Of a stretch of 64,000 nucleotides of DNA, positions 1-64,000 are shown in pieces. The notes under the pieces are model-generated. The model made no database searches. It was not told the DNA's origin and worked only from the letters and a program-made list of their open reading frames with translations. The stretch's first letter is position 1; each line of letters starts with the position of its first letter. This DNA is from Bacteroidota bacterium (lineage in GTDB: Bacteria > Bacteroidota > Bacteroidia > Palsa-948): the NCBI GenBank assembly GCA_016195025.1, contig JACQAL010000018.1:1-64000 (forward strand). Reading direction: 5' to 3'. The translations under genes and the position numbers were made by a program.

Positions 1-92
1 ATTTCATTGACTGCTTGCCGCATGATGTATTCCGGCTTAATGGTGGAAAAAATTCTACTTGTGGCACTTGTTATTTTTTTTTGATTTTCCAT
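1..92 (-). CDS. N-terminal fragment of an unidentified protein
   Basis: An ATG at 92-90 opens a frame of 30 codons that runs off the left edge of the window without a stop. The visible protein starts MENQKKITSATSRIFSTIKP and shows no signal peptide. I do not recognise the family. A perfect 9-bp inverted repeat overlaps the start codon, so the gene may be regulated at its own promoter or leader. Confidence 0.45.
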   Translation of the reverse strand, partial: MENQKKITSATSRIFSTIKPEYIMRQAVNE

Positions 93-117
93 ACAGTTTC
101 TATTTTATAAACTGTAT
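91..117. promoter_or_regulatory. Inverted repeat over a start codon
   Basis: ATACAGTTT (91-99) and AAACTGTAT (109-117) are perfect inverted arms around a 9-nt spacer. The left arm overlaps the start codon of the minus-strand gene at 92. The symmetry suits a dimeric repressor operator; a leader hairpin is the alternative. Confidence 0.4.
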
Positions 118-136
118 AGCTATTTTAGGGAAAGAC

Positions 137-257
137 ACTGGGGCTCGAGCCCCAGTACACCGTGCCCAAGCCCGGGATGCTCAGGCGCGAGCCCGTGACA
201 CTCCTTCGCGGTAACGGGGCAGCGGTTCTCAAGCCCGGCACACTCAGGCGCGAGCCC
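137..257. repeat. GC-rich repeat island
   Basis: This short GC-rich block interrupts AT-rich DNA. It opens with a perfect 20-bp palindrome, ACTGGGGCTCGAGCCCCAGT (137-156). A unit built as CAAGCCCGG, four variable bases, then CTCAGGCGCGAGCCC occurs at 167-194 and again at 230-257, a period of 63 bp. Both strands are open across it, giving repetitive low-complexity peptides that I do not regard as genes. Confidence 0.7.
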
Positions 258-338
258 CCGATACCCGTTAGAGAGAACGGTGCACGGAGGCACGCGCACG
301 GGTTGCTGAAACATTATAAGGAAGCGCTGAAGTGCGGG

Positions 339-704
339 TTACTTGTTGCCGCTTTCGCTGTTTTTATGTTTGGCGAGATAATTTTTCAACTTGTTATTTC
401 CGCTGCGGGTGAGGCGAAGAATAAGCCCGTTGCTTAGCAGCGCCTTTCGCCATTTGCGGTTGAGCACACAGCCGATTTTTACCAGCAGAAACCAGTCAAT
501 GCGCCTGAAGAGATTGAGGTCCCAGACCTTTTGATGAAAATGGATTAACGGATAACCGTAGATGAGCGGCTCCTTTTCATTTTCAAAATACAGTTCGCAG
601 TTTTGCCCGCGCGCTTTTGCATAGAGCACATCGGCTCCGTCTTTTTGGTAGGGGAAACCATTTACATCCCTGAATGTAAGAGGCACTTGCATTGCAATGT
701 ACAT
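339..704 (-). CDS. Stand-alone LytTR-type DNA-binding protein
   Basis: The 121-residue protein matches the LytTR DNA-binding fold over nearly its whole length: DVLYAKARGQNCELYF near residues 25-40, the helix-like LIHFHQKV stretch, then FRRIDWFLLVKIGCVLN (normally F-R-x-H-x-S-x-L-V-N), and a final strand of the form L-L-S-N-G near residues 90-94. There is no receiver or membrane domain, so it would act as a cytoplasmic transcription factor without a fused sensor. The usual His/Ser pair of the recognition region is replaced by Ile-Asp and Trp, so DNA contacts may differ from the family norm. A second in-frame ATG at codon 5 is an alternative start. No partner histidine kinase is nearby; the next genes are small secreted proteins on the other strand. 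Confidence 0.7.
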   Translation of the reverse strand: MYIAMQVPLTFRDVNGFPYQKDGADVLYAKARGQNCELYFENEKEPLIYGYPLIHFHQKVWDLNLFRRIDWFLLVKIGCVLNRKWRKALLSNGLILRLTRSGNNKLKNYLAKHKNSESGNK

Positions 705-781
705 TTAGCGTAATTTTTTTTGCATGGCAGTTGTTTTATAAATGCTGAAACGGCAGCAGGAGGAAATTTATTTGAAGAAGA

Positions 782-1054
782 ATGTTAAAAAATGTTAACC
801 GCGCGGAGAGGGAGCAGTTAATTTTTTTCTCTCTTTTTCTGCAACCTTTCCCGAACATTTCCGTAAGAAAAAGCATTCTCGCTCTTGATACGTTCTACAA
901 TTTAAACTTACTGTCCATGAAAAGCATAGATGTTGCTAAAATGGATGCTGCATTGTTAAAGAAAATAGAAGAACTTAGTTTATACACAATAGAACTGCAA
1001 AAAGAAAATAAAGCAATGGAGGAGAGAATTGAAAAACTGGAAAAAGGAAAATAA
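782..1054 (+). pseudogene. Orphan C-terminal coiled-coil tail of a surface protein
   Basis: Only the last 45 or so codons (from about 918) look like a real protein: a heptad-rich coil with IDVAKMDAALLKKIEEL followed by YTIELQKENKAMEERIEKLE. This is the usual C-terminal end of large tail-fibre-like proteins of Bacteroidota. The preceding 45 codons do not match that family and have no signal peptide, so the body of the parent gene is missing. I read it as a remnant left by a deletion; an expressed short coiled-coil peptide cannot be excluded. It ends 3 nt before the next gene. Confidence 0.55.
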
Positions 1055-1057
1055 ATT

Positions 1058-1561
1058 ATGAAAAAATTATTTTCACCATGCATACTAATATTATTCTTTC
1101 TCATTTCTAAAATATATTCACAAAATGATTCACTTCTTATCCTTGAATTTGTTAATAAAAAAAATCCTGAACACATTGAAATTCTTAAAACAGGTAAAAA
1201 AATAAAATTAAAAATGAAAAAAGGAAGTCAACACTATTTTTGTAAAGGCAAACTAACAGCAATTACAGATACAAATATTGTAATCTATCATATTAGATTT
1301 AAATATGACTCCATTTTGGATTATAGATTCAATAATCATCCTTTTGGAAAAATTATACTTGGTGTTGCAGGCGCAGGTGCTTTTATATATGGCGTTTTAT
1401 GGACAACAATAGCAACAGTACTTATCCCCGAATATCCAATATTTGCAATCTTTTATGCTTCTATAGCTGTTACAGGAGGAATAATGTTTTATAAAGCAGT
1501 AACAAAAAATAAGCATCCTGTTAATAGGTGGAATAGTTCGCTCAAAAAAATAAAAGGGTAA
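1058..1561 (+). CDS. Small secreted/membrane protein, unknown
   Basis: A 167-residue protein with a clear signal peptide (about residues 1-21, ending IYSQ). A polar stretch of about 70 residues follows, containing KTGKKIKLKMKKG, then two hydrophobic segments around residues 95-115 and 120-140, and a basic tail. The layout resembles Bacteroidota envelope proteins with a small beta domain before a membrane anchor. I do not recognise a family. It sits in a run of small same-strand secreted genes, several of which are broken. Confidence 0.6.
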   Translation: MKKLFSPCILILFFLISKIYSQNDSLLILEFVNKKNPEHIEILKTGKKIKLKMKKGSQHYFCKGKLTAITDTNIVIYHIRFKYDSILDYRFNNHPFGKIILGVAGAGAFIYGVLWTTIATVLIPEYPIFAIFYASIAVTGGIMFYKAVTKNKHPVNRWNSSLKKIKG

Positions 1562-1591
1562 AGAATTTTAGTTTGTATAAATAATTTATCT

Positions 1592-1801
1592 ATGAAAATA
1601 AAAACAGGAATATCAGCAATAATAATTTCAAACTTTTTATTTGGCTTCAGCTTGTTGCAGGCGTAAAGCAATCAAACCAATCTTGATAAGTACTGGCATT
1701 ACAGATACCGGCTTGTAAATTATTTTATGGTTATTGGAAACAAACCCGGAGAAAGTTTGCCGGCTACTGTGAGGAATATTTGGGGAGATAAACAAAAATA
1801 A
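1592..1801 (+). pseudogene. Secreted protein remnant with in-frame stop
   Basis: From the ATG at 1592 the frame encodes a signal peptide ending FGFSLLQA. It then meets TAA (1664-1666) exactly where a Gln codon would be expected after the cleavage site (QA|QS in relatives). Without a frameshift it continues SNQTNLDKYWHYRYRLVNYF and PGESLPATVRNIWGD to a stop at 1799-1801. The DKYWxYRxRLxNYFxVxG pattern is one I associate with longer Bacteroidota exported proteins, so this copy appears to carry both a nonsense change (CAA to TAA) and a C-terminal truncation. Confidence 0.65.
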
Positions 1802-1804
1802 TTC

Positions 1805-2374
1805 ATGAGAAAACTTTTCATAACAATAGTGTTTTTACTTACTGCGAAAAGTTTTTTTGCCCAAGATAGTTTAAGTAGCAATAAAATACTTGATAAAACG
1901 GAATTTAGAAAGAATGCAGTGTATGGAGAAATAGGGGGAAATGCTGGAGGTGTTTTTTCATTGAATTATGAAAGAAAATTATTTAAAAATAATCCTGGCT
2001 TTTTTACAGCAAGGGCAGGAGTTTTAATAAACATAAATGAACGAGCAAGTGTTCTTGGAGGACCAGCTATATTGATAAATTATATTTCGGGAAAATATAA
2101 AAATCATTTTGAAATTGGACTTGGTGCAAGATTGCCTGGAATCATATCACATGATAATTTAAAGAATAAATATGTTACAGCATGGGGAGACAATGATATC
2201 TGGATTTTAGTTCCAACTGCAAATTTAATGTATCGCTATCAAAAATCAGAAGGTAAATTTCTTTTTAGAATTGGATGGACACCATTATTTTATAACGCGA
2301 CAAGTAGTAATGCGAGTCCTGCTGCTATATTTTATTGGTTTTTTGTAGGGGCAAGTATGGGTTATATGTTTTAA
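1805..2374 (+). CDS. Putative outer-membrane beta-barrel protein
   Basis: A 189-residue protein with a signal peptide (MRKLFITIVFLL...FFAQ) followed by alternating polar/hydrophobic strands. The first is a Gly-rich turn (GEIGGNAGGVFSLNYERKLF), and the C-terminus is aromatic (GASMGYMF). This is typical of small 8-strand outer-membrane barrels of Bacteroidota. A substrate or partner cannot be inferred. It starts 3 nt after the preceding pseudogene's stop. Confidence 0.65.
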   Translation: MRKLFITIVFLLTAKSFFAQDSLSSNKILDKTEFRKNAVYGEIGGNAGGVFSLNYERKLFKNNPGFFTARAGVLININERASVLGGPAILINYISGKYKNHFEIGLGARLPGIISHDNLKNKYVTAWGDNDIWILVPTANLMYRYQKSEGKFLFRIGWTPLFYNATSSNASPAAIFYWFFVGASMGYMF

Positions 2375-2383
2375 AAATTGTAT

Positions 2384-2464
2384 ATGAAAAAAATAATTTT
2401 TATTCTGTTATTGTTTTTATTGGTTATAGTTTGTAACTCGCTCAAAGCACAAAATAATGTATAA
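2384..2464 (+). pseudogene. Signal-peptide-only ORF
   Basis: ATG at 2384 opens a 26-residue frame that is almost entirely a Sec signal peptide (MKKIIFILLLFLLVIVCN, ending KAQNNV) and then stops. The stop overlaps the start of the lipoprotein gene at 2457. With no mature protein left, this looks like the 5' stub of a deleted secreted-protein gene; a tiny hydrophobic peptide is the alternative. Confidence 0.45.
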
Positions 2465-2936
2465 AGAAAAATACATAGTTGTTTTTCTCCTCCTTGCTTT
2501 TTGCATTACCGATTGCAAAAAATATCCTGAGGGCGGAAAGCATTGCGGAGTTGCTACCAGAATAAATGGTAATTGGACAATTGAACAGTTATTAATAAAT
2601 GGTATTGATTCGACTGATTATTATTGGGGAATGACTCAATGTCTATTCGCGGATAGTAAGAAGATACAATTTAATGGTGGCTCTCTTTTTTCTAAACATG
2701 GAACATTTACTGGGAATTGTACAGGAGGTGATTGGGAATTGAAAAATCAAAAGAATGTGATTGTTTTTTCTGACCCAAGAACGAGTGGAATAGGGCATCC
2801 TTATGGATTCTTATATCCTCTTTATACTGCTTCATCAAAATCCGGTGAATGGTTAATATTAAAATTAACTAAAAGCGAAATGCATCTTCAGGCAAATTAT
2901 AATAGCATAGAGTATAATTACTTTTTTAAAAAATAA
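2457..2936 (+). CDS. Lipoprotein, lipocalin-like
   Basis: A 159-residue protein with a lipobox-type signal: a hydrophobic stretch ending FCITDC, with Cys20 as the likely lipidated residue. The CKKYPEGG start of the mature part is characteristic of a Bacteroidota lipoprotein family. The next segment, INGNWTIEQLLINGID, has the W-x-I/V-x-x-L pattern of lipocalin-like strands. Two more Cys residues (near 62 and 88) might form a disulfide. It is probably periplasmic or surface exposed; no ligand can be named. It overlaps the preceding signal-peptide stub by 8 bp. Confidence 0.65.
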   Translation: MYKEKYIVVFLLLAFCITDCKKYPEGGKHCGVATRINGNWTIEQLLINGIDSTDYYWGMTQCLFADSKKIQFNGGSLFSKHGTFTGNCTGGDWELKNQKNVIVFSDPRTSGIGHPYGFLYPLYTASSKSGEWLILKLTKSEMHLQANYNSIEYNYFFKK

Positions 2937-2937
2937 A

Positions 2938-3078
2938 ATGAAATTATTTTTCTTTTTTTCTTTAATGTTGTTATCCACAACAAGCACATTTTCACAAGCA
3001 GATTTATTTCAGTATAAAGAGAGGGAAAGAGGGAGAGTTTGTTTGAAAGTTTTTACGGAGAAGGTAGTGATTCAGTAA
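2938..3078 (+). CDS. Short secreted peptide or gene remnant (46 aa)
   Basis: ATG at 2938, one base after the preceding stop, opens a 46-residue frame: a signal peptide (LMLLSTTSTFSQ) followed by only about 25 mostly charged residues (YKERERGRVCLKVF). It is too short for a folded exported protein. Given the neighbouring stubs it is more likely a truncated gene than a functional peptide. Confidence 0.4.
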   Translation: MKLFFFFSLMLLSTTSTFSQADLFQYKERERGRVCLKVFTEKVVIQ

Positions 3079-3200
3079 CTCGCCCTTGTTTTCCCACACC
3101 CCGTTGTTATTTACTTTTTCACTGCAAAACATCTTCCCGTTAAAAAATTAAATATCATTGCGGTCAAATTAATTCTTCGATTCGTTCAGAGTGACATGTC

Positions 3201-3222
3201 AGTCCGGGCGGAGTCGGGGACT
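3201..3222. repeat. Palindromic repeat (GGAGTCG type)
   Basis: The 22-nt element has inverted ends (AGTCC/GGACT) around GGGCGGAGTCGG. It lies in the 160-bp gap before the TonB receptor, next to a second motif TTCAGAGTGACA (3185-3196). It shares the GGAGTCG core with the elements at 11189 and, more loosely, at 9471 and 40367. Confidence 0.5.
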
Positions 3223-3238
3223 CAAACCTAAACGAACC

Positions 3239-5905
3239 ATGAAAAAAATTTATTCATTACTCATCGCTCTTACTATCTGCGGAATTTCTTTTTCGCAAAA
3301 CACGCTGAAAGGAAAAGTATACGATGAAAACGGCAAGCCGCTCAGCGGGGCTTTCATTTTCGAGCAGGGCACCATGAACGCCACCCGCTCCAGCGCTGAC
3401 GGAAGTTATTCCATCAACTATAAAGATACCGCTTCGGTAATCACGTTCAGTTACGTGGGCTATCTGAAAAACCAGATTCTGGCAGAGCACCGCACCGCGT
3501 ACGATGCCGCCATGATTCTCGCCAACACATTGGGCACTGCCGAAATTGTGGGAACGCGCAGGTTGGGCAGAAGCCAGACCGAAACTGCCGTGGGAGTAGA
3601 TATCATTGATGTTGCAAAACTTTCTTCCGTATCGGGGCAAACCGAAGTGAATCAACTCTTACAGGAAACCGCGCCTTCGTTCAACTCGAACAAACAGAGC
3701 GGGGCAGATGGCGCTGACCATATTGACCCCGCCACGCTTCGCGGCTTGGGACCTGACCAAACGCTGGTGCTCGTGAACGGAAAGCGCAGGCACCAGTCCT
3801 CGCTCATCAATCTTTTCGGTTCGCGCGGAAGAGGAAACACCGGCACCGATTTGAATGCCATTCCGCTTTCCGCCATTGACCATATAGAAATTCTGCGCGA
3901 TGGAGCGAGCGCGCAATACGGCTCCGATGCCATTGCGGGAGTTGTGAACGTGGTGCTGAAATCAAACACAGGTGAAATGACCGGCAGCGTTCTCACGGGA
4001 ATGAACAAAGCCACTCCTCCTTCCATGTTCAAAGTGGTGAAGCCCGAAAGAAAATTTGATGGCGAAACCTGGCAGTTCAGCGCAAACAACGGAGTGAAAA
4101 TAGGCAAAGACGGTTTCATTAATCTTACGATGGACGCTTCGAGCAAGAAGCATACGTTCCGCCCTTCCGATACCAGCGCTTCGCAATACGGTGCAGGCGG
4201 AATCTACCGCAGAAAATTTGGTGATGCTTCTTCCAATAACGCTTCGCTGTTCATGAACTCTTCTGTTTCTGCGGGAGAAAACACCGAAGTATATGCTTTT
4301 GGCGGATACAATTACCGTTTCACGGAAGCATATGCATGGTCGCGTGATTCGCTTTCCGAGCGCAATGTGAAATCGCTTTACCCTGCGGGAATGGACCCCG
4401 TGATTCAATCGGTGATTACGGATAAATCAATGTCAATGGGCGTGCGCTCCAAACTTCACAACGGCTGGAACATGGATGTGAACAATACATTTGGCGCGAA
4501 CAATTTTCATTTCTCCGTTGATAAAACCGCAAACGCAACGCTCGGCTACAATTCGCCCACGCATTTCAATGCAGGCGGATTTAATCTTTCCGAAAACACT
4601 TCTTCGCTCAACTTCTCCAAGTTTTATCCCGAAGTGCTTTCGGGTTTGAACGTGGCGTTCGGCTCGGAATTCAGAATTGACAACTATAAAATTTTTGCCG
4701 GTGAAGAGGGCTCGTATAAATCATACGGCAAAGTGCTGAACCGCGTGGACAGCATATTTAATCCGGATGGAACATTCAATAGTGTGGACAGCGTGTTTGC
4801 ACCGGGCGGCTCGCAGGGCTTTCCGGGTTTCCGCCCCGCCAACGAAGTGAATGTGTCGCGCACCAACAAAGCGCTCTATGCCGATGGCGAATTAGACATC
4901 ACTGAAAATTTATTGGTGGGAACAGCACTTCGCCTCGAGGACTACAGCGATTTCGGAACCACCACGAACGGAAAAATTTCTGCGCGCTATAAAATCAGCA
5001 ATTATATTTCCGCGCGCGCTTCGTACGGAACGGGCTTCCGCGCTCCTTCGCTTGCGCAACTTTATTACAACACCACCTTCACCGATTTTGTAGCAGGTCA
5101 GCCCATTGATAAAATTATTGCCGCGAATAACAGCCCCATCACCTACGCGCTCGGCATTCCTGAACTCAAGCCCGAGCAATCGGCTAACGTGAGTTACGGT
5201 TTCACCATTCACCGCAAATCGTTTTCGTTCACGGTGGATGCATATTCCGTAAACATCAAAGACCGTATTGTGCTCACGGGCGCTTTTTACGACAGCGACC
5301 CGGTGATTGGAAATGATTTGAAAGCGCTGGGCGTGGGCGCTGCGCAGTTCTTCACCAACGCGGTGAACACGAAAACGCATGGAGTTGATATTGTGCTGGC
5401 GCATACTCCCATCATCACCGATAAGAAAACGCTGCGCGTATCGGTTGCCGCCAACTTCAACAACATGAAGATTGACCGAATTTATACCAACGATAAACTG
5501 AAAGGAAAAGAAAATACTTACTTCGGTTTGCGCGAGCAATATTTTTTGCTGGCTTCGGCTCCCAAGAGCAAAATAACTTTCAATGCCAACTATGAGGTGA
5601 ACAAATTTTTTGTGGATGCGCGCGTGAATGTGTTCGGAAAAGTGCAATTAGTTAACTGGAATGATAATGGAGACAGCATTGCCGACCCGGGCGAAGTGGA
5701 TGTATATAAATCCAAAGCCACACTGGATTTAGCTCTTGGCTATAACTTCAACAACATCCGCATTACCTTTGGCGCAATAAATATTCTGAACACCTATCCC
5801 GATGCGCATGACCCTGCGCTTACCGAAAGCGGTGGAATATGGGATGCCGTGCAAATGGGTTTTGCGGGCGCGTATTACTACACCAAGGTTGGGTTTAAGT
5901 TTTAG
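3239..5905 (+). CDS. TonB-dependent outer-membrane receptor
   Basis: An 888-residue protein. I place the start at 3239 because a normal signal peptide (MKKIYSLLIALTICGISFSQ) begins there; an upstream in-frame start would translate the palindromic repeat. Domain order: a CarboxypepD_reg-like beta-sandwich (about 21-105, with GKVYDENGKPLSGA); a plug domain (about 115-245, with LRGLGPDQTLVLVNGKRR and IEILRDGASAQYGSDAIAGV); and a 22-strand barrel ending in the aromatic KVGFKF. It would import a ligand across the outer membrane using TonB energy; the substrate is unknown. No SusD-like partner lies beside it, so it is not a standard polysaccharide-locus pair. A rho-independent terminator follows directly. 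Confidence 0.9.
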   Translation: MKKIYSLLIALTICGISFSQNTLKGKVYDENGKPLSGAFIFEQGTMNATRSSADGSYSINYKDTASVITFSYVGYLKNQILAEHRTAYDAAMILANTLGTAEIVGTRRLGRSQTETAVGVDIIDVAKLSSVSGQTEVNQLLQETAPSFNSNKQSGADGADHIDPATLRGLGPDQTLVLVNGKRRHQSSLINLFGSRGRGNTGTDLNAIPLSAIDHIEILRDGASAQYGSDAIAGVVNVVLKSNTGEMTGSVLTGMNKATPPSMFKVVKPERKFDGETWQFSANNGVKIGKDGFINLTMDASSKKHTFRPSDTSASQYGAGGIYRRKFGDASSNNASLFMNSSVSAGENTEVYAFGGYNYRFTEAYAWSRDSLSERNVKSLYPAGMDPVIQSVITDKSMSMGVRSKLHNGWNMDVNNTFGANNFHFSVDKTANATLGYNSPTHFNAGGFNLSENTSSLNFSKFYPEVLSGLNVAFGSEFRIDNYKIFAGEEGSYKSYGKVLNRVDSIFNPDGTFNSVDSVFAPGGSQGFPGFRPANEVNVSRTNKALYADGELDITENLLVGTALRLEDYSDFGTTTNGKISARYKISNYISARASYGTGFRAPSLAQLYYNTTFTDFVAGQPIDKIIAANNSPITYALGIPELKPEQSANVSYGFTIHRKSFSFTVDAYSVNIKDRIVLTGAFYDSDPVIGNDLKALGVGAAQFFTNAVNTKTHGVDIVLAHTPIITDKKTLRVSVAANFNNMKIDRIYTNDKLKGKENTYFGLREQYFLLASAPKSKITFNANYEVNKFFVDARVNVFGKVQLVNWNDNGDSIADPGEVDVYKSKATLDLALGYNFNNIRITFGAINILNTYPDAHDPALTESGGIWDAVQMGFAGAYYYTKVGFKF

Positions 5906-5910
5906 AAAAT

Positions 5911-5950
5911 AAAAAATCCCTTCGCTGAAGAAAAGCAGAAGGGATTTTTT
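5911..5950 (+). terminator. Rho-independent terminator
   Basis: AAAAAATCCCTTC pairs with GAAGGGATTTTTT around a loop, ending in a T-run, 6 nt after the TonB receptor stop. The flanking A- and T-runs would let it also stop transcripts from the other strand. Confidence 0.85.
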
Positions 5951-5963
5951 GTGTCTTGCCGAA

Positions 5964-6020
5964 TTACTTTGCCAGAATAATTTTTTGGGTAACCGTTATT
6001 GCGACTGGCACGGTAATTAA
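5964..6020 (-). pseudogene. Remnant of a T9SS C-terminal tail
   Basis: On the minus strand the last 18 codons before TAA read LITVPVAITVTQKIILAK. The ending VTQKIILAK is the typical final strand of T9SS sorting domains (compare KKIILER at the end of the gene at 6732). The frame is closed by a stop immediately upstream, so no parent protein remains. Confidence 0.4.
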
Positions 6021-6356
6021 TTACCTGCCTATTGAGTTTCTTGCTGCGTAGGCGAAGTGGTAAAAATATTTTTCAAGGTCGGCAAAGGAAGAGTTGTAAA
6101 GCGTTCCTCCGGTAAAAGCATCGCAAAGCACTTCGCGGGCGCGGGCAATTTCTTTCAGCCGTTTTTTCCACCGCGCATCCGACAAAGTGAGGTCGAGCAG
6201 TTCAATGGCTCTGAACGCAGCGCTTTCAAACAGTTTCTGGTCTTTGTCTTTCCATCGGTTTGCGCGCCCCACTTCGCTGCCAATGTTTCCCAGTTGCTGG
6301 CAAAGCGTGTAAGTAAACCATTTGCCTTGCGCCATTGTTTGATGCTGAAACGCCAT
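6021..6356 (-). CDS. Small helical conserved protein paired with DUF5674
   Basis: A 111-residue all-helical soluble protein with MAQGKWFTYTLCQQLGNIGSEVGRA near the N-terminus, then DQKLFESAAFRAIELLDLTL, KRLKEIARAREVLCDAF and LEKYFYHFAYAA. I recognise this as a recurring conserved hypothetical in diverse bacterial genomes but know of no assigned function. It starts 2 nt after the stop of the DUF5674 gene on the same strand, so the two are probably co-transcribed and may act together. Confidence 0.65.
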   Translation of the reverse strand: MAFQHQTMAQGKWFTYTLCQQLGNIGSEVGRANRWKDKDQKLFESAAFRAIELLDLTLSDARWKKRLKEIARAREVLCDAFTGGTLYNSSFADLEKYFYHFAYAARNSIGR

Positions 6357-6358
6357 GC

Positions 6359-6709
6359 TTAATCTGTTATGAGTTTGTTTACAATGCCAATTATTATTTT
6401 TTGCATGTCTGTGTTTTCCACGCTGCGTGTGCGGTTGCCCATATACGGGCGAATGTTTATCATGGAATCAAATTCAATGCGCTCTTCTCCTTTTTTCTCA
6501 GGATAAATATTTATTCCCCAAAGATTTTCCTGTTTGCTTCCTTCGTCTATCAGAAATGTTTCTTCATCGGCATGCATTTCTCCGCCCACTGCCATGGTGC
6601 CTTTATCAATATCCACCACCGCTTTTATCATAGAGCCGAATTGTTTTTCCGCCATTGATTTTAATTCGGAAACAGAAATAGAATCAGAAATAGTTTTTAT
6701 TTCAAACAT
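6359..6709 (-). CDS. DUF5674 family protein
   Basis: A 116-residue protein matching DUF5674 across its length: an N-terminal helix (SELKSMAEKQFGSMIKAVVDI), then GGEMHADEE, the signature GSKQENLWGINIYPEKK, and EFDSMINIRPYMGNRTRSVEN. The family is small, widespread in environmental bacteria and uncharacterised. The conserved His-Ala-Asp-Glu-Glu and the invariant IRPxxGNR segment look like a possible active or binding site, but this is inference. A TACATTTG -7 box lies 5 nt before the ATG. The gene heads a two-gene unit with the helical protein downstream. Confidence 0.8.
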   Translation of the reverse strand: MFEIKTISDSISVSELKSMAEKQFGSMIKAVVDIDKGTMAVGGEMHADEETFLIDEGSKQENLWGINIYPEKKGEERIEFDSMINIRPYMGNRTRSVENTDMQKIIIGIVNKLITD

Positions 6710-6714
6710 AATTG

Positions 6715-6722
6715 CAAATGTA
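6715..6722 (-). promoter_or_regulatory. -7 promoter box 5 nt before a start codon
   Basis: TACATTTG on the minus strand matches the Bacteroidota -7 consensus TAnnTTTG. Five bases separate it from the ATG of the DUF5674 gene, so the predicted transcript would begin at or next to the start codon. No clear -33 TTG is seen. Confidence 0.55.
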
Positions 6723-6731
6723 CGCAGGAAG

Positions 6732-8093
6732 TTACCTTTCGAGAATAATTTTCTTTGAAACGGCTCCTTCGCTGGTGCTCATGCGCAGCAAGTAAATGCC
6801 GCTTGCTGCGTTCAGGTTTACGGTTTGCTGTTTACTGTTCACAGTTGTTTGATATGCTGCTTCGCCTACCAGATTATAAACTGTAATTTGAACCGCGGAC
6901 TGTAAACCGGAAACTGTAAACTGTCCTGAAGATGGATTGGGATAAATAAAAATTCCATCATCAGAATTTATTTCCGCAACCGCGCTGTAAGGAGAGTAAT
7001 CAAAGTAATCGCGCTTGTGGTAATTCACAATCGTATTTTTATTGGGGTCCCAGTCCTGTTGAATCAGTTGAGTGATGTTATTGTTTGCATCGTAGAGATA
7101 ACTGAAAGAATATTCATACGAAATTGTCCAGTTAGGATTTGAGTAGGTTTCTTCTTTATAGTCGGTTTGATTATTTTTTGCATCGTAAGTATATGTATCG
7201 CGCCAGGATAAATCCCATCCGCTTCCGTTCCATGACAGCACGGTATCGCTTTGCCAGGTGGAAGTGCGGTAATCACCGCTCCAGTAATGCCAGGTAATGT
7301 TAGGATAATAATCTGTACTATCCCATGCGCTGGTGGAAGTGTTCCACAATTCAACAGTAGCAATTTTCAGCACTCCGCCCGTGTTGTATTTAAGGTCAAC
7401 TTTATCAGAATAATCCCATACGTTCGTGGTAGTATTCCAACTGGAATAAGTTTCCTGGATGTCTTGCTGGTTTCCATTGTAGGTCAGATCCATCTTGAAC
7501 CAATTATCCCATTCTGAAGTTGTAGCATTCCATCCCTGCCCGATTTCCTGCGTCATCTTGTTGTTCGCATTGTAAGTATATAAATACTGGTTTTGATTAT
7601 CCCACGCGCTGGTGCTTGTGTTCCAGGTTTGACTTAAATCCTGAGTCATTAAATCATTTCCGTTATAAGTATAAACTTCCTGGTAAGAATTATCCCAACT
7701 TGTACCGTTCCACCATTGCGTAAGCATATTCAGAAGTTTATGTGTTGCGGTGTAAGTGTATGTGATTCTTTGTTCAGGAAATGGATTTGAAAAATAATAA
7801 TCTTCCTGTGTAATATCGCTGTTGGTGTTGTACGAAGCATGAACGCTGTCGGCATAGAGCCATGAATTGCCGGTGGTGTCCCAGTTCCAGTCAATATAGC
7901 GCGCGGGCTTCCACACCGTGTTTATTACGGGAAGCTGAGATTTGAGGGAAGAAATTTTTTTTTGCTTTGACAAATCATGCTGCGAATGTTTTTTCAAAAA
8001 CATTCCGGCAAATGAAGCAGGATTCGATTGCTGGGCAAAAAGGAAAGATGCAGCAAAGAATAAAAATAAAAGAGGGAATAAAATTTTTTTCAT
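6732..8093 (-). CDS. T9SS-exported protein with YD-like W-rich repeats
   Basis: A 453-residue protein. The ATG at 8093 was chosen because it begins the signal peptide (MKKILFPLLFLFFAASFLFA); an upstream ATG adds 12 non-signal residues. The body is a run of units of about 35-40 residues of the form WNxxTSxWDNxxxxxYTYNxNxxMTQ, resembling degenerate YD/RHS-like repeats of Bacteroidota surface proteins. The C-terminal 75 or so residues are a T9SS type A sorting domain (IYPNPSSGQFTVSG, LNAASGIYLLRM, KKIILER). The sorting domain is partly encoded by degenerate 7-bp repeats (6815-6842 and 6899-6926). The likely fate is the cell surface or medium; the ligand is unknown. Confidence 0.8.
   Translation of the reverse strand: MKKILFPLLFLFFAASFLFAQQSNPASFAGMFLKKHSQHDLSKQKKISSLKSQLPVINTVWKPARYIDWNWDTTGNSWLYADSVHASYNTNSDITQEDYYFSNPFPEQRITYTYTATHKLLNMLTQWWNGTSWDNSYQEVYTYNGNDLMTQDLSQTWNTSTSAWDNQNQYLYTYNANNKMTQEIGQGWNATTSEWDNWFKMDLTYNGNQQDIQETYSSWNTTTNVWDYSDKVDLKYNTGGVLKIATVELWNTSTSAWDSTDYYPNITWHYWSGDYRTSTWQSDTVLSWNGSGWDLSWRDTYTYDAKNNQTDYKEETYSNPNWTISYEYSFSYLYDANNNITQLIQQDWDPNKNTIVNYHKRDYFDYSPYSAVAEINSDDGIFIYPNPSSGQFTVSGLQSAVQITVYNLVGEAAYQTTVNSKQQTVNLNAASGIYLLRMSTSEGAVSKKIILER
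6815..6926. repeat. Degenerate 7-bp tandem repeats inside a CDS
   Basis: Two arrays lie in the T9SS sorting-domain codons. At 6815-6842 the units are GGTTTAC, GGTTTGC, TGTTTAC, TGTTCAC. At 6899-6926 they are ACTGTAA, ACCGGAA, ACTGTAA, ACTGTCC. The two arrays are near-inverted versions of one another. Confidence 0.55.
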
Positions 8094-8171
8094 GTTCTTG
8101 TTTTTTAAAAGATTATTTAAAGATAACAAAAAAGGAAATCTGCAATTCCGATTTTTCTTTAACGAAGCGTC

Positions 8172-8208
8172 AATAAAAAACCCGGGTAGTTTCCCTGCCC
8201 GGGTTTTA
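8172..8208 (-). terminator. Rho-independent terminator
   Basis: AAAACCCGGG and CCCGGGTTTT form a strong GC stem with a short loop; the minus-strand transcript ends in a T-run. It lies about 20 nt downstream of the T9SS gene that ends at 8226. Confidence 0.85.
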
Positions 8209-8225
8209 TTTTTACAGAAAAGATT

Positions 8226-9287
8226 TTACTTTATCAAATCAAATTTTCCGGTGCCGACAACTTTTCGGTTCGTATCGAAGGCGCGGTAAATATATGTTCC
8301 CTGCGCAAGCAATTCAGCGGTGAAAGTGATTTTGCTGTTTTTGTTTGCCGGAAGAAGCGCAATGCGGTTTCCGTTCAAGTCAAAAATTTCAATGGCGGCC
8401 GCATCGGCATTTTTAATTTCAAAGTTGATTTGGTTCACAGCCGGGTTGGGATACACTTTAATATCGCCCAGCACAGAAAGTTCATTCACCGCTCCCGCGT
8501 GAGGAAGTTGTTTCAGCCATGAAATATTCCGTATGGTATCGGCATGGGCGCTGTCCATCGAAAGCAGGTTGAAGCCCACTCCGTTTGCCCACCATTCAAA
8601 ATGCCATAAACTATCCTGCGTGGCGGAATACGGGAACCAACTTCCGGTGGTATATATCCAAACACTATCGGTGTTCATTTGTTTTTCGCGGTGGCGCAGC
8701 GAGTTGAAATTTCCGAGCGGTGTCTTCAGTGTTCCCCATCCATCGGTTTTTGAATTCTGGTCAATCACTTGTTTCACACGGATGGAATCAATGCCGAACT
8801 GTCCGAAATAAAATTTCAAATCGAGTTGCGCGGTATTCGTGAAAGTGTTTCCGTATGTATCAGGAAACTTTGCAATGCGGTAGTTCGGATTAAAATAAAG
8901 AGGCATCCATGTTCCGTTCACATTTGTCCAAACGCCTTGCATGGTAATGCCGGAAGAAGAGTTTGTTAAAAAAGAAGAATTGGAATCGGCATAATTATAC
9001 GTGGCAAGATTGGAAGAAGAAAAATTAGAACCACCTACAACCCATGACGGGCTGGTGAACAGAACGGAATCGGTTGAATCGGCAACAAGCGTGGTAAAAG
9101 TCCACGTTTGGCTTGCGCCTGCCGGTCCGGGCTGAATTGCGCCTGCGGGTTTGTTGGCATGAGTGGTGTCGTGTGCATTCACAAATACGTTGAGCCATCC
9201 GGCAACGTCTGCCTGCGTTAAGGTGATTTGCGCATTGAGCGCTGCGGCAGAAATAAATGCTGAAGAAAAGAGTAAAAGTTTTTTCAT
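8226..9287 (-). CDS. T9SS-exported protein, unknown N-terminal domain
   Basis: A 353-residue protein. The start at 9287 gives the signal peptide MKKLLLFSSAFISAAALNAQ; the longer upstream frame adds 18 residues across the promoter. The middle (about 20-265) is a beta-rich region rich in Trp, Ser and Asn (GASQTWTFTTL, SSWVVGG-like turns, WHFEWWANGVGF) that I cannot assign to a family. The C-terminus is a T9SS sorting domain (VYPNPAVNQINFEI, IEIFDLNGNRIALL, LAQGTYIYRAFD, GKFDLIK). A TATATTTG -7 box lies 26 nt upstream, and a GC-rich terminator follows. Confidence 0.75.
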   Translation of the reverse strand: MKKLLLFSSAFISAAALNAQITLTQADVAGWLNVFVNAHDTTHANKPAGAIQPGPAGASQTWTFTTLVADSTDSVLFTSPSWVVGGSNFSSSNLATYNYADSNSSFLTNSSSGITMQGVWTNVNGTWMPLYFNPNYRIAKFPDTYGNTFTNTAQLDLKFYFGQFGIDSIRVKQVIDQNSKTDGWGTLKTPLGNFNSLRHREKQMNTDSVWIYTTGSWFPYSATQDSLWHFEWWANGVGFNLLSMDSAHADTIRNISWLKQLPHAGAVNELSVLGDIKVYPNPAVNQINFEIKNADAAAIEIFDLNGNRIALLPANKNSKITFTAELLAQGTYIYRAFDTNRKVVGTGKFDLIK

Positions 9288-9313
9288 TTGAAAATTTTTT
9301 ATTGATTGGTTGG

Positions 9314-9321
9314 CAAATATA
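9314..9321 (-). promoter_or_regulatory. -7 promoter box
   Basis: TATATTTG on the minus strand, 26 nt before the ATG of the T9SS gene at 9287. It faces a plus-strand box at 9398, so the two surface-protein genes are divergently transcribed from this gap. Confidence 0.45.
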
Positions 9322-9397
9322 CAATCTATTTCAAAAAGCATGGAATGAAATTTTCCTATCTTTATAATGATTCAGAATCTCTATATAATTATTATGT

Positions 9398-9405
9398 TAA
9401 ATTTG
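9398..9405 (+). promoter_or_regulatory. -7 promoter box
   Basis: TAAATTTG, matching TAnnTTTG, 19 nt before the ATG at 9425. Confidence 0.45.
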
Positions 9406-9424
9406 CCTTGTTAAAAATGCTCCC

Positions 9425-11137
9425 ATGCTGAAAAAAATTTTATTCCTTGCATTATTGCCAACTGCATTTGTCACCCTGAGCGTAGTCGAAGGGTTTTCGC
9501 AGTGGAACCTGAGTTCAGCAATTAACACACCGGTTGCTGTTGCCGTTCACAATCAGCAGAGTGAAAAAATTGTAACCGATTCCAAAGGAGGCGCCATCAT
9601 TGCCTGGGAGGATTCTCGCCTTGATACCAACCATGCCGATATTTATGTTCAGCGCCTTGATAAAAACGGTTACCCAAAATGGACGTTGAACGGAATTAAT
9701 ATTTGCTCAAACGACAGCGACCAGGGAACTATTGCCATGGCTGCCGATGGTTTTGGCGGAGCCATCATTGCCTGGAACGACCACCGTGCAGCAGACAGGG
9801 ATGTGTATGCGCAGCGAATAGATTCTTCCGGAAATATTTTATGGACAGCAAACGGAGTAGCAGTTTCAGGAGCAGCAAAACCACGCGACCAGCGCGATTC
9901 TAAACTTATTGCCGATGGAAGCGGGGGAGCCATCATTGTCTGGCAGGATTCTTCTTTAACAAATGACTGGGATATAGTTGCCCAGCGTGTCAGCGGTTCC
10001 GGAACATTAACGTGGGCGGCAAGCGGTGTTGCCATCTGCAATGATTTAGGCGCACAAAAGAGACCGAGAATCAGAACCGATGGAGCGGGAGGCGCCATCA
10101 TTGTTTGGCAGGATAAACGAAACGGACTTGATTATGATATTTACGCAAAGCGCATCAATAGTTCAGGAACTACTGTGTCAGGATGGGGAGGAATTGGCGG
10201 TTACGGAATTATTGTTTGTAGTGAGGCGACAGGAGCAACACAAAAAAATCCCATTATGGAATCGGATGGAGCAGGAGGCGCCATCATTGCCTGGGAAGAC
10301 AAACGCAATCCATGTAATGGTTGTGACAGCACCGATATTTACGCTCAGCGTGTGAATGCTTCCGGAACAATGCAATGGACGACAAACGGAATTCCGGTAT
10401 GCACCTCAGTTGGTTTGCAAAGTTACCTGGACATGGCTGTTGATGGGACGAATGGAGCATTTATTGTCTGGAAAGATTTTCGAAGCGACCTGAAAGGAGA
10501 TATATATGCCCAGCGTGTAAATGCTTCCGGAGTCATGCAATGGGCATCTAACGGAATTCTTATAAAAGGAGGTCCGAACGGGCAGGGAGCGCCAGCCATA
10601 GTTCCTGACGGCTGGGGCAATGCGCTTATAGCGTATCGTGATTCCGGCACATCAGATGATATTTACGGGGTGAAAGTAAATTCCAGCGGAATAATCTTAT
10701 GGAATTCTCCCGTAGGAACTGCTGCCGGTACGCAAAATAATCCGCGCATTGTTATGGATGGAAACGGGGGATGCATTTATGCTTTTGAGGATGCAAGGAA
10801 TTTAATTGACAATGATATTTACGCGCATCATCTTTATGCCAGCGGCTCTGCAGATGGAGTTGCGGAAGAAAATTATTATGTAGAAAGCAAATGTTTTCCT
10901 AATCCCTTTTCTTCTTCAGCGGTAATTGAGATTATGTCCCCCTTCATAAAGGGGGTGCAGGGGGATGTCGCATTTTTCATTTATGACTTAGTTGGCAAAA
11001 AAGTTGAAATTCCATTTGCGGTTTCTCTAAACAAAATAAATATTGCAAGAGGTAATTTGCAAAGCGGAATTTATTTTTATGAAATCAGAAACGGCAACAA
11101 TGCTGTATCAAAAGGAAAACTAATTTTAACCGATTAA
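9425..11137 (+). CDS. T9SS-exported beta-propeller-like repeat protein
   Basis: A 570-residue protein built from about seven imperfect units of 50-60 residues. Each carries DGxGGAIIxWxDxR, then DIYAQRxxxxG, then WxxNGxxxC. This suggests a multi-bladed propeller. The N-terminus is a signal peptide with an odd insertion, VTLSVVEG, just before the cleavage site (GFSQW); it is encoded by a dispersed palindromic repeat (9471-9494). The C-terminal 85 or so residues are a T9SS sorting domain (CFPNPFSSSAVIEI, FFIYDLVGKK, LQSGIYFYEI, KGKLILTD), itself interrupted by a repeat-encoded stretch (MSPFIKGVQGDV). The role is probably surface adhesion or binding; the ligand is unknown. It is probably followed in the same transcript by two small exported genes. 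Confidence 0.8.
   Translation: MLKKILFLALLPTAFVTLSVVEGFSQWNLSSAINTPVAVAVHNQQSEKIVTDSKGGAIIAWEDSRLDTNHADIYVQRLDKNGYPKWTLNGINICSNDSDQGTIAMAADGFGGAIIAWNDHRAADRDVYAQRIDSSGNILWTANGVAVSGAAKPRDQRDSKLIADGSGGAIIVWQDSSLTNDWDIVAQRVSGSGTLTWAASGVAICNDLGAQKRPRIRTDGAGGAIIVWQDKRNGLDYDIYAKRINSSGTTVSGWGGIGGYGIIVCSEATGATQKNPIMESDGAGGAIIAWEDKRNPCNGCDSTDIYAQRVNASGTMQWTTNGIPVCTSVGLQSYLDMAVDGTNGAFIVWKDFRSDLKGDIYAQRVNASGVMQWASNGILIKGGPNGQGAPAIVPDGWGNALIAYRDSGTSDDIYGVKVNSSGIILWNSPVGTAAGTQNNPRIVMDGNGGCIYAFEDARNLIDNDIYAHHLYASGSADGVAEENYYVESKCFPNPFSSSAVIEIMSPFIKGVQGDVAFFIYDLVGKKVEIPFAVSLNKINIARGNLQSGIYFYEIRNGNNAVSKGKLILTD
9471..9494 (+). repeat. Dispersed palindrome translated within a signal peptide
   Basis: TCACCCTGAGCGTAGTCGAA followed by GGGT: imperfect inverted ends (ACCCT/AGGGT) around GAGCGTAGTCGA. 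It is read in frame as VTLSVVEG. It belongs with the elements at 11189 and 40367. Confidence 0.7.
10938..10966 (+). repeat. CCCCCTT/AAGGGGG palindrome within a CDS
   Basis: CCCCCTT-cata-AAGGGGG followed by TGCAGGGGGAT. It is translated inside a T9SS sorting domain as SPFIKGVQGD. Related hairpins lie at 36575, 39542 and 40394. Confidence 0.6.
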
Positions 11138-11147
11138 ATTCCTTTTT

Positions 11148-11591
11148 ATGAAAAAAAAATCTTCACTGATTATCTTTATTTTTTTTATCACACTGAGTGG
11201 AGTCGAAGTGTCATGTAAAAAAGTGCCTGGCACCGGGGGAAGAGCCACTATTAAGGGAAAAATCTGGGTAAGACAGTATGGTACTGCAAATTTTTCATCA
11301 CCACTTCTTGCACAATATGCCGGAACTAACCAAACAGTGCATATTATTTATGGAGATGATTTGGGTGAAAGTTCTAATGACGTGACTGATTATAATGGTG
11401 AATTTCAATTTCAATATCTCCGAAAAGGAAGTTATAAAGTTTACGTTTATTCTGCCGATTCAGTTAAATGCTCCACGGCAGGTAGTAGCGCTATTTATAT
11501 ACCGCCAATAGCTGTTGTTAGTGAAGTAACCATTACTGAGAAGAAACAAACTATAGATTTGGGAACCATTACTATTCTGAAAAATAAATAA
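11148..11591 (+). CDS. Lipoprotein with carboxypeptidase-regulatory-like domain
   Basis: A 147-residue lipoprotein: a hydrophobic signal, then VSCKK with Cys24 as the likely lipidation site, and the mature start CKKVPGTGGRATIKGK that I associate with a Bacteroidota lipoprotein family. The body is one beta-sandwich (ATIKGKIWVRQY, IYGDD, TDYNGEFQFQYLRKGSYKVYVYS) like CarboxypepD_reg/SpaA folds, which are typically structural. The signal peptide contains ITLSGVEV, encoded by the palindromic repeat at 11189-11214, which lengthens the h-region/c-region junction. It lies 10 nt after the upstream T9SS gene. Confidence 0.7.
   Translation: MKKKSSLIIFIFFITLSGVEVSCKKVPGTGGRATIKGKIWVRQYGTANFSSPLLAQYAGTNQTVHIIYGDDLGESSNDVTDYNGEFQFQYLRKGSYKVYVYSADSVKCSTAGSSAIYIPPIAVVSEVTITEKKQTIDLGTITILKNK
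11189..11214 (+). repeat. Dispersed palindrome translated within a lipoprotein signal
   Basis: TCACACTGAGTGGAGTCGAA followed by GTGTCA: the ends CACACT/AGTGT are inverted. It is read as ITLSGVEV just before the lipobox Cys, the same frame used in the gene 1.7 kb upstream. Confidence 0.7.
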
Positions 11592-11600
11592 AACAGTTTC

Positions 11601-12197
11601 ATGAATAGAAAATTGTTTGCGTTGTTTCTTGTGTTTTTATTTTCATTTTCTCTCTTTGCCCAGAACAAGAAAAAAATAAAAAAAGAAGTCAAGGGCTTTC
11701 ATATAAAATCCGTTACCGAAATGGTTACGGAGTATAAGGATGGAAAAGAATCTGCTCCTCGAAAAGATATTTACATAGCATACGATAAGGGTGGCAAAAT
11801 TATTCAGAAAGAAGATTACCACAAGGATGGCACGCTGAAGCATAAAGAAACGTATGTGTACGATGGGAAAGGAAACAAACTGGAGGAAACCATTTTTGAC
11901 GCGGCAGAAAAACAACCCAAGCCCGAAAAAAATATTAAGTATGTTTCAAAATATGATTCGAATGGAAATGAAACCGAAAAAACAGAGTATGACGGGAATG
12001 GCAAGGTCATTCAGAAGTTGCAATACTCTTACAACAGCAAGGGTGATAAAATCCTTGAAGTAACGTATGACGGTGATGGCAAACTTACTATGAAAACCGT
12101 TTATATATTCGATAACAAAGGATTGCGTGTGGAGAAAAAAGAATATGACGGAAGCAACAATCAAATCTCTTCGCGCAAATACACGTATCAATTCTGA
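11601..12197 (+). CDS. Secreted protein with degenerate YD-like repeats
   Basis: A 198-residue protein with a signal peptide (FLVFLFSFSLFAQ) followed by about six beta-hairpin units of the form YDxxGKxxxKxxYDxxGxxxxKxxY (YDKGGKIIQKEDY, YDGKGNKLEET, YDSNGNETEKTEY, YDGNGKVIQKLQY). These resemble YD/MORN-type repeats of exported proteins. It is rich in Lys and Glu and has no sorting domain, so it is likely periplasmic or loosely surface associated. The function is unknown. It follows the lipoprotein gene by 9 nt and probably shares its transcript. Confidence 0.65.
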   Translation: MNRKLFALFLVFLFSFSLFAQNKKKIKKEVKGFHIKSVTEMVTEYKDGKESAPRKDIYIAYDKGGKIIQKEDYHKDGTLKHKETYVYDGKGNKLEETIFDAAEKQPKPEKNIKYVSKYDSNGNETEKTEYDGNGKVIQKLQYSYNSKGDKILEVTYDGDGKLTMKTVYIFDNKGLRVEKKEYDGSNNQISSRKYTYQF

Positions 12198-12205
12198 AAA
12201 CATCT

Positions 12206-12300
12206 ACCAAATACCAATCAGTACTAATCTACTAATGAAACCAAAAACACAACGGCTGTTAATTGGTATATTGGTATAAATTGGTATTTAGTAGGAATAA
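12206..12300. repeat. Imperfect inverted repeat, copy A (flanks VTC gene)
   Basis: The left arm carries CTACCAAATACCAATCAGTA and TACTAATCTACTAAT. The right arm carries its near-complement (ATTGGTATATTGG, then AATTGGTATTTAGTAG). Arms enclose AAACCAAAAACACAACGGCTG. A closely similar copy B follows the VTC gene at 13095. Confidence 0.7.
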
Positions 12301-12306
12301 TTTGCA

Positions 12307-13092
12307 ATGGAAAAAATTCTTGAAACAGTTTCAATCTTTGAGCCCATTACGCTCGAAGAAATGGACAGCGTGAAACTGATGGAGCGCGTGGATACCAAAT
12401 ATGTTTTTTCCGCCACGCATCTTCCGAAAATTCTGGAAGGAATGAAATCGGATTACCGCCTGCTTGAAATAAATAATGTCCGCCTTCACCGCTATGAATC
12501 GCTTTATTACGACACCGAAAAATTTTCTCTCTTTGAAAAACACCACAAGGGAATGCTGAACCGCTACAAACTTCGTTTCAGAAGATACGTGGATTCGGGC
12601 GGCTTGACTTTCTTCGAAATAAAATTCAAGAACAATAAAGGAAGAACGATAAAGAACAGAGTGAAGATGAAAGCCATTGAGGCGGGCTTTACAGAGAAGG
12701 CGGAAAAGTTTTTGAAAGAGATTACTCCGTTCGCTCCCGAACTATTTATGCCGAAAATGTGGGTGAATTATTCGCGCATGACCTTCGTAAATAAATTTTC
12801 GCAGGAGCGATTGACCATTGACACCGGTTTGCATTTTGCAAAAGCGGATTCAACCGATAATTTTTCTGTGCGCTTTCCGCAAATGGTAATTGCAGAAGCC
12901 AAGCGCGACAAGGCATCTTCCATTTCGCAATTCATCCGCCTTGTTCGCATGACGGGCGTCCGCGAAAGCGGCATCAGCAAATATTGTTTTGGGGTTTATA
13001 ATTTATTCGACATAAAGAAAAATAATTTCAAAGAGCGGGTTAGGTTTGTAACTAAAATGGCAAACACTGCTCTTGCTCCAACAGGAACATAA
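12307..13092 (+). CDS. VTC-domain (polyphosphate polymerase-like) protein
   Basis: A 261-residue protein of the VTC/TTM tunnel fold. Signatures are ERVDTKYVF (about 26-34), YYDT (67-70), RYKLRFRRY (86-94) and FEIKFKNNKGRTIKNR (103-118). The alternating basic residues line the phosphate tunnel in characterised relatives, and late acidic residues (VIAEAKRD) bind metal. The family includes yeast Vtc4, which polymerises polyphosphate from ATP, but bacterial members paired with DUF4956 are less well defined. It is followed by exactly such a DUF4956 gene, with copies A and B of an inverted repeat on either side of this gene. The biochemical activity is inference. Confidence 0.8.
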   Translation: MEKILETVSIFEPITLEEMDSVKLMERVDTKYVFSATHLPKILEGMKSDYRLLEINNVRLHRYESLYYDTEKFSLFEKHHKGMLNRYKLRFRRYVDSGGLTFFEIKFKNNKGRTIKNRVKMKAIEAGFTEKAEKFLKEITPFAPELFMPKMWVNYSRMTFVNKFSQERLTIDTGLHFAKADSTDNFSVRFPQMVIAEAKRDKASSISQFIRLVRMTGVRESGISKYCFGVYNLFDIKKNNFKERVRFVTKMANTALAPTGT

Positions 13093-13094
13093 AC

Positions 13095-13197
13095 ACATCT
13101 ACCAAATACCAATCGGTACTAATTTACCAATGAAAACCAAAAATACAACGGCTGCTATTAGTATATTGGTAAAGATTAGTATTTAGTAGAAAAAATA
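13095..13197. repeat. Imperfect inverted repeat, copy B
   Basis: It shares CTACCAAATACCAATC, an AACCAAAA..ACAACGGCTG centre and a right arm ending AGTATTTAGTAG with copy A at 12206. The two copies are direct repeats about 890 bp apart, bracketing the VTC gene. Confidence 0.7.
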
Positions 13198-13203
13198 AGT
13201 AAT

Positions 13204-13848
13204 ATGATTTTACTTCAGGATGTACAAGACACGGCAACCACCGGCTGGGAAATTTTCAATAAGTTGTCGTGGAAATTTTTTATCCGGCTCGGCATTGACC
13301 TCGCTTCGGTTTTTGTTCTCATACGTTTCATTTATTATCCGAACTACCGCACCAAAGAATTTTTCTTCACATTTTTTATTTTCAACCTTGTGATTTTTCT
13401 CGTCACGTTCATGATGAACAAAGTGGAAATGTCCATTGGCGCTTCATTCGGTTTGTTTGCCGTGTTCGGAATCATGCGCTACCGAACGGAAGATGTTTCC
13501 ACGAAAGACATGACCTATCTTTTTTTGGTTATCGCTATGGGATTAATCAGTTCGGTAACAAAAGGCGGATGGGATGAACTCACGCTCATTAATTCAATCA
13601 TCATTGTGGTTACGTTGTGTCTGGAAACAAATTTGCTTATGAAGAAGGAACTTGGAAAAGTTATCATGTACGAAAACATTGAAATGATAAAACCGGAAAA
13701 CCACCAGAAACTCCTCGAAGATTTGCGCACGCGCACGGGCTTGAACATTCACCGCTTCAGCATAACGAAAGTTGATTTTCTCCGAGACATGGCAACCATC
13801 CGCATTTATTATTACGACACAAAAAAATCGAATGATATTTCCGTGTAG
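13204..13848 (+). CDS. DUF4956 integral membrane protein
   Basis: A 214-residue protein with a short N-terminal lead, then four hydrophobic segments (about 24-42, 52-70, 75-95, 103-122) and a soluble C-terminal domain of about 80 residues. Typical DUF4956 features are the conserved FGLFAVFGIMRYRTEDVSTKDMTYLF stretch, of which GIMRYRT is most diagnostic, and NSIIIVVTLCLE. The family nearly always neighbours a VTC-domain gene, as here, suggesting a membrane partner for polyphosphate or phosphate-chain handling. The function of the pair in bacteria is not established. Copy B of the inverted repeat fills the gap before it. Confidence 0.8.
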   Translation: MILLQDVQDTATTGWEIFNKLSWKFFIRLGIDLASVFVLIRFIYYPNYRTKEFFFTFFIFNLVIFLVTFMMNKVEMSIGASFGLFAVFGIMRYRTEDVSTKDMTYLFLVIAMGLISSVTKGGWDELTLINSIIIVVTLCLETNLLMKKELGKVIMYENIEMIKPENHQKLLEDLRTRTGLNIHRFSITKVDFLRDMATIRIYYYDTKKSNDISV

Positions 13849-13947
13849 CGAATAATTTTTTCCCTCTGATATTTTTCTTTTCTCTTTATCACGCTATTTT
13901 CTTTTGTTTTCATTCGTATATTCGTCCCCATTCGTAATTCGTAGGCG

Positions 13948-15345
13948 ATGCAGTTTGAAGTAACAGAAGATTTCCTCGATAAAATTTCCACCGCCATTAA
14001 TGAAAATAACATTAAGTGGCTCGAGAAGAATCTGAAAAAACTTCAGCCGGCAGATATTGCCGGAATCCTGAACGAACTTAATCTCGAAGACGGAAAAAAA
14101 CTTTTTAATTTTCTTGAAGATAAAATTGCTGCCGATGCGCTCATCGAAATGGAAGACGATAAGCGCGAGCGCTTTCTCGATTCGCTCACTTCCGCGCAGA
14201 TTGCCGACCACATTGACCATCTTCCTTCCGATGAAGCCGCAGATGTAATTTCAGAACTTTCCGACAAGCAGCAGGACGAAGTGCTGCGCGAACTGGAAAA
14301 AGAAGACAAAGCGCAGGCGAGCGATATTGTTGACCTGCTGAAATACGAAGAAGGAACTGCGGGCGCGCTCATGGCGAAAGAATTAATCCGCGTGCACGTG
14401 AATCAAACCGTGTGGGAATGTGTTCGCGAAATGCGCAGGCAGGCGGAAAAGATTGATAACATTTACGCGGTGTATGCAGTGGACGATGACGATAAACTTC
14501 TTGGAATTCTCTCGCTGAAAAAATTGATCACCACTCCGCTGCGCACAAAAATCACCGATGCATACAATCCGAATGTAATTTCCGTTCGCACCGATACTCC
14601 TTCGGAAGAAGTGGCGAACATTATGAAGAAATATGATTTCGTGGTGCTGCCGGTGATAGATAATCTCGGAAGATTATTGGGAAGAATTACGGTGGACGAT
14701 GTGATGGATGTGATGAGCGAAGAAGCCACCGAAGACGCGCAGAAAATGGGAGGTATGCAGGCGCTCGAGGATCCATACATGAGCACTTCTGTTTTCCAGA
14801 TGCTGAAAAAACGTGCGGGCTGGCTGGTGGTTCTTTTCATAGGAGAAAGTTTCACCGCCACCGCAATGAGTTTTTTTGAAAACCAGATTGCTAAAGCCGT
14901 AGTCCTCGCGCTTTTTGTCCCGCTGATTATTTCAAGCGGAGGAAATACCGGCTCGCAGGCATCTTCGCTTATCATACGCGCCATGGCATTGGGAGAAGTT
15001 TCTATAAAAGAATGGTGGAGAATTGTGAGAAAAGAAATTAAAACAGGAATACTACTTGGAATTATTCTGGGTGTAATTGGATTTCTAAGAGTGGCAATCT
15101 GGTCAGCATTCATAGATATTTACGGGCCGCACTGGATGCTGGTAGGAATTGCAGTTGGAATCTCTTTAATTGGTGTTGTGCTCTGGGGAAATTTAGTTGG
15201 CTCTACCTTTCCAATTTTTCTGAAACGCATCGGACTCGATCCTGCCGTTTCATCGGCTCCGTTTGTTGCAACATTTGTAGATGTAACAGGATTAATTATT
15301 TATTTCACGGTCGCGTCCATCATTCTTGGCGGAATTCTCCTATGA
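13948..15345 (+). CDS. mgtE: Magnesium transporter MgtE
   Basis: A 465-residue Mg2+ channel of the inner membrane, normal length for the family. Order: an acidic helical N-domain of MgtE repeats (about 1-125, with DHIDHLPSDEAADVI); a tandem CBS pair (about 130-255, with LLGILSLKKLI and RLLGRITVDDVMDVM); then five membrane segments (about 285-465) with the conserved GGNTGSQASSLIIRAMALGE selectivity region. N- and CBS-domain acidic residues gate the channel by sensing cytosolic Mg2+ in characterised homologues. It overlaps the next gene by 4 bp. CorA is encoded at 33 kb, giving two Mg2+ systems in the window. Confidence 0.95.
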   Translation: MQFEVTEDFLDKISTAINENNIKWLEKNLKKLQPADIAGILNELNLEDGKKLFNFLEDKIAADALIEMEDDKRERFLDSLTSAQIADHIDHLPSDEAADVISELSDKQQDEVLRELEKEDKAQASDIVDLLKYEEGTAGALMAKELIRVHVNQTVWECVREMRRQAEKIDNIYAVYAVDDDDKLLGILSLKKLITTPLRTKITDAYNPNVISVRTDTPSEEVANIMKKYDFVVLPVIDNLGRLLGRITVDDVMDVMSEEATEDAQKMGGMQALEDPYMSTSVFQMLKKRAGWLVVLFIGESFTATAMSFFENQIAKAVVLALFVPLIISSGGNTGSQASSLIIRAMALGEVSIKEWWRIVRKEIKTGILLGIILGVIGFLRVAIWSAFIDIYGPHWMLVGIAVGISLIGVVLWGNLVGSTFPIFLKRIGLDPAVSSAPFVATFVDVTGLIIYFTVASIILGGILL

Positions 15346-16307
15346 AAATTCTTTTCATTGATTCCGCTCATCCTTCCCTGAAAAAAGAATTGGAGAGAAA
15401 TAATTTTATTTGCGAGGAAGATTTCACTTCTTCCAAATCAGAAATCGAAAAAAAAATTTCTTCCTATCAGGGAATAATTCTTCGCAGTCGTTTTGATATT
15501 GACAAAAAATTTATTGACGCCACAACAAATCTCAAATTCATTGCAAGAGTAGGCGCAGGCATGGAACACATTGATGTTGCTTATGCCGAACGAAAAGGAA
15601 TCAAATGCCTATCCTCTCCCGAAGGAAACAGCAATGCAGTTGCGGAACATGCGCTCGGAATGTTGTTGAGTTTGCTGAATAATATTTGCAAAGCAAACAA
15701 TGAAGTGAAAGAAGGAAAATGGATTCGTGAAGGAAATAGAGGAGCAGAACTCGAAGGAAAAACAATTGGCATTTACGGTTATGGAAATACAGGAAGTGCA
15801 TTTGCAAAACTGCTGTGCGGGTTTGATGTAAAAATTCTTGCCTACGATAAATACAAAAAGGAATATGGAGATAAGGGAAATAATGGAATAGGGAAAATAA
15901 AAGAAGCAAACCCTAAAGAAATTTTTTCACAAGCCGATGTGTTGAGTTTGCATTTGCCATTGACCGATGAAACAAAATTTCTGGTGAATGATTCTTTCAT
16001 TAACAAATTCAAAAAAAATATTTATCTCATCAATACTTCCCGCGGGCAAATTGTAAAAACCGATGACCTTGTGAGAAATCTCAGGAGCGGAAAAATTTTA
16101 GGAGCATGTCTGGATGTAATAGAATATGAGGAATCTTCCTTTGAAGGCATTAAATCCGCAATCCGCAATCCGCAATCTGCAATATGGAACTATTTAATTT
16201 CATCTCCAAAGGTAATCCTCTCTCCTCACATTGCCGGATGGAGTATTGAATCAAGTGAAAAGATGGCGAAGATTCTCGCGGAGAAAATAATTGCTATCTC
16301 AAAATAA
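15342..16307 (+). CDS. D-2-hydroxyacid dehydrogenase (SerA-like)
   Basis: A 321-residue cytosolic NAD-dependent oxidoreductase. The Rossmann fingerprint is GIYGYGNTGSAFAKLL (about 143-158); other signatures are LSLHLPLTDETK, LINTSRGQIVKTDDL (catalytic Arg), a Glu in LDVIEYEES, and His in SPHIAGW, giving the Arg-Glu-His triad. It resembles 3-phosphoglycerate/hydroxypyruvate reductases but lacks an ACT domain, so the substrate is uncertain. Between the catalytic Glu and His the protein carries KSAIRNPQSAIWN, encoded by four 7-bp tandem repeats (16156-16183). It overlaps mgtE by 4 bp, and its 3' end overlaps the convergent rodA by 14 bp. Confidence 0.85.
   Translation: MKILFIDSAHPSLKKELERNNFICEEDFTSSKSEIEKKISSYQGIILRSRFDIDKKFIDATTNLKFIARVGAGMEHIDVAYAERKGIKCLSSPEGNSNAVAEHALGMLLSLLNNICKANNEVKEGKWIREGNRGAELEGKTIGIYGYGNTGSAFAKLLCGFDVKILAYDKYKKEYGDKGNNGIGKIKEANPKEIFSQADVLSLHLPLTDETKFLVNDSFINKFKKNIYLINTSRGQIVKTDDLVRNLRSGKILGACLDVIEYEESSFEGIKSAIRNPQSAIWNYLISSPKVILSPHIAGWSIESSEKMAKILAEKIIAISK
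16156..16183 (+). repeat. 7-bp tandem repeat inside a dehydrogenase gene
   Basis: Three copies of CCGCAAT and one of CTGCAAT, translated as part of SAIRNPQSAIW. The unit is not a multiple of three, so gain or loss of one copy would shift the frame. Confidence 0.8.
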
Positions 16308-17583
16308 GCAGCCGGTTCGAATCGAGTTTAATAAAAATAAAAAGCAGAATTGTAAACGCCCACAGCGAAGAGCCGCCATAGCTGAAAAAAGGAAGAGGAA
16401 TTCCAATCACAGGCGCAAGCCCGATGGTCATTCCCACATTTATGGTCACGTGAAAAAATAAAATGGAGGCAACCCCGTATCCGAAAATCCGGCTGAAGGA
16501 AGAGCGCTGCCGTTCCGCCACAAAAATTATTCGCAGTATCAGCGCAAGAAATAAAAGAAGAATAAATAAACTTCCGAGAAATCCCCATTCTTCTCCCACC
16601 GTACAAAAAATAAAATCGGTGCTTTGCTCGGGAACAAAATCATATTTGGTTTGCGTGCCCTGCAAAAATCCTTTTCCGGAAAAACCTCCTGAGCCAATGG
16701 CAATCAAACTTTGGTTCACATTGTAACCCGCTTTCTTTTTTAAATCTTTATCCACATCTTTCCCCAAAAAAACATTGATGCGGGTTTTCTGATGTGGTTT
16801 CATCTTGCTGAAAGCATAATCCACTCCAAACACTGCTCCTGAAGCAGCAATCAGAAGGGCAAAAATTCCCAGTAAGAATCTGCGCGCCCTTTTTTTATTT
16901 CTCGAGTTCATCCATACCACAAATGAGATAATGGCTGCAATCAATGCCAATAAAATCACAAGTACCACTTTATTCACCAGTAATGCTGAAATGAGAAGTA
17001 GTGTTGTAAAAAATCCTCCGAGCAAAAGATTTCCTGAAAAACCTTCACGGAACAAAACGAAAATGAATGCAACATACACCAGCGCGGTGCCTGCTTCTTT
17101 TTCCATAACAATTATTCCGGCAGGAAGAAGAATGAGTACGAACGCAAAAAGTTTTGTCTGCAGGCGTTCAATCTTTGTATCCATCGAACTTAAATATTTA
17201 GCGAGCGCAAGCGCCACCGCAAACTTTCCGAATTCTGCCGGTTGAAAAGCAAAATCTCCAAAGCGAAACCATGAATGGCTTCCTGAAATTTCTCTTCCTA
17301 AAAAAATTACTGCCACTAATAAAATTCCCACAGCGATATAAATCGGGTAGGGGAATGCGGTGTAAAAGTTTGCGTCAATGATGAGAACAACCACTGCAAT
17401 AATGAGTGCGCCTGTAATCCATAGTAATTGCTTTCCATATTTCTGTGAGATGTCGAAAATATTTTTATGCTCCTCGTTGTAAACAGCCGCGTAAATATTC
17501 AGCCAGCCGAGAATGACAAGCGTAAGAAATAATCCAGCCATCACCCAGTCAATATTCGAAAAAATATTTTTCTGTTCTCTCAT
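16294..17583 (-). CDS. rodA: Rod-shape SEDS glycosyltransferase RodA
   Basis: A 429-residue polytopic inner-membrane protein of the SEDS family, which polymerises lipid II glycan strands for side-wall growth together with PBP2. About ten membrane segments are visible. Signatures are FAFQPAEFGKFAVAL (normally QPSEfaKla), GSGGFSGKGFLQGTQ and VPEQSTDFIFCTVGEEWGFLG near the C-terminus, and PFFSYGGSSL, all typical of RodA/FtsW. It is the last gene of the purH-mreBCD-mrdA-rodA series, with its start overlapping the mrdA stop by one base, indicating translational coupling with its transpeptidase partner. Confidence 0.95.
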   Translation of the reverse strand: MREQKNIFSNIDWVMAGLFLTLVILGWLNIYAAVYNEEHKNIFDISQKYGKQLLWITGALIIAVVVLIIDANFYTAFPYPIYIAVGILLVAVIFLGREISGSHSWFRFGDFAFQPAEFGKFAVALALAKYLSSMDTKIERLQTKLFAFVLILLPAGIIVMEKEAGTALVYVAFIFVLFREGFSGNLLLGGFFTTLLLISALLVNKVVLVILLALIAAIISFVVWMNSRNKKRARRFLLGIFALLIAASGAVFGVDYAFSKMKPHQKTRINVFLGKDVDKDLKKKAGYNVNQSLIAIGSGGFSGKGFLQGTQTKYDFVPEQSTDFIFCTVGEEWGFLGSLFILLLFLALILRIIFVAERQRSSFSRIFGYGVASILFFHVTINVGMTIGLAPVIGIPLPFFSYGGSSLWAFTILLFIFIKLDSNRLLILR

Positions 17584-19484
17584 TAATAACCTTTTTGTTT
17601 TCCAATAATATTTGAATGAATAATATCTCCTTCAAGCATTTTCTTTTCAACATCCGGGCGTGAAATCGAATCAGTTAAATATTTTTCAATCATTAAACTC
17701 GCAATGGGTGCCGCCCACGATGCTCCCCATCCTCCGTTTTCAACTGTGACTGCAATTGCAATCTTGGGATTTTCTTTCGGAGCGAACGCAATGAACAGAG
17801 AATGGTCTTTTAACTGAACCACTTTTCCGTTAATCACTCTTTTGTTTTCTGCCGTTCCCGTTTTTGCGCAGTAATCTATTCCGGGAATCTGAGAAGCCGC
17901 TGCTGTTCCGTGCTTCACCACTTCATTCATTCCTTCAATCACCACGTTATAATACGCAGTATCCGTCACCATCGCAAAATGTTTTTCTCTGAAGCGCGCA
18001 AGCAGTGAGTCATTCGAGTTTTTTCCGATTGCTTTTACGGTGTGCGGTATGTAATAAAATCCTTTATTCGCAATGATGCAAACCACATTCGCGTTTTGAA
18101 TCGGAGTGATTCCAAGTTCGCCCTGCCCTATGGCGAGAGAAATAATTGTGGAAGTATGCCAGCGATGCTCTCCAAAAACTTTATTGTAATGCGCAATGGT
18201 GGGAAGTGAGCCGCGAAGTTCATTCGGAATATCGGTGTTCAGATGCGAACCGATTCCGAAACTCGTTACGTAATCCCGCCACACAGAAAAAACATCTTCC
18301 ATCTTTTTATATTTTTTATTGTCCATCACCACGCGAAACACATTGCAGAAATAGGTGTTGCACGAATGCTGAATGGCGGGCTGCAAATCAAGCGTGCCGT
18401 GATGCGCATCGCATTTCAGCGGACGCGCTCCGCCATAATTATATCCTCCTGCACAGAAAAAAGAAGATGACTTGGATAAAACTTTTTCATTCTGCCCGAC
18501 AAGTGACATCACTAATTTAAAAGTTGAACCGGGCGGATACGAAGCCATGAGCGCGCGGTTGAACAGCGGCTTGAGCGAATCCTGCTGGAGTATTCTGAAA
18601 TTTTGCGGAAGCGTGCTGCCGATGAGAAGATTCGGGTCGTATGCGGGGCTTGAAACAAATGCGAGAATTTCTCCGGTGCTCGGTTCAATCGCAACAATGC
18701 TTCCGATTTTATTTTGCATCAACTTCTCTCCGTATTCCTGAAGTTGCGCGTCAATGGTGCACACAATATCTTTTCCGGCAACGGCAATCGTATCGTAAAT
18801 TCCATTCATGTAACTTCCCTGCCTGCGGTTGTGCACGTCCACCACTTCAATGTGCGTGCCTTTGATTCCGCGCAACGGAATTTCATACGCCTTTTCCATT
18901 CCGCTCACGCCAATGTAATCGCCATTCTTGTAATAGTCGCTTGTGTCCGTCATCTCGGGAGAAACTTCACCCACATATCCGAGTAAATGCCCGGCAATCG
19001 GCTGCGGATATTTTCGCAGCGTGCGCGGCTGGAGAAAAAATCCCGGGAACTTGAAAAGTTTTTCCTGCAGAATGGCGGAATGTTCCACCGAAATTTCTTT
19101 TTCAAACACACTTTCTTTCAGAGGAGAATTTGGCGCCTGAATTGCTTTGAGCATTCTTCGCAAAAAAGTTTCGCGGTCAATTCCAATCGTCCTGCAAAAA
19201 TCAAGCGTGTCGAAACTTGTTTCGCGCGAAGCGTCTTTCACTTGTTTCGGAATCACCATTAAATCATACGCGGCTTGATTATAAACCAATCGTTTTCCTT
19301 TTCGGTCGAAAATATTTCCGCGTGCGGGATAATCGGTCATGTAGCGGAATGCCTGGTTGCGCGCAGTGAGTTTATATTGGTCGTCAATCAACTGGATGTA
19401 AAAAAGCCGCGCGAGAAAAATTAAAATGATGGATGAAAAAATCGCGATGATGACATATTTTCGGTCGGAATAGTGAGCGCTCAT
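17583..19484 (-). CDS. mrdA: Penicillin-binding protein 2 (elongation transpeptidase)
   Basis: A 633-residue class B PBP that cross-links side-wall peptidoglycan. One N-terminal anchor (about 10-30) precedes the pedestal domain (RGNIFDRKGKRLVYNQ) and the transpeptidase domain with the three active-site motifs: STFK with the acylated Ser (YPPGSTFKLV), SCN (QHSCNTYF) and KTG (CAKTGTAENK). Length is normal. It sits between mreD and rodA in the rod operon and shares one base with rodA, so the enzyme pair is made together. Confidence 0.95.
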   Translation of the reverse strand: MSAHYSDRKYVIIAIFSSIILIFLARLFYIQLIDDQYKLTARNQAFRYMTDYPARGNIFDRKGKRLVYNQAAYDLMVIPKQVKDASRETSFDTLDFCRTIGIDRETFLRRMLKAIQAPNSPLKESVFEKEISVEHSAILQEKLFKFPGFFLQPRTLRKYPQPIAGHLLGYVGEVSPEMTDTSDYYKNGDYIGVSGMEKAYEIPLRGIKGTHIEVVDVHNRRQGSYMNGIYDTIAVAGKDIVCTIDAQLQEYGEKLMQNKIGSIVAIEPSTGEILAFVSSPAYDPNLLIGSTLPQNFRILQQDSLKPLFNRALMASYPPGSTFKLVMSLVGQNEKVLSKSSSFFCAGGYNYGGARPLKCDAHHGTLDLQPAIQHSCNTYFCNVFRVVMDNKKYKKMEDVFSVWRDYVTSFGIGSHLNTDIPNELRGSLPTIAHYNKVFGEHRWHTSTIISLAIGQGELGITPIQNANVVCIIANKGFYYIPHTVKAIGKNSNDSLLARFREKHFAMVTDTAYYNVVIEGMNEVVKHGTAAASQIPGIDYCAKTGTAENKRVINGKVVQLKDHSLFIAFAPKENPKIAIAVTVENGGWGASWAAPIASLMIEKYLTDSISRPDVEKKMLEGDIIHSNIIGKQKGY

Positions 19485-19523
19485 ATTTTTATTCGTTCAT
19501 CCTAAATATAAGCATTTTAATTT

Positions 19524-20033
19524 TTATGTCCGAGTTTTCGTGAAGAAAAACTGGCTGACGAAAATTAATGTGAGCGTAAAAACAGAACTGAGAATCACTC
19601 GGAAAAATGTGTGAAAGAATCCGGAAAAGTGAAACGCTTCGAGATAAAATAAAAAGAAATGATGAATGAGCACAAGAATTCCTGCATAGGAAAAAAACCA
19701 TCCGAACCCGAATTGCTGAACGGTGGGATGCTGCGTGGGTTCGTAGCCCTCGCGCGGAGAAATTATTTTGAGAAGCGGTTTGCGCGCAAACGCCATGAAC
19801 ACCGAAGCGGCAGCGTGCATTCCTCCCGTATCGGAAAACATATCAATGCTGAGCCCGAGCGCGAATGAGAGCACGAGCACCAGCCAGTCGGGAGTTTGAA
19901 ACGGAAGCATGAGAATGAAAAGCACATAGAGAAAGGGATTGAGATAACCGCTGAGTTGAATGTGATTCAGGATTAAAACCTGGAACAAGACGAGAAAAAT
20001 AAATCTCAAACTATTTCTTACAATCTCATTCAT
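19524..20033 (-). CDS. mreD: Rod-shape protein MreD
   Basis: A 169-residue inner-membrane protein with five to six hydrophobic segments. It is recognised mainly by position between mreC and mrdA and by the Bacteroidota MreD pattern (ILNHIQLSGYLNPFLYVLFIL, then LGLSIDMFSDTGGMHAAA). It is thought to link MreC to the elongation machinery. It overlaps mreC by 8 bp and precedes mrdA by about 40 bp. Confidence 0.9.
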   Translation of the reverse strand: MNEIVRNSLRFIFLVLFQVLILNHIQLSGYLNPFLYVLFILMLPFQTPDWLVLVLSFALGLSIDMFSDTGGMHAAASVFMAFARKPLLKIISPREGYEPTQHPTVQQFGFGWFFSYAGILVLIHHFFLFYLEAFHFSGFFHTFFRVILSSVFTLTLIFVSQFFFTKTRT

Positions 20034-20856
20034 GCTGGGAAATTTTTTCGAGATTGGTTTGTTCTGCTTTCATTAAATTATTTACCACCGTTACATATTT
20101 CAGCCGGTTAAAGTCGGTAGATAATTTTATAGTCACATTGTAAAAAGTATTGCCGGCAATTTTTTCAAAGTCCTCTATGTAGCCGACCATAATTCCCTCA
20201 GGAAAAATAGAAGAGTAAGAACTAGTAATAATCGTATCGCCTTTTGCAATTTCAAGATGAGAAGGAATGCGTTCCATGTAGGCGTGCCATTCATCCACTC
20301 CATCCCAGGTAAGAATAGAATTTTCTCCGAACTTTTTTATGTTGACAGGAATGCGCGTACTCTCGTGAAGAACTGACATTACCGTGCAAAAGTTTTCCGA
20401 AACATCGCGCACAATTCCTACAATGCCATCGGGACTGATAACTCCCATTTCGGTTTTTACTCCTTGTGCTGAACCGATGTTCAGTGTTAAAAAATTTTTC
20501 CCCCGGTTGGTGGAATTGTTCACCACTTTGGCTGAGAGATACATGAATTGTTTCTTATGAAGAGAATCGTTTACAAATATTGGCGCTTTCAATTCATTTG
20601 AAAAAGATTCTCTCAGTTGATTTCTCAGCGTAATATTTTCTTCAGCAAGTTTTTTATTTTGCTCTTTCAAAGAAAAATATTCCGTAACTCCTGAATAGGC
20701 CTCATACATATTTCCTGCAATGGCATTGGATGAATTCAAAAAATGCGCGCGCTGAAAATGATTATTCTGAAAAACTAAAAAAAGAGAAAGCGATTCAAGA
20801 AAAAGAAAAAGCAGGATGTAATAATTTCGGGTGAGAAAGAGAATTAGATTTCGCAT
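20026..20856 (-). CDS. mreC: Rod-shape protein MreC
   Basis: A 276-residue protein with an N-terminal anchor (about 5-28), a coiled coil (about 65-95, SLKEQNKKLAEENITLRNQL) and a two-lobed beta domain with the MreC hallmarks GIVGIVRDVSENFCTV, GDTIITSSYSSIFPEG and VGYIEDFE. It acts in the periplasm as a scaffold for RodA/PBP2. It follows mreB by 21 nt and overlaps mreD. Confidence 0.95.
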   Translation of the reverse strand: MRNLILFLTRNYYILLFLFLESLSLFLVFQNNHFQRAHFLNSSNAIAGNMYEAYSGVTEYFSLKEQNKKLAEENITLRNQLRESFSNELKAPIFVNDSLHKKQFMYLSAKVVNNSTNRGKNFLTLNIGSAQGVKTEMGVISPDGIVGIVRDVSENFCTVMSVLHESTRIPVNIKKFGENSILTWDGVDEWHAYMERIPSHLEIAKGDTIITSSYSSIFPEGIMVGYIEDFEKIAGNTFYNVTIKLSTDFNRLKYVTVVNNLMKAEQTNLEKISQHE

Positions 20857-20877
20857 CGCATTCGATAATGAATTGCA

Positions 20878-21900
20878 TTATCTGATCAGGAATGGAAATT
20901 TATCTGCATTCTTCAGTGCAATTCCTGTCCCGCGTGCAACCGCGCGAAGCGGGTCTTCCGCCACATGAACGGGAAGTTTTGTTTTCAGCGAAATGCGTTT
21001 ATCAAGTCCGCGAAGCAAAGCGCCACCGCCTGTCAGATAAATTCCGGTTCTATAAATATCTGCTGCCAGCTCAGGCGGAGTGATTTCAAGCGCATTCAGA
21101 ATTGCTTCTTCAATTTTCGAAATGGATTTATCCAATGAATGGGCGATTTCAGAATACGAAACAAAAATTTCTTTCGGCACGCCCGTCATCAAATCTCTTC
21201 CGTGAACGGGAAAATCGGGCGGAGGATTATCCAAATCGGGAATGGCTGCGCCCACTTCAATTTTTATTCTCTCGGCAGTACGCTCGCCCACTAAAATATT
21301 ATGCTGCCTTCGCATGTAATCTTCTATATCGGCAGTGAGTTCATCGCCCGCAATGCGGATTGATTTGTCGCACACAATTCCACCCAGCGCAATAATTGCA
21401 ATGTCGCTCGTTCCTCCGCCAATATCCACAATCATATTTCCCATTGGTTCTTCCACATCTATTCCGATTCCGAGCGCGGCCGCCATGGGTTCGTGAATGA
21501 GATAAACTTCTTTTCCTCCTGCGTGCTCGGCAGAATCTTTCACCGCGCGCTTTTCTACTTCGGTAATTCCGGAAGGAATGCAAATCACAAGTCGAAGCGA
21601 AGGAGCGAATAATCTTCTTCCGGGGTTAATCATTTTTATTAATCCGCGAATCATGTATTCGGCAGCATTGAAATCGGCAATCACTCCATCGCGCAGCGGG
21701 CGAATTGTTTTTATGTTCTCATGCGTTTTGCCGTGCATCTGCATTGCAAGTTTTCCGACTGCAATTACTTTTCCGGTGTTGCGTTCAATGGCAACGATGG
21801 AAGGTTCATCCACTACGACTCTGTCGTTATGGATGATGACTGTGTTTGCAGTGCCGAGGTCAATTGCTATTTCTTGCGTGAGGAAACTAAAAAATCCCAT
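20878..21900 (-). CDS. mreB: Actin-like rod-shape protein MreB
   Basis: A 340-residue bacterial actin. Visible ATP-binding segments are phosphate 1 (DLGTANTVI), phosphate 2 (VDIGGGTSDIAII) and the adenosine motif (LTGGGALLRGLD); HEPMAAALGIGIDV is also diagnostic. It polymerises on the membrane and orients cell-wall synthesis. Length is typical. It is preceded on the same strand by purH across a 132-bp gap with no clear terminator. The sequence before the ATG has only a poor -7 match, so the operon may be read from the purH promoter as well. Confidence 0.97.
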   Translation of the reverse strand: MGFFSFLTQEIAIDLGTANTVIIHNDRVVVDEPSIVAIERNTGKVIAVGKLAMQMHGKTHENIKTIRPLRDGVIADFNAAEYMIRGLIKMINPGRRLFAPSLRLVICIPSGITEVEKRAVKDSAEHAGGKEVYLIHEPMAAALGIGIDVEEPMGNMIVDIGGGTSDIAIIALGGIVCDKSIRIAGDELTADIEDYMRRQHNILVGERTAERIKIEVGAAIPDLDNPPPDFPVHGRDLMTGVPKEIFVSYSEIAHSLDKSISKIEEAILNALEITPPELAADIYRTGIYLTGGGALLRGLDKRISLKTKLPVHVAEDPLRAVARGTGIALKNADKFPFLIR

Positions 21901-22032
21901 AGGGGTTACGAATTACAAAACTTGTTACTAATATAACGAATCTTTTTTTGGTTTCAAATGTCGCACTACTATTTTTATGTTCAGCGTGAACCTTTATTAG
22001 TTATTCACAAACTTTTTAACGTTAAAATTTTC

Positions 22033-23559
22033 TCAATGCTTGAAATGTCTTGTGCCTGTCATCACCATTGCCATACCATTCTTGTTGCAGAACTCGATGG
22101 AATCTTTATCCTTGATGGAACCGCCCGGCTGAACCACCGCTTTCACTCCTGCGTTGTAAGCAATCTCCACGCAATCGGGAAACGGGAAAAATGCATCGGA
22201 AGCCATCACTGCTCCCTTTAAATCAAAACCAAAACTTTTTGCTTTAATGATTGCCTGCTTGAGCGCATCTACGCGTGAAGTTTGCCCGACTCCGCTTGCC
22301 AGCAGTTGTTTGTTTTTCGCGAGCACAATTGTATTTGATTTTGTATGCTTCACAATTTTATTTGCGAAAACCAAATCGCTGAGTTCTTCTTTCGTGGGAG
22401 AAATTTTTGTAACCGTTTTCATTTCGGCTTCCGTTTCGGATTTGAAATCTCTGTCTTGTTCCAAATAACCGTTCAGCGTGGTGCGAATTAATTTTGAAGG
22501 AACTACAAATTCTTTTTGAAGAAGAATAATCCGGTTTTGCTTTTGCTTGAGAATGTTTAATGCCGTTTCATCGTAAGCGGGGGCAATTATTACTTCGAAG
22601 AAAAGTTTATTTATTTCCTGCGCTGTTGCTTCGTCCACTTTTGTATTTGCGATTAATATTCCTCCGAAAGCGGAAACCGAATCTCCTGCAAGTGCATCTT
22701 TCCACGCATCAATTAATTTTTTTCTGGAAGCAATTCCGCAGGCGTTATTGTGTTTGAGAATTGCAAAAGTTGTTTCTGAAAATTCCGCTATGAGATTTAC
22801 GGCTGAATCAATGTCTAAAAGATTATTGTAGGAAAGTTCCTTTCCGTTGAGTTGCGAAAACATTTTTTCAAAATCGCCATAGAAAGTTCCTTTCTGATGT
22901 GGGTTTTCACCGTAGCGAAGCGATTTTATTTTGGAAGCGGAGCCATTCAGGTTTGGCATGGTTACTTTCAATTCCCCGCTGAAGTAGGAATAAATTGCAG
23001 TATCGTATTTCGAAGTGACTGCAAATGCTTTTGTCGCCAAATATTTTCTGTCTTCAAGCGAGGAAGTTCCCTTTTTCTCTTCAAGAATTTTTAACAGATA
23101 AGCATATTCATTTTTCGAAGGAACAATCACCACATCGTTAAAATTTTTCGCGCCCGCTCGGATGAGGGAGATTCCGCCAATGTCAATCTTCTCAATAATT
23201 TCTGTTTCGTCTTTTGTTTTCGCCACGGTTTCTTCGAACGGATATAAATCCACAATCACCAAATCTATTTCCGGAATTTTATATTCCAAGAGTTGTGAAG
23301 CATCTTCATTTTTTTCTCTGCGACTCAGAATGCCTCCGAAAATTTTCGGATGAAGTGTTTTCACTCGTCCGCCCAAAATGGAAGGATAAGAAGTCAGCGT
23401 TTCAACAGGCGTGACTTTCGCTCCGAGTTTTTCTATGAACTCCTGCGTTCCTCCCGTACTGAAAATAGTTACGCCAAGCTCGCCCAATTTTTTTACAATC
23501 GGTTCAAGATTGTCTTTATAAAAAACCGAGATGAGCGCACTTTTAATTTTTTTGTTCAT
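22033..23559 (-). CDS. purH: Bifunctional AICAR transformylase/IMP cyclohydrolase
   Basis: A 508-residue enzyme for the last two steps of purine synthesis: formyl transfer to AICAR, then ring closure to IMP. The start at 23559 gives KIKSALISVFYKDNLEPIV, the standard N-terminus, and is backed by a TACTTTTG -7 box 5 nt upstream. The cyclohydrolase domain (about 1-195) contains STGGTQEFIEKLG and GGRVKTLHPKIFGGIL. The transformylase domain has LRYGENPHQKG, the catalytic KHNNACG and PGGSIKDKDSIEFC. Linkage to mreB downstream is a common Bacteroidota arrangement. Confidence 0.97.
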   Translation of the reverse strand: MNKKIKSALISVFYKDNLEPIVKKLGELGVTIFSTGGTQEFIEKLGAKVTPVETLTSYPSILGGRVKTLHPKIFGGILSRREKNEDASQLLEYKIPEIDLVIVDLYPFEETVAKTKDETEIIEKIDIGGISLIRAGAKNFNDVVIVPSKNEYAYLLKILEEKKGTSSLEDRKYLATKAFAVTSKYDTAIYSYFSGELKVTMPNLNGSASKIKSLRYGENPHQKGTFYGDFEKMFSQLNGKELSYNNLLDIDSAVNLIAEFSETTFAILKHNNACGIASRKKLIDAWKDALAGDSVSAFGGILIANTKVDEATAQEINKLFFEVIIAPAYDETALNILKQKQNRIILLQKEFVVPSKLIRTTLNGYLEQDRDFKSETEAEMKTVTKISPTKEELSDLVFANKIVKHTKSNTIVLAKNKQLLASGVGQTSRVDALKQAIIKAKSFGFDLKGAVMASDAFFPFPDCVEIAYNAGVKAVVQPGGSIKDKDSIEFCNKNGMAMVMTGTRHFKH

Positions 23560-23564
23560 GTGAG

Positions 23565-23572
23565 CAAAAGTA
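23565..23572 (-). promoter_or_regulatory. -7 promoter box 5 nt before purH
   Basis: TACTTTTG on the minus strand with five bases (CTCAC) to the purH ATG. It supports the chosen start and suggests a leaderless or near-leaderless transcript. Confidence 0.6.
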
Positions 23573-23589
23573 GAAGTTTCATCTGCTAA

Positions 23590-23716
23590 TTTACGAATCT
23601 CTACCAATATACTAATTAACAGCTCATTCACTTTTTGCCAAGAGAAATTGAGTTTCATTAGTACATTTGCTTCATCCCGATTCATCGGGACGTACCAATT
23701 AGTATTTTAGTAGGCC
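23590..23716. repeat. Intergenic inverted-repeat element, copy C
   Basis: TCTACCAATATACTAATTAA near the left end and GTACCAATTAGTATTTTAGTAG at the right end resemble the arms of copies A and B at 12-13 kb. The interior holds a TACATTTG -7 box (23662-23669, plus strand) and a perfect hairpin TCCCGAT-tc-ATCGGGA (23675-23690). It lies between the divergent purH and permease genes. Confidence 0.5.
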
Positions 23717-24961
23717 ATGTTATTCTTTACATTATTCAAAGAAAGTTTTCTTTTTGCCATTCAGGCGCTGGTGACAAATAAACTCCGGAGTTTTCTTTCG
23801 CTGCTTGGAATTACCATAGGAATTTTCGCCATCATTTCTGTTTTCACGATGACGGATTCGTTAGAGAAAAAACTTCGCGACAGCGTGAAATCGCTTGGCG
23901 ATAATGTAATTTATATTCAGAAGTGGCCGTGGACTTTCGGTCCCGATTATCCCTGGTGGAAATATATTAATCGCCCGGTGCCAAACATTTCCGAACTCGA
24001 ATCAGTGAAACGTGCGAGCGCGAAGGGCGATGCGTTTGCATTTGTGGTGAGCGCGAAAACCACCGCGAAATATAAAAACAGCAGCGTGGAAAATTCAGAT
24101 GCACTTTGTGTTTCACATGAGTATAATCAAATCCGCTCGTTCGAAGTTGTGAGCGGAAGATATTTTTCTGAGAGCGAATCTTCGAGCGGAAGGCCGGTTT
24201 GCGTAATTGGAAACACTATTAAGGAAGGACTTTTTGAAAACGAAGACCCGATTGGAAAACAAATTAAAGTTCGCGACAGCAAACTCACGGTGATTGGCGT
24301 TTTGAAAAAAGAAGGCGAGAGCATGATTGGAAGCAACATTGACACGCACATTCTTGTGCCGATAAATTTTGCGCGCAACATAGTGGATTTACGCAGTGAT
24401 AGGTTTGACCCGGTAATCATGGTGCGCGCGAAGCCGGGAATTCCAAATGATGAATTAATTGACGAACTCACCGGAATTATGCGCGCCATCCGTAAACTGA
24501 AACCGATTGCCGAAGATGATTTCGCCTTGAATCAAACTTCCATGCTTTCTAACAGGATTGGCGATTTATTTTCTGTAGTCGGAATTGCCGGATGGATTAT
24601 TGGTGGATTTTCAATTCTCGTAGGAGGATTCGGAATTGCGAACATTATGTTTGTATCGGTGAGAGAAAGAACAAATCTTATCGGTATACAAAAATCACTT
24701 GGAGCAAAAAATTATTTTGTATTGCTGCAATTTCTGGCAGAGGCGGTGGTGCTTTCTATCATGGGTGGATTAATCGGACTTTTTTTTATTTACATCGGAA
24801 CTTTTATTGTGGAAAAATTAATGGAGATGGAAGTAAACTTAACGCAGTCGAATATAATTCTCGGCTTAACAATCTCCGCTTTGATAGGAGTTGTATCAGG
24901 ATTTGTTCCTGCGTACAACGCTTCGCAGTTGGATCCGGTGGAAGCAATACGTTCAAACTAA
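23717..24961 (+). CDS. ABC transporter permease, MacB/FtsX type
   Basis: A 414-residue inner-membrane protein: an N-terminal membrane helix (about 20-45, KLRSFLSLLGITIGIFAIISV); a large periplasmic MacB-PCD-like domain (about 50-275, with LGDNVIYIQKWPW, VVSGRYFSESE and IGKQIKVRDSKLTVIGV); and a C-terminal FtsX domain with three helices (GGFGIANIMFVSVRERTNLIGIQKSLGAK, then FVPAYNASQLDPVEAIR). Such permeases work with a cytoplasmic ATPase and export macrolides or lipopeptides, or act in lipoprotein or signal transfer. No ATPase gene is adjacent. The substrate is unknown. Confidence 0.88.
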   Translation: MLFFTLFKESFLFAIQALVTNKLRSFLSLLGITIGIFAIISVFTMTDSLEKKLRDSVKSLGDNVIYIQKWPWTFGPDYPWWKYINRPVPNISELESVKRASAKGDAFAFVVSAKTTAKYKNSSVENSDALCVSHEYNQIRSFEVVSGRYFSESESSSGRPVCVIGNTIKEGLFENEDPIGKQIKVRDSKLTVIGVLKKEGESMIGSNIDTHILVPINFARNIVDLRSDRFDPVIMVRAKPGIPNDELIDELTGIMRAIRKLKPIAEDDFALNQTSMLSNRIGDLFSVVGIAGWIIGGFSILVGGFGIANIMFVSVRERTNLIGIQKSLGAKNYFVLLQFLAEAVVLSIMGGLIGLFFIYIGTFIVEKLMEMEVNLTQSNIILGLTISALIGVVSGFVPAYNASQLDPVEAIRSN

Positions 24962-24962
24962 A

Positions 24963-25304
24963 ATGGAAGCGATTAGAAAAAGACCAGTCATTCTCACTAT
25001 CATCTGCATTCTCGGAATTCTCTGGAGTTTGCTGAATTTTATTTTTGTTTTTTCTCCATTCATCCGAAAAATTTCTGAAATGGCGCCTGCGATTTATGGA
25101 ATCATTGTAGCGGTTCAATTTATTTCTTTCATCGGAACCTGGCACATGAAACGCTGGGGAGTACATCTTTTCATTGCGGCATTCTTCGCCAAAATAATTT
25201 TCTCCATTATGATTGACGATGTGAGTTATGTGGGAATTGTTTTCTCTGTTGCGTTTACAGTTTTCTTTTTGATTTTTTATAAGAGGATGGATGAGGAACT
25301 TTAA
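24963..25304 (+). CDS. Small four-helix membrane protein, unknown
   Basis: A 113-residue protein. I start it at 24963, one base after the permease stop, giving MEAIRKRPVILTIICILGIL; a longer frame would overlap the permease in another frame. It has four hydrophobic helices (about 9-29, 40-62, 65-82, 88-106) with a conserved-looking GTWHMKRWGV loop, resembling small Bacteroidota DoxX-like or DUF-type membrane proteins. The function is unknown. Tight spacing suggests co-expression with the permease. It overlaps the 3' end of the convergent mfd by 4 bp. Confidence 0.7.
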   Translation: MEAIRKRPVILTIICILGILWSLLNFIFVFSPFIRKISEMAPAIYGIIVAVQFISFIGTWHMKRWGVHLFIAAFFAKIIFSIMIDDVSYVGIVFSVAFTVFFLIFYKRMDEEL

Positions 25305-28300
25305 GATTTTATTTTTCTGAATATTTCCATTGCGCTTCCAATATTTTTTATTCCTTCAATCACGAGCGATAATTTTTCTTCTCCTTGTTTCATGGAACAA
25401 ATTTTAGAATTGCTTTGAACAAAATTCAGAATTTTAGAAAATATTTCGCTCTGGTAAAATGGAGATTTCTGATTCGCAACGAAATTACCTATAAGTTTTC
25501 CATTCTTCAGAATTAATTTTTCAAAGCCAAGTTCCATTGCCAGCCAGCGCAGGCGCACAATGTTGATGAGTTGCTTCGTCTGTTCAGGAACTTCTCCGAA
25601 GCGGTCAATCAATTGCTTTTCAAAATTCATTAAATCATTTTCGGTTTTGCTGTTATCCAATTGCTGATAAAGCGAAACACGCTCCGCAATGTTTTCAACG
25701 TACTCATCAGGAATTAAAATGGAAAGGTCGGTTTCGATTTGGCAATCTCTTATAAATGGTTGATGGTTGATGGTTGATGGTTGATGGTTTTTTCCATCAT
25801 CCATCATACCTCGTCCATCGAACATTTCATCTTTCAATTCAGCCATCGCCTCATCCAAAATTTTCTGGTACATCTCATAGCCGATTTCAGTAATGAATCC
25901 GCTTTGCTCTGCGCCTAATAAATTTCCTGCTCCGCGAATATCCAAATCACGCATAGCGACATTGAAGCCGCTTCCCAAATCAGAAAATTCCTCGATGGCG
26001 CGCAATCTTTTTTTTGCTTCGTTGGTTAAAGTTGAAAATGGTGGTGTGAGCAAATAGCAAAATGCTTTTTTGTTTGAACGGCCAACTCTTCCGCGCAGTT
26101 GATACAAATCACTTAAGCCGTAATTCTGCGCGTCATTAATGATAATTGTATTCGCATTCGGAATATCAAGACCGGATTCAATAATCGTTGTGCAAACCAA
26201 TACATCATATTCTCCTTCGATAAAACTCATCATAGATTTTTCCAGCGCTTCACCTTTTAATTGCCCATGCGCGACAAGAATTTTCGCTTTCGGACAAAGC
26301 CGTTGAATCATTTCTGCAAATCTTCCTATGGTTTGCACGCGATTGTGGACGAAAAATATTTGTCCGCCACGCTGAATTTCATAGTCAATTGCTTCCTTAA
26401 TAATTTTTTCGTTGAACTGCTGAACTTCCGTTTGAACGTGATAGCGATTCGGTGGCGGAGTATTAATGACAGACATATCGCGCGCACCCATCATAGAAAA
26501 TTGCAGCGTGCGCGGAATGGGAGTTGCGGTGAGCGTGAGAGTATCCACATTTGCTTTCAGAAGTTTCAATTTATCTTTTGCGCCAACGCCAAATTTTTGT
26601 TCTTCATCCACAACTAGCAAGCCGAGGTCTTTGAACTTTACATCTTTTCCCAGCAAGCGATGTGTGCCGATGATAATATCTGTTTTTCCTTCGGAAAGTT
26701 TTTTCAAAGATTCTTTTTGGTCTTTTGTTGATTTGAAACGGTTGATGTAATCTACGTTCACCGGCAATCCTTTCATCCGTTCAGAAAAAGTTTTGTAATG
26801 CTGAAGTGCGAGAATAGTTGTGGGAACTAAAATTGCAGTTTGCTTGCTATCGCATGCAGCTTTGAACGAAGCGCGAATGGCAACTTCCGTTTTTCCGAAA
26901 CCAACATCTCCGCAAACCAATCTGTCCATAGGAGATTCATTTTCCATATCGCGCTTCACATCGTTGGTGGATTTCAATTGGTCGGGTGTATCTTCATAGA
27001 TAAAACTTGCTTCGAGTTCGTTCTGCAAATAATTATCTGGAGAAAAAGCAAAACCTTTTTTTGATTTTCGCTCCGCATAAAGTTTTACCAAATCGAAAGC
27101 AAGCTCTTTGATTTTTCTTTTTGTTCTGTTCTTTAAACTCGTCCACGTATTCGAGCCGAGTTTATCTAATTTCGGAACTTCACTTTCTTTTCCTCCATAC
27201 CGCGCAATCTGGTGAAGCGAATGAATGCTTATATATAAGGTATCGTTATCCTTGTACACAAGGCGAATTGCTTCCTGTTCTTTTCCGCCAACCAGAATTT
27301 TTTCCAGCCCGCCAAACCGCCCGATTCCGTAATCAATGTGCGTGACAAAATCTCCCGGCTGAAGCAACTTCAGCATTTTCAGCGTGAGCGCTTCGCTTTT
27401 TTTATAGCCGGAACTTTTTATTTTATATCGGTGATAACGCCCGAAAATCTGATGGTCGGTGTAGCAGGAAATTTTTTTATCGTGGTCAATGAACCCTTCG
27501 TGCAGTCCGCCTAAATTTTCTGTGAAAGGAAGTTCTTTTATTTCGCTCGCCTTCGAAGGAAAAATACTTTCATAAATTTCCCGAAGGCGTTCCATCTGTT
27601 TTGCATTATCAAACAGAATGAGATTTGAATAACCGTCTGACTTTTGTTTTTTGAGATTTTCAAAAAGCAAATCAAAGTTTTTATTGAAAGTTGGCTGTGG
27701 AGAAAAAGAAAAGTTGGCAGAAGCAGTTGCAGTTGTCAGTGAAGAGCCAGAAAATTCAACTACAGGAACTTTTTCAAATTCTTTTTTTATTTCTTCAGCA
27801 GAAAGAAAAACATTTTTTTCTCCTGAAATATTTTTTAATCCTTCTTCAATCGAATGAATTGTATTTTGAATATTGTCAATCCATAAATACAAATCATTTT
27901 TTGATTCAAGAATATAATCTATAAGTGAAGTTGACCTCCCCTCTGCTAATTTTTCCTGTATGTTTGGTAGAATAGAAGCGCGTTCTAAATTTTGAAGTGA
28001 AAGTTGATTTGAAATGTCAAATGTTCGGATGGATTCAATTTCATCACCTGAAAGTTCAATGCGGAACGGCTCATTGTTTGCAAAAGAAAAAATATCCACA
28101 ATTCCCCCGCGAACGGAAAATTGTCCGGGCTCAACAACATAATCGCTTCGTTCAAATCCATATTCATTCAGCAAATCAGTTAAGAATGATAAAGAAATTT
28201 TTTCTCCTTTAATAATATCAATCGAATTTTTTTCCAAATGTTCTCTTGAAATTACTTTTTCGGCAATTGCCTCTGAATAGGAAACAATAATTAAAGATTC

Positions 28301-28666
28301 ATTGGTGCGAATCGCATTCAAAATTTCTGCACGCAGTTGAATGGAAGAAGTATCTTGTTCTTCAGCGCTGAATTTTTTTTTGAAAGAAGAGGGGAAAAAT
28401 AAAGTTGGTCGGGATTTCAAATCCCGACCAGCGAATGATTCCAAATCGTTTAGTAAATAAGCCGCTTCTTCTTTATCCTGTAGAATTACAAAATGAACTC
28501 CGGATTTATTTTCTGCAACTGCACGAATAATTAATGAAAGCGAAGAGCCGGCAATGTCTTTTGCCGAAACATTTTTTTTCTCTTCTAAAAATTTTGAAAT
28601 AGACAACACCCTTTCATCTCCGAAATAATTTTTCAGAACGAATGAAAGATTCAATGCAGGTTCCAC
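25301..28666 (-). CDS. mfd: Transcription-repair coupling factor Mfd
   Basis: A 1121-residue DNA translocase that removes stalled RNA polymerase and recruits UvrA to lesions. Order: a UvrB-like N-terminal module; an RNA-polymerase interaction domain (PGDFVTHIDYGIGRFGGLEKI, about 440-460); an SF2 motor with Walker A GDVGFGKTEVA and the DEEQ box (VVDEEQKFG); motif VI-type QLRGRVGRS; and the TRCF C-terminal domain. It carries two segments translated from repeats: AGRDLKSRPT near residue 80 (palindrome 28406-28430) and a low-complexity MDDGKNHQPSTINHQP stretch about 160 residues from the C-terminus (7-bp array 25756-25807). Both lie outside the motor motifs, so activity is probably retained. Confidence 0.96.
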   Translation of the reverse strand: MEPALNLSFVLKNYFGDERVLSISKFLEEKKNVSAKDIAGSSLSLIIRAVAENKSGVHFVILQDKEEAAYLLNDLESFAGRDLKSRPTLFFPSSFKKKFSAEEQDTSSIQLRAEILNAIRTNESLIIVSYSEAIAEKVISREHLEKNSIDIIKGEKISLSFLTDLLNEYGFERSDYVVEPGQFSVRGGIVDIFSFANNEPFRIELSGDEIESIRTFDISNQLSLQNLERASILPNIQEKLAEGRSTSLIDYILESKNDLYLWIDNIQNTIHSIEEGLKNISGEKNVFLSAEEIKKEFEKVPVVEFSGSSLTTATASANFSFSPQPTFNKNFDLLFENLKKQKSDGYSNLILFDNAKQMERLREIYESIFPSKASEIKELPFTENLGGLHEGFIDHDKKISCYTDHQIFGRYHRYKIKSSGYKKSEALTLKMLKLLQPGDFVTHIDYGIGRFGGLEKILVGGKEQEAIRLVYKDNDTLYISIHSLHQIARYGGKESEVPKLDKLGSNTWTSLKNRTKRKIKELAFDLVKLYAERKSKKGFAFSPDNYLQNELEASFIYEDTPDQLKSTNDVKRDMENESPMDRLVCGDVGFGKTEVAIRASFKAACDSKQTAILVPTTILALQHYKTFSERMKGLPVNVDYINRFKSTKDQKESLKKLSEGKTDIIIGTHRLLGKDVKFKDLGLLVVDEEQKFGVGAKDKLKLLKANVDTLTLTATPIPRTLQFSMMGARDMSVINTPPPNRYHVQTEVQQFNEKIIKEAIDYEIQRGGQIFFVHNRVQTIGRFAEMIQRLCPKAKILVAHGQLKGEALEKSMMSFIEGEYDVLVCTTIIESGLDIPNANTIIINDAQNYGLSDLYQLRGRVGRSNKKAFCYLLTPPFSTLTNEAKKRLRAIEEFSDLGSGFNVAMRDLDIRGAGNLLGAEQSGFITEIGYEMYQKILDEAMAELKDEMFDGRGMMDDGKNHQPSTINHQPFIRDCQIETDLSILIPDEYVENIAERVSLYQQLDNSKTENDLMNFEKQLIDRFGEVPEQTKQLINIVRLRWLAMELGFEKLILKNGKLIGNFVANQKSPFYQSEIFSKILNFVQSNSKICSMKQGEEKLSLVIEGIKNIGSAMEIFRKIKS
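25756..25807 (-). repeat. 7-bp tandem array inside mfd
   Basis: On the plus strand there are four copies of ATGGTTG and one ATGGTTT (25756-25790), then two copies of CCATCAT (25794-25807). The two halves are partly complementary and can form a hairpin. It is translated in Mfd as KNHQPSTINHQP. Confidence 0.8.
28406..28430. repeat. Perfect 12-bp palindrome inside mfd
   Basis: TGGTCGGGATTT and AAATCCCGACCA are exact inverted arms separated by one base. On the minus strand it is read as AGRDLKSRPT in the N-terminal domain of Mfd. Confidence 0.8.
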
Positions 28667-28668
28667 AA

Positions 28669-30795
28669 TTATTGTCCGCTCAACTTTCTTACTTTATCGC
28701 GATACTCTTCCGCCTTATCTTTGTTTCCAAGCAACTCATACGTCACTGCCAAATTTCCGAGTGCCTGCGCATTGTTCGGATAAAGCGCGACAACTTTATT
28801 CAGCACCTCAATATTTTTTTTGTAATCTTTCAGCATTCCGTAACAGTTGGAAAGATTTACCATCGCATCAATAAAAGTTGGATTCAGTTCAACAGATTTT
28901 TCAAGCGAGCGCGCAGCATTTACATAATCGCCTTTCGAAGCGTAATCTGTCCCGAGTTTATAATAAAAACCGTAATCACGTTTTGATTCGGGAGTTGACC
29001 GGATAAGTGAATCTAAATTTGTAGAAGAAGGAAACATCCGCACATCCAGTCCGTATTTTTTTTTGTGCGAATCGCGGTTGCGGACTCCGTCCTGAAAAAA
29101 AGGATTCGCATCCACCGCTTTGTTATAATAGTAAGAAGCGTAATCCTGTTTGCCAAGTCCTTCATATAAAATTCCAAGATTGTTATAGGAGATTGCATAG
29201 CCGGGAGCTTCCTGAATGGCGCGCGTGTAATAAAAAATGGCCGAGTCGTTATTGATTTTTACAGTTTGATATGCAACTCCCAATTTAAAAAACGCATCAC
29301 CGAAATGCGGATTTATCTGCAACGCTATTTTTAATTGCTCAACACCTAGCTCAAACAATTCTGATTTTTTCTTTTCGTCCTTTTCTGCAATACCTTTGTT
29401 AATTATTTCACTTCCGTAATGTCTTCGCACCTGGCAGGAGTTAGGAGAAGAATTTACATCTGTAGAAAATAATGTCATGTTATCCTTCCACACAGGATTT
29501 CGCGTAATAGTTTTGAAAGAATACAAAATAAAAATTATGCCAGCGGGAAGAATGAGTTTGAATTCTTTTGCGAGCGAATCAATTTTTAATTCCTGCGAAT
29601 GAATATTTACTTTGGAAAATTTTACCAGCAGAAATGTGATTGCAATGCTGAAGCCAAGTGATGGTGCATATAAAAATCTTTCCGCCAGAATTCCACCGCG
29701 AAGAAAAACAAATGCAAGTGCGGGAGCAAGCGTTACGCAGAAAATTAAAACTCCGAAAGCAAGCGTTGATTTTTTCAGAAGTCCTTTAAAACTGAAATAT
29801 GCCAATGCAGCCGCTACGAGAAATCCAAATAAAACAAGCGGAGAACCAAATCCTCCTGCGGGAATTTGGTTATAAGAATAATCATACGTAAGCGGATGAG
29901 GAAAAATAATTAAGCGAATGCAATGCAGGAAAATTAAAAACGTGCTCGGAAGTTTTGTTCCCGCTTCTGTGTAAGGATAATTCACAATGTCTTTTGGAAT
30001 TTGTCCGGTAACTGTTCCGAGCACTCCGTATTTATGCATTTGAAAAATTAAAATCATCAGTGCGAAAGGAATCGTTTTCAGCAGCGCTTGTTTTATGGAA
30101 ATGTTATAGGAGAAAAATAACATCAGCGGAACAATGAGTAAGCCGGTCATGGCAGATTCTTTGGAGAGAAGAGCGAGATAAAAGAAAATGCAGGAGATGA
30201 AAACAAATCTGAAATTTGTTTTCTGTTCTCTGTGCGCCAGCAACAGAAGAAAAGCTGCGATAATTAAATTCAGAAATGCCAGAATCTCATCTCGGCTTTT
30301 GATATTTGCGACTACTTCCGTGTGAATGGGATGGGCTATAAATAATAAAGCGATGATAAAAGAAAATACAGGATGAAAATTTCTAAAGAGATTCATCAGA
30401 AGCATGCAAAGAAAAAACCCGGTGAGCGAATAAAGGATTACATTTCCCAAATGACTTATGTGAGGATTTTTCGGGAAGAATTGATTTTCTATAGCGAAAG
30501 TTATCATGGAGAGCGGACGGTAGTAACCAAGATTTACATTATCGAAATGCCACATGCCCACGCTGAGAATTTTCGGAATGCCGCTGATGCCTTCCATCAC
30601 ATATTCATTGCCGGTGATGGCGCCAACATCATCGAGCACGTAATCATGCTTCACCGTGTTCACATATAAACAAAACCCAATCACAGCGCAAATCACCGCA
30701 AGCCAACTATTCGGCTTGAATGTATGGCGCAAAGCAGGTTGGAGTTTTGCTTTCTCTTTTGATGAATTATTTTTTATTTGTTTCTTTTTCGACAT
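28669..30795 (-). CDS. TMTC-like membrane protein with TPR repeats
   Basis: A 708-residue protein: a basic N-terminus, about ten membrane segments (residues 33-430), then a soluble TPR region (about 450-705, units such as AFFKLGVAYQ, AISYNNLGILYEGLGK, AINLSNCYGML-like). The early HDYVLDDVGAITGN and the loop HPIHTEVVANIKSRDEIL match TMTC-type GT-C proteins; animal TMTCs are O-mannosyltransferases that use a dolichol-phosphate sugar. The acidic pair in LDD is the expected catalytic site. A sugar-transfer role in the envelope is inference. It ends 2 nt before the mfd start on the same strand. Confidence 0.75.
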   Translation of the reverse strand: MSKKKQIKNNSSKEKAKLQPALRHTFKPNSWLAVICAVIGFCLYVNTVKHDYVLDDVGAITGNEYVMEGISGIPKILSVGMWHFDNVNLGYYRPLSMITFAIENQFFPKNPHISHLGNVILYSLTGFFLCMLLMNLFRNFHPVFSFIIALLFIAHPIHTEVVANIKSRDEILAFLNLIIAAFLLLLAHREQKTNFRFVFISCIFFYLALLSKESAMTGLLIVPLMLFFSYNISIKQALLKTIPFALMILIFQMHKYGVLGTVTGQIPKDIVNYPYTEAGTKLPSTFLIFLHCIRLIIFPHPLTYDYSYNQIPAGGFGSPLVLFGFLVAAALAYFSFKGLLKKSTLAFGVLIFCVTLAPALAFVFLRGGILAERFLYAPSLGFSIAITFLLVKFSKVNIHSQELKIDSLAKEFKLILPAGIIFILYSFKTITRNPVWKDNMTLFSTDVNSSPNSCQVRRHYGSEIINKGIAEKDEKKKSELFELGVEQLKIALQINPHFGDAFFKLGVAYQTVKINNDSAIFYYTRAIQEAPGYAISYNNLGILYEGLGKQDYASYYYNKAVDANPFFQDGVRNRDSHKKKYGLDVRMFPSSTNLDSLIRSTPESKRDYGFYYKLGTDYASKGDYVNAARSLEKSVELNPTFIDAMVNLSNCYGMLKDYKKNIEVLNKVVALYPNNAQALGNLAVTYELLGNKDKAEEYRDKVRKLSGQ

Positions 30796-30847
30796 AAAAA
30801 CAAACGAAACACGAATGCGTACGAATTTACGAATTACCTTATATGTT

Positions 30848-30855
30848 TATCTTTG
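30848..30855 (+). promoter_or_regulatory. -7 promoter box before the PafA-like gene
   Basis: TATCTTTG, nine bases before the ATG at 30865. The predicted 5' leader would be only a few bases. Upstream lie degenerate ACGAATT repeats (30806-30836). Confidence 0.5.
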
Positions 30856-30864
30856 CATTACAAA

Positions 30865-32490
30865 ATGAAAAAGTTATTTATTTTTTTACTTTTCACTTTT
30901 CACTTTTCACTTTTCACTTATTCCCAGCCGAAACTTGTGGTGGGAATTGTTGTTGACCAGATGCGCTACGATTATCTTGAAAAGTATTGGAACAAATTTG
31001 GAAATGACGGCTTTAAAAAATTAGTGAATGAAGGATTCAACTGCAAGAATACGAATTACAATTATGTTCCCACCTTCACCGGTCCCGGTCATGCTTCCAT
31101 TTTTACAGGCGCAACTCCAAGCGTTCACGGAATTGTTTCCAATCAATGGTTCAACCGCGAAACAAGAAAACCTGTTTACTGCGTTTATGACATGTATGTG
31201 AGCGGAGCAGGAGCATCTTCTGAATCTGCAAAAATGTCTCCGCAGAATTTACTTGCTCCTACAGTTGGCGAAGAATTAAAAAAAGAAAACAGCACATCAA
31301 AAGTTATTGGCATTGCGTTAAAAGACCGCGCAGCCATTCTTCCTGCCGGGCATAATCCCACTGCGGCTTACTGGTACGAAGACGGAAATTTTATTTCGAG
31401 CACGTATTATATGAAAGAACTTCCCAAATGGGTTTCTGATTTCAATAAGAAGGAATTGGCGCGCAACTATTTATCGCAGTCATGGTCAACCATTCTCCCT
31501 ATAGAGAAATATACCGAGAGCGATGCAGATGATTGCGATTGCGAACAACCGTTCAAAGGAAAAGAAAAAACAATTTTTCCCTATGATTTGCAGGTGTTGA
31601 TGAAAGATAACGGAGGTATGGCGCTTATCCGTTCAACTCCTTTTGGAAATTCACTTACAAAAGATTTTGCAATTGAAACTATTTACGATGAAAATCTCGG
31701 CAAGGGAAAAGAAACTGATTTTCTTTCCGTGAGTTTTTCTTCCACTGATTACATCGGGCACCAGTTTGGACCGCAAAGCGTGGAGTTGGAAGATTGCTAC
31801 ATCCGCTTGGATAAAGATTTGGCGGAACTTTTAAAATTCATTGATGAATCGGTGGGAAAAAATAATGTACTTGTTTTTCTTACTGCCGACCATGGCGCAG
31901 GAGAATCGGTTCCATGCCTGAAGAAAAAAAATATTCCATCGGGAGTGATTGATGAAAAAACGGTTGCCGATTCGGTAAAAAAATTTCTTTTCAGAGTTTA
32001 TAACGATTCGCTTTTAACAGGAGTTTCTGATTTTGATATTTATCTTGACCGGGAAAAAATCAATAAAAAAAATCTCAGTGTTTCAAATGTTGCATACAAA
32101 ACAGCACAGTATTTATCAAAGATGGATGGCATTGCCGATGCGCTTACCGCTAGCACGCTTGAGCAGGAAAATAATTTTTTCACCGATGGCTCGCGAAAAG
32201 ATTCCATTCGTGTGAAAGTGCGCGCAGGATTTTATTCCGACCGCTGCGGAGATGTTATTTTTGTTCTCAAGCCCAACTGGCTCGAAGGGTATCATAAAGG
32301 AACTTCACACGGCACGCCATATATATATGATACGCACGTGCCGCTGCTCTGGTGGGGATATGATGTGAAACCGGGAAATTCTTCCGAGCCAATTATCATA
32401 ACTCAGATTGCTCCAACCGTTTCAAAGTTCCTGAAAATTTCTTCACCGGCAGGATGCCAGGCAAAACCAATTCAATCATTGACAAAATGA
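30865..32490 (+). CDS. PafA-like alkaline phosphatase, exported
   Basis: A 541-residue periplasmic phosphatase or nucleotide pyrophosphatase superfamily member. The start at 30865 begins the signal peptide (LFIFLLFTFHFSLFTYSQ). The mature start VVGIVVDQMRYDYL supplies a metal-binding Asp. YVPTFTGPGHASIFTG holds the Thr nucleophile expected in PafA. STDYIGHQFGP and LTADHGAGE supply further metal ligands, and SHGTPYIYDTHVPLLWWG the last His. PafA-type enzymes hydrolyse phosphate monoesters and are not repressed by phosphate. The signal peptide is encoded by four copies of a 7-bp repeat, so its frame could be unstable. It overlaps the next gene by 4 bp. Confidence 0.85.
   Translation: MKKLFIFLLFTFHFSLFTYSQPKLVVGIVVDQMRYDYLEKYWNKFGNDGFKKLVNEGFNCKNTNYNYVPTFTGPGHASIFTGATPSVHGIVSNQWFNRETRKPVYCVYDMYVSGAGASSESAKMSPQNLLAPTVGEELKKENSTSKVIGIALKDRAAILPAGHNPTAAYWYEDGNFISSTYYMKELPKWVSDFNKKELARNYLSQSWSTILPIEKYTESDADDCDCEQPFKGKEKTIFPYDLQVLMKDNGGMALIRSTPFGNSLTKDFAIETIYDENLGKGKETDFLSVSFSSTDYIGHQFGPQSVELEDCYIRLDKDLAELLKFIDESVGKNNVLVFLTADHGAGESVPCLKKKNIPSGVIDEKTVADSVKKFLFRVYNDSLLTGVSDFDIYLDREKINKKNLSVSNVAYKTAQYLSKMDGIADALTASTLEQENNFFTDGSRKDSIRVKVRAGFYSDRCGDVIFVLKPNWLEGYHKGTSHGTPYIYDTHVPLLWWGYDVKPGNSSEPIIITQIAPTVSKFLKISSPAGCQAKPIQSLTK
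30888..30915 (+). repeat. 7-bp tandem repeat in a signal peptide
   Basis: Four perfect copies of ACTTTTC followed by a partial ACTT, starting eight codons into the PafA-like gene. The units are translated as the FTFHFSLF part of the signal peptide. Confidence 0.85.
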
Positions 32491-33086
32491 AAATAGCTGT
32501 CCATTCATTTTCTCGCTTTCTCACTCTCTCACTTTTAGTAATGGCGGTTATTGCCTGTAACTCCCCGCATCAAAAAGAAATGAAACAGGTTTTACAGAGC
32601 GCAGATTCCATACAATCTTCTTCCGAAAGAAAAATTAATACGGGGCAAACTGAAAATTTTATTTCTGTTCTGAAGACAATAAACATTTCCAACATTAATC
32701 AGTTTATTTCACCAAAGGAAGGGGTGTGGCTCATCCAGTCATCGGGCGCAATGCCGAACATGAGCAACACTTCGCAGGTAGATAAAAATTTTCCGGTGGA
32801 TTTTTCAAATTGCAAAGAGGAAGAACTTCCGAAAATAAATTGTGATGCCAAAACTTTCTGGACAAAAGAAGGGTGTTATGTGCAAAAAATAAATTCTTTT
32901 AAAGATGAAAAAGTATGGACATATGCGAGTTTGAGCAAAGAGGATGAAGCGAAGGTGGAAGAGCAAGCCAAAACAATTCAATACACGGTTATCAATACTT
33001 CGAATAACGCTCGCTATTATTTTTCATTCGTGGACGGAAAATGGTATTTGTCATTTGTTGATTTGAGAAAACCCTGTGAGGCGTGA
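32487..33086 (+). CDS. Lipoprotein of unknown function
   Basis: A 199-residue protein. The ATG at 32487 overlaps the phosphatase stop (ATGA) and starts a lipoprotein signal with a hydrophobic core (LSLLVMAVIAC, Cys near residue 24). The mature region has a predicted helix (QSADSIQSSSERK), then a beta-rich domain with KEGVWLIQSSGAMPNMSN, a Cys pair and FSFVDGKWYLSFVDLRKPCEA at the end. The KWYLSFVD ending suggests a small beta-barrel or NTF2-like fold, but I do not recognise a family. It is translationally coupled to the phosphatase, so possibly a partner in the same envelope process. Confidence 0.65.
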   Translation: MKIAVHSFSRFLTLSLLVMAVIACNSPHQKEMKQVLQSADSIQSSSERKINTGQTENFISVLKTINISNINQFISPKEGVWLIQSSGAMPNMSNTSQVDKNFPVDFSNCKEEELPKINCDAKTFWTKEGCYVQKINSFKDEKVWTYASLSKEDEAKVEEQAKTIQYTVINTSNNARYYFSFVDGKWYLSFVDLRKPCEA

Positions 33087-33093
33087 CAAAAAA

Positions 33094-34146
33094 TCACAGC
33101 CATTTTTTTCTTTTGAAATAAATTACCAGTGAGAGCATCATCGCGAGCATGATTCCCCACGTAATCCAGTAGCCATAAGGTGAATCGAGTTCGGGCATAT
33201 ACTTAAAGTTCATTCCGTACACGCCTGCTATGAAAGTTACAGGAATAAAAATAGTGGAGATGATGGTAAGCACTTTCATAATTTCATTCATGCGGTTGCT
33301 TACGCTCGAGAGATAAATATCCATCATGCCTGAAAGCAAATCGCGGAAAGTTTCCACGCTGTCAATCACGCGTATGGTGTGGTCGTAAAGGTCGCGCATA
33401 AAAAGATGCGTTGGTTTTTTGATGAGTTTGTTTTCGCAGCGGTCGAAATTGTTGATGAGTTCGCGCATGGGCCATACGGCTTTGCGCAGAAAAATCATTT
33501 CGCGCTTCATGTCGTGAAGCGTCATCATGGTTTTTTTTGAAGGGTTGTTGATGAGTTCTTCTTCAAGAATTTCAATATGGTCGCCAAATTTTTCGAGAAC
33601 AAGAAAATAAAAATCCACTACCGCATCAATCAAACAGTATGCAAGATAATCGGCTCCCATTTTACGAACACGTCCTTTTCCCTGGCGAATGCGCATTCGG
33701 ATAATATCAAACGCATCGCCCGCTTCGGCTTCCTGGAAAGAAAGAACGGTGTTGTTGTCGAGAAGAATAATCGTCAATTGCTCCGATATAATTTTTTCAG
33801 CATACACAATCATTTTCATTACGCTGACGAGATATGTTTCGTAATCCTCAAACTTCGGGCGTTGTTCGTTGTTGGCAATATCTTCTAGCGTGAGCGAATG
33901 AATGTTGAACTTGTCACCTATTTTTTTGATGGCTTCAATGTCGTGAATCCCATCCACATTTATCCATGAAATTTTTTCAGTAGCAGTTTCTGCGATACAT
34001 TCATCTACATCGTAAAATTCTTTTTCAAAAAATTCTTTTTCATTAAACTGCATAAGCGTGAGTTTGACTTTGGCGGTCTGCTCATCGCCAGAATAAATCA
34101 CGGTGCCGGGAGGAAGTCCGGTTTTTTCGGAATACGGAGGAGACAT
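33094..34146 (-). CDS. corA: Magnesium/cobalt transporter CorA
   Basis: A 350-residue divalent-cation channel. I start it at ATG 34146: a TTG two codons upstream is part of the -7 box TACATTTG. The large cytoplasmic funnel domain (about 1-285) has the family's WINVDGIHD and LTLEDIANNEQRPKFEDY. Two C-terminal membrane helices follow, with the signature YGMNF between them (VTFIAGVYGMNFKYMPE) and the periplasmic loop continuing to DSPYGYW. It forms a pentameric Mg2+ channel in the inner membrane. It is a second Mg2+ route besides MgtE at 14 kb. Confidence 0.95.
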   Translation of the reverse strand: MSPPYSEKTGLPPGTVIYSGDEQTAKVKLTLMQFNEKEFFEKEFYDVDECIAETATEKISWINVDGIHDIEAIKKIGDKFNIHSLTLEDIANNEQRPKFEDYETYLVSVMKMIVYAEKIISEQLTIILLDNNTVLSFQEAEAGDAFDIIRMRIRQGKGRVRKMGADYLAYCLIDAVVDFYFLVLEKFGDHIEILEEELINNPSKKTMMTLHDMKREMIFLRKAVWPMRELINNFDRCENKLIKKPTHLFMRDLYDHTIRVIDSVETFRDLLSGMMDIYLSSVSNRMNEIMKVLTIISTIFIPVTFIAGVYGMNFKYMPELDSPYGYWITWGIMLAMMLSLVIYFKRKKWL

Positions 34147-34149
34147 AAA

Positions 34150-34157
34150 CAAATGTA
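34150..34157 (-). promoter_or_regulatory. -7 promoter box 3 nt before corA
   Basis: TACATTTG on the minus strand with only AAA/TTT between it and the ATG at 34146. It implies a start-codon-proximal transcription start. Confidence 0.55.
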
Positions 34158-34164
34158 AAATGTA

Positions 34165-34185
34165 AGATGGCAGATGGCAGATGGA
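34165..34185. repeat. 7-bp tandem repeat upstream of corA
   Basis: AGATGGC, AGATGGC, AGATGGA: three heptamers 8 bp upstream of the corA -7 box, where copy-number change could alter promoter spacing. Confidence 0.7.
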
Positions 34186-34226
34186 AGAGAAATGAGTTGC
34201 GAACTGATAATTGTTAATTGCGAAAA

Positions 34227-34898
34227 CTATTCTTTGCCTGCCACTACAATTACTATTTCTCCTTTCACAGCCTTAGAAGAGAAATATTTTTTTAATTCAG
34301 CAAGCGTTCCACGTTTTGTTTCTTCAAACATTTTTGTGAGTTCGCGGGAAACGCTGGCGCTACGTTCGCTTCCAAAAACATTTGCAAATTCTTCCAGTGC
34401 TTTCATTAAACGAAAAGGAGATTCATAAAAAATCATCGTGCGTTCTTCGTCTTTCAAAGATTCTAGTTTTGTCTTGCGTCCTTTTTTCTGCGGAAGAAAT
34501 CCGTTGAACACAAATGATTCGCTGGGCAATCCGCTATTCACTAGTGCAGGAACAAAAGCAGTTGCTCCAGGCAAACATTCTACTTCGATATTATTTTTGA
34601 TGCATTCGCGCACGAGCAAAAAACCCGGGTCAGAGATAGAAGGTGTGCCTGCATCACTCACCAGCGCAGCGGTTTCACCTGCTTTTATTCTTTCAACAAC
34701 TTGCTCCACCATTTTATGTTCGTTATGCAAATGATGCGACTGCAATTTATTTTCAATGGAAAAATGTTTCAGAAGATGTCCGGTAGTACGAGTGTCTTCA
34801 GCAAGAACAACTTTCACTTCTTTCAAAATCCTCAACGCACGAAGAGTGATATCTTCTAAGTTGCCGATAGGAGTTGGAACTATATAGAGTTTTCCCAT
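34227..34898 (-). CDS. rsmI: 16S rRNA 2'-O-methyltransferase RsmI
   Basis: A 223-residue enzyme that methylates the ribose of C1402 of 16S rRNA with S-adenosylmethionine. It has the tetrapyrrole-methylase fold with LYIVPTPIGNLEDITLRAL at the N-terminus, AEDTRTTGHLLKHF, ALVSDAGTPSISDPG, ECLPGATAFVPALVNSGLP and IFYESPFRL, all RsmI hallmarks. Length is slightly short of the 270-280 of E. coli, as is common in Bacteroidota, where the C-terminal extension is missing. An inverted-repeat element (copy D) occupies its upstream gap. Confidence 0.95.
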   Translation of the reverse strand: MGKLYIVPTPIGNLEDITLRALRILKEVKVVLAEDTRTTGHLLKHFSIENKLQSHHLHNEHKMVEQVVERIKAGETAALVSDAGTPSISDPGFLLVRECIKNNIEVECLPGATAFVPALVNSGLPSESFVFNGFLPQKKGRKTKLESLKDEERTMIFYESPFRLMKALEEFANVFGSERSASVSRELTKMFEETKRGTLAELKKYFSSKAVKGEIVIVVAGKE

Positions 34899-34907
34899 TT
34901 ATCTACT

Positions 34908-34988
34908 AATTTACTAATCTGTACGAATGTACTAATCAAAAACTACCTATGAATTAGTAGATTAGTAGTGATTAGTACATTCGTAGAT
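34908..34988. repeat. Intergenic inverted-repeat element, copy D
   Basis: CTACTAATTTACTAATCTGT, then GTACGAATGTACTAATC, face TTAGTAGATTAGTAGTGATTAG and GTACATTCGTAGA, giving long imperfect arms. It uses the same TACTAAT words as copies A-C. Confidence 0.55.
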
Positions 34989-35896
34989 TACTGCTGAAGA
35001 TATGACGTGAAATCCAAAAGCAATTTATATACTTCTTCAAACTTGGTCAGCGGCAAAGTTTCGGGTCTGTCATAAATGTCGTGATATGCTTTGATTCCTC
35101 CAAGTGTATAGATGAAAAAAGTTTTCACTCCTGCTTCTTCGAAAAAGTAATGGTCGCTGTTCGCGGCTTTTCCGCGCGGAGAAACAACAGGCAAAAGATT
35201 TTTCGCTGTATTAATTTTTACTAGCTCATCAAATTCTTTTTTATGCTCAGTGGCGTTCACGACTTTGATTCCTTCATCGCCTGTTCCCATAATATCCATG
35301 TTCACCAGGAATTTTATCTGCTTTAATGGAAACAGCGGATGCTCCACATAATATTTTGAGCCGAGCAATCCGACTTCCTCTCCGCCAAAGGACATGAATG
35401 CAACAGAATACTTTGGTGGATGCTGAGAATAATATTTTGCAAGGTTCAACAGCATAGCGCAACCGCTGGCGTTGTCATTTGCGCCAGGGAAGTAAACATC
35501 TTTTCCCTTTTGTCCGAGATGGTCGTAATGAGCAGAAAATACAATGAATGAATCAGGATATTGTGAACCTTTTATATAGCTGAGAATATTTTGAGTTTGG
35601 TAATCAGAAAAATATTTTATTTCAACTTCGATTGAATCTTTTTTCGCCACACTCACAGAAAAATTAAACTTCTGTTCAAACTCTTTTCCAATCGGTTTGA
35701 TTCCAAATTTTTCAAATTCTTTTTTAATGTAATCTGCTGCAATGCTGTCACCTTTGTTCACATAACCGCGCCCATACATGCTCGGAGAAGCGAGGGTGTC
35801 GACTACTTGATGAGCGTACTTAAGAACTTCAGATTGAGAGAAAGAAAAAGCGGAAGTGAAAAGACAGAAGGTAAATGGCAGAATACGATTTCTCAT
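34988..35896 (-). CDS. M28-family zinc peptidase, exported
   Basis: A 302-residue protein with a signal peptide (ILPFTFCLFTSAFSFS) and one M28 catalytic domain. Zinc ligands and catalytic residues are seen in AHYDHLGQKG (His, Asp), GANDNASGCAMLL (bridging Asp), FGGEEVGLLGSKYY (catalytic Glu pair), NMDIMG (Asp) and DHYFFEEAG (His). Such enzymes are aminopeptidases or glutaminyl cyclase-like. It probably acts in the periplasm on peptides. It lies 35 nt downstream of the conserved hypothetical gene on the same strand. Confidence 0.88.
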   Translation of the reverse strand: MRNRILPFTFCLFTSAFSFSQSEVLKYAHQVVDTLASPSMYGRGYVNKGDSIAADYIKKEFEKFGIKPIGKEFEQKFNFSVSVAKKDSIEVEIKYFSDYQTQNILSYIKGSQYPDSFIVFSAHYDHLGQKGKDVYFPGANDNASGCAMLLNLAKYYSQHPPKYSVAFMSFGGEEVGLLGSKYYVEHPLFPLKQIKFLVNMDIMGTGDEGIKVVNATEHKKEFDELVKINTAKNLLPVVSPRGKAANSDHYFFEEAGVKTFFIYTLGGIKAYHDIYDRPETLPLTKFEEVYKLLLDFTSYLQQ

Positions 35897-35931
35897 TTCG
35901 TATTTTTCGTATGGTTTCGTTTTTCGAGGAT

Positions 35932-36504
35932 TTAAAAGAATCTACGCTGAACAAGTTCTTCAAAGTTGGAAGCAATAGGGTTTTCAGAGTTCCATTTATA
36001 CATCTCTTTAAGATTTGCGAGGTAGTTCACCGCATCACCAAGAGTGGAGAAATTATTTATCTGGTCGAGGGCAACGGTGTATTCTTTCATGTTGCCGTCA
36101 AAAAGTTCGTTGATGAACTGGAATTTTTCATTGATGCCAATGACAGATTTTAAATCGGAAATTTTCTTGTGCGAAATTTTTTCGGTAACGCTTTCTTCAG
36201 ATTTCTTGGCGACAATTTTTTTCTCAGGTTTTTCATTCGCAGTTTCCACAACAGGTTCAGAAGTCTCTGCTACTGAAAACAAATCAAGGGGTTCTGTAGT
36301 TTTCTTTTCAATCTCAACCTTAACTTCAACCCTTTCAGTTTTTATTGTTCCGTTCGTTTTTACTTCTTCCGGCAAATGCTTAAGCAGAATCACCATTTCG
36401 TAGAGATGAGCGACATCCGTCAGCAAAGAATCTGCGTCTGAAGCGTTGTTTCGAATGCGTTCAGAAATGTCCTGGATTTCTTTTATAAGATGCTCTCTTT
36501 CCAT
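35932..36504 (-). CDS. Conserved Bacteroidota protein, unknown
   Basis: A 190-residue soluble protein in two parts. Residues 1-45 are helical (IQDISERIRNNASDADSLLTDV). A variable charged linker rich in Glu, Lys and Thr (about 55-115) leads to a conserved C-terminal domain (about 118-190) with SDLKSVIGINEKFQFINELF, FDGNMKEYTVALDQIN and AVNYLANLKEMYKW. I recognise the C-terminal domain as common and uncharacterised in the phylum. It lies upstream of the M28 peptidase gene and divergent from tdk. Confidence 0.7.
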   Translation of the reverse strand: MEREHLIKEIQDISERIRNNASDADSLLTDVAHLYEMVILLKHLPEEVKTNGTIKTERVEVKVEIEKKTTEPLDLFSVAETSEPVVETANEKPEKKIVAKKSEESVTEKISHKKISDLKSVIGINEKFQFINELFDGNMKEYTVALDQINNFSTLGDAVNYLANLKEMYKWNSENPIASNFEELVQRRFF

Positions 36505-36610
36505 TTAAAGTGTGAACGCTTTTTGTTTAGATTTGTTGTGATAAAAATACGATAAAGTTTAATCTAACAAATCTCCCTTTATCCTCCTTTGCAAGGGGGA
36601 AATAACAGCC

Positions 36611-37183
36611 ATGTTTCCGGAAAATAATATGAACCCGCGCAAAGGATGGATCGAAGTTATCAGCGGAAGTATGTTTTCCGGCAAGACGGAAGAACTGATC
36701 CGCAGAATCAGGCGCGCGCAGATTGCGAAACAGAAAGTAGAAATTTATAAACCCGTGATTGATGACCGCTACGCAAAAGAAAAAGTGGTCTCGCACGATG
36801 CCAATGAAATTCATTCCGTTCCAGTTGCGAACTCTTCCGAAATTTTGAAACGAATGAAAGACGCAGATGTAGTTGCGATTGATGAAGTCCAGTTTTTTGA
36901 TTTGGAAGTGGTGGATGTTTGCGTCACGCTGGCGAATAAAGGAATCAGAGTTATAACAGCCGGACTTGACAAAGATTATCTCGGAAAACCGTTTGGTCCG
37001 ATGCCAGCGTTGATGGCAAGTGCTGAATATGTCACGAAAGTTCACGCGGTGTGTATGCGATGCGGTGTTCTTGCAAATTTTTCTCACAGGATTTCAGAAG
37101 ATGATTCGTTGATTGTGCTTGGAGAGAAAAATAATTACGAGCCATTGTGCAGGGAATGTTTTAATAAAGCAACGGAAAAATAA
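36611..37183 (+). CDS. tdk: Thymidine kinase
   Basis: A 190-residue type II thymidine kinase, which phosphorylates thymidine to dTMP using ATP in the salvage pathway. It has Walker [15 protein letters not shown] (about 19-32), the DEVQFFD box (about 97-103), the lasso zinc site CMRCG (near 150) and CREC (near 183). Length is normal. In many Bacteroidota a murF-alr gene directly follows tdk; here a REP-associated transposase separates them. A CCTCCTTTG/CAAGGGGGA hairpin lies just upstream. Confidence 0.95.
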
Positions 37184-37193
37184 ATATTGCATG

Positions 37194-37802
37194 TCGCTCC
37201 ATAGGAGCGAACTGATTATAGAATAGAATTCAAAATAAAAATGAAGTCCCGTAGGGACAACCTGTAAAAATGTCGAATACATACACACAAATTTATATTC
37301 ACATTGTTTTTACAGTTCAGGGAAGGCAAAACCTGATTTCAGAATCTCATAGAGAAGAATTACAGAAATATATTACTGGAATTGTTCAGAATCGCGGGCA
37401 AAAATTAATTGCTGTTTATTGCATGCCCGATCACGTTCATATTTTTGTTGGGTTTAAACCTGTAATGAGCATTTCAGATTTGGTTCGAGAAATAAAAGCG
37501 GTGTCTTCAAAGTTTATCAATGATAAAAGGTGGATTAAAGGAAAATTCAACTGGCAGGAAGGTTACGGTGCTTTTTCTCATTCACATTCACAAATTGATT
37601 CTGTTGTGAAGTATATTCGCAGTCAGAAAGAACATCACGGCAAGCAATCATTTAAAGAAGAATATTTGGAGATGTTGAAGAATAACGATGTGAAATACGA
37701 TGATAAATATTTATTCGAATGGGTAGAATAATAACAGGTCGTCCCGGTGGGACTTCTATTGGTATGGCTCTCTTTTTTACAAACAGACCGTCCCTGCGGG
37801 AC
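37194..37802 (+). mobile_element. REP/RAYT-type element between tdk and murF-alr
   Basis: The element spans hairpins TCGCTCC-ata-GGAGCGA (37194-37210) and GTCCC-gta-GGGAC (37246-37258), the transposase gene, then GTCCC-ggt-GGGAC (37741-37753) and GTCCC-tgc-GGGAC (37790-37802). The spacer in each pair carries the same word next to a hairpin: CTATAATCAG on the minus strand at left, ACAAACAGACC at right. The two REP pairs are thus inverted around the gene. A solo element of the same design lies at 40598-40752. Confidence 0.75.
37270..37731 (+). CDS. REP-associated tyrosine transposase (Y1, IS200-like)
   Basis: A 153-residue HUH nuclease. It has TYTQIYIHIVFTVQGR at the N-terminus, the metal-binding HUH pair in CMPDHVHIFVGF (His-Val-His), and the catalytic Tyr in IDSVVKYIRSQKEHH, with WQEGYGAFSHSHSQ before it. 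It cuts and joins single-stranded DNA at hairpin-flanked sites. The full domain is intact, so it may be active. Unlike IS200/IS605 elements there is no tnpB, and the flanks are short REP-like hairpins, favouring a RAYT role in spreading those repeats. Confidence 0.88.
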   Translation: MSNTYTQIYIHIVFTVQGRQNLISESHREELQKYITGIVQNRGQKLIAVYCMPDHVHIFVGFKPVMSISDLVREIKAVSSKFINDKRWIKGKFNWQEGYGAFSHSHSQIDSVVKYIRSQKEHHGKQSFKEEYLEMLKNNDVKYDDKYLFEWVE

Positions 37803-37819
37803 TAACAAAAAGAATACAA

Positions 37820-40366
37820 TTGTATTACTTCGCAAAAGACATAGCAAGAATTTTAGGCGGAACGCTCAGTGGAAACGGAAATCCTGATGCTCAGATTCGT
37901 CATTTGCTCATTGACAGCCGGAGCATTTCCTCTCCTGAAACTTCTCTTTTCTTTGCTTTGAAGAGTGAGCGCAATGACGGACATAAATTTATTAACGATG
38001 CTTACAAAAAGCGCGTTCGGAATTTTGTGGTATCGGAACTTCCGCACGATATTGCATTATTGGTGGAAGCAAATTTCATTCTCGTAAAAGATACTTTGTC
38101 TGCGCTTCAGCACTTGTCAGCGAATCACAGAAAGAAATTTAATATTCCCGTTATCGGAATTACCGGAAGTAACGGAAAAACCATTGTGAAGGAATGGCTC
38201 TATCATCTTTTGCAGGAAGACAAAAGCGTGGTGCGAAGCCCGAAGAGTTATAATTCACAAGTGGGAGTTCCGCTTTCGGTGTGGCTGACGAGCGAAGAGC
38301 ACAACATTGCCATTTTTGAAGCAGGAATTTCCAAGCCCGATGAAATGGAAAACCTGGAGCCGATTATTTCTCCAACAGTTGGTTTGATTACAAATATCGG
38401 GCAAGCACACGATGAAAATTTTCTGAACCCAAAACAAAAGATTCGCGAGAAGCTGAAACTTTTCGTTCATGCGAATACGTTGATATACAACCGCGATAAT
38501 CTGAAACTGAACGAAGAAATTATTGCGAATCCGGTTATCAAGAAAATAAATCTCTTCACTTGGTCGCGCAAATCAAAAGCAAATCTTCAGGTGGGGAAAG
38601 TTACCAAGGAAGGAAACGAAACCGAACTGCAGGGCGTTTACAACAATGATTTCATCCGGATCAGAATTCCATTCACGGATGACGCAAGCGTTGAGAACGC
38701 CATTCACTGTTGGGCGATGATGCTGTTTCTCGGCTATCCGAATAAAATCATTGCCGAACGAATGACGCGTTTGAGTCCTGTGGCAATGCGTTTGGAATTG
38801 AAAGAAGGAATTAACAATTGCTCCGTCATCAACGATAGTTACAATTCAGATTTGGGTTCGCTTGCTATTGCGTTGGATTTTTTGAATCAGCAAAAGCAAC
38901 ATCCGAAGCGAACATTGATACTTTCAGATATTTTCCAGAGTGGAAAAAATGAAGATGAACTTTATAAAGAAGTGGCGCAACTTGTAAAAGAAAAAGGAGT
39001 CAACAAGATTTTCGGAATTGGTGAAGCAATTTCCCGACAGCAAAAACAATTTGAAACGGAAAAAACTTTTTTCAAGACCACAGATGCATTTCTTTCGCAG
39101 TACAATGGAAATATTTTTTCCAACGAAACAATTCTACTGAAAGGCGCGCGTGCATTCGGTTTCGAAAAAATATCGCAAGTGCTTCAGCAGAAAGCGCACG
39201 AAACAGTTCTTGAAATAAATCTGAACGCCCTCGTTCATAACCTGAATTATTACCGCTCCAAACTTGCTGGCGGAACTCAGATGATGGCAATGGTGAAGGC
39301 GTTCTCCTATGGAAGCGGGGGTTTTGAGATCGCGAATATTCTTCAGCACCATCATGTGGATTATCTCGCGGTGGCGTATGCCGATGAAGGAATTGAACTT
39401 CGCAAAGCGGGAATCACCGTGCCGATTATGGTAATGAATCCCGAAGAAGCGAGTTATGACGCAATGATTAAAAATGATCTGGAACCCGAAATTTTTTCTT
39501 TCCGCGTGCTGAAACTTTTTGAAGATGCCGTGAAAAGAAGAAGCCCCACCCCAACCCTCCCCGTTAGGGAGGGAGCAAGTATTAAAGTCCTCCCCAATGG
39601 GGAGGATTTAGGAGGGGCAGTTCGTTTTCCCATCCACCTAAAACTCGACACCGGCATGCACCGTCTCGGCTTTGAAGAAAAAGAAGTGAACGAACTCGCA
39701 GTGAGAATCGGCAACAGCAAATATCTGGAAGTGCGCTCTGTGTTTTCTCATCTGGCAGGAAGCGATGAATCCGCGCACGATGAATTCACACGCCAGCAAA
39801 TAAAAAAATTCGGAGAGATGAGTGAAGTCATTCGTTCGCGGTTTGACTATTCCATTCTTCGTCACATATTAAATTCGGCAGGCATAGTACGGTTTCCTGG
39901 CGCGCAGTTTGAAATGGTTCGGCTCGGAATCGGTTTATACGGAATTGGCGCGAACGAAACCGAACAGGCGCAGCTGAAAAATGTTTCCACGCTCAAGACA
40001 ACTATTTCGCAGATAAAAAATATTCCCGCAGGAGAATCGGTGGGTTACAGCCGTAAATTCATAGCGAAAAAAGAAATGCGCATCGCCACCGTTCCCATCG
40101 GCTACGCAGACGGACTCAGCAGGCGCCTCAGCAACGGAAAAGGGAAAATGATCATCGCAGGCAAGCCCGCGCCCATTGCCGGAAATGTTTGCATGGACAT
40201 GTGCATGCTCGATATTTCCGCCATTCAATGCGCGGAAGGCGATGAAGTAATTGTTTTCGGTGAGCAAAATCCCATCTCGCTCATCGCAAAAGATATGGAC
40301 ACCATCCCCTACGAAGTGTTCACCGGAATTTCACGAAGAGTGAAGCGAGTTTATTTTCACGAGTAA
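37820..40366 (+). CDS. murF/alr: Bifunctional MurF ligase / alanine racemase
   Basis: An 848-residue fusion. The MurF part (about 1-455) adds D-Ala-D-Ala to UDP-MurNAc-tripeptide, with P-loop GITGSNGKTIVKEWL and NDSYNSDLGSLAIAL. The Alr part (about 460-848) makes D-Ala with PLP, with the Schiff-base Lys in MVKAFSYGSGG, the catalytic Tyr in GYSRKF or VPIGYADGLS, and GNVCMDMCMLDIS. No in-frame ATG exists near the N-terminus; TTG at 37820 gives the normal MurF start (YYFAKDIARILGG). An insertion of about 27 residues (SPTPTLPVREG...NGEDLGG) precedes LKLDTGMHRLGF and is encoded by a palindromic repeat. It supplies both D-Ala and its ligase in one polypeptide. Confidence 0.95.
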   Translation: MYYFAKDIARILGGTLSGNGNPDAQIRHLLIDSRSISSPETSLFFALKSERNDGHKFINDAYKKRVRNFVVSELPHDIALLVEANFILVKDTLSALQHLSANHRKKFNIPVIGITGSNGKTIVKEWLYHLLQEDKSVVRSPKSYNSQVGVPLSVWLTSEEHNIAIFEAGISKPDEMENLEPIISPTVGLITNIGQAHDENFLNPKQKIREKLKLFVHANTLIYNRDNLKLNEEIIANPVIKKINLFTWSRKSKANLQVGKVTKEGNETELQGVYNNDFIRIRIPFTDDASVENAIHCWAMMLFLGYPNKIIAERMTRLSPVAMRLELKEGINNCSVINDSYNSDLGSLAIALDFLNQQKQHPKRTLILSDIFQSGKNEDELYKEVAQLVKEKGVNKIFGIGEAISRQQKQFETEKTFFKTTDAFLSQYNGNIFSNETILLKGARAFGFEKISQVLQQKAHETVLEINLNALVHNLNYYRSKLAGGTQMMAMVKAFSYGSGGFEIANILQHHHVDYLAVAYADEGIELRKAGITVPIMVMNPEEASYDAMIKNDLEPEIFSFRVLKLFEDAVKRRSPTPTLPVREGASIKVLPNGEDLGGAVRFPIHLKLDTGMHRLGFEEKEVNELAVRIGNSKYLEVRSVFSHLAGSDESAHDEFTRQQIKKFGEMSEVIRSRFDYSILRHILNSAGIVRFPGAQFEMVRLGIGLYGIGANETEQAQLKNVSTLKTTISQIKNIPAGESVGYSRKFIAKKEMRIATVPIGYADGLSRRLSNGKGKMIIAGKPAPIAGNVCMDMCMLDISAIQCAEGDEVIVFGEQNPISLIAKDMDTIPYEVFTGISRRVKRVYFHE
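39542..39620 (+). repeat. Palindromic repeat translated inside murF-alr
   Basis: About 79 bp with two hairpins, CCTCCCC-gtta-GGGAGG and TCCTCCCC-aat-GGGGAGGA, and terminal CCCC/GGGG-rich words. It remains open in frame and adds about 26 residues to the Alr domain. Confidence 0.75.
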
Positions 40367-40520
40367 CACACTGAGCCTGTCGAAGTGTAAAATTTCCCCC
40401 TGCCTACTGCAGGCAGGCTTGATGAAGGCTGTTGTGTCCCCCTCTTGGAGGGGGTGAAGGGGGAGGACTCTCTTGTGAATTTTTTCTTGGGCGTTCCCGC
40501 GAAGCGCGGTCGGGCTTTCG
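40367..40520. repeat. Cluster of unrelated palindromic repeats
   Basis: Immediately after the murF-alr stop lie CACACTGAGCCTGTCGAAGTG (inverted ends CACACT/AAGTGT, 40367-40389; same family as 9471 and 11189), CCTGCCT-actgc-AGGCAGG (40400-40418), a CCCCCTC-ttg-GAGGGGG hairpin (about 40438-40454) and a GCGAAGCGCGGTCGGGC motif (about 40500-40516). No gene is seen. Three repeat families side by side suggest an insertion hotspot. Confidence 0.65.
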
Positions 40521-40597
40521 CCACTCACTTTTTTTGCGAAGTGCAAAAAAGAGTTCAAACAAATGGCTCAATCCCTAACGCAAACAGCCAACATGCC

Positions 40598-40752
40598 ACT
40601 CCTACGGAGTTAGAATGATGATGGACTTTTTTCTATAATCAGACCACCCCTTCGGGGTTAACTTGAATTGAAAAATATTTTTGTATTGAACCCCAAAGAG
40701 GTGAGCTATTTATAAAAACACAGATAAATAGAAATTAAAACTCCGTAGGAGT
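40598..40752. mobile_element. Solo REP pair (non-autonomous, RAYT-related)
   Basis: Four small hairpins in order: ACTCC-tac-GGAGT (40598-40610), ACCCC-ttc-GGGGT (40646-40658), a degenerate ACCCC-aaa-GAGGT (40689-40701) and ACTCC-gta-GGAGT (40740-40752). The left spacer ends CTATAATCAGACC, matching the spacers of the RAYT element at 37.2-37.8 kb. The right half is the left half inverted. It contains no transposase gene. Confidence 0.75.
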
Positions 40753-40807
40753 GATATGTAATTGCTTCAATCCCTCGTGCGAAATGCAATATTTAAAAAT
40801 AAAATGA

Positions 40808-40815
40808 TAAGTTTG
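40808..40815 (+). promoter_or_regulatory. -7 promoter box 6 nt before a start codon
   Basis: TAAGTTTG, six bases before the ATG at 40822. It overlaps the codons of an alternative upstream start, which argues for the downstream ATG as the true start. Confidence 0.55.
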
Positions 40816-40821
40816 CAATCA

Positions 40822-41793
40822 ATGAATGTGGAATTTCAAAATACAAAAGAAGATTATAAAAAGTTTTTTAAAATTCAATTTGTTGGTGAAATACGAAAAA
40901 GAATTCTCTTTGTTATTTTAATTTCATTTGGTTTAGCGTTAGCATGTATAACCCAATCATTTAGTTTATCTAAATTTTTATTTGCATTTATTTGGGGTAT
41001 TTCTGTATTGTCATTTACTTTTTATCTAATTCCATTTATTACTGCAATTGTACTAATTAATAAAAAAATATCAGCAGATAAAAAATTTACAGAAAAGAAA
41101 AAAATAGTAAGTAATGATGATGGAATAGATATTCAATATCAAGATGAAACTAAAAAAATTATTTGGCAAAGCATTTATACATGTTATTCAAATATGGATT
41201 ATATCAATATAATCTTTGTAGATAATTCCTCTCTTCTCATTCCCAAAAGATTTTTTCAATCCCAAACGGATGCATTAAATTTTCAGGGAATAGTTGAAAG
41301 TGGAATCGTTAAAATAAAGGGATTAGGTAGTATAACCAGAAAACAACCGTTAGTGGTTCCAGGAAAAATCGATTATACGTGGATTATAATTGGAAGTATA
41401 ATATTGCTGGTTTTAGTAGGAGTTTATTTTCTTTATAAAGCAGGCGAAGGTATTGGGAAAGACTTGAAGAAAACAAATTTTATGGGAACAATTTGTCAAG
41501 AATATTTAAATTCAGATGTGAAAGCTATTGAACTATATAAATTAAAACATGGAGTATATCCTGATAGTTTACAACAGATAGATACAAATTTTTTTGCTGG
41601 AGGTGCTATAATTTATGAACCTTTCCCCTTTATACAAAATCCAAAAGTCAAGCAACGAGCATTTAATTATAAAAAAGCAGGAGAAAAGTATTATTTGTTT
41701 TCTTCAGGTCCAGATAGAAAACCAAATACCTCAGATGATATTTACCCTTCTTATACTGACACGAAATTTGGTTTGATTAGAAAGAATGAATGA
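40822..41793 (+). CDS. Membrane protein with YcxB-like and GspG-tail-like parts
   Basis: A 323-residue protein. I start it at 40822 because a -7 box lies 6 nt upstream, inside any longer frame. Two membrane helices (about 29-70) lead to a YcxB-like cytoplasmic domain (about 75-160: QYQDETKKIIWQSIYTCYSN, IIFVDNSSLLIPKRFF). A third helix (about 185-205) precedes a C-terminal domain of about 110 residues with AIELYKLKHGVYPDSLQQID and FSSGPDRKPNTSDDIYP. The latter resembles the C-terminal part of type II secretion pseudopilin GspG, including its Asp-rich loop. The fusion is unusual and the function unknown. Base composition is more AT-rich than its neighbours. Confidence 0.6.
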   Translation: MNVEFQNTKEDYKKFFKIQFVGEIRKRILFVILISFGLALACITQSFSLSKFLFAFIWGISVLSFTFYLIPFITAIVLINKKISADKKFTEKKKIVSNDDGIDIQYQDETKKIIWQSIYTCYSNMDYINIIFVDNSSLLIPKRFFQSQTDALNFQGIVESGIVKIKGLGSITRKQPLVVPGKIDYTWIIIGSIILLVLVGVYFLYKAGEGIGKDLKKTNFMGTICQEYLNSDVKAIELYKLKHGVYPDSLQQIDTNFFAGGAIIYEPFPFIQNPKVKQRAFNYKKAGEKYYLFSSGPDRKPNTSDDIYPSYTDTKFGLIRKNE

Positions 41794-41802
41794 GTTTGAC
41801 CT

Positions 41803-42699
41803 TTAAGTTATTGACTTTATAAATTGATAAAAATTAAAATCCTTCTTCTTCATTTCTTTTTCAATTTCCTTCTGCAATTTTTTCTTGTCAATGTCCTTCA
41901 TTCGCTTGTTCTGTATCAGTTTAAATGCTTTTTCTGTAAGCAAGAATAATTTTTTGTTGTTACTGTGGGTTGCGTGTTCGTCAATCTTCTTAATTATTTC
42001 TTCAATGCCTTTTTCTTCGGTGGCAGTTGCTTTCAAAACCGGTGGAGTCCAATTACTTTTTTCTCTGCTGTGAACTAACTGTTCTATATTTTTTGCAAAC
42101 CCTTCTGCATTCGGCTGGTCGCTTTTGTTGATCACAAAAATATCTCCTATCTCCATAATGCCGGATTTCAGCGTTTGCACTTCATCTCCATAGCCGGGCA
42201 CAAGAACGAGAACAGTGGTATCGGCAAGTCCTGCAATTTCCACTTCGCTTTGTCCAACGCCAACGGTTTCAATAAATACATAATCAAAACCAAACGCGCG
42301 CATCACATCCGCCACCTCAATTGTTTTGGCTGAAAGCCCACCCAGCGAACCGCGCGTAGCCAGCGAGCGGACGAAAACTTTTTCGTTGGTGAAATGTTCA
42401 GCCATTCTTAACCTGTCGCCAAGCAACGAGCCGTAATTGAAGGGAGAAGTCGGGTCAATGGCAATCACACCGATTCGTTTTCCCTTGTCCGTAAGTTTTT
42501 TCAGAATGGCGTTTATGAGCGTACTTTTTCCTGCTCCCGGAGGCCCTGTAATTCCAACAACAGGAACATTTTTTATTTTGAGCGAGGATAATATTTCTTC
42601 GTAGCCGTCTGCTTCATTTTCAACTACGGAAATAACTCTTGCCAGCGCTTTTAGTTCGCCTGATTCAAATTTTTTCAGTATGTCTTTCGTTGAACTCAT
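41803..42699 (-). CDS. meaB: Methylmalonyl-CoA mutase-associated GTPase MeaB
   Basis: A 298-residue G3E-family GTPase (ArgK/MeaB). It has P-loop GITGPPGAGKSTLINAIL (about 50-67), IDPTSPFNYGSLLGDRLRM (switch I), the Walker-B-like ETVGVGQSEVEIAG, and the guanine-specificity NKSD (VINKSDQPNAEG). MeaB protects and reloads the B12-dependent methylmalonyl-CoA mutase; the mutase gene is not in the window. A TACCTTTG -7 box is 5 nt upstream, and the glycosyltransferase gene diverges from the same 41-bp gap. Confidence 0.93.
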   Translation of the reverse strand: MSSTKDILKKFESGELKALARVISVVENEADGYEEILSSLKIKNVPVVGITGPPGAGKSTLINAILKKLTDKGKRIGVIAIDPTSPFNYGSLLGDRLRMAEHFTNEKVFVRSLATRGSLGGLSAKTIEVADVMRAFGFDYVFIETVGVGQSEVEIAGLADTTVLVLVPGYGDEVQTLKSGIMEIGDIFVINKSDQPNAEGFAKNIEQLVHSREKSNWTPPVLKATATEEKGIEEIIKKIDEHATHSNNKKLFLLTEKAFKLIQNKRMKDIDKKKLQKEIEKEMKKKDFNFYQFIKSIT

Positions 42700-42704
42700 C
42701 TAAA

Positions 42705-42712
42705 CAAAGGTA
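42705..42712 (-). promoter_or_regulatory. -7 promoter box 5 nt before meaB
   Basis: TACCTTTG on the minus strand, five bases from the meaB ATG. It is one of two divergent boxes in a 41-bp gap. Confidence 0.6.
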
Positions 42713-42727
42713 AAAAATTAATAATCT

Positions 42728-42735
42728 TAACTTTG
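42728..42735 (+). promoter_or_regulatory. -7 promoter box 5 nt before the glycosyltransferase
   Basis: TAACTTTG, five bases (CGACC) before the ATG at 42741; the mirror partner of the box at 42705. Confidence 0.6.
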
Positions 42736-42740
42736 CGACC

Positions 42741-43487
42741 ATGATTCAACTCTCGGTTGTCATAATTACTTTCAACGAAGAAAAAAATATCGGAAGATGT
42801 CTGGATTCCGTTAAGGAAATTGCGGATGATATTGTAGTTATTGATTCTTTTTCTACAGACAAAACAGAAGAGATATGTAAATCAAAAGGCGCGCGATTCG
42901 TTTCCCATAAATTTGACGGACACATTGAACAAAAGAATTTCGCTGTCACGCAGGCAAAATTTCCACATATACTTTCTTTGGATGCCGATGAAGCGCTTTC
43001 AGATGAACTGAAAAAAAATATTCTCGCTGTAAAAAATAATTGGACGAATGATGGTTATTATATGAATCGCCTCACTAATTATTGCGGACAATGGATTCAT
43101 CACTGCGGCTGGTATCCTGACAGAAAACTTCGATTGTGGGATTCGCGAAAAGGAAAATGGGGCGGAATGAACCCGCATGATAAATTTGAAATGAATGAAA
43201 AAAATAAAGTTGGATTTTTGCAAGGAGATATTTTGCATTATAGTTATTATTCCATAGATGAACATTACAAGCAGGCAGAAAAGTTCGCGGAAATATCAGC
43301 AAGAGAAATGAAAAAACAAGGAAGAAAAATTTCTGTTTCCATGATTTATTTGAAAACAGGATTTAAATTCCTTAGAAATTATTTTTTTAAACTTGGATTC
43401 CTGGATGGAAAATATGGTTTTGTGATTTGTAAAATCACAGCATGGGAAACCTATTTGAAATATCGTAACTTGTATGACTCACACTAA
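42741..43487 (+). CDS. Family 2 glycosyltransferase (WaaE/KdtX-like)
   Basis: A 248-residue cytoplasmic GT-A enzyme. It starts LSVVIITFNEEKNIGRCLDS. Donor-binding Asp residues lie in IVVIDSFSTDKTEEI and ILSLDADEAL (DxD); later KLRLWDSRKGKW and GFLQGDILHYSY are typical of the WaaE/KdtX-like group that adds a sugar to the LPS inner core. Together with the convergent O-antigen ligase (overlap 4 bp) this points to lipopolysaccharide assembly. The sugar donor is unknown. Confidence 0.88.
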   Translation: MIQLSVVIITFNEEKNIGRCLDSVKEIADDIVVIDSFSTDKTEEICKSKGARFVSHKFDGHIEQKNFAVTQAKFPHILSLDADEALSDELKKNILAVKNNWTNDGYYMNRLTNYCGQWIHHCGWYPDRKLRLWDSRKGKWGGMNPHDKFEMNEKNKVGFLQGDILHYSYYSIDEHYKQAEKFAEISAREMKKQGRKISVSMIYLKTGFKFLRNYFFKLGFLDGKYGFVICKITAWETYLKYRNLYDSH

Positions 43488-45040
43488 GAGCCATTTTCTT
43501 TTCTGCAAAATAAAAACAGCGAATTAAAGAAGGCAAAAAATGTAACTCCTGTTTGTGACTCAAGAGTATCTTCGGTAAGCATTGAAAGAAAGGCAATGGT
43601 GAAAAAAATAATATAAAAATAATCTTTCCATTTTTTTTCAGCAATAAGCGGATAAAAAAGCGCGATTAAAAACCAAACCATTCCAACAATTCCAAATGCA
43701 GTTCCTATAGCGAGAAACTGATTGTGTGAACGCAATCGCCATTCTTGTTTAAGCGGAGAATTTATTTTTTCGTATTCCAGCACGAAAGCAGTATCTACAT
43801 CACCGGTTCCCACTCCGAAGAAAAAATTTTCTTTTATAATTCCCATAGCGGCTTTCCAGAATTCAAAACGCTGCACTACCGAATGCCCGCTGGGATTTCC
43901 ACCGCCTGAATATAAATTAAATTCCCAAAAAATTTTTTGCAGCCGCGCAGTAGGATTAAAAATGCCAATGAAATTCTTATTTGGAATTCCTTTTTCAATG
44001 GCTTTTATTTCTTCAGATGAAAGCGTCTGCATCCCTTCTGCATCTTTGTTCAATCCTTTCGAAGTCAGGAACCGAATCAATGTGTATTTAATTTCGTTGC
44101 CGCTTAAGTCCTTTCCTCCGTAATCAATTTTACTTTTTTTATTCCACTCATCGGCAAGTTCTTTTTCACATATGCATTGCCAAACATAATTTCCATTTTC
44201 AATTTCTGTGCTGGAAGAATTGGTTGTATATGGAACTCCATTTTTAGAAGCAGCTGGGCATTTTTTATTTGAGGACAAATTAAAATTATCAGATACGAAA
44301 AGAAAAAGTTTTATAACGCCAATCAAAATAGCTGCAAATAAAATGCAGAGTGACCATTTTACAATTGTATTTTTTGTTTTCAGAATAAATCGGAAAAGTA
44401 AAACCGAAGAAGGAATTGCAATGCAGATTAACCCGGTTTCTGATTCGAGCATTATTGAAAATAAAATAAGCCATGCGATTAACAGGGCAATAAAAATTTT
44501 TATTGTGATTTGTTTTTTAACTATGAAAAAATATCCGAGAATAAAAACCGCCATGCAGATAAGAAGTCCAAAACGAATATGCGACATGAAAATGGAAGCA
44601 TCCTGCGGCTGAAGAATTTGTCTGCCCGAATATCCAAGCAAAACATAAAAGCAAATAAACGATACTACTACTACTGTCAAAACAAAAAGAGACAATAATT
44701 TTTCAAAAATATTTTTTGAAAGCGGATGAGAAGTTGAAAAAACAAGCGGCAGCAGCATCAGCGGAATTTTTTTCTTAACATCTTCCAACCCGTAATTAAA
44801 ATCAGAAGTATACGCAAGCCCGATTAAATGAAGAATGAAAACAGAACTTATAATTAAAGCAGTTTTATTTTTCAGAAACGATTTTATTTTCTCTGCAATA
44901 TTTTTGTCAGCCAGCCAGGAAATAAAAAGAATAAGTTCTGAAACGCTGGTCAGAAATTTTGAGAACGGCAGGGAGGCAGCAAGAAGAAAAATTCCGAATA
45001 AATAAGAGTAGTAAAAAAAACTTTTTGTAGAGTTTAACAT
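43484..45040 (-). CDS. O-antigen ligase family membrane protein
   Basis: A 518-residue polytopic inner-membrane protein with about ten hydrophobic segments and a large periplasmic loop (about 240-405). I start it at 45040; the longer frame adds 19 basic residues with no support. The loop ends in SGGGNPSGHSVVQRFEFWKAAMGIIKENFFFGVGTGDVDTAF, the RxxxW-type region diagnostic of Wzy_C/WaaL proteins, which transfer a lipid-linked polysaccharide to lipid A core. SHNQFLAIGTAFGIVG follows, with the conserved His-Asn. The loop has several Cys (CPAAS, WQCICEKE), unusual for the family. Confidence 0.85.
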   Translation of the reverse strand: MLNSTKSFFYYSYLFGIFLLAASLPFSKFLTSVSELILFISWLADKNIAEKIKSFLKNKTALIISSVFILHLIGLAYTSDFNYGLEDVKKKIPLMLLPLVFSTSHPLSKNIFEKLLSLFVLTVVVVSFICFYVLLGYSGRQILQPQDASIFMSHIRFGLLICMAVFILGYFFIVKKQITIKIFIALLIAWLILFSIMLESETGLICIAIPSSVLLFRFILKTKNTIVKWSLCILFAAILIGVIKLFLFVSDNFNLSSNKKCPAASKNGVPYTTNSSSTEIENGNYVWQCICEKELADEWNKKSKIDYGGKDLSGNEIKYTLIRFLTSKGLNKDAEGMQTLSSEEIKAIEKGIPNKNFIGIFNPTARLQKIFWEFNLYSGGGNPSGHSVVQRFEFWKAAMGIIKENFFFGVGTGDVDTAFVLEYEKINSPLKQEWRLRSHNQFLAIGTAFGIVGMVWFLIALFYPLIAEKKWKDYFYIIFFTIAFLSMLTEDTLESQTGVTFFAFFNSLFLFCRKENGS

Positions 45041-45101
45041 AGGCGGTTTTTCATGGATGCAAACTGAACGCAAGCGCTTCCGCAATATTGCATGCAAAAA
45101 T

Positions 45102-45137
45102 AAAAATCCCTTTCAGGAAAAATGAAAGGGATTTTTA
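45102..45137 (-). terminator. Rho-independent terminator after the S41 protease gene
   Basis: AAAAATCCCTTTC pairs with GAAAGGGATTTTT across a short loop, 18 nt downstream of the minus-strand protease gene. Confidence 0.85.
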
Positions 45138-45154
45138 AATTGCTTTCAGAAAAG

Positions 45155-46978
45155 TTATCCTCCTTTTTTCTTGTTGTGAGGAGGCACAACTTTCAAAGAA
45201 TCTTTTTTAATATTATCATCGGGAGCAAGCAAATCTTCGCCTTCATCATCAGTAGTATTTGCTTTTGCCTGCGCATCGCCCGGCTTGCCGATTACTTTAT
45301 ATTGTCCTTTTCCATTAAGGATTGATTTGTATAATTCCTGATCGTTGAGTACGCGAATGGCTTCTTTCAATTCTTTGTCATCGCGAAGTGAAGATTCCAG
45401 CCGCCCATGCTGGTAATAATAGCGCGATGCAATTTCTTCTTCCAGAAAATCTTTTATTTCCGGCTTGTATTTTGCAAGGTCTTCTTTTTTATTTGACTTT
45501 ATTTTTTCTTTCAGGTTATCATAGTCCGTTTTTATATTTTCAAAATATTTTTCCGATTCGGCATTCTTTTTCAACTCATCAAGAGATTTTTCACTTTTCG
45601 TAGTATACTCATAGGTTTTATCCGATAAGTAATTTACAAAATCACTGTATTCTTTTTCTGTGAGAGAAAAATCTTTCGAAGAAGAAAGCGTGTTATGCGC
45701 TAAACGGTATTTTGTTGCATAATCGAAAACATAATTTTTGCTGAGAATGGTTCCGGTGATGAGCGCGTATTGCCGCGGCTCTGTTTTTACATCCGGGAAA
45801 ATTCCGCTTCCGTCATATACGCTTCTTCCGTTTTTGGTTTTGAATTCACGAATGAGCGAATCGGGAATGTGTTCCGCCTTGCCCGCTTTGTTTTTGTGGA
45901 AGTAATCCAACTCCTGGATGCATCTTCCGCTGGGTGTATAATATTTTGCAGTGGTAACTTTCATTTGCGTGCCGTAAGAAAGCTGAACGGTTTGCTGAAC
46001 AAGCCCTTTTCCGAATGAACGCTGGCCAACCACCACGGCTCTGTCCAAATCCTGAAGAGAGCCGGTTACAATTTCAGAAGCCGAAGCAGAATTTTTATTT
46101 ACCAGAACTGCAATGGGCATGGTAGTATCTACCGGAGCAAATTGCGTTTTGTGTGTGCGGTTCATCTCTTTCACTTTTCCTTTTTGTTCCACAATCGGCT
46201 GGTCTTTGCCCACGAATGTATTTACAATGTCAACCGATTCTTTCAGAAGCCCGCCACCGTTATCGCGCAAATCAAACACAAGTGACTTGATGTGATTTTT
46301 TTCTTTGAGTTGCGTGAAAGCATCCTTCACTTCTTTTGCGGCATTTTCGGTGAAGCCGGTAAGTTTTATATAGCCAACAGTTCCATCGCCAATCACTCCA
46401 TAATAAGGAACATTTTTGATTTTGATTTCTTCGCGCGTGAGCGAAACTTCAAAAGGTTTTTTCTCGCTTTCGCGTTCCACCAAAACTTTTACGGCAGTTC
46501 CTGCTTGCCCTTTGAGAAGTTTACTTACATCGGCAGTTGTTTTTCCTTTGATAGATTTCCCGTCAATCTCTGTAATTACATCGCCCGCCATCAATCCTGC
46601 CTTTTGTGCGGGAAATCCTTCGTAAGGTTCGCCAATCATGACGTAATCGCCTTTCTGACGAATGAGAGAACCAATTCCTCCATACTGTCCGGTGACCATC
46701 ATTTTATAATCTTCAATGTCTGTCTCGGCATAAAATTCTGTATACGGGTCGAGCGTGTTCAGCATTTCGTCAATGCCTTTCTTGATTAAATCGCCCGGCT
46801 TGATTTCATCTACATAATAGGTGTTGAGTTCGCGCAGAAGCGTTGCGAAGATGTCGAGGTTTTTGGAAAGTTCGAAATAACTGTCAACAAAGCCGAACGA
46901 GAAAAATGCAGTGAAGGAAATGGATAATACAATTGCTCCGTTTCTTATTTTTTTCAGAAGTGATTTTGAGATTTTCAT
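45155..46978 (-). CDS. S41 C-terminal processing peptidase with PDZ domain
   Basis: A 607-residue exported protease. One N-terminal hydrophobic segment (about 12-30) is followed by a helical cap, a PDZ domain (about 85-165, GQYGGIGSLIRQKGDYVMI, AGLMAGDVITEIDGK), the S41 core with VFDLRDNGGGLL, catalytic Ser in NSASASEIVTG and catalytic Lys in RSFGKGLVQQ, and a long lysine-rich C-terminal domain (about 430-607) as in Prc-type tail-specific proteases. It would cleave periplasmic substrates from their C-termini. It is the last gene of the metB-rnpA-yidD-ctp run and is followed by a terminator. Confidence 0.93.
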   Translation of the reverse strand: MKISKSLLKKIRNGAIVLSISFTAFFSFGFVDSYFELSKNLDIFATLLRELNTYYVDEIKPGDLIKKGIDEMLNTLDPYTEFYAETDIEDYKMMVTGQYGGIGSLIRQKGDYVMIGEPYEGFPAQKAGLMAGDVITEIDGKSIKGKTTADVSKLLKGQAGTAVKVLVERESEKKPFEVSLTREEIKIKNVPYYGVIGDGTVGYIKLTGFTENAAKEVKDAFTQLKEKNHIKSLVFDLRDNGGGLLKESVDIVNTFVGKDQPIVEQKGKVKEMNRTHKTQFAPVDTTMPIAVLVNKNSASASEIVTGSLQDLDRAVVVGQRSFGKGLVQQTVQLSYGTQMKVTTAKYYTPSGRCIQELDYFHKNKAGKAEHIPDSLIREFKTKNGRSVYDGSGIFPDVKTEPRQYALITGTILSKNYVFDYATKYRLAHNTLSSSKDFSLTEKEYSDFVNYLSDKTYEYTTKSEKSLDELKKNAESEKYFENIKTDYDNLKEKIKSNKKEDLAKYKPEIKDFLEEEIASRYYYQHGRLESSLRDDKELKEAIRVLNDQELYKSILNGKGQYKVIGKPGDAQAKANTTDDEGEDLLAPDDNIKKDSLKVVPPHNKKKGG

Positions 46979-47004
46979 TTTGAATTTTTTTCTTTTAATA
47001 GTAA

Positions 47005-47235
47005 TTAAATTTTTTCAGGCACCGGGTCATAACCATGCCCTCCCCACGGATGGCAGGAGCAAACTCTTTTCATCGTTAGCCAACTTCCTTTCATTGCTCC
47101 GTGTTTTTGAATGGCTTCTATTCCATAGTGTGAACACGTGGGCTGATAGCGGCAAGAATTTCCTATGAAAGGAGATAAAGTCATTTTATAAACTTTAATA
47201 AACGTAACTAAAATTATGCCTGCTATTTTATTCAT
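47005..47235 (-). CDS. yidD: Membrane protein insertion efficiency factor YidD
   Basis: A 76-residue protein matching YidD throughout: an amphipathic N-terminus ([19 protein letters not shown]), then [19 protein letters not shown] and the Cys/His-rich [17 protein letters not shown]. It assists YidC-dependent membrane insertion. It lies between rnpA and the S41 protease gene, keeping the usual rnpA-yidD neighbourhood. Confidence 0.95.
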
Positions 47236-47277
47236 GCCTGTTAAATAATGTTAACGCATAACGAATATACGGGAAAT

Positions 47278-47661
47278 TTATTGCAATTTCTCTATGAGTT
47301 TCTGTAAAGATACTATCATTTTTTGTTCTATCTCTTTATAAGCGAGTTCCTCTTTTGCTGAATAAATTATCATCAGTGCAATAGAGAGATTCTTTTTCTC
47401 AAGAAATTCATAAAGTGAATGCTTGTTTTTTCTGTACGCTTCGCGGATTCGCCTTTTAATGCGGTTGCGCTGAACGGATTTTGAAAAAGATTTTTTGGGA
47501 ACAGAAATAACAACTTCAACAGGTGAAATTGTTGTTTGCGGTTTGCTTATCCATAACAGGCGGAAAGAATCAGCAGAAATATTTTTTCCGGAAGAAAAAA
47601 TTTCTTCAAGCGTTTGTTTATTTACCAGCCGCTCGTTCTTTTTGAAAGTATAACGCTTCAT
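47278..47661 (-). CDS. rnpA: Ribonuclease P protein component
   Basis: A 127-residue basic protein that binds RNase P RNA for tRNA 5' maturation. The RNR motif is present in RNRIKRRIREAYR (about 76-88), and VVISVPKKSFSKSVQRNR precedes it. rpmH, which usually lies just upstream, is absent; instead metB ends 4 nt before this start, so rnpA is probably read from the metB transcript. Confidence 0.93.
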   Translation of the reverse strand: MKRYTFKKNERLVNKQTLEEIFSSGKNISADSFRLLWISKPQTTISPVEVVISVPKKSFSKSVQRNRIKRRIREAYRKNKHSLYEFLEKKNLSIALMIIYSAKEELAYKEIEQKMIVSLQKLIEKLQ

Positions 47662-47665
47662 TTGA

Positions 47666-48805
47666 TTATCCGAGCGTCTGCTTCAAATCTTCAATTAAAT
47701 CATCCGCATCTTCAATTCCAACACTCACGCGCAGGAACGAATCTGCAATGCCGGTTTTTTCTCTTTCTTCTTTCGGAATGGAAGCGTGTGTCATTGTTGC
47801 AGGATGTGAAATGAGTGATTCAACACCGCCCAAAGATTCTGCAAGAGAAAAAACTTTTACGCTTATAACAACTTTGAAAGCATCTTCCAGTTTATTTCCT
47901 TTTAATGTGAAGGAGAGCATTCCTCCGAAGTCCTTCATTTGCTTTTTTGCGATGGAGTGATTATGTGAATCAGAAAAACCGGGCCAGAAAACTTTATCAA
48001 CTTTAGGATGACTTCTCAAATACTCCGCAATTTTTTTTCCGTTCTCGCAATGGCGCTGCATTCTTACGTGAAGTGTTTTTATTCCACGCAGTACAAGAAA
48101 AGAATCCATAGGTCCGGGATTTGCTCCGCATGAATTAAGAATGAACGCAAGTTGCTCATGAATCTTGTCATCGTTTGTGCAGGTCGCACCCATCACCACA
48201 TCCGAATGCCCGGCTAAATATTTTGTTACCGAGTGCATGACAATGCCTGCGCCTAAGTCGAGAGGGTTTTGCAAATAGGGAGAAGCAAAAGTATTATCCA
48301 CTACAAGAATCAGATTTTTTTCTTTTGCAATTTTTCCGCAGGCAGCAATGTCAATTATTTTCATCAGCGGGTTTGTAGGCGATTCTACCCAGAGCATTTT
48401 TGTTTTTTCATTTACGAGTTTCGAAATAGTATTCACATCGCTCATATCCGCGTAATGAAACTTGATTCCGAAGTTGCGGTAAATTTTTTCGAACATGCGG
48501 TAACTTCCGCCATATAAATCATTGGTGGCAATCACTTCATCGCCCGGCTTCAGAAGTTTAATGATTGCATCGCTTGCGCCCATTCCGCTGGAAAAACATA
48601 AACCATGTTTTGCATTTTCAAGAGAAGCAATACATTTTTCCAGCGCAGCACGCGTAGGATTTTTTCCACGCGCATAAGCATAGCCCTTATTTTTTCCCGG
48701 TGCTTCCTGCACATAAGTGGAAGTTTGATAAATAGGAGTCATGATGGCGCCCGTTGTCGGGTCGGGCTCTTGCCCTGCGTGAATGGCTTTGGTTGCAAAT
48801 TTCAT
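47666..48805 (-). CDS. metB: Cystathionine gamma-synthase/lyase family PLP enzyme
   Basis: A 379-residue Cys/Met-metabolism PLP enzyme. ATKAIHAGQEPDPTTGA opens the protein; GLCFSSGMGASDAIIKLL, AMLWVESPTNPLMKIIDI-type segments and VVDNTFASPYLQNPLDLGA follow. The PLP Lys lies in MHSVTKYLAGHSDVVMG, and the C-terminus has SLGGVESLISHPATMTHA. This subgroup includes cystathionine gamma-synthases and gamma-lyases, which motifs alone cannot separate; gene order gives no further help. The upstream gap to the divergent transporter gene holds TTCGTAA-type inverted repeats. Confidence 0.88.
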   Translation of the reverse strand: MKFATKAIHAGQEPDPTTGAIMTPIYQTSTYVQEAPGKNKGYAYARGKNPTRAALEKCIASLENAKHGLCFSSGMGASDAIIKLLKPGDEVIATNDLYGGSYRMFEKIYRNFGIKFHYADMSDVNTISKLVNEKTKMLWVESPTNPLMKIIDIAACGKIAKEKNLILVVDNTFASPYLQNPLDLGAGIVMHSVTKYLAGHSDVVMGATCTNDDKIHEQLAFILNSCGANPGPMDSFLVLRGIKTLHVRMQRHCENGKKIAEYLRSHPKVDKVFWPGFSDSHNHSIAKKQMKDFGGMLSFTLKGNKLEDAFKVVISVKVFSLAESLGGVESLISHPATMTHASIPKEEREKTGIADSFLRVSVGIEDADDLIEDLKQTLG

Positions 48806-48814
48806 AGTGGTGCG

Positions 48815-48908
48815 GATAACGAATTTTTACGAATCTGCGAATATACAAATACAGTATTATGTCATTGGATTCCATTCGTAAATTCGCAGCCGATTCGTTA
48901 TTCGCATT
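48815..48908. repeat. TTCGTAA/TACGAAT inverted-repeat element
   Basis: The left part reads ATAACGAATTTTTACGAATC then TGCGAATATAC. The right part carries ATTCGTAAATTCGCAGCCGA then TTCGTTATTCGC, its near-complement. It fills the whole gap between divergent metB and the transporter gene. Similar ATTCGTA words occur at 13913-13945 and 30806-30836, each just upstream of a gene. Confidence 0.55.
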
Positions 48909-49793
48909 ATGAATAAAACATTGCAAGCCCATCTCGCACTTTTTCTTTCGCAGGCGCTGTATGCGGCAAGTTTTCCTATTGCAAAAATTGTGATGGAAGA
49001 AATTTCCTACAACGTACTCGTGATTATGCGCGTGCTCGGAGCAATTATTTTATTCTGGTCTTCTTCGCTCATCGTAAAAGAAAAAGTGGATAAAAAAGAT
49101 TTCCTGAGATTATTTACGCTTGGAATCTGCGGAGTGGCAATCAATCAATCTTTATTTCTGAAAGGATTGCATCTCACTTCTCCCATTGACGCAGCCATCA
49201 TGATGATAACAACGCCCATCCTTGTTCTTATTATAGCAAGTTTAATTATTAAGGAAAGAATTACTCTTTTAAAAACTGTTGGCATTGCAATCGGTTTCAG
49301 TGGCGCTACGTATTTGGTTTTTCAAAATCTTGGCGGAACAAATAAAGAATCTTCTTTCCTCGGAGATTTATATGTGTTCATCAACGCCTGCTCGTGGGGA
49401 ACTTTTTTGGTGCTGGTGAAACCGCTGATGGAAAAATATCACAGCATCACCATTCTTAAATGGACTTTTCTTTTCGCGCTTCCGTTAGTTACTCCATTTG
49501 GAATTGCTGACGCAATAAGTTTTGACTGGCACAGCATCTCCACAAAAATATGGCTCTACGCTGGGTTTGTAATTGTGTTCACCACTTTTGTTGCTTACTT
49601 GTTAAATACGCTTGCGCTGAAAGAACTTTCACCTTCTGTGGTGAGCGCCTACATTTATACACAACCGTTTCTCACAGCGCTCATCACAATTTATATTTTC
49701 AAGAATGATTCCCTCACCTGGGGAAAAGTTTTTTCTGCGCTCATGATTTTTATCGGGGTGTATTTGGTGAGTATGAGGAAAGAAGCAAATTAA
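48909..49793 (+). CDS. DMT-family transporter (EamA)
   Basis: A 294-residue inner-membrane protein with ten hydrophobic segments in two EamA repeats (about 5-140 and 150-290). It opens HLALFLSQALYAASFPIAKIV, with MMITTPILVLIIASLI in the first repeat and LNTLALKELSPSVVSAYIYTQPFLTALI in the second, as is usual. The family exports metabolites or amino acids; the substrate cannot be predicted. It converges on the Kelch-like T9SS gene with a 4-bp overlap. Confidence 0.88.
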   Translation: MNKTLQAHLALFLSQALYAASFPIAKIVMEEISYNVLVIMRVLGAIILFWSSSLIVKEKVDKKDFLRLFTLGICGVAINQSLFLKGLHLTSPIDAAIMMITTPILVLIIASLIIKERITLLKTVGIAIGFSGATYLVFQNLGGTNKESSFLGDLYVFINACSWGTFLVLVKPLMEKYHSITILKWTFLFALPLVTPFGIADAISFDWHSISTKIWLYAGFVIVFTTFVAYLLNTLALKELSPSVVSAYIYTQPFLTALITIYIFKNDSLTWGKVFSALMIFIGVYLVSMRKEAN

Positions 49794-51046
49794 TTATCCG
49801 TGATTACTAATTTCCCTGTGCCGAGAACCTCACCTGCCCCTTGTCCCTTGTCCCCTGTTACTTTATAGAAATAAATTCCGCTTGCGAGATTGTCGCGGTG
49901 AAAAGTAACTGACTGCCCGCTGATATTTTTTATTTCTTTTACCTGTTGCCCGAAACAATTGTAAACTGTGAGGGTTGCGTTATGAAAAAAATTGTCTGAC
50001 TGCAAAACTGTCTGCGAAGAAAAAGGATTCGGGAAAATATTTTTGATAAAGACATTTTCTTGAATATTATTTATTCCTGTTACAGTATCAGGCGTGTATT
50101 CCCAAAAGTCATTATATCCTATAGTAAAACCAATATCACCTCCCATTCCCATGTACCCCTTATTACCGATAGAAAAGCCGGTAGCAGACCTTGTTGCCAT
50201 CCCTGGATAATTTGCTTTTTGTGCCCATGTGTTAGTCGCTTGGTCCCATTCCAAAAAATCTTTATATGCTCCTGAACCATCTGCGCCTATACCAATATAT
50301 CCTTTTGCTTTAACTGAAAAACCAGTGCATGTAAATCGTGGTGTTACCGGAACATTTGCTTTCTGTGTCCATGTATCAGAAGTAGTATCATATTCCCAAA
50401 AATCATTGTAATTGCCGGAACCTGTTCCTGTTCCGATGTAGCCCTTATTCCCTATAGAAAAACCGACAGCATAAGTTCTTCCCCCGCCAACGCTGTCAAT
50501 GCTTGCTTTTTTTGTCCATGTATTGGTTGCCTGGTTCCATTCCCAAAAATCAAAGTATAAGATAAAACCATCATCGCCAGCTCCAATATATCCTTTGTTG
50601 CCTATAGAAAATCCAATTGCCTCTCCTCTTTTATAGTTATTGCCAAAACTCGCCTTTTGCGCCCATGTATTTGTTGCTTGGTCCCATTCCCATAAGTCAC
50701 TGTAAAATGTATTTACATTTAAAGCCCCTGTACTGATATATCCTTTAGTCCCTATTGAAAAACCGACAGCCAACCACCTATTACCACCGCCAAAGTTTGC
50801 TTTTTGAGTCCATGTATTATAAGTGGGCGAAGCAGTATCTCCATCCCATTCCCAAAAATCTTGAAAAGCACTCGTTCCTCCACCTGTACCGACATAACCT
50901 TTTAAGCCGATGCTAAATCCAACTGCTCCAACTCTTCCAGCAGCAGGCAAGGATGCTTTTTGCGTCCAAGTTCCTTGCGCAATTGTCGGAATATGCGCAA
51001 CTGTCAAGCAGAAAAAAACTGTGGAGAGGGGAAGAAATTTTTTCAT
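49790..51046 (-). CDS. T9SS-exported Kelch-like propeller protein
   Basis: A 418-residue protein. The start at 51046 gives the signal peptide (LSTVFFCLTVAHIPTIAQ) and is backed by a TATATTTG box 5 nt upstream. The body is six Kelch-like blades of about 50 residues: WTQKAxx, GFSIGxKGYIGxG, then DFWEWDxATNTW. This implies a six-bladed propeller for ligand binding. The C-terminal 80 residues are a T9SS sorting domain (IFPNPFSSQTVLQS, LTVYNCFGQQVKEI, LASGIYFYKV, GKLVITDN). The last part carries DKGQGAGEV, encoded by a 7-bp repeat. The repeat design differs from the propeller protein at 9.4 kb. Confidence 0.85.
   Translation of the reverse strand: MKKFLPLSTVFFCLTVAHIPTIAQGTWTQKASLPAAGRVGAVGFSIGLKGYVGTGGGTSAFQDFWEWDGDTASPTYNTWTQKANFGGGNRWLAVGFSIGTKGYISTGALNVNTFYSDLWEWDQATNTWAQKASFGNNYKRGEAIGFSIGNKGYIGAGDDGFILYFDFWEWNQATNTWTKKASIDSVGGGRTYAVGFSIGNKGYIGTGTGSGNYNDFWEYDTTSDTWTQKANVPVTPRFTCTGFSVKAKGYIGIGADGSGAYKDFLEWDQATNTWAQKANYPGMATRSATGFSIGNKGYMGMGGDIGFTIGYNDFWEYTPDTVTGINNIQENVFIKNIFPNPFSSQTVLQSDNFFHNATLTVYNCFGQQVKEIKNISGQSVTFHRDNLASGIYFYKVTGDKGQGAGEVLGTGKLVITDN
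49838..49858. repeat. 7-bp tandem repeat in a T9SS gene
   Basis: CCCTTGT, CCCTTGT, CCCCTGT on the plus strand, translated on the minus strand as GDKGQG within the sorting domain. Confidence 0.75.
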
Positions 51047-51051
51047 TAGGA

Positions 51052-51059
51052 CAAATATA
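51052..51059 (-). promoter_or_regulatory. -7 promoter box 5 nt before the Kelch-like gene
   Basis: TATATTTG on the minus strand followed by TCCTA and the ATG at 51046. Confidence 0.6.
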
Positions 51060-51143
51060 CAACTTCCGCAAACATTTCCTATTCGCTTTAACTTCTTCCA
51101 ACACGCTGCGTAATCATTGCGCTGTTGCGCGCGGGCATTCCGG

Positions 51144-51228
51144 CTCATGTTTGAGGCATTGTGCTTGCAACGGGAGGAATTCCCGCTCATGTTTGAGGCA
51201 TTGCGCTTGCAGCGGAAGGAATTCCCGT
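51144..51228. repeat. 42-bp direct repeats
   Basis: A unit with CTCATGTTTGAGGCATTG, GCTTGCA and CGG-AGGAATTCCCG occurs at 51144 and 51186, with a decayed third start near 51228. The period is 42 bp. It is GC-richer than the surroundings. No gene is seen in it. Confidence 0.7.
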
Positions 51229-51261
51229 TCTTCCGTAAGGCATTTCACAAACACATTAGCC

Positions 51262-51283
51262 GTTATGGGTGAACACTCATAAC
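51262..51283. promoter_or_regulatory. Palindrome 1 upstream of the 240-aa gene
   Basis: GTTATGGGTG-AA-CACTCATAAC: 10-bp arms with one mismatch. A second, related palindrome lies at 51451, and GTGAACACTCATAAC here is the exact inverse of GTTATGAGTGTTCAC there. The pair could be a looped operator. Confidence 0.5.
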
Positions 51284-51362
51284 ATTTTGGAACAACATTA
51301 CAGCACTTAGCATGCTTGTTATTTGCTTAAAACTCTTTCTGACTGGCTTCCGCTGAAATGTT

Positions 51363-51370
51363 TACCTTTG
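51363..51370 (+). promoter_or_regulatory. -7 promoter box 4 nt before a small ORF
   Basis: TACCTTTG, four bases before the ATG at 51375; probably the promoter of the small ORF and the 240-residue gene behind it. Confidence 0.5.
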
Positions 51371-51374
51371 CAGC

Positions 51375-51509
51375 ATGCTTGTTTCAGAACGAAAACAACA
51401 CCCGCAATGTCTTAAACAAGAACGGGAGTGTTCTAATCTATTTGCGCAAAGTTATGAGTGTTCACTCACATTACTTCAGATGATTACTAAATCACTTATC
51501 ACACACTAA
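51375..51509 (+). CDS. Possible 44-residue leader ORF
   Basis: ATG at 51375 opens a 44-codon frame (starting MLVSERKQHPQCLKQERECS) that stops 2 nt before the next gene. Its -7 box lies 4 nt upstream, the same geometry as several real genes here. The peptide has three Cys and no signal. The second of two palindromes (51451-51474) lies within it. It could be a small gene, a leader peptide or untranslated 5' RNA. Confidence 0.35.
   Translation: MLVSERKQHPQCLKQERECSNLFAQSYECSLTLLQMITKSLITH
51451..51474. promoter_or_regulatory. Palindrome 2 upstream of the 240-aa gene
   Basis: GTTATGAGTG-TT-CACTCACATTAC: a perfect TGAGTG/CACTCA core with weaker flanks. It is the inverted partner of palindrome 1 at 51262 and lies downstream of the candidate promoter, so it could also act as an RNA hairpin. 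Confidence 0.45.
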
Positions 51510-51511
51510 AA

Positions 51512-52234
51512 ATGCCTGACGAATCAAGAATTCCGCGTAATTTGGGTGAGTATGTACGGTATATGACTCGCACCACCCATTTTTTGAATGCCCCTTCGCT
51601 CACTTCCTTCAAGGGAAAGAACTGGGAACGATTTAACTGGGAAGAAACAGAACGCGCACAATGGGAATCATTCGCCAAAACGGCTGACGAATGGTTTAAA
51701 CTCTATTCCAATCCGGCAGTCCGCACCACCGCGGTGAAGAATATGCTCGTTGATGTGCAGCGCGACACGGTGAAATACAACCAACAGCAAAAACTGCTTG
51801 ACCGCATTGCTTCCAATCCCAACCGAACCGTTACTTCCGATTTTTCTTTGTTCCGCATAAAGCGCGGAAGCCCGCTTGAAAAAATCAAGCGCACCGTGCA
51901 CACCGCATCAATAGACGAAGCGCCTATGGTGGCGTTAAAAGGACAGGGCGGTGGCGCCATAAAAGTTTTCTGCCGAACGGTTACAGGCACCGGGCGCGGG
52001 CACCGGCATAAACTTTCAAACAGCGTGCTCATTGCATACGCGATAGGAAGAACTCCTCCCGCGAGCGTGGATGCCTGCACCCTGAAGCACATCAGCACAC
52101 GCGCAAAGTTTTTTCTCCGGCTCGACTATAAAGAACGGGGAAACCGCATTTATCTTTTCGCGCGGTGGTACAATACCAAACATCCTGAACTGGCAGGACC
52201 CTGGAGCGAAATGCATCAATCGGTAATATACTGA
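51512..52234 (+). CDS. Conserved hypothetical protein (240 aa)
   Basis: A 240-residue soluble protein. The N-terminal half is helical (PRNLGEYVRYMTRTTHFLN, NWEETERAQWESFAKTADEW, NPAVRTTAVKNMLVDVQ). The C-terminal half is beta-rich (IKVFCRTVTGTGRGHR, TRAKFFLRLDYKERGNRIYLFARWYN) and ends GPWSEMHQSVIY. The ending resembles fibronectin-III-like tails of a family of uncharacterised proteins in environmental Bacteroidota that share the PxxR-IPRN start. It has no signal peptide or sorting domain. The paired palindromes upstream suggest regulated expression. It converges on the tRNA-like RNA, whose predicted end lies 3 nt from this stop. Confidence 0.6.
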   Translation: MPDESRIPRNLGEYVRYMTRTTHFLNAPSLTSFKGKNWERFNWEETERAQWESFAKTADEWFKLYSNPAVRTTAVKNMLVDVQRDTVKYNQQQKLLDRIASNPNRTVTSDFSLFRIKRGSPLEKIKRTVHTASIDEAPMVALKGQGGGAIKVFCRTVTGTGRGHRHKLSNSVLIAYAIGRTPPASVDACTLKHISTRAKFFLRLDYKERGNRIYLFARWYNTKHPELAGPWSEMHQSVIY

Positions 52235-52237
52235 TTG

Positions 52238-52406
52238 CTGTAGGGGAAGGGTTCGAACCTCCACGAGGAGATTAGCCGCAGCACAAAGAAGAGTGGTCAA
52301 CCCTGGTCATCCCGATAAAATACAGGGACGGCTCTATGCTGTGTTTGTTTCTTTTTCCTCACCCCCGAGACAAGAGGGCATGTCTGCCTTGTTTCATCAC
52401 CCCACA
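52238..52406 (-). ncRNA. tRNA-like RNA with a 99-nt variable region
   Basis: On the minus strand 169 nt fold as a class II tRNA. Acceptor: TGTGGGG (52406-52400) with CCCTACA (52245-52239), seven pairs including one G-U, then discriminator G. D arm: ATG/CAT with a 12-nt GG-containing loop. Anticodon-like arm: CCCTC/GGGGG around TTGTCTC (GTC in the anticodon position, U at 37). T arm: GGAGG-TTCGAAC-CCTTC. A 99-nt segment replaces the variable arm. It is closed by GAGGA/TCCTC, with AGCCG/CGGCT and CCCTG/CAGGG inside, and CAGCA/TGCTG, which would cross as a pseudoknot. No CCA is encoded. It has its own -7 box upstream. It could be a decayed tRNA-Leu with an insertion, or a functional tRNA-like RNA. 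Confidence 0.6.
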
Positions 52407-52428
52407 GTATTTTAAAAAGAACACGAGG

Positions 52429-52436
52429 CAAAAGTA
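52429..52436 (-). promoter_or_regulatory. -7 promoter box for the tRNA-like RNA
   Basis: TACTTTTG on the minus strand, 22 nt before the predicted mature 5' end at 52406. This leaves a short leader that RNase P could remove. Confidence 0.5.
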
Positions 52437-52478
52437 GAAACAGTTTTCGTTCATTATATATACTTTAACAATTTAGAA

Positions 52479-52530
52479 TAATTATTATACTTATTGTAAT
52501 AAATAATTACTTTTGTTGTAATTATTATAA
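52479..52530 (+). promoter_or_regulatory. Operator/promoter region of the Lrp-type gene
   Basis: TAATTATTATA occurs at 52479 and again at 52519 (40 bp apart). Between them is the palindrome GTAAT-aaata-ATTAC (52496-52510), overlapping a TACTTTTG -7 box (52508-52515) 21 nt before the ATG. Helically phased AT-rich sites fit Lrp/AsnC autoregulation. Confidence 0.45.
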
Positions 52531-52536
52531 AGTAGT

Positions 52537-53016
52537 ATGAAAGAACAAAAAGAAAATTACCAGATTGACAATGTGGACAGGAAAATAATTTCCTTCCTGA
52601 TGAAAGATGCCATGATGCCGTACACCGAAATCGGTCATCGCGTTCTCATGTCAAGCGGAACCATTCATGTGCGCATGAATAATCTTCAGAAAGAAGGAAT
52701 CGTGAAAGGAACTTCGCTGGTTTTGGATTACGCGAAACTTGGCTATGACCTCACCGCGTTTGTTGGTGTGTATCTTCAGAAAGGTTCCATCTACGATAAA
52801 GTAATCAAGCGGCTGGAAAAAATTCCCGAAGTGGTAGAAGCGCATTACACCACGGGCGTGTACAGCATCTTTATGAAAATTGTTTGTCGGAACACCGAAC
52901 ACCTGCGCGAAGTGCTGAATGAAAAAGTTCAGTCGGTAGAAGGAATTGACAGAACGGAAACAATTATTTCGCTGGAAGAAAGTATTAAAAGAGATGTGGA
53001 ATTAACCAAAGAGTAA
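52537..53016 (+). CDS. Lrp/AsnC-family transcriptional regulator
   Basis: A 159-residue regulator. The N-terminal winged helix (about 8-60) has NVDRKIISFLMKDAMMPYTEIGHRV and SSGTIHVRMNNLQKEGIVKG. The C-terminal RAM/AsnC domain (about 68-150) has LTAFVGVYLQKGS, KRLEKIPEVVEAHYTTGVYSIFMKIVCRN and VEGIDRTETIISLEES, which normally binds an amino acid and builds octamers. Targets and effector are unknown; its own promoter region has symmetrical AT-rich sites. It converges on radA with a 15-bp overlap. The tRNA-like RNA is transcribed divergently from this gene. Confidence 0.92.
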   Translation: MKEQKENYQIDNVDRKIISFLMKDAMMPYTEIGHRVLMSSGTIHVRMNNLQKEGIVKGTSLVLDYAKLGYDLTAFVGVYLQKGSIYDKVIKRLEKIPEVVEAHYTTGVYSIFMKIVCRNTEHLREVLNEKVQSVEGIDRTETIISLEESIKRDVELTKE

Positions 53017-54366
53017 TCGAAATACATCCTCCACTTTTCCAACCGAAGTAATTTTAATCTTAAAACTTTTCTGATTCAATCCTTTCAGGTTATATTTCGA
53101 AATAAAAATTTGCTCAAACCCAAGTTTTTCCGCTTCTGAAATTCTGCTTTCAATTCTGTTCACAGGACGAATCTCCCCGCTCAAACCAACTTCCGCACAG
53201 AAACAATATTTCTGAGAGATAGGAATATCTTCACTGGAAGAAAGCACTGCGCAAATCACGGCAAGATCAATCGCAGGGTCTTCCACTTTTATTCCGCCTG
53301 CTACATTTAAGAAAACATCTTTGAGTCCGAGTTTGAATCCGCAACGCTTTTCCAAAACGGCAAGAAGCATGGATAATCTTTTTGTATCGAAACCGGTTGC
53401 GGTGCGCTGCGGAGTTCCATACACAGCAGAACTCACGAGCGTTTGAAGTTCAATCAGCATCGGGCGGATTCCTTCCATCATGGTAGCAATCGCAACTCCG
53501 CTCACGGGTTCTTCGCGTGCAGTAATTAAAATTTCAGATGGATTGCTCACTTCGCGCAAACCGGTTCCTGTCATTTCATAAATTCCTAATTCATTCGTAG
53601 AACCGAAACGGTTTTTTAAAGTTCGCAGCAACCTATATATATGATGACGGTCGCCTTCGAATTGCAGAACAGTATCCACCATGTGTTCCAAAACTTTTGG
53701 TCCTGCAAGCATTCCGTCTTTTGTAATATGTCCTATGAGAAATACAGGTGTTCCACTTTCTTTCGCAAAGCGCAAAAGTTCTGCGGTGCATTCACGCACC
53801 TGCGAAATGCTTCCTGCCGAAGATTCAATGTGCGCGCTGAACATCGTTTGAATAGAATCTACAATCACAAAATTCGGTTCGAGTAGTTCAATCTGCTTGA
53901 AAATATTTTGCATACTCGTTTCTGCGAGAATGTAACAGTCGTCATTTTTAATTCCCATTCTTTCCGCGCGCATTCTTATCTGCTGTTCGCTTTCTTCACC
54001 TGAAATGTAAAGTGTTTTGATTTTCTTCTGCTGAAGCGCAATCTGCAACATTAAAGTTGATTTTCCTATTCCCGGTTCTCCTCCAAATAAAACCACCGAG
54101 CCGGGAACAACGCCTCCGCCCAGAACACGATTCAATTCTTTATCGGGAAGTGTAATCCTGATTTCTCCGCTTTGTTCTATCTCAGAAACCTTCAACGGCT
54201 TTGTCGCGCGCTGAGTGCTGGTGCTTCTTCCATTTTTTTTTTCTTCTTTTTGAATTACTTCTTCTACATACGTATTCCACTCCCCGCAAGAAGGACATTT
54301 GCCAATCCATTTTCCGGATTGCGCCCCGCAGTTCTGGCAGAAGAAACTTGTTTTAACTTTTGTCAT
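53002..54366 (-). CDS. radA: DNA repair protein RadA
   Basis: A 454-residue RecA-like branch-migration helicase. It has a C4 zinc finger (CQNCGAQSGKWIGKCPSC), Walker A GGEPGIGKSTLML, Walker B VIVDSIQ, the RadA-specific KNRFG (LKNRFGSTNELG) and a C-terminal Lon-protease-like domain (FLNVAGGIKVEDPAIDLAV, AEVGLSGEIRPVNR). Length is normal. It overlaps the upstream glycosyltransferase gene by 4 bp. Confidence 0.97.
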   Translation of the reverse strand: MTKVKTSFFCQNCGAQSGKWIGKCPSCGEWNTYVEEVIQKEEKKNGRSTSTQRATKPLKVSEIEQSGEIRITLPDKELNRVLGGGVVPGSVVLFGGEPGIGKSTLMLQIALQQKKIKTLYISGEESEQQIRMRAERMGIKNDDCYILAETSMQNIFKQIELLEPNFVIVDSIQTMFSAHIESSAGSISQVRECTAELLRFAKESGTPVFLIGHITKDGMLAGPKVLEHMVDTVLQFEGDRHHIYRLLRTLKNRFGSTNELGIYEMTGTGLREVSNPSEILITAREEPVSGVAIATMMEGIRPMLIELQTLVSSAVYGTPQRTATGFDTKRLSMLLAVLEKRCGFKLGLKDVFLNVAGGIKVEDPAIDLAVICAVLSSSEDIPISQKYCFCAEVGLSGEIRPVNRIESRISEAEKLGFEQIFISKYNLKGLNQKSFKIKITSVGKVEDVFRLLFG

Positions 54367-55880
54367 TCTTGAACTTTGTAAATATACGCAGTATAATTTC
54401 TGTTTACAGGATTGAGTTTGTAAATAAACCGGTCCATAAAATCAGGTTCAATAATCGTATCGAGTTTAATATCCGGAAAACATTTTTTGAAATTTAAAAC
54501 GCGCTGCTCTATATTTTCTTCATCAAAGAAGATTACATAGTTCGGCATATAATTTTTATAGCGGTGCGTCATGTAACAAAGTGTGTCAATTGTTTTTTCC
54601 CTGGTAACTCCCAGCGGATATCCAACCCCGTTATACCATTTGCCAAGATAAAAATAAGGAGGCATGGTGTAATCATCCTGGTTGCTTTCTTCCACTACTA
54701 GTTGCCTGAAATCTTTTTTATGGGAAAGATATATCATTGATTCCACCCTTGTTTTTTTTGAATAGGAAACCGAAACAACCACAAGCGGAACGAAGTTTAA
54801 TGCCCAGAAAAATATCCAGCAGGAGCGCAGCAGTTTTTTTCTTTTATTCCAGAAGGCAGATGTTTGAACAAAATCCTTCCATCCGATTACTCCGAGAAGA
54901 ATAATGAAAGGAACAATAGGAAAAATAAAACGCTCTTGTTTGTTGGGGAAATAACAATGGAAGGCGAGAAAAATAAAAGTTGGCAGAAAAAGCAATAAAT
55001 ATTTTTTCCAACTTCTGAAAAATCCAAAGAGAAGAAAAAAACTTACTGGTGGAAGCAAGATGCCGAGCAGAAGCGTAAAATACATGTACCATTCCTGAAC
55101 CAAATAATCCCGCGCTGCAGCAATATTATACCGAACATATTCCCGGAATTCCATGAAAGGATGCCCCCACAAAATTTTATCTGTAATCCCCTGAATCATT
55201 ACCATGCAAATAAGCGCACCTGTTCCAAAAATAAATCCTTCTTTCCATTTTTTCTGCACCAATAAAGCAATGCCCAATCCCCCTATGAAAAGCAGCGTTT
55301 GAAAGCGGATGGAGAAAGCAATGCCCGCAATTATTCCTGCAAGAAAAAAATGAAGGAAGAAATTATTTTTATTCGGCTTTAATAACATCCAGGATGAGAG
55401 CATCAGAAAAGGAACGCATACTACTTCAACCAAATTGCGCACGGATAAAAAAGGCATAAACCAATAAATGGCGAGAAGAATTCCAACCATGGCTGCTGTT
55501 TTTTTATCTGATAATAAATTTGCAATGCGGAAACCGAAAACAACTGTGATAAGTGAAAGCATTGCATGAAGAAAACGCACTATGTACATTTTAGTTTGCG
55601 GGTCATTAATTCGCAATGCTTTTAAAACAACAAAAAGAAAATAATGAATTCCCGAATAAAACCAACTATGCCCGCTCGGCTGCGAAACAGAAGAAGGAAG
55701 CCAGTCGTTGTTATCAAAATTATCTGCCCACGATTGAGCCGCCTCTATTACGAGAAAATGGTCATCGTGCATGCCGAATCCCTTGGCAAAAATTACAGAG
55801 AGTAATCTGAAAAAAATCGCAGAAAATAAAATTAAGCGGAGAGGTTTTTCTTCCCAGAGAATTTTCAGCCGCTCAATCAT
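54363..55880 (-). CDS. GT-C glycosyltransferase, Alg9/GT22-like
   Basis: A 505-residue inner-membrane enzyme with about nine membrane helices. The first loop has an acidic pair (GFGMHDDHFLVIEAAQSW), as expected for the catalytic Asp of GT-C enzymes, followed by GHSWFYSGIHYF. Later FPNKQERFIFPIVPFI matches the GT22/Alg9-type motif H/N-K-x-E-R-F-x-x-P. Such enzymes transfer a sugar from a lipid-phosphate donor on the periplasmic face. It lies between rfaE2 (12 nt upstream) and radA, pointing to an envelope glycan role. The sugar is unknown. Confidence 0.8.
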   Translation of the reverse strand: MIERLKILWEEKPLRLILFSAIFFRLLSVIFAKGFGMHDDHFLVIEAAQSWADNFDNNDWLPSSVSQPSGHSWFYSGIHYFLFVVLKALRINDPQTKMYIVRFLHAMLSLITVVFGFRIANLLSDKKTAAMVGILLAIYWFMPFLSVRNLVEVVCVPFLMLSSWMLLKPNKNNFFLHFFLAGIIAGIAFSIRFQTLLFIGGLGIALLVQKKWKEGFIFGTGALICMVMIQGITDKILWGHPFMEFREYVRYNIAAARDYLVQEWYMYFTLLLGILLPPVSFFLLFGFFRSWKKYLLLFLPTFIFLAFHCYFPNKQERFIFPIVPFIILLGVIGWKDFVQTSAFWNKRKKLLRSCWIFFWALNFVPLVVVSVSYSKKTRVESMIYLSHKKDFRQLVVEESNQDDYTMPPYFYLGKWYNGVGYPLGVTREKTIDTLCYMTHRYKNYMPNYVIFFDEENIEQRVLNFKKCFPDIKLDTIIEPDFMDRFIYKLNPVNRNYTAYIYKVQE

Positions 55881-55891
55881 TCAGGAAAAAA

Positions 55892-56386
55892 TTAGGAGGA
55901 CTTGATTCGCTTTTCAATCGCGGTGGTAGAATACCCTTCTACGAAGGGAATAATCACAACCTCTCCGCCTTTCGCTTTCACTATATCAGCGCCAATGATT
56001 TCATTTTCTTTCCAATCACCTCCTTTCACCAAAACATTCGGCTGAACAATTTTTATCAGTTCGAGTGGAGTGTCTTCATGAAAAATGGTAATTGCTTCCA
56101 CAAACTGAAGCGCGGAAAGAATCAGCGCACGGTCATTTTCATTTTGTATCGGGCGGTTTTTTCCTTTACCTAATTTTTTCACGGAGAAATCTGAATTCAA
56201 GCCGATGATGAGAATATCACCAAGGTCGGATGCTTTGCTGAGATAATCAATGTGTCCGTGATGAAGAAGGTCGAAACATCCGTTGGTGAAAACAGTTTTA
56301 TAGTCCTTCATTCTCCAAACATGGAGATTGCGTTGAAGTTGTTCGAGTGGAACAATTTTTTGCCTGATGATTTCAAGATTTGTCAT
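55892..56386 (-). CDS. rfaE2: Heptose-1-phosphate adenylyltransferase (RfaE2-like)
   Basis: A 164-residue cytidylyltransferase-fold enzyme. The nucleotide-binding FTNGCFDLLHHGHIDYL holds the HxGH motif (HHGH); GLNSDFSVKKLGKGKNRP and QFVEAITIFHEDTPLELI follow, then VKGGDWKENEIIGAD. It corresponds to the second half of HldE and would make ADP-D-glycero-beta-D-manno-heptose for the LPS core. The kinase half is not adjacent. It is the first gene of the rfaE2-GT22-radA unit. A TATCTTTG box lies 10 nt upstream. Confidence 0.9.
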   Translation of the reverse strand: MTNLEIIRQKIVPLEQLQRNLHVWRMKDYKTVFTNGCFDLLHHGHIDYLSKASDLGDILIIGLNSDFSVKKLGKGKNRPIQNENDRALILSALQFVEAITIFHEDTPLELIKIVQPNVLVKGGDWKENEIIGADIVKAKGGEVVIIPFVEGYSTTAIEKRIKSS

Positions 56387-56396
56387 AAAGAGGTTT

Positions 56397-56404
56397 CAAA
56401 GATA
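56397..56404 (-). promoter_or_regulatory. -7 promoter box before rfaE2
   Basis: TATCTTTG on the minus strand, 10 nt before the rfaE2 ATG. Confidence 0.5.
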
Positions 56405-56443
56405 GAGGAATTATGTAATTTCGCCCGTCAAATTTATTTAATA

Positions 56444-56668
56444 ATGACAAAAAAAATTATTGTGCTTGATGCTCCGGTAAAAGCCAAGGATAAAACCCCT
56501 GTGTGGTGGAAGCTTGGAAAATATTTTATTCACCAGGAAAATATCCGCTCCATTAAGCGCAAAGGAAAAGGAACAGCAATAACTTTTTTTCACGGAGATG
56601 ATTTGCTCGTGAATGTGAAGTATGACAAACTTGAAATTCTTTTGCCTTCTGATAAAAATGCCGTTTGA
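56444..56668 (+). CDS. Small conserved protein before recG (74 aa)
   Basis: A 74-residue protein. I start it at 56444 (MTKKIIVLDAPVKAKDKT), because the longer frame overlaps rfaE2 antisense. The protein is beta-rich with basic and aromatic residues (WWKLGKYFIHQENIRSIKRKGKGTAITFFHGDDL), compatible with a small nucleic-acid- or ligand-binding barrel. I do not recognise it. It ends 2 nt before the recG start, so the two are probably co-translated. Confidence 0.6.
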   Translation: MTKKIIVLDAPVKAKDKTPVWWKLGKYFIHQENIRSIKRKGKGTAITFFHGDDLLVNVKYDKLEILLPSDKNAV

Positions 56669-56670
56669 GG

Positions 56671-58815
56671 ATGAATGTGCAAACAGCTTTGCGCGCCACA
56701 AAATCTTTTTTAGATACTGAGATTAAATTTCTCAAAGGCGTTGGTCCTGAGAAAGAAAAAACTCTGAAATCGGAATTGAATATTTCCACGTTCGGAGATT
56801 TGCTCAACCATTTTCCGTTCCGCTATGTTGACCGCACAAAATTTTATAAAGTGCGCGAATTAAATTCCAATTTACAATATGTCCAGTTGCGCGGAAAAAT
56901 TATTAGTACGGAAGTTATTTCTAAAGGAAAACGAAGATTAGTTGCGCGGCTTGCCGATGAAACTGGAACAATGGAGTTAGTTTGGTTCCAGGGAATAAAA
57001 TGGATTTTGCCGAAACTGAAAAAAGAAAACGAATACATAGTATTCGGAAAGCCGCAAAAGTTTCTAAACACATTTAGCATTGTCCATCCTGAAATGGAAG
57101 AAGCCACGGAAGAAAATTTAAAACTCGCCAGAAAAATGCAACCCGTTTACAGCACGGGAGAAAAATTAAAATCAAAGTGGCTTGACAGCAGTGGAATCTG
57201 GAAACTTCAGCGAACTTTAATTTCTCAAATCAATAATAACATTCCTGAAACCTTATCTGAAGAATTGATAAAGAAAAATAATTTTCTTTCAAGAGAAGAA
57301 GCATATAAAATAATTCATCTTCCCGAAAATTCCGAATTGCTCAAGCGCGCAGAATTCAGATTAAAGTTTGATGAATTATTTTTCATTCAGCTTCGTCTGC
57401 TTCAATTGAAACTAATCCGCAAAAAAACTTATGCGGGATTTAATTTTTCTTCGGTTGGAAATTCCTTCAATGACTTTTACAATAATCATCTTCCGTTTGA
57501 ACTTACGAAAGCGCAGAAGCGAGTCATAAAAGAAATCCGCGCTGATATGGCAACTGGCAAACAAATGAATCGTTTGCTTCAAGGCGATGTGGGCAGCGGA
57601 AAAACAATTGTCGCGCTTCTTTCAATGCTCATTGCGATTGATAACGGATTTCAGACATGCTTAATGGCGCCAACCGAAATTCTTTCACAGCAGCATTTCA
57701 AAAATTTATCCCGTCTTCTTGAGAAAACAAATATTCAGATGGAACTGCTCACAGGTTCAACAAAACAAAAGGACCGTAACCGCATTCACGAAAAACTTCA
57801 GAGCGGAGAATTAAAAATAATTGTCGGCACGCACGCGCTGATTGAAGATGAAGTCCAGTTTATGAAACTTGGATTGGTCGTAATTGATGAGCAGCATAAG
57901 TTTGGAGTTGCGCAACGTTCCCGTCTTTGGAAAAAAAGTTCCGGTGATAGAACTGTTTTTATTCCTCCGCATGTTTTAATTATGACAGCAACACCAATTC
58001 CAAGAACTTTAGCTATGACACTATATGGCGATTTGGATATTTCCGTAATTGATGAACTCCCTCCCGGAAGAAAACCAATCAAGACAGTTCACCGCTATGA
58101 TGTGAAGCGCCCGCAGATTTTTCATTTCATGCGCGAGCAAATAAAAAAGGGCAGGCAGATTTATGTAGTGTATCCTTTTATTGAAGAATCAAAAAAGTTT
58201 GACTATGCATTTCTGATGGAAGGTTATGAAAGAATAAGAAATGAATTTCCTCCTCCGCAGTATGTAACGGGAATCGTTCACGGGCAACTAAAAAATGATT
58301 TGCGTGACGCGCAGATGAAAAATTTTATCGAGGGAAAAACACAAATACTTGTTGCCACCACCGTGATTGAAGTTGGCGTGGATGTTCCAAACGCCTGCGT
58401 GATGGTGATTGAAAGCGCAGAAAGATTTGGTTTATCGCAATTGCATCAATTGCGCGGAAGAGTTGGGCGCGGTGCCGAAGAATCATTTTGCATTCTCATG
58501 ACAGGTTACAAACTTTCGGAAGACGCACGCACAAGAATTGAAACGATGGTTCGCACCTCCAACGGTTTTGAAATTGCTGAAGTTGATTTGGGTTTGCGCG
58601 GTCCGGGTGATATGGCGGGCACGCAGCAGAGCGGAATCACCGATTTGCACATAGCCGATTTGATAAAAGATTCCCAGATACTTACTTTCTCGCGCGATGT
58701 TGCTGAAAAACTTTTGCACGAAGATTCTGAACTTTCTTCGCCTGAAAACAAACCCATCCGCACCGAACTCGACCGAATAAAAAAAGCGAAGCCGTATTGG
58801 GGAAGGATAAGTTGA
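56671..58815 (+). CDS. recG: ATP-dependent DNA helicase RecG
   Basis: A 714-residue fork-reversal helicase. I prefer the ATG at 56671; a TTG two codons upstream overlaps the previous stop. The N-terminal wedge (about 20-160, FLKGVGPEKEKTL, FPFRYVDRTKFY) is followed by an SF2 motor: Walker A GDVGSGKTIVA, DEQH box (VIDEQHKFG), TATPIPRTLAMTLYGDLD, QLRGRVGRGAEESFC. The C-terminal helical TRG motif region has DLGLRGPGDMAGTQQSG. It remodels stalled forks and Holliday junctions. Length is normal. Confidence 0.97.
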   Translation: MNVQTALRATKSFLDTEIKFLKGVGPEKEKTLKSELNISTFGDLLNHFPFRYVDRTKFYKVRELNSNLQYVQLRGKIISTEVISKGKRRLVARLADETGTMELVWFQGIKWILPKLKKENEYIVFGKPQKFLNTFSIVHPEMEEATEENLKLARKMQPVYSTGEKLKSKWLDSSGIWKLQRTLISQINNNIPETLSEELIKKNNFLSREEAYKIIHLPENSELLKRAEFRLKFDELFFIQLRLLQLKLIRKKTYAGFNFSSVGNSFNDFYNNHLPFELTKAQKRVIKEIRADMATGKQMNRLLQGDVGSGKTIVALLSMLIAIDNGFQTCLMAPTEILSQQHFKNLSRLLEKTNIQMELLTGSTKQKDRNRIHEKLQSGELKIIVGTHALIEDEVQFMKLGLVVIDEQHKFGVAQRSRLWKKSSGDRTVFIPPHVLIMTATPIPRTLAMTLYGDLDISVIDELPPGRKPIKTVHRYDVKRPQIFHFMREQIKKGRQIYVVYPFIEESKKFDYAFLMEGYERIRNEFPPPQYVTGIVHGQLKNDLRDAQMKNFIEGKTQILVATTVIEVGVDVPNACVMVIESAERFGLSQLHQLRGRVGRGAEESFCILMTGYKLSEDARTRIETMVRTSNGFEIAEVDLGLRGPGDMAGTQQSGITDLHIADLIKDSQILTFSRDVAEKLLHEDSELSSPENKPIRTELDRIKKAKPYWGRIS

Positions 58816-58820
58816 AAAAT

Positions 58821-60365
58821 TTATACAGCAGATTCTTTTAACGAAATATTTTTTCTAAGAACTTCTTCAAGCGGCAAATTATTTATTTTGCTTTCGAGCC
58901 AGATGATAAACTGATAGGCATCGCCATAGTTATTTTTTAAAACACCATCCATAAGCGAAATAAGTTCTGTATGAAACTTAATGAAATAATTTTTTAACTC
59001 TTCGCCTTTGGGTTTACGAGCAGAAAGAAGTTTGAAAAAAGCAAGAATTTTTTTTTCGAAATCATAAAGTTTATTTTTCTTGTCAAGAAACCGAACAGTT
59101 GATTTAATTGCTGATTCCATTAAATCATCGTTTCCCAGTTCATAATGAATCATCAGGTTCATCACGCGTGCATTTCCAAAAATATCCTGGCGAAGTTGAA
59201 CTTCTTTATTGTTGAGTACTTCATTAATATATTTAAGAGCCGTGTGATATTGCTTCGCAGCAAAATAACAATATGCATAGTGATAATAAAAGGTAAGACG
59301 CGAAACAGGGTTTATCAGTCGTTGGTGCTGCGGCATTTCTTTTTCAATTTGTTCAATCAACTCAATGGATTTCTGATATTGCCCCGATACAATGAAGAAA
59401 TAAAGTTCAAGAAGATTCGCATGTTCAAAAATGGCGGCTTTAGTTTCGCTGTTGGTTGCCTGCACACTGCGCAATTCTTTCAGTGCCCGGCCGAATTGGG
59501 AGAATTCTCCTTTGTGCAGGCAGAGATATGCCTCGTGGCGAAGAACGATAATATAATCTTCCGGATTTTCCTGAATAATTTCCGGCACCGATTCAATTAT
59601 TTTTTTCCGGGCGAGAGTTGATTCAAATACTTTTTCCCATGCGCCAGTAGCAAAATAATAAGAAGCTAATGTATAGTGAAATAAAATTTTTGCTTTGTTT
59701 GAGAGGGCATTCTTCTCATTTTTCAGCAGCGGGTGGCTGATTATTTTTTTCATTTCTTCCGCTTCATTTTTCGAACGGGCAACATAGCGCGCATTGATAA
59801 TACTGTCAAGGGAGAAAAATATTTTTTCAAACTCATGGATATTTTTTTGTTTACTTATCACTTCTTCTTTTTCGCGGATAATTTCATCCTGTGTACTTGT
59901 GTGAGAAAGCGAATATGCCTCAAGCGAAACTATTTTCCGTTCCCAGTTGAGAATTTCAATGAGCGGAGAAAATTTCTCGTGCTTGTATGCAAGTTCCTTG
60001 GTACTCTTTAAAACTTTTTGTGCCTGCGCATATAATCCCTTCAGATGAAGAAAATGCACGTCCTGCAGTCGCTCCTGAATAATTGTTTCCACAGAGTGCT
60101 GCGAGCGGTATGCGCGCATGCTTTTAAGAATAAGATGGAATAAATAATTTTTTACGCGGTGAAGTTGTTTTGCAAACGGCTCGCCTTTAAACTTGTGAAG
60201 GATGGCATCTTCATCGTATGAATTCTGCGCATCTACGGCATCAAAGAGGCGGAAATAATTTTTTTCTTCTTCGGTATTTCCGGCAAAAGCATATTTCTTG
60301 AAATATCCTTTTTCATTCCGGCTAAGCGATTTAATTAACAGGAAGAGTTCATCAGATTTTTTCAT
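58821..60365 (-). CDS. TPR-like helical repeat protein, unknown
   Basis: A 514-residue soluble, almost wholly helical protein. The start at 60365 gives MKKSDELFLLIKSLSRNEKGYFKKYA, the consensus N-terminus of a Bacteroidota family; an upstream ATG adds 21 residues across the promoter. Helical pairs such as LKGLYAQAQKVLKSTKELAYK, ASYYFATGAWEKVFES and AYCYFAAKQYHTALKYINEVL look like TPRs. No catalytic motif was seen, so it is probably a cytoplasmic scaffold. It lies between recG (convergent) and a small divergent gene. Confidence 0.7.
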   Translation of the reverse strand: MKKSDELFLLIKSLSRNEKGYFKKYAFAGNTEEEKNYFRLFDAVDAQNSYDEDAILHKFKGEPFAKQLHRVKNYLFHLILKSMRAYRSQHSVETIIQERLQDVHFLHLKGLYAQAQKVLKSTKELAYKHEKFSPLIEILNWERKIVSLEAYSLSHTSTQDEIIREKEEVISKQKNIHEFEKIFFSLDSIINARYVARSKNEAEEMKKIISHPLLKNEKNALSNKAKILFHYTLASYYFATGAWEKVFESTLARKKIIESVPEIIQENPEDYIIVLRHEAYLCLHKGEFSQFGRALKELRSVQATNSETKAAIFEHANLLELYFFIVSGQYQKSIELIEQIEKEMPQHQRLINPVSRLTFYYHYAYCYFAAKQYHTALKYINEVLNNKEVQLRQDIFGNARVMNLMIHYELGNDDLMESAIKSTVRFLDKKNKLYDFEKKILAFFKLLSARKPKGEELKNYFIKFHTELISLMDGVLKNNYGDAYQFIIWLESKINNLPLEEVLRKNISLKESAV

Positions 60366-60484
60366 TTTCGGGTAAGTTCGGAATGTACAAATGCCGGTAT
60401 TTTGGTTTTGCTTTGTCTGCGTATTCAATATAAATTTGCCAAAATTTTTTAATCAACACATCAACCAACAAATCTACCATTAAG

Positions 60485-60682
60485 ATGAAACATCAACACT
60501 ACATCGAAGAAAAAGTTTTGCAATGCATGGAAGAATGGAAATCATCCACTACGCAATCGCTGCGGGAAATCATGGCAAAATATTTTTCAAAAATTTTTAT
60601 TGAAGCGCAACAAAAATACATGTGCGAAATGGCGGCATTAAAAGTCGAAAGTGTTTTTGAGAATGCCGAAACTTTAAACTAA
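60485..60682 (+). CDS. Small helical protein (65 aa)
   Basis: A 65-residue charged helical protein (HYIEEKVLQCMEEWKSSTTQ, LREIMAKYFSKIFIEAQQKYMCEM). A TAAATTTG -7 box lies 46 nt upstream. No family is recognised. It lies 17 nt before the haem/copper T9SS gene and may be read with it. Confidence 0.5.
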   Translation: MKHQHYIEEKVLQCMEEWKSSTTQSLREIMAKYFSKIFIEAQQKYMCEMAALKVESVFENAETLN

Positions 60683-60699
60683 CAACTAAATTTTTCCGG

Positions 60700-62523
60700 A
60701 TGAAAAAACTTTACATTCTTTTTTTCTTCGCCATAAATTTTTTTCAGGTAAACGCGCAGCCGTTCTACAGCGATGCTGCAGGAACTTTTTACAACAAATG
60801 TACTTCCTGCCATCATCCCGGAGGAGGCACCCCCTTTTCCATGATGAATTATTCTGAAACTTCTCCCTGGTGTGCGCTCATTCAAGCCGATGTGAACAAA
60901 AATAAAATGGCTCCGTGGCCTCCGGATACAAACTACACACGCTTTCTGCATGAGCGCGTTCTCACAGCAAGCGAAAAAAATAAAATCCTCAATTGGACAA
61001 GCAACGGCTGTCAGCAGGGAGATACCACGAAAGCGCCTTTTCCTCCGCCCACCTATCCTATATATAAGCTTTGCGGAACTCCTGACACGGTGCTGCAAAT
61101 TCCTACTTATACAAGTACAGCTTCATCGAGCGACATGTATAATTGTTTTTCACTTCCTACAGGATTGACTCAAACTGAATGGCTGCGCGCGTATGAACTT
61201 ATTCCCGGCAATCCGAACATTGTGCATCATGTGGTAATGTTTGTAGATACGGTCGGAAGTTCAACCAGCAACTTAACCGGCTCGTGTTTCACTCCGCCAT
61301 CCGGAAGTTATCAGATGGGCGCATGGGCGCCCGGTTCTTCTCCAACGGTTTTTCCCGGGCTTGCTCCGCTGAAAGCAGGAATGAAAATAAATGCCGGCTC
61401 AAAAATTGTTTTGCAGATTCATTATCCTGCAGGAACAGCGGGGCAAGTGGACAGCACAAAAATCAGATTGTACTTTTATCCTACAGGTTCTACCGGAATC
61501 CGCAGAATGTATTCCACAGTTGATTTGCAGAAATGGGGATTTCAAATTTTGCCAAACACAACTCCAACGCTTACGCAAACTGTTTCTGTAACTTCAACGC
61601 GCTCCATCTTTGCTGTGTTTCCTCACTCACATCTTATTTGTGACAGCATTGCTATTTATGCAACCTCTGGAATAAACACAACTAAACTTGTGCGAGTGAA
61701 CAAATGGGATTTTAAATGGCAGGGATTTTATACGTTTCCGTTTATGCCGAAAATTCCTTCGGGCTACGTACTGAATGCAGTGCACCGCTACAATAATACA
61801 AGCAGCAATCCGAATAATCCATATAGCCCTCCGCAAACAATCTATTCCGGTTATGCAACAACTGATGAAATGCTTTTTGATGGTTTCCTGTGGCTCAATT
61901 ACCAGACAGGCGATGAAAACATTGACATTGGCGCGCTGCTTGCCAATGATACATTGTTGAATTGCACTCCACCTCCTTATGCCATGTTCAGTGAAAGCGC
62001 TGATACCATATGCGCAGGCAGTTGCATAAATTTTTCAGACCAGAGCAATAATTCTCCTACTTATTGGAACTGGAATTTTCAGGGGGGAAATCCTTCCTCC
62101 TCCGCTCAGCAGAATCCGCAAAATATTTGTTATGCCAATGCAGGCATATATAATGTAACGCTCACTTCCGGTAATGTAAGCGGAAGCACAACAAACTCCA
62201 AAACAATTACTGTTTTATCTTGCACAGGAACAAATGAAAAACTTTCTTCCGGAATTTTTTCTTATGCCCAGCCCAATCCGTTTTTTGAATCTTCCCGGAT
62301 AATTTTTTCGTTGCCTGTGGCTGCATTCACTTCGGTTGAAATATATAATATGTATGGCGACAAGATGAAAACAATTTTTTCCGGGGGAAAAAATGCAGGC
62401 ACTCATTCTGCGGAATGGAATGGAACTAATGATGCAGAACAAAAAGTTTCTGCCGGAATTTATTTCTATAACATACGCGCAATGAATTTTTCTTCGTGCG
62501 GGAAAATTCTTTTGTCCAAATAA
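60700..62523 (+). CDS. T9SS protein: CxxCH haem site, Cu monooxygenase-like and PKD domains
   Basis: A 607-residue exported protein. A signal peptide (FFFAINFFQVNAQ) leads to a haem-c-like site (NKCTSCHHPGG, about 34-44). A domain of about 300 residues resembling copper type II ascorbate-dependent monooxygenases follows, with paired His in NIVHHVVMFVD, WAPGSSPTVFPGLAPLKAGMKI, VLQIHYPAGTAG and a later FPHSHLI. A PKD domain (about 425-505, CINFSDQSNNSPTYWNWNFQGG) and a T9SS sorting domain (AQPNPFFESSRIIF, VSAGIYFYNI, GKILLSK) complete it. The His set fits copper binding. An oxidative surface enzyme is inferred. Confidence 0.8.
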   Translation: MKKLYILFFFAINFFQVNAQPFYSDAAGTFYNKCTSCHHPGGGTPFSMMNYSETSPWCALIQADVNKNKMAPWPPDTNYTRFLHERVLTASEKNKILNWTSNGCQQGDTTKAPFPPPTYPIYKLCGTPDTVLQIPTYTSTASSSDMYNCFSLPTGLTQTEWLRAYELIPGNPNIVHHVVMFVDTVGSSTSNLTGSCFTPPSGSYQMGAWAPGSSPTVFPGLAPLKAGMKINAGSKIVLQIHYPAGTAGQVDSTKIRLYFYPTGSTGIRRMYSTVDLQKWGFQILPNTTPTLTQTVSVTSTRSIFAVFPHSHLICDSIAIYATSGINTTKLVRVNKWDFKWQGFYTFPFMPKIPSGYVLNAVHRYNNTSSNPNNPYSPPQTIYSGYATTDEMLFDGFLWLNYQTGDENIDIGALLANDTLLNCTPPPYAMFSESADTICAGSCINFSDQSNNSPTYWNWNFQGGNPSSSAQQNPQNICYANAGIYNVTLTSGNVSGSTTNSKTITVLSCTGTNEKLSSGIFSYAQPNPFFESSRIIFSLPVAAFTSVEIYNMYGDKMKTIFSGGKNAGTHSAEWNGTNDAEQKVSAGIYFYNIRAMNFSSCGKILLSK

Positions 62524-62539
62524 TTTTTTGAAGACGAAA

Positions 62540-64000
62540 ATGAAACCAACTGAAAGCGTCCGGAATATTTTTCTGATTGTAGGAATAATTTGTATTCCCG
62601 CGTTTCTTTTTGGGAAAAATTTTTCGGGCGATGAAAAAAAATCTGAATCAAAACAACTGGCTTCGCGGTGGATGAATAATCAGCCCGTACGCTTTGAAGA
62701 AAACAACGGGCAGATGAGCGATTTTGAAGGCAAGCCGGTTCCGTTTGTTCTTTTCAGGGCATCTGCGCGCGGAATGGATGTTTACATTACAGAAAAAGGA
62801 TTAACCTATGTTTTCCGGAAAACAGAAGAAGAAAAAGATGACGAGGATGAAAATTATTCTTCTTCTTTCCGCGAGAATGAAAAAGTAAATGTGCAGTGGT
62901 GCCGCATTGATGCCGAACTAAAAGATGCGGTGATAAAAAAGGAAAATATTGTTACCGTATCTCCTTCTGAAACAAACCTTAATTATTTTCTTGGAAATTG
63001 CCCGCAGGGAATTTTAAGAGTGAAGCAATATGAAAAAATTACCATCAAAGAAATTTATCCGGGAATTGACTGGGTGTTTTACAACTCTTCGTCAAAAGGA
63101 TTTAAATATGATTTTATAGTTCATGCCGGAGCAGATTATTCCAGAATAAAATTTATTTATTCCAGCGCGCAGCCCTTGAAAATAAATCCGGATGGTGCTC
63201 TTGAAATTCCTACTTCGCTCGGAAAACTTAAAGAACAGGCGCCAGTTTCCTATGATAAAAACACATCCATAAAAGTTCCTACGAAATTTGTTTCTCATTT
63301 CCTGGAAGAAAACAAAACCGAAATAACTTTTCAGGTTGCGGAATCGTATAATCATTCTTCCGACCTTGTTATTGACCCGCAGCTTTTCTGGGCAACTTTT
63401 TTCGGAGGCAGCGATTACGATGAAGGCATAATGTCTGCCACCACCGATGCGGGCGGAAATTTATTTGTGGGCGGCTACACACAATCTTCAATCGGATTTC
63501 CAATTCAGAACTCTTCCAATGCGTACAACCAGGGAATAATTGCAGGCGGATGGGATGGGTTTGTTGCTAAGTTTTCAAATGCAGGCGTTCTGCTCTGGTG
63601 CACTTACTTCGGGGGAAACGGAAACGATTTTGGTTTTTCTGTAGCATATGATGGAACGAGCGGAAGTTTATTTTTTTCCGGCATCACGTTGTCAGCTTCA
63701 AATTTTCCTCTTGTAAATCCGGGCGGTGGCGCTTACTTTGTTAATTCTTTTTCCGGTGGAGCACAGTATGGTGACGCTTTTGTGGCGAAGTTTAATTCTT
63801 CTGGCGGACTTGTGTGGTCAACTTATTTTGGCGGAAGCGGAGAAGAATGGTGGGGAAATTCTCTCGCGATAGATGCAAACAGTGATTTATTCATTGTCGG
63901 AAAAACAACTTCTGCAAATTTCCCTTTGCAAAATTCTGCCGGAGCATATTACCAGCCGGCAAATGCAGGTGGCGGAGATATTTTCATTTCCAAATTTTCT
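62540..64000 (+). CDS. SBBP-repeat surface protein, 3' end outside window
   Basis: The frame opens at ATG 62540 and stays open for 487 codons to the window edge. The protein has a hydrophobic N-terminal segment (about 9-26) and FEENNGQMSDFEGKPVPFV, the N-terminal signature of a large Bacteroidota exported family. A beta-rich region (to about 290) contains IKEIYPGIDWVFYN and DLVIDPQLFWATFFGG. SBBP beta-propeller units of about 55-60 residues follow, with WxTYFGGxGxDxGxSxAxDxxG (TYFGGNGNDFGFSVAYD, TYFGGSGEEWWGNSLAID). Such proteins usually end in a sorting or gliding-motility C-terminal domain, which is not visible here. Confidence 0.8.
   Translation, partial: MKPTESVRNIFLIVGIICIPAFLFGKNFSGDEKKSESKQLASRWMNNQPVRFEENNGQMSDFEGKPVPFVLFRASARGMDVYITEKGLTYVFRKTEEEKDDEDENYSSSFRENEKVNVQWCRIDAELKDAVIKKENIVTVSPSETNLNYFLGNCPQGILRVKQYEKITIKEIYPGIDWVFYNSSSKGFKYDFIVHAGADYSRIKFIYSSAQPLKINPDGALEIPTSLGKLKEQAPVSYDKNTSIKVPTKFVSHFLEENKTEITFQVAESYNHSSDLVIDPQLFWATFFGGSDYDEGIMSATTDAGGNLFVGGYTQSSIGFPIQNSSNAYNQGIIAGGWDGFVAKFSNAGVLLWCTYFGGNGNDFGFSVAYDGTSGSLFFSGITLSASNFPLVNPGGGAYFVNSFSGGAQYGDAFVAKFNSSGGLVWSTYFGGSGEEWWGNSLAIDANSDLFIVGKTTSANFPLQNSAGAYYQPANAGGGDIFISKFS

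Follow-up and report, generated by a model that had tools for sequence, protein, structure and literature searches.

To our knowledge, tRNA-dependent amidation is known solely on tRNAs that are later used by the ribosome. Staphylococci possess dedicated tRNA-Gly genes whose products, of normal architecture, work off the ribosome and donate to peptidoglycan. In bacteria, C38 is a determinant of AspRS. The published aspartate identity consists of G34, U35, C36, G73, and G2-C71, and G1-C72 contributes to it (PMC9976931). For the amidation of Asp-tRNA, U1-A72 is the specifying pair and G1-C72 and U20a act as blocks, and the tRNAs concerned go on to translation (PMC9976931); U1-A72 is recognized by bacterial GatCAB (PMC4206432). 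Genera of the Bacteroidetes have been reported in which AsnRS, GlnRS, and GatCAB occur without an asparagine synthetase (PMC4206432).

In the window (the whole stretch of 64,000 nucleotides that was analyzed), positions 52406 to 52238 of the minus strand form a complete class II cloverleaf of 169 nt, with its 5' end at 52406, discriminator G73 at 52238, and no encoded CCA. The outer tRNA elements listed in the original prediction were all recovered where it had placed them: a 7-bp acceptor (UGUGGGG, 52400 to 52406, and CCCUACA, 52239 to 52245), of which U1, G2, C71, and A72 are invariant in the family described below, and, as placed by alignment, a D arm (52380 to 52397; AUG/CAU stem and GGCAG loop, without nucleotide 20a), a 5-bp anticodon arm (52362 to 52378; CCCUC, loop UUGUCUC, and GGGGG), and a T arm (52246 to 52262; GGAGG, loop UUCGAAC, and CCUUC). 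The anticodon GUC (52369 to 52371) is followed by U37 and C38. The variable region indeed measures 99 nt (52263 to 52361) and contains an outer helix of GAGG (52357 to 52360) and CCUC (52265 to 52268), internal-loop strands AACAAA (52344 to 52349) and CUAA (52272 to 52275), and the element GGGUUGACCAC (52293 to 52303). A −7 promoter box, TACTTTTG (52429 to 52436, minus strand), of the Bacteroidota type TAnnTTTG lies 22 nt upstream of the RNA. The two neighbors were also as described: an AsnC/Lrp-family regulator (52537 to 53016, plus strand) is divergent from the RNA, and a convergent open reading frame (51512 to 52234, plus strand; 240 amino acids, no Pfam match) has its stop 3 nt from the RNA 3' end.

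ARAGORN made no call at 52238 to 52406. Rfam at a permissive threshold returned chance matches only at the window RNA, with no match to the tRNA model RF00005 either, and its homologues were likewise without a match, so that the RNA stood outside known families, as had been suspected. With intron search, ARAGORN called just two homologues, reading them as tRNA-Gln(ttg) or tRNA-Asp(gtc) with an intron (L002, 1501 to 1662; L008, 1501 to 1619); since members are misread in this way, automatic annotation may hide the family. The single-sequence fold of the window RNA was weak (z = −1.24, little better than shuffles), and the structure therefore needed a comparative test.

A DNA search of 60 relatives returned homologues that belong to other families within the class; none came from the six same-genus genomes. 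In a first alignment of ten homologues, 99.6% of cells were paired and ten pairs were changed on both sides. A covariance model (R1), which scored the window RNA at 119.6 bits (E = 3.1e-29), found the RNA in 67 of 395 Bacteroidia genomes. Its matches fell into two score classes, the family at about 75 to 135 bits (107 to 204 nt) and ordinary tRNA-Leu-sized tRNAs at 60 bits or less (around 82 nt); the sole intermediate score, 67.8 bits, belonged to a decayed copy in genome G063. A phylum-level search added one more family outside the class (two genomes, three tandem copies each), and a pattern scan of named genomes gave at least 120 stretches, from Cytophagales, Chitinophagales, Saprospirales, and some Flavobacteriales. 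Tandem copies were frequent, with up to five at one locus (L044). No earlier description of the RNA was found in the set of papers searched. The family is widespread in Bacteroidota and was previously uncatalogued.

Covarying homologues had been set beforehand as a test, and they were found. In set A4 (91 distinct rows, collected without anticodon constraint), 98.7% of cells were paired and 20 of the 24 core pairs showed double compensatory changes. None of 500 shuffles reached the observed covariation, and slid versions also stayed far below it. Comparative covariation across many families thus settles the reality of the structure despite the weak single fold.

Elaboration of the variable arm was family-wide (37 to 133 nt), which disposes of the suggestion that the window RNA is a one-off tRNA with an insertion. 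Inside this region, the 4-bp outer helix (compensatory change in 3 of 4 pairs) is joined by a second helix of 3 bp, all of whose pairs form in 170 of 236 members, and by a conserved RANAAA/CUAA internal loop (CUAA in 218 of 236), which we take to resemble the UAA/GAN motif. The pseudoknot considered possible in the original prediction was not confirmed; what is conserved is the second helix, the internal loop, and an element confined to the long forms, GGGUUGACCAC (97 of 252 members). Some members have an extra D-loop hairpin besides the variable-arm insert (L009, 1397 to 1528; L253; L260; L261). With class II tRNA-Leu the RNA shares the D arm and overall body, in line with the second rank of tRNA-Leu-sized tRNAs under R1, but it has G73 rather than A73, an aspartate anticodon, a non-decoding loop, and a far larger variable region. 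tRNA-like modules are also common to bacterial Y RNA (YrlA) and tmRNA, whereas the present RNA mostly occurs without a Ro60/Rsr partner, has no tag frame, and keeps a complete anticodon arm. Identification as tmRNA was rejected, as neither an Rfam match nor an ARAGORN tmRNA call was obtained, in agreement with the tag frame having been reported absent. A Y RNA reading, raised by the resemblance of GGUUGACC to the Ro-binding strand, was rejected as well: of 13 RNA-bearing genomes searched, only 3 had the Rsr/Ro60 (TROVE) partner, which the window genome lacks, and short forms of the RNA are without the motif.

We then compared the RNA with the determinants listed above. U1-A72, G2-C71, and G73 were each present in 88 of 88 sequences gathered without anticodon constraint; acceptor pairs 4-69 to 7-66 vary. 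Because the pattern used for L013 to L148 imposed GUC and C38, conservation of these nucleotides was counted from the unconstrained set alone. The anticodon loop was mostly YUGUCUC, with U35, C36, and C38 near-invariant and few exceptions at G34. The RNA thus carries the aspartate set (G34, U35, C36, C38, G73, and G2-C71), has U1-A72 in 88 of 88 sequences in place of the tRNA-Asp antideterminant G1-C72, and bears the marks of a GatCAB substrate, U1-A72 and the absence of U20a. As read from its nucleotides, it joins the aspartate-charging set to the amidation set. GUC had been read correctly in the original prediction and had been treated as an oddity there, which it is not, as it belongs to the AspRS identity set. 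Since G1-C72 is part of aspartate identity, AspRS must tolerate U1-A72 on the RNA, as ND-AspRS does on tRNA-Asn.

The RNA shares with bacterial tRNA-Asp the GUC anticodon, C38, G2-C71, and G73, but differs in U1-A72 (G1-C72 in the canonical tRNA-Asp of these bacteria), the lack of 20a, pyrimidine 37, an optional U33, and a giant variable arm. With the tRNA-Asn of the indirect pathway (AspRS/GatCAB, transamidosome) it has in common U1-A72, G73, G34, U35, and, as we propose, aspartylation followed by amidation; it departs from that tRNA in its GUC rather than GUU anticodon, non-decoding loop, class II body, variable region of 37 to 133 nt, and linkage to an AsnC-type regulator. Having GUC rather than GUU, the RNA could be charged by a tRNA-Asp-specific AspRS.

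Normal decoding had been doubted on account of U37, and the family bears this out: position 37 was U in 181 of 189 members and a pyrimidine in 186, and position 33 was U, G, or C (36 of the 189 having G or C). Position 33 is U and position 37 a purine in all 38 tRNAs of the window genome, and only tRNA-Gln among them carries U1-A72. The RNA therefore has the cloverleaf arms of a decoding tRNA without its combination of U33 and purine 37. We regard an unusual decoding tRNA-Asp, reading GAC and GAU, as highly improbable. The GUC anticodon, G73, the intact L-shape elements, and a window assembly without canonical tRNA-Asp would suit it; more than 95% pyrimidine 37, G or C for U33 in many members, a variable arm of up to 133 nt, U1-A72 and never G1-C72, and a canonical tRNA-Asp in every one of the 16 other genomes examined, 12 of which are RNA positive, speak against it. 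An Asp/Asn hybrid RNA that decoded would put asparagine at aspartate codons, a plausible reason for its exclusion from translation.

Among the 38 tRNA genes of the window genome (G000; stated completeness, 100%), those for Asp (GUC), Asn (GUU), and Ile (GAU) are missing, probably owing to an assembly gap. Replacement of tRNA-Asp by the RNA in its own genome was rejected in view of the canonical gene in 16 of 16 others.

A TAnnTTTG box was present within 60 nt upstream of 82 of 218 copies (expected, 7), and 103 of 134 loci had a terminator-like hairpin no more than 90 nt downstream (control stretches, 17). These signals suggest that the RNA forms its own transcription unit and is transcribed in vivo.

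The only recurrent neighbor of the RNA was the Lrp/AsnC regulator, which adjoined it in divergent orientation in 73 of 166 loci. For the window regulator, the best NCBIfam model was AsnC (NF008384), at 172 bits and thus below the cut-off of 227. About half of the loci, among them many of Cyclobacteriaceae and those of all phages, had no adjacent regulator, and in many loci it was elsewhere in the genome. A regulator orthologue (≥155 bits) was found in 65 of 67 RNA-positive and 24 of 328 RNA-negative genomes; the same-genus genomes had neither RNA nor regulator. In 8 of 20 loci of genomes with the regulator and without the RNA, the divergent gene was, by sequence, asnB (L321, L322, L325, L326, and L331) or archaeal-type asnA (L315, L320, and L323). 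HMM checks on three of these gave 326 bits for L315 (cut-off, 309), and 941 for L321 and 658 for L326 (cut-off for both, 499); the PDB relative was 3p8t. As the regulator-divergent slot often holds a synthetase in RNA-negative relatives that have the regulator, the RNA occupies the place of an asparagine synthetase. Some genomes, G008 among others, have the regulator with neither RNA nor known synthetase. A TrmB-like (tRNA m7G46 methyltransferase) gene lay about 200 nt away in 15 loci of Chitinophaga type (e.g., L033 and L047); a link of the RNA to TrmB was set aside, as it looks lineage specific.

Co-occurrence with GatB and AsnB was surveyed in 247 genomes, 43 RNA positive and 204 RNA negative. 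GatB was present in 43 of 43 RNA-positive and 143 of 204 RNA-negative genomes (P = 2e-6 by Fisher test, phylogeny ignored); of the GatCAB subunits, this search covered GatB. AsnB above the cut-off was found in 0 of 43 and 29 of 204 genomes, respectively (P = 0.004, phylogeny likewise ignored), and AsnB-family paralogues of 200 to 280 bits in 6 of the 43. For RNA-positive genomes the enzyme survey covered GatB, AsnB, and E. coli-type AsnA. E. coli-type AsnA was rare (14 of 282 genomes). Contrasts within families are better evidence than these P values. The single AsnA-positive genome with the RNA, G189, has G34 changed to C in it, and its AsnA-positive congener G063 has just a 76-nt copy without the variable arm and without G34. 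In family f40, tested RNA-positive members were without asnA and asnB, and three members with asnA and/or asnB (G045, G147, and G255) have kept the regulator and lost the RNA. At the corresponding loci (L318, L317, and L319), a short conserved stretch divergent from the regulator consists of GGTTTATAATTGGTTAG and then a terminator hairpin. Beside the regulator of two AsnB-positive genomes, G131 (L316) and G167 (L330), there are remnant-like tRNA pieces with acceptor and T arm and no normal anticodon arm. GatB was also found in 70% of RNA-negative genomes, most of which are without asnA, asnB, and the RNA; other routes to asparagine must therefore exist.

The linked, divergent AsnC-type regulator, the tandem copies, and a conserved internal loop and long variable arm that could bind protein would all fit a regulatory or sensing RNA, one that reports Asp/Asn charging or titrates AspRS, GatCAB, or AsnC and carries no flux. 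We consider this unlikely. It leaves unexplained why the RNA stands in the place of a synthetase and why it decays in genomes that have asnA or asnB, as well as the strict presence of GatB, and a titrating RNA needs no joint charging and amidation determinants. The regulatory role suggested in the original prediction is thus not the best reading: the AspRS set, the amidotransferase determinant U1-A72, and the AsnC-type regulator together point to asparagine synthesis.

Sixteen viral contigs bear the RNA; DNA searches of phage and plasmid records gave no real match to it. At least four types of tailed-phage neighborhood were seen by eye in L134, L135, L139, L137, L136, L143, and L147, with PhoH-like, primase, DnaB-like, and terminase-like genes. 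Phage copies retain U1-A72, GUC, and G73, and in L147 (2461 to 2604) the RNA sits within a phage tRNA cluster, in the order Cys, Phe, Lys, Trp, Arg, the RNA, and Leu. The variety of phage neighborhoods and the copy inside a tRNA cluster might suggest a phage-spread tRNA decoy against anticodon nucleases or another defense. There is very little chance of this, as the RNA is mostly chromosomal, regulator linked, and synthetase exclusive, and a decoy requires neither U1-A72 nor a conserved variable-arm motif. The RNA and the staphylococcal tRNA-Gly would both be metabolic tRNAs withdrawn from the ribosome, the proposed product of the RNA being an amino acid. By analogy with that non-proteinogenic tRNA, the RNA could instead be a dedicated Asp or Asn donor to an acceptor other than the ribosome (cell wall, lipid, or peptide product), which would need the same charging determinants and non-decoding features. 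We think such a donor quite improbable, given that no recurrent transferase family adjoins the RNA, its recurrent neighbor being the AsnC-type regulator, and that phage copies come without transferase genes.

We put at roughly 70% the probability that the RNA serves AspRS and GatCAB as a non-decoding, tRNA-like carrier for the synthesis of asparagine. AspRS would charge it with aspartate by way of the GUC anticodon, C38, G2-C71, and G73, and GatCAB would turn Asp-RNA into Asn-RNA, because the RNA has U1-A72 and lacks the tRNA-Asp antideterminants G1-C72 and U20a. Pyrimidine 37, the free position 33, and the very large variable arm would keep it out of decoding. Asparagine would then be released, by spontaneous or assisted deacylation, or handed on; if free asparagine is what is needed, AsnRS must be present. 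The divergent AsnC-type regulator may control the RNA, as AsnC does asparagine synthetase elsewhere, and so adjust supply.

We lean toward the broader view that the role of a metabolic enzyme has passed to a non-coding RNA, such that much of Bacteroidota would make asparagine on a purpose-built carrier. This carrier would unite charging and amidation identities, be kept off the ribosome and under the control of AsnC, and also be borne by phages as an RNA-type metabolic gene. If true, a carrier that makes an amino acid outside translation would found a new functional class of RNA, and it would offer a natural case of recombined tRNA identity rules and a phage-borne metabolic RNA. It would also be a possible source of asparagine for those Bacteroidota in which AsnRS and GatCAB are present and a synthetase is missing (PMC4206432).
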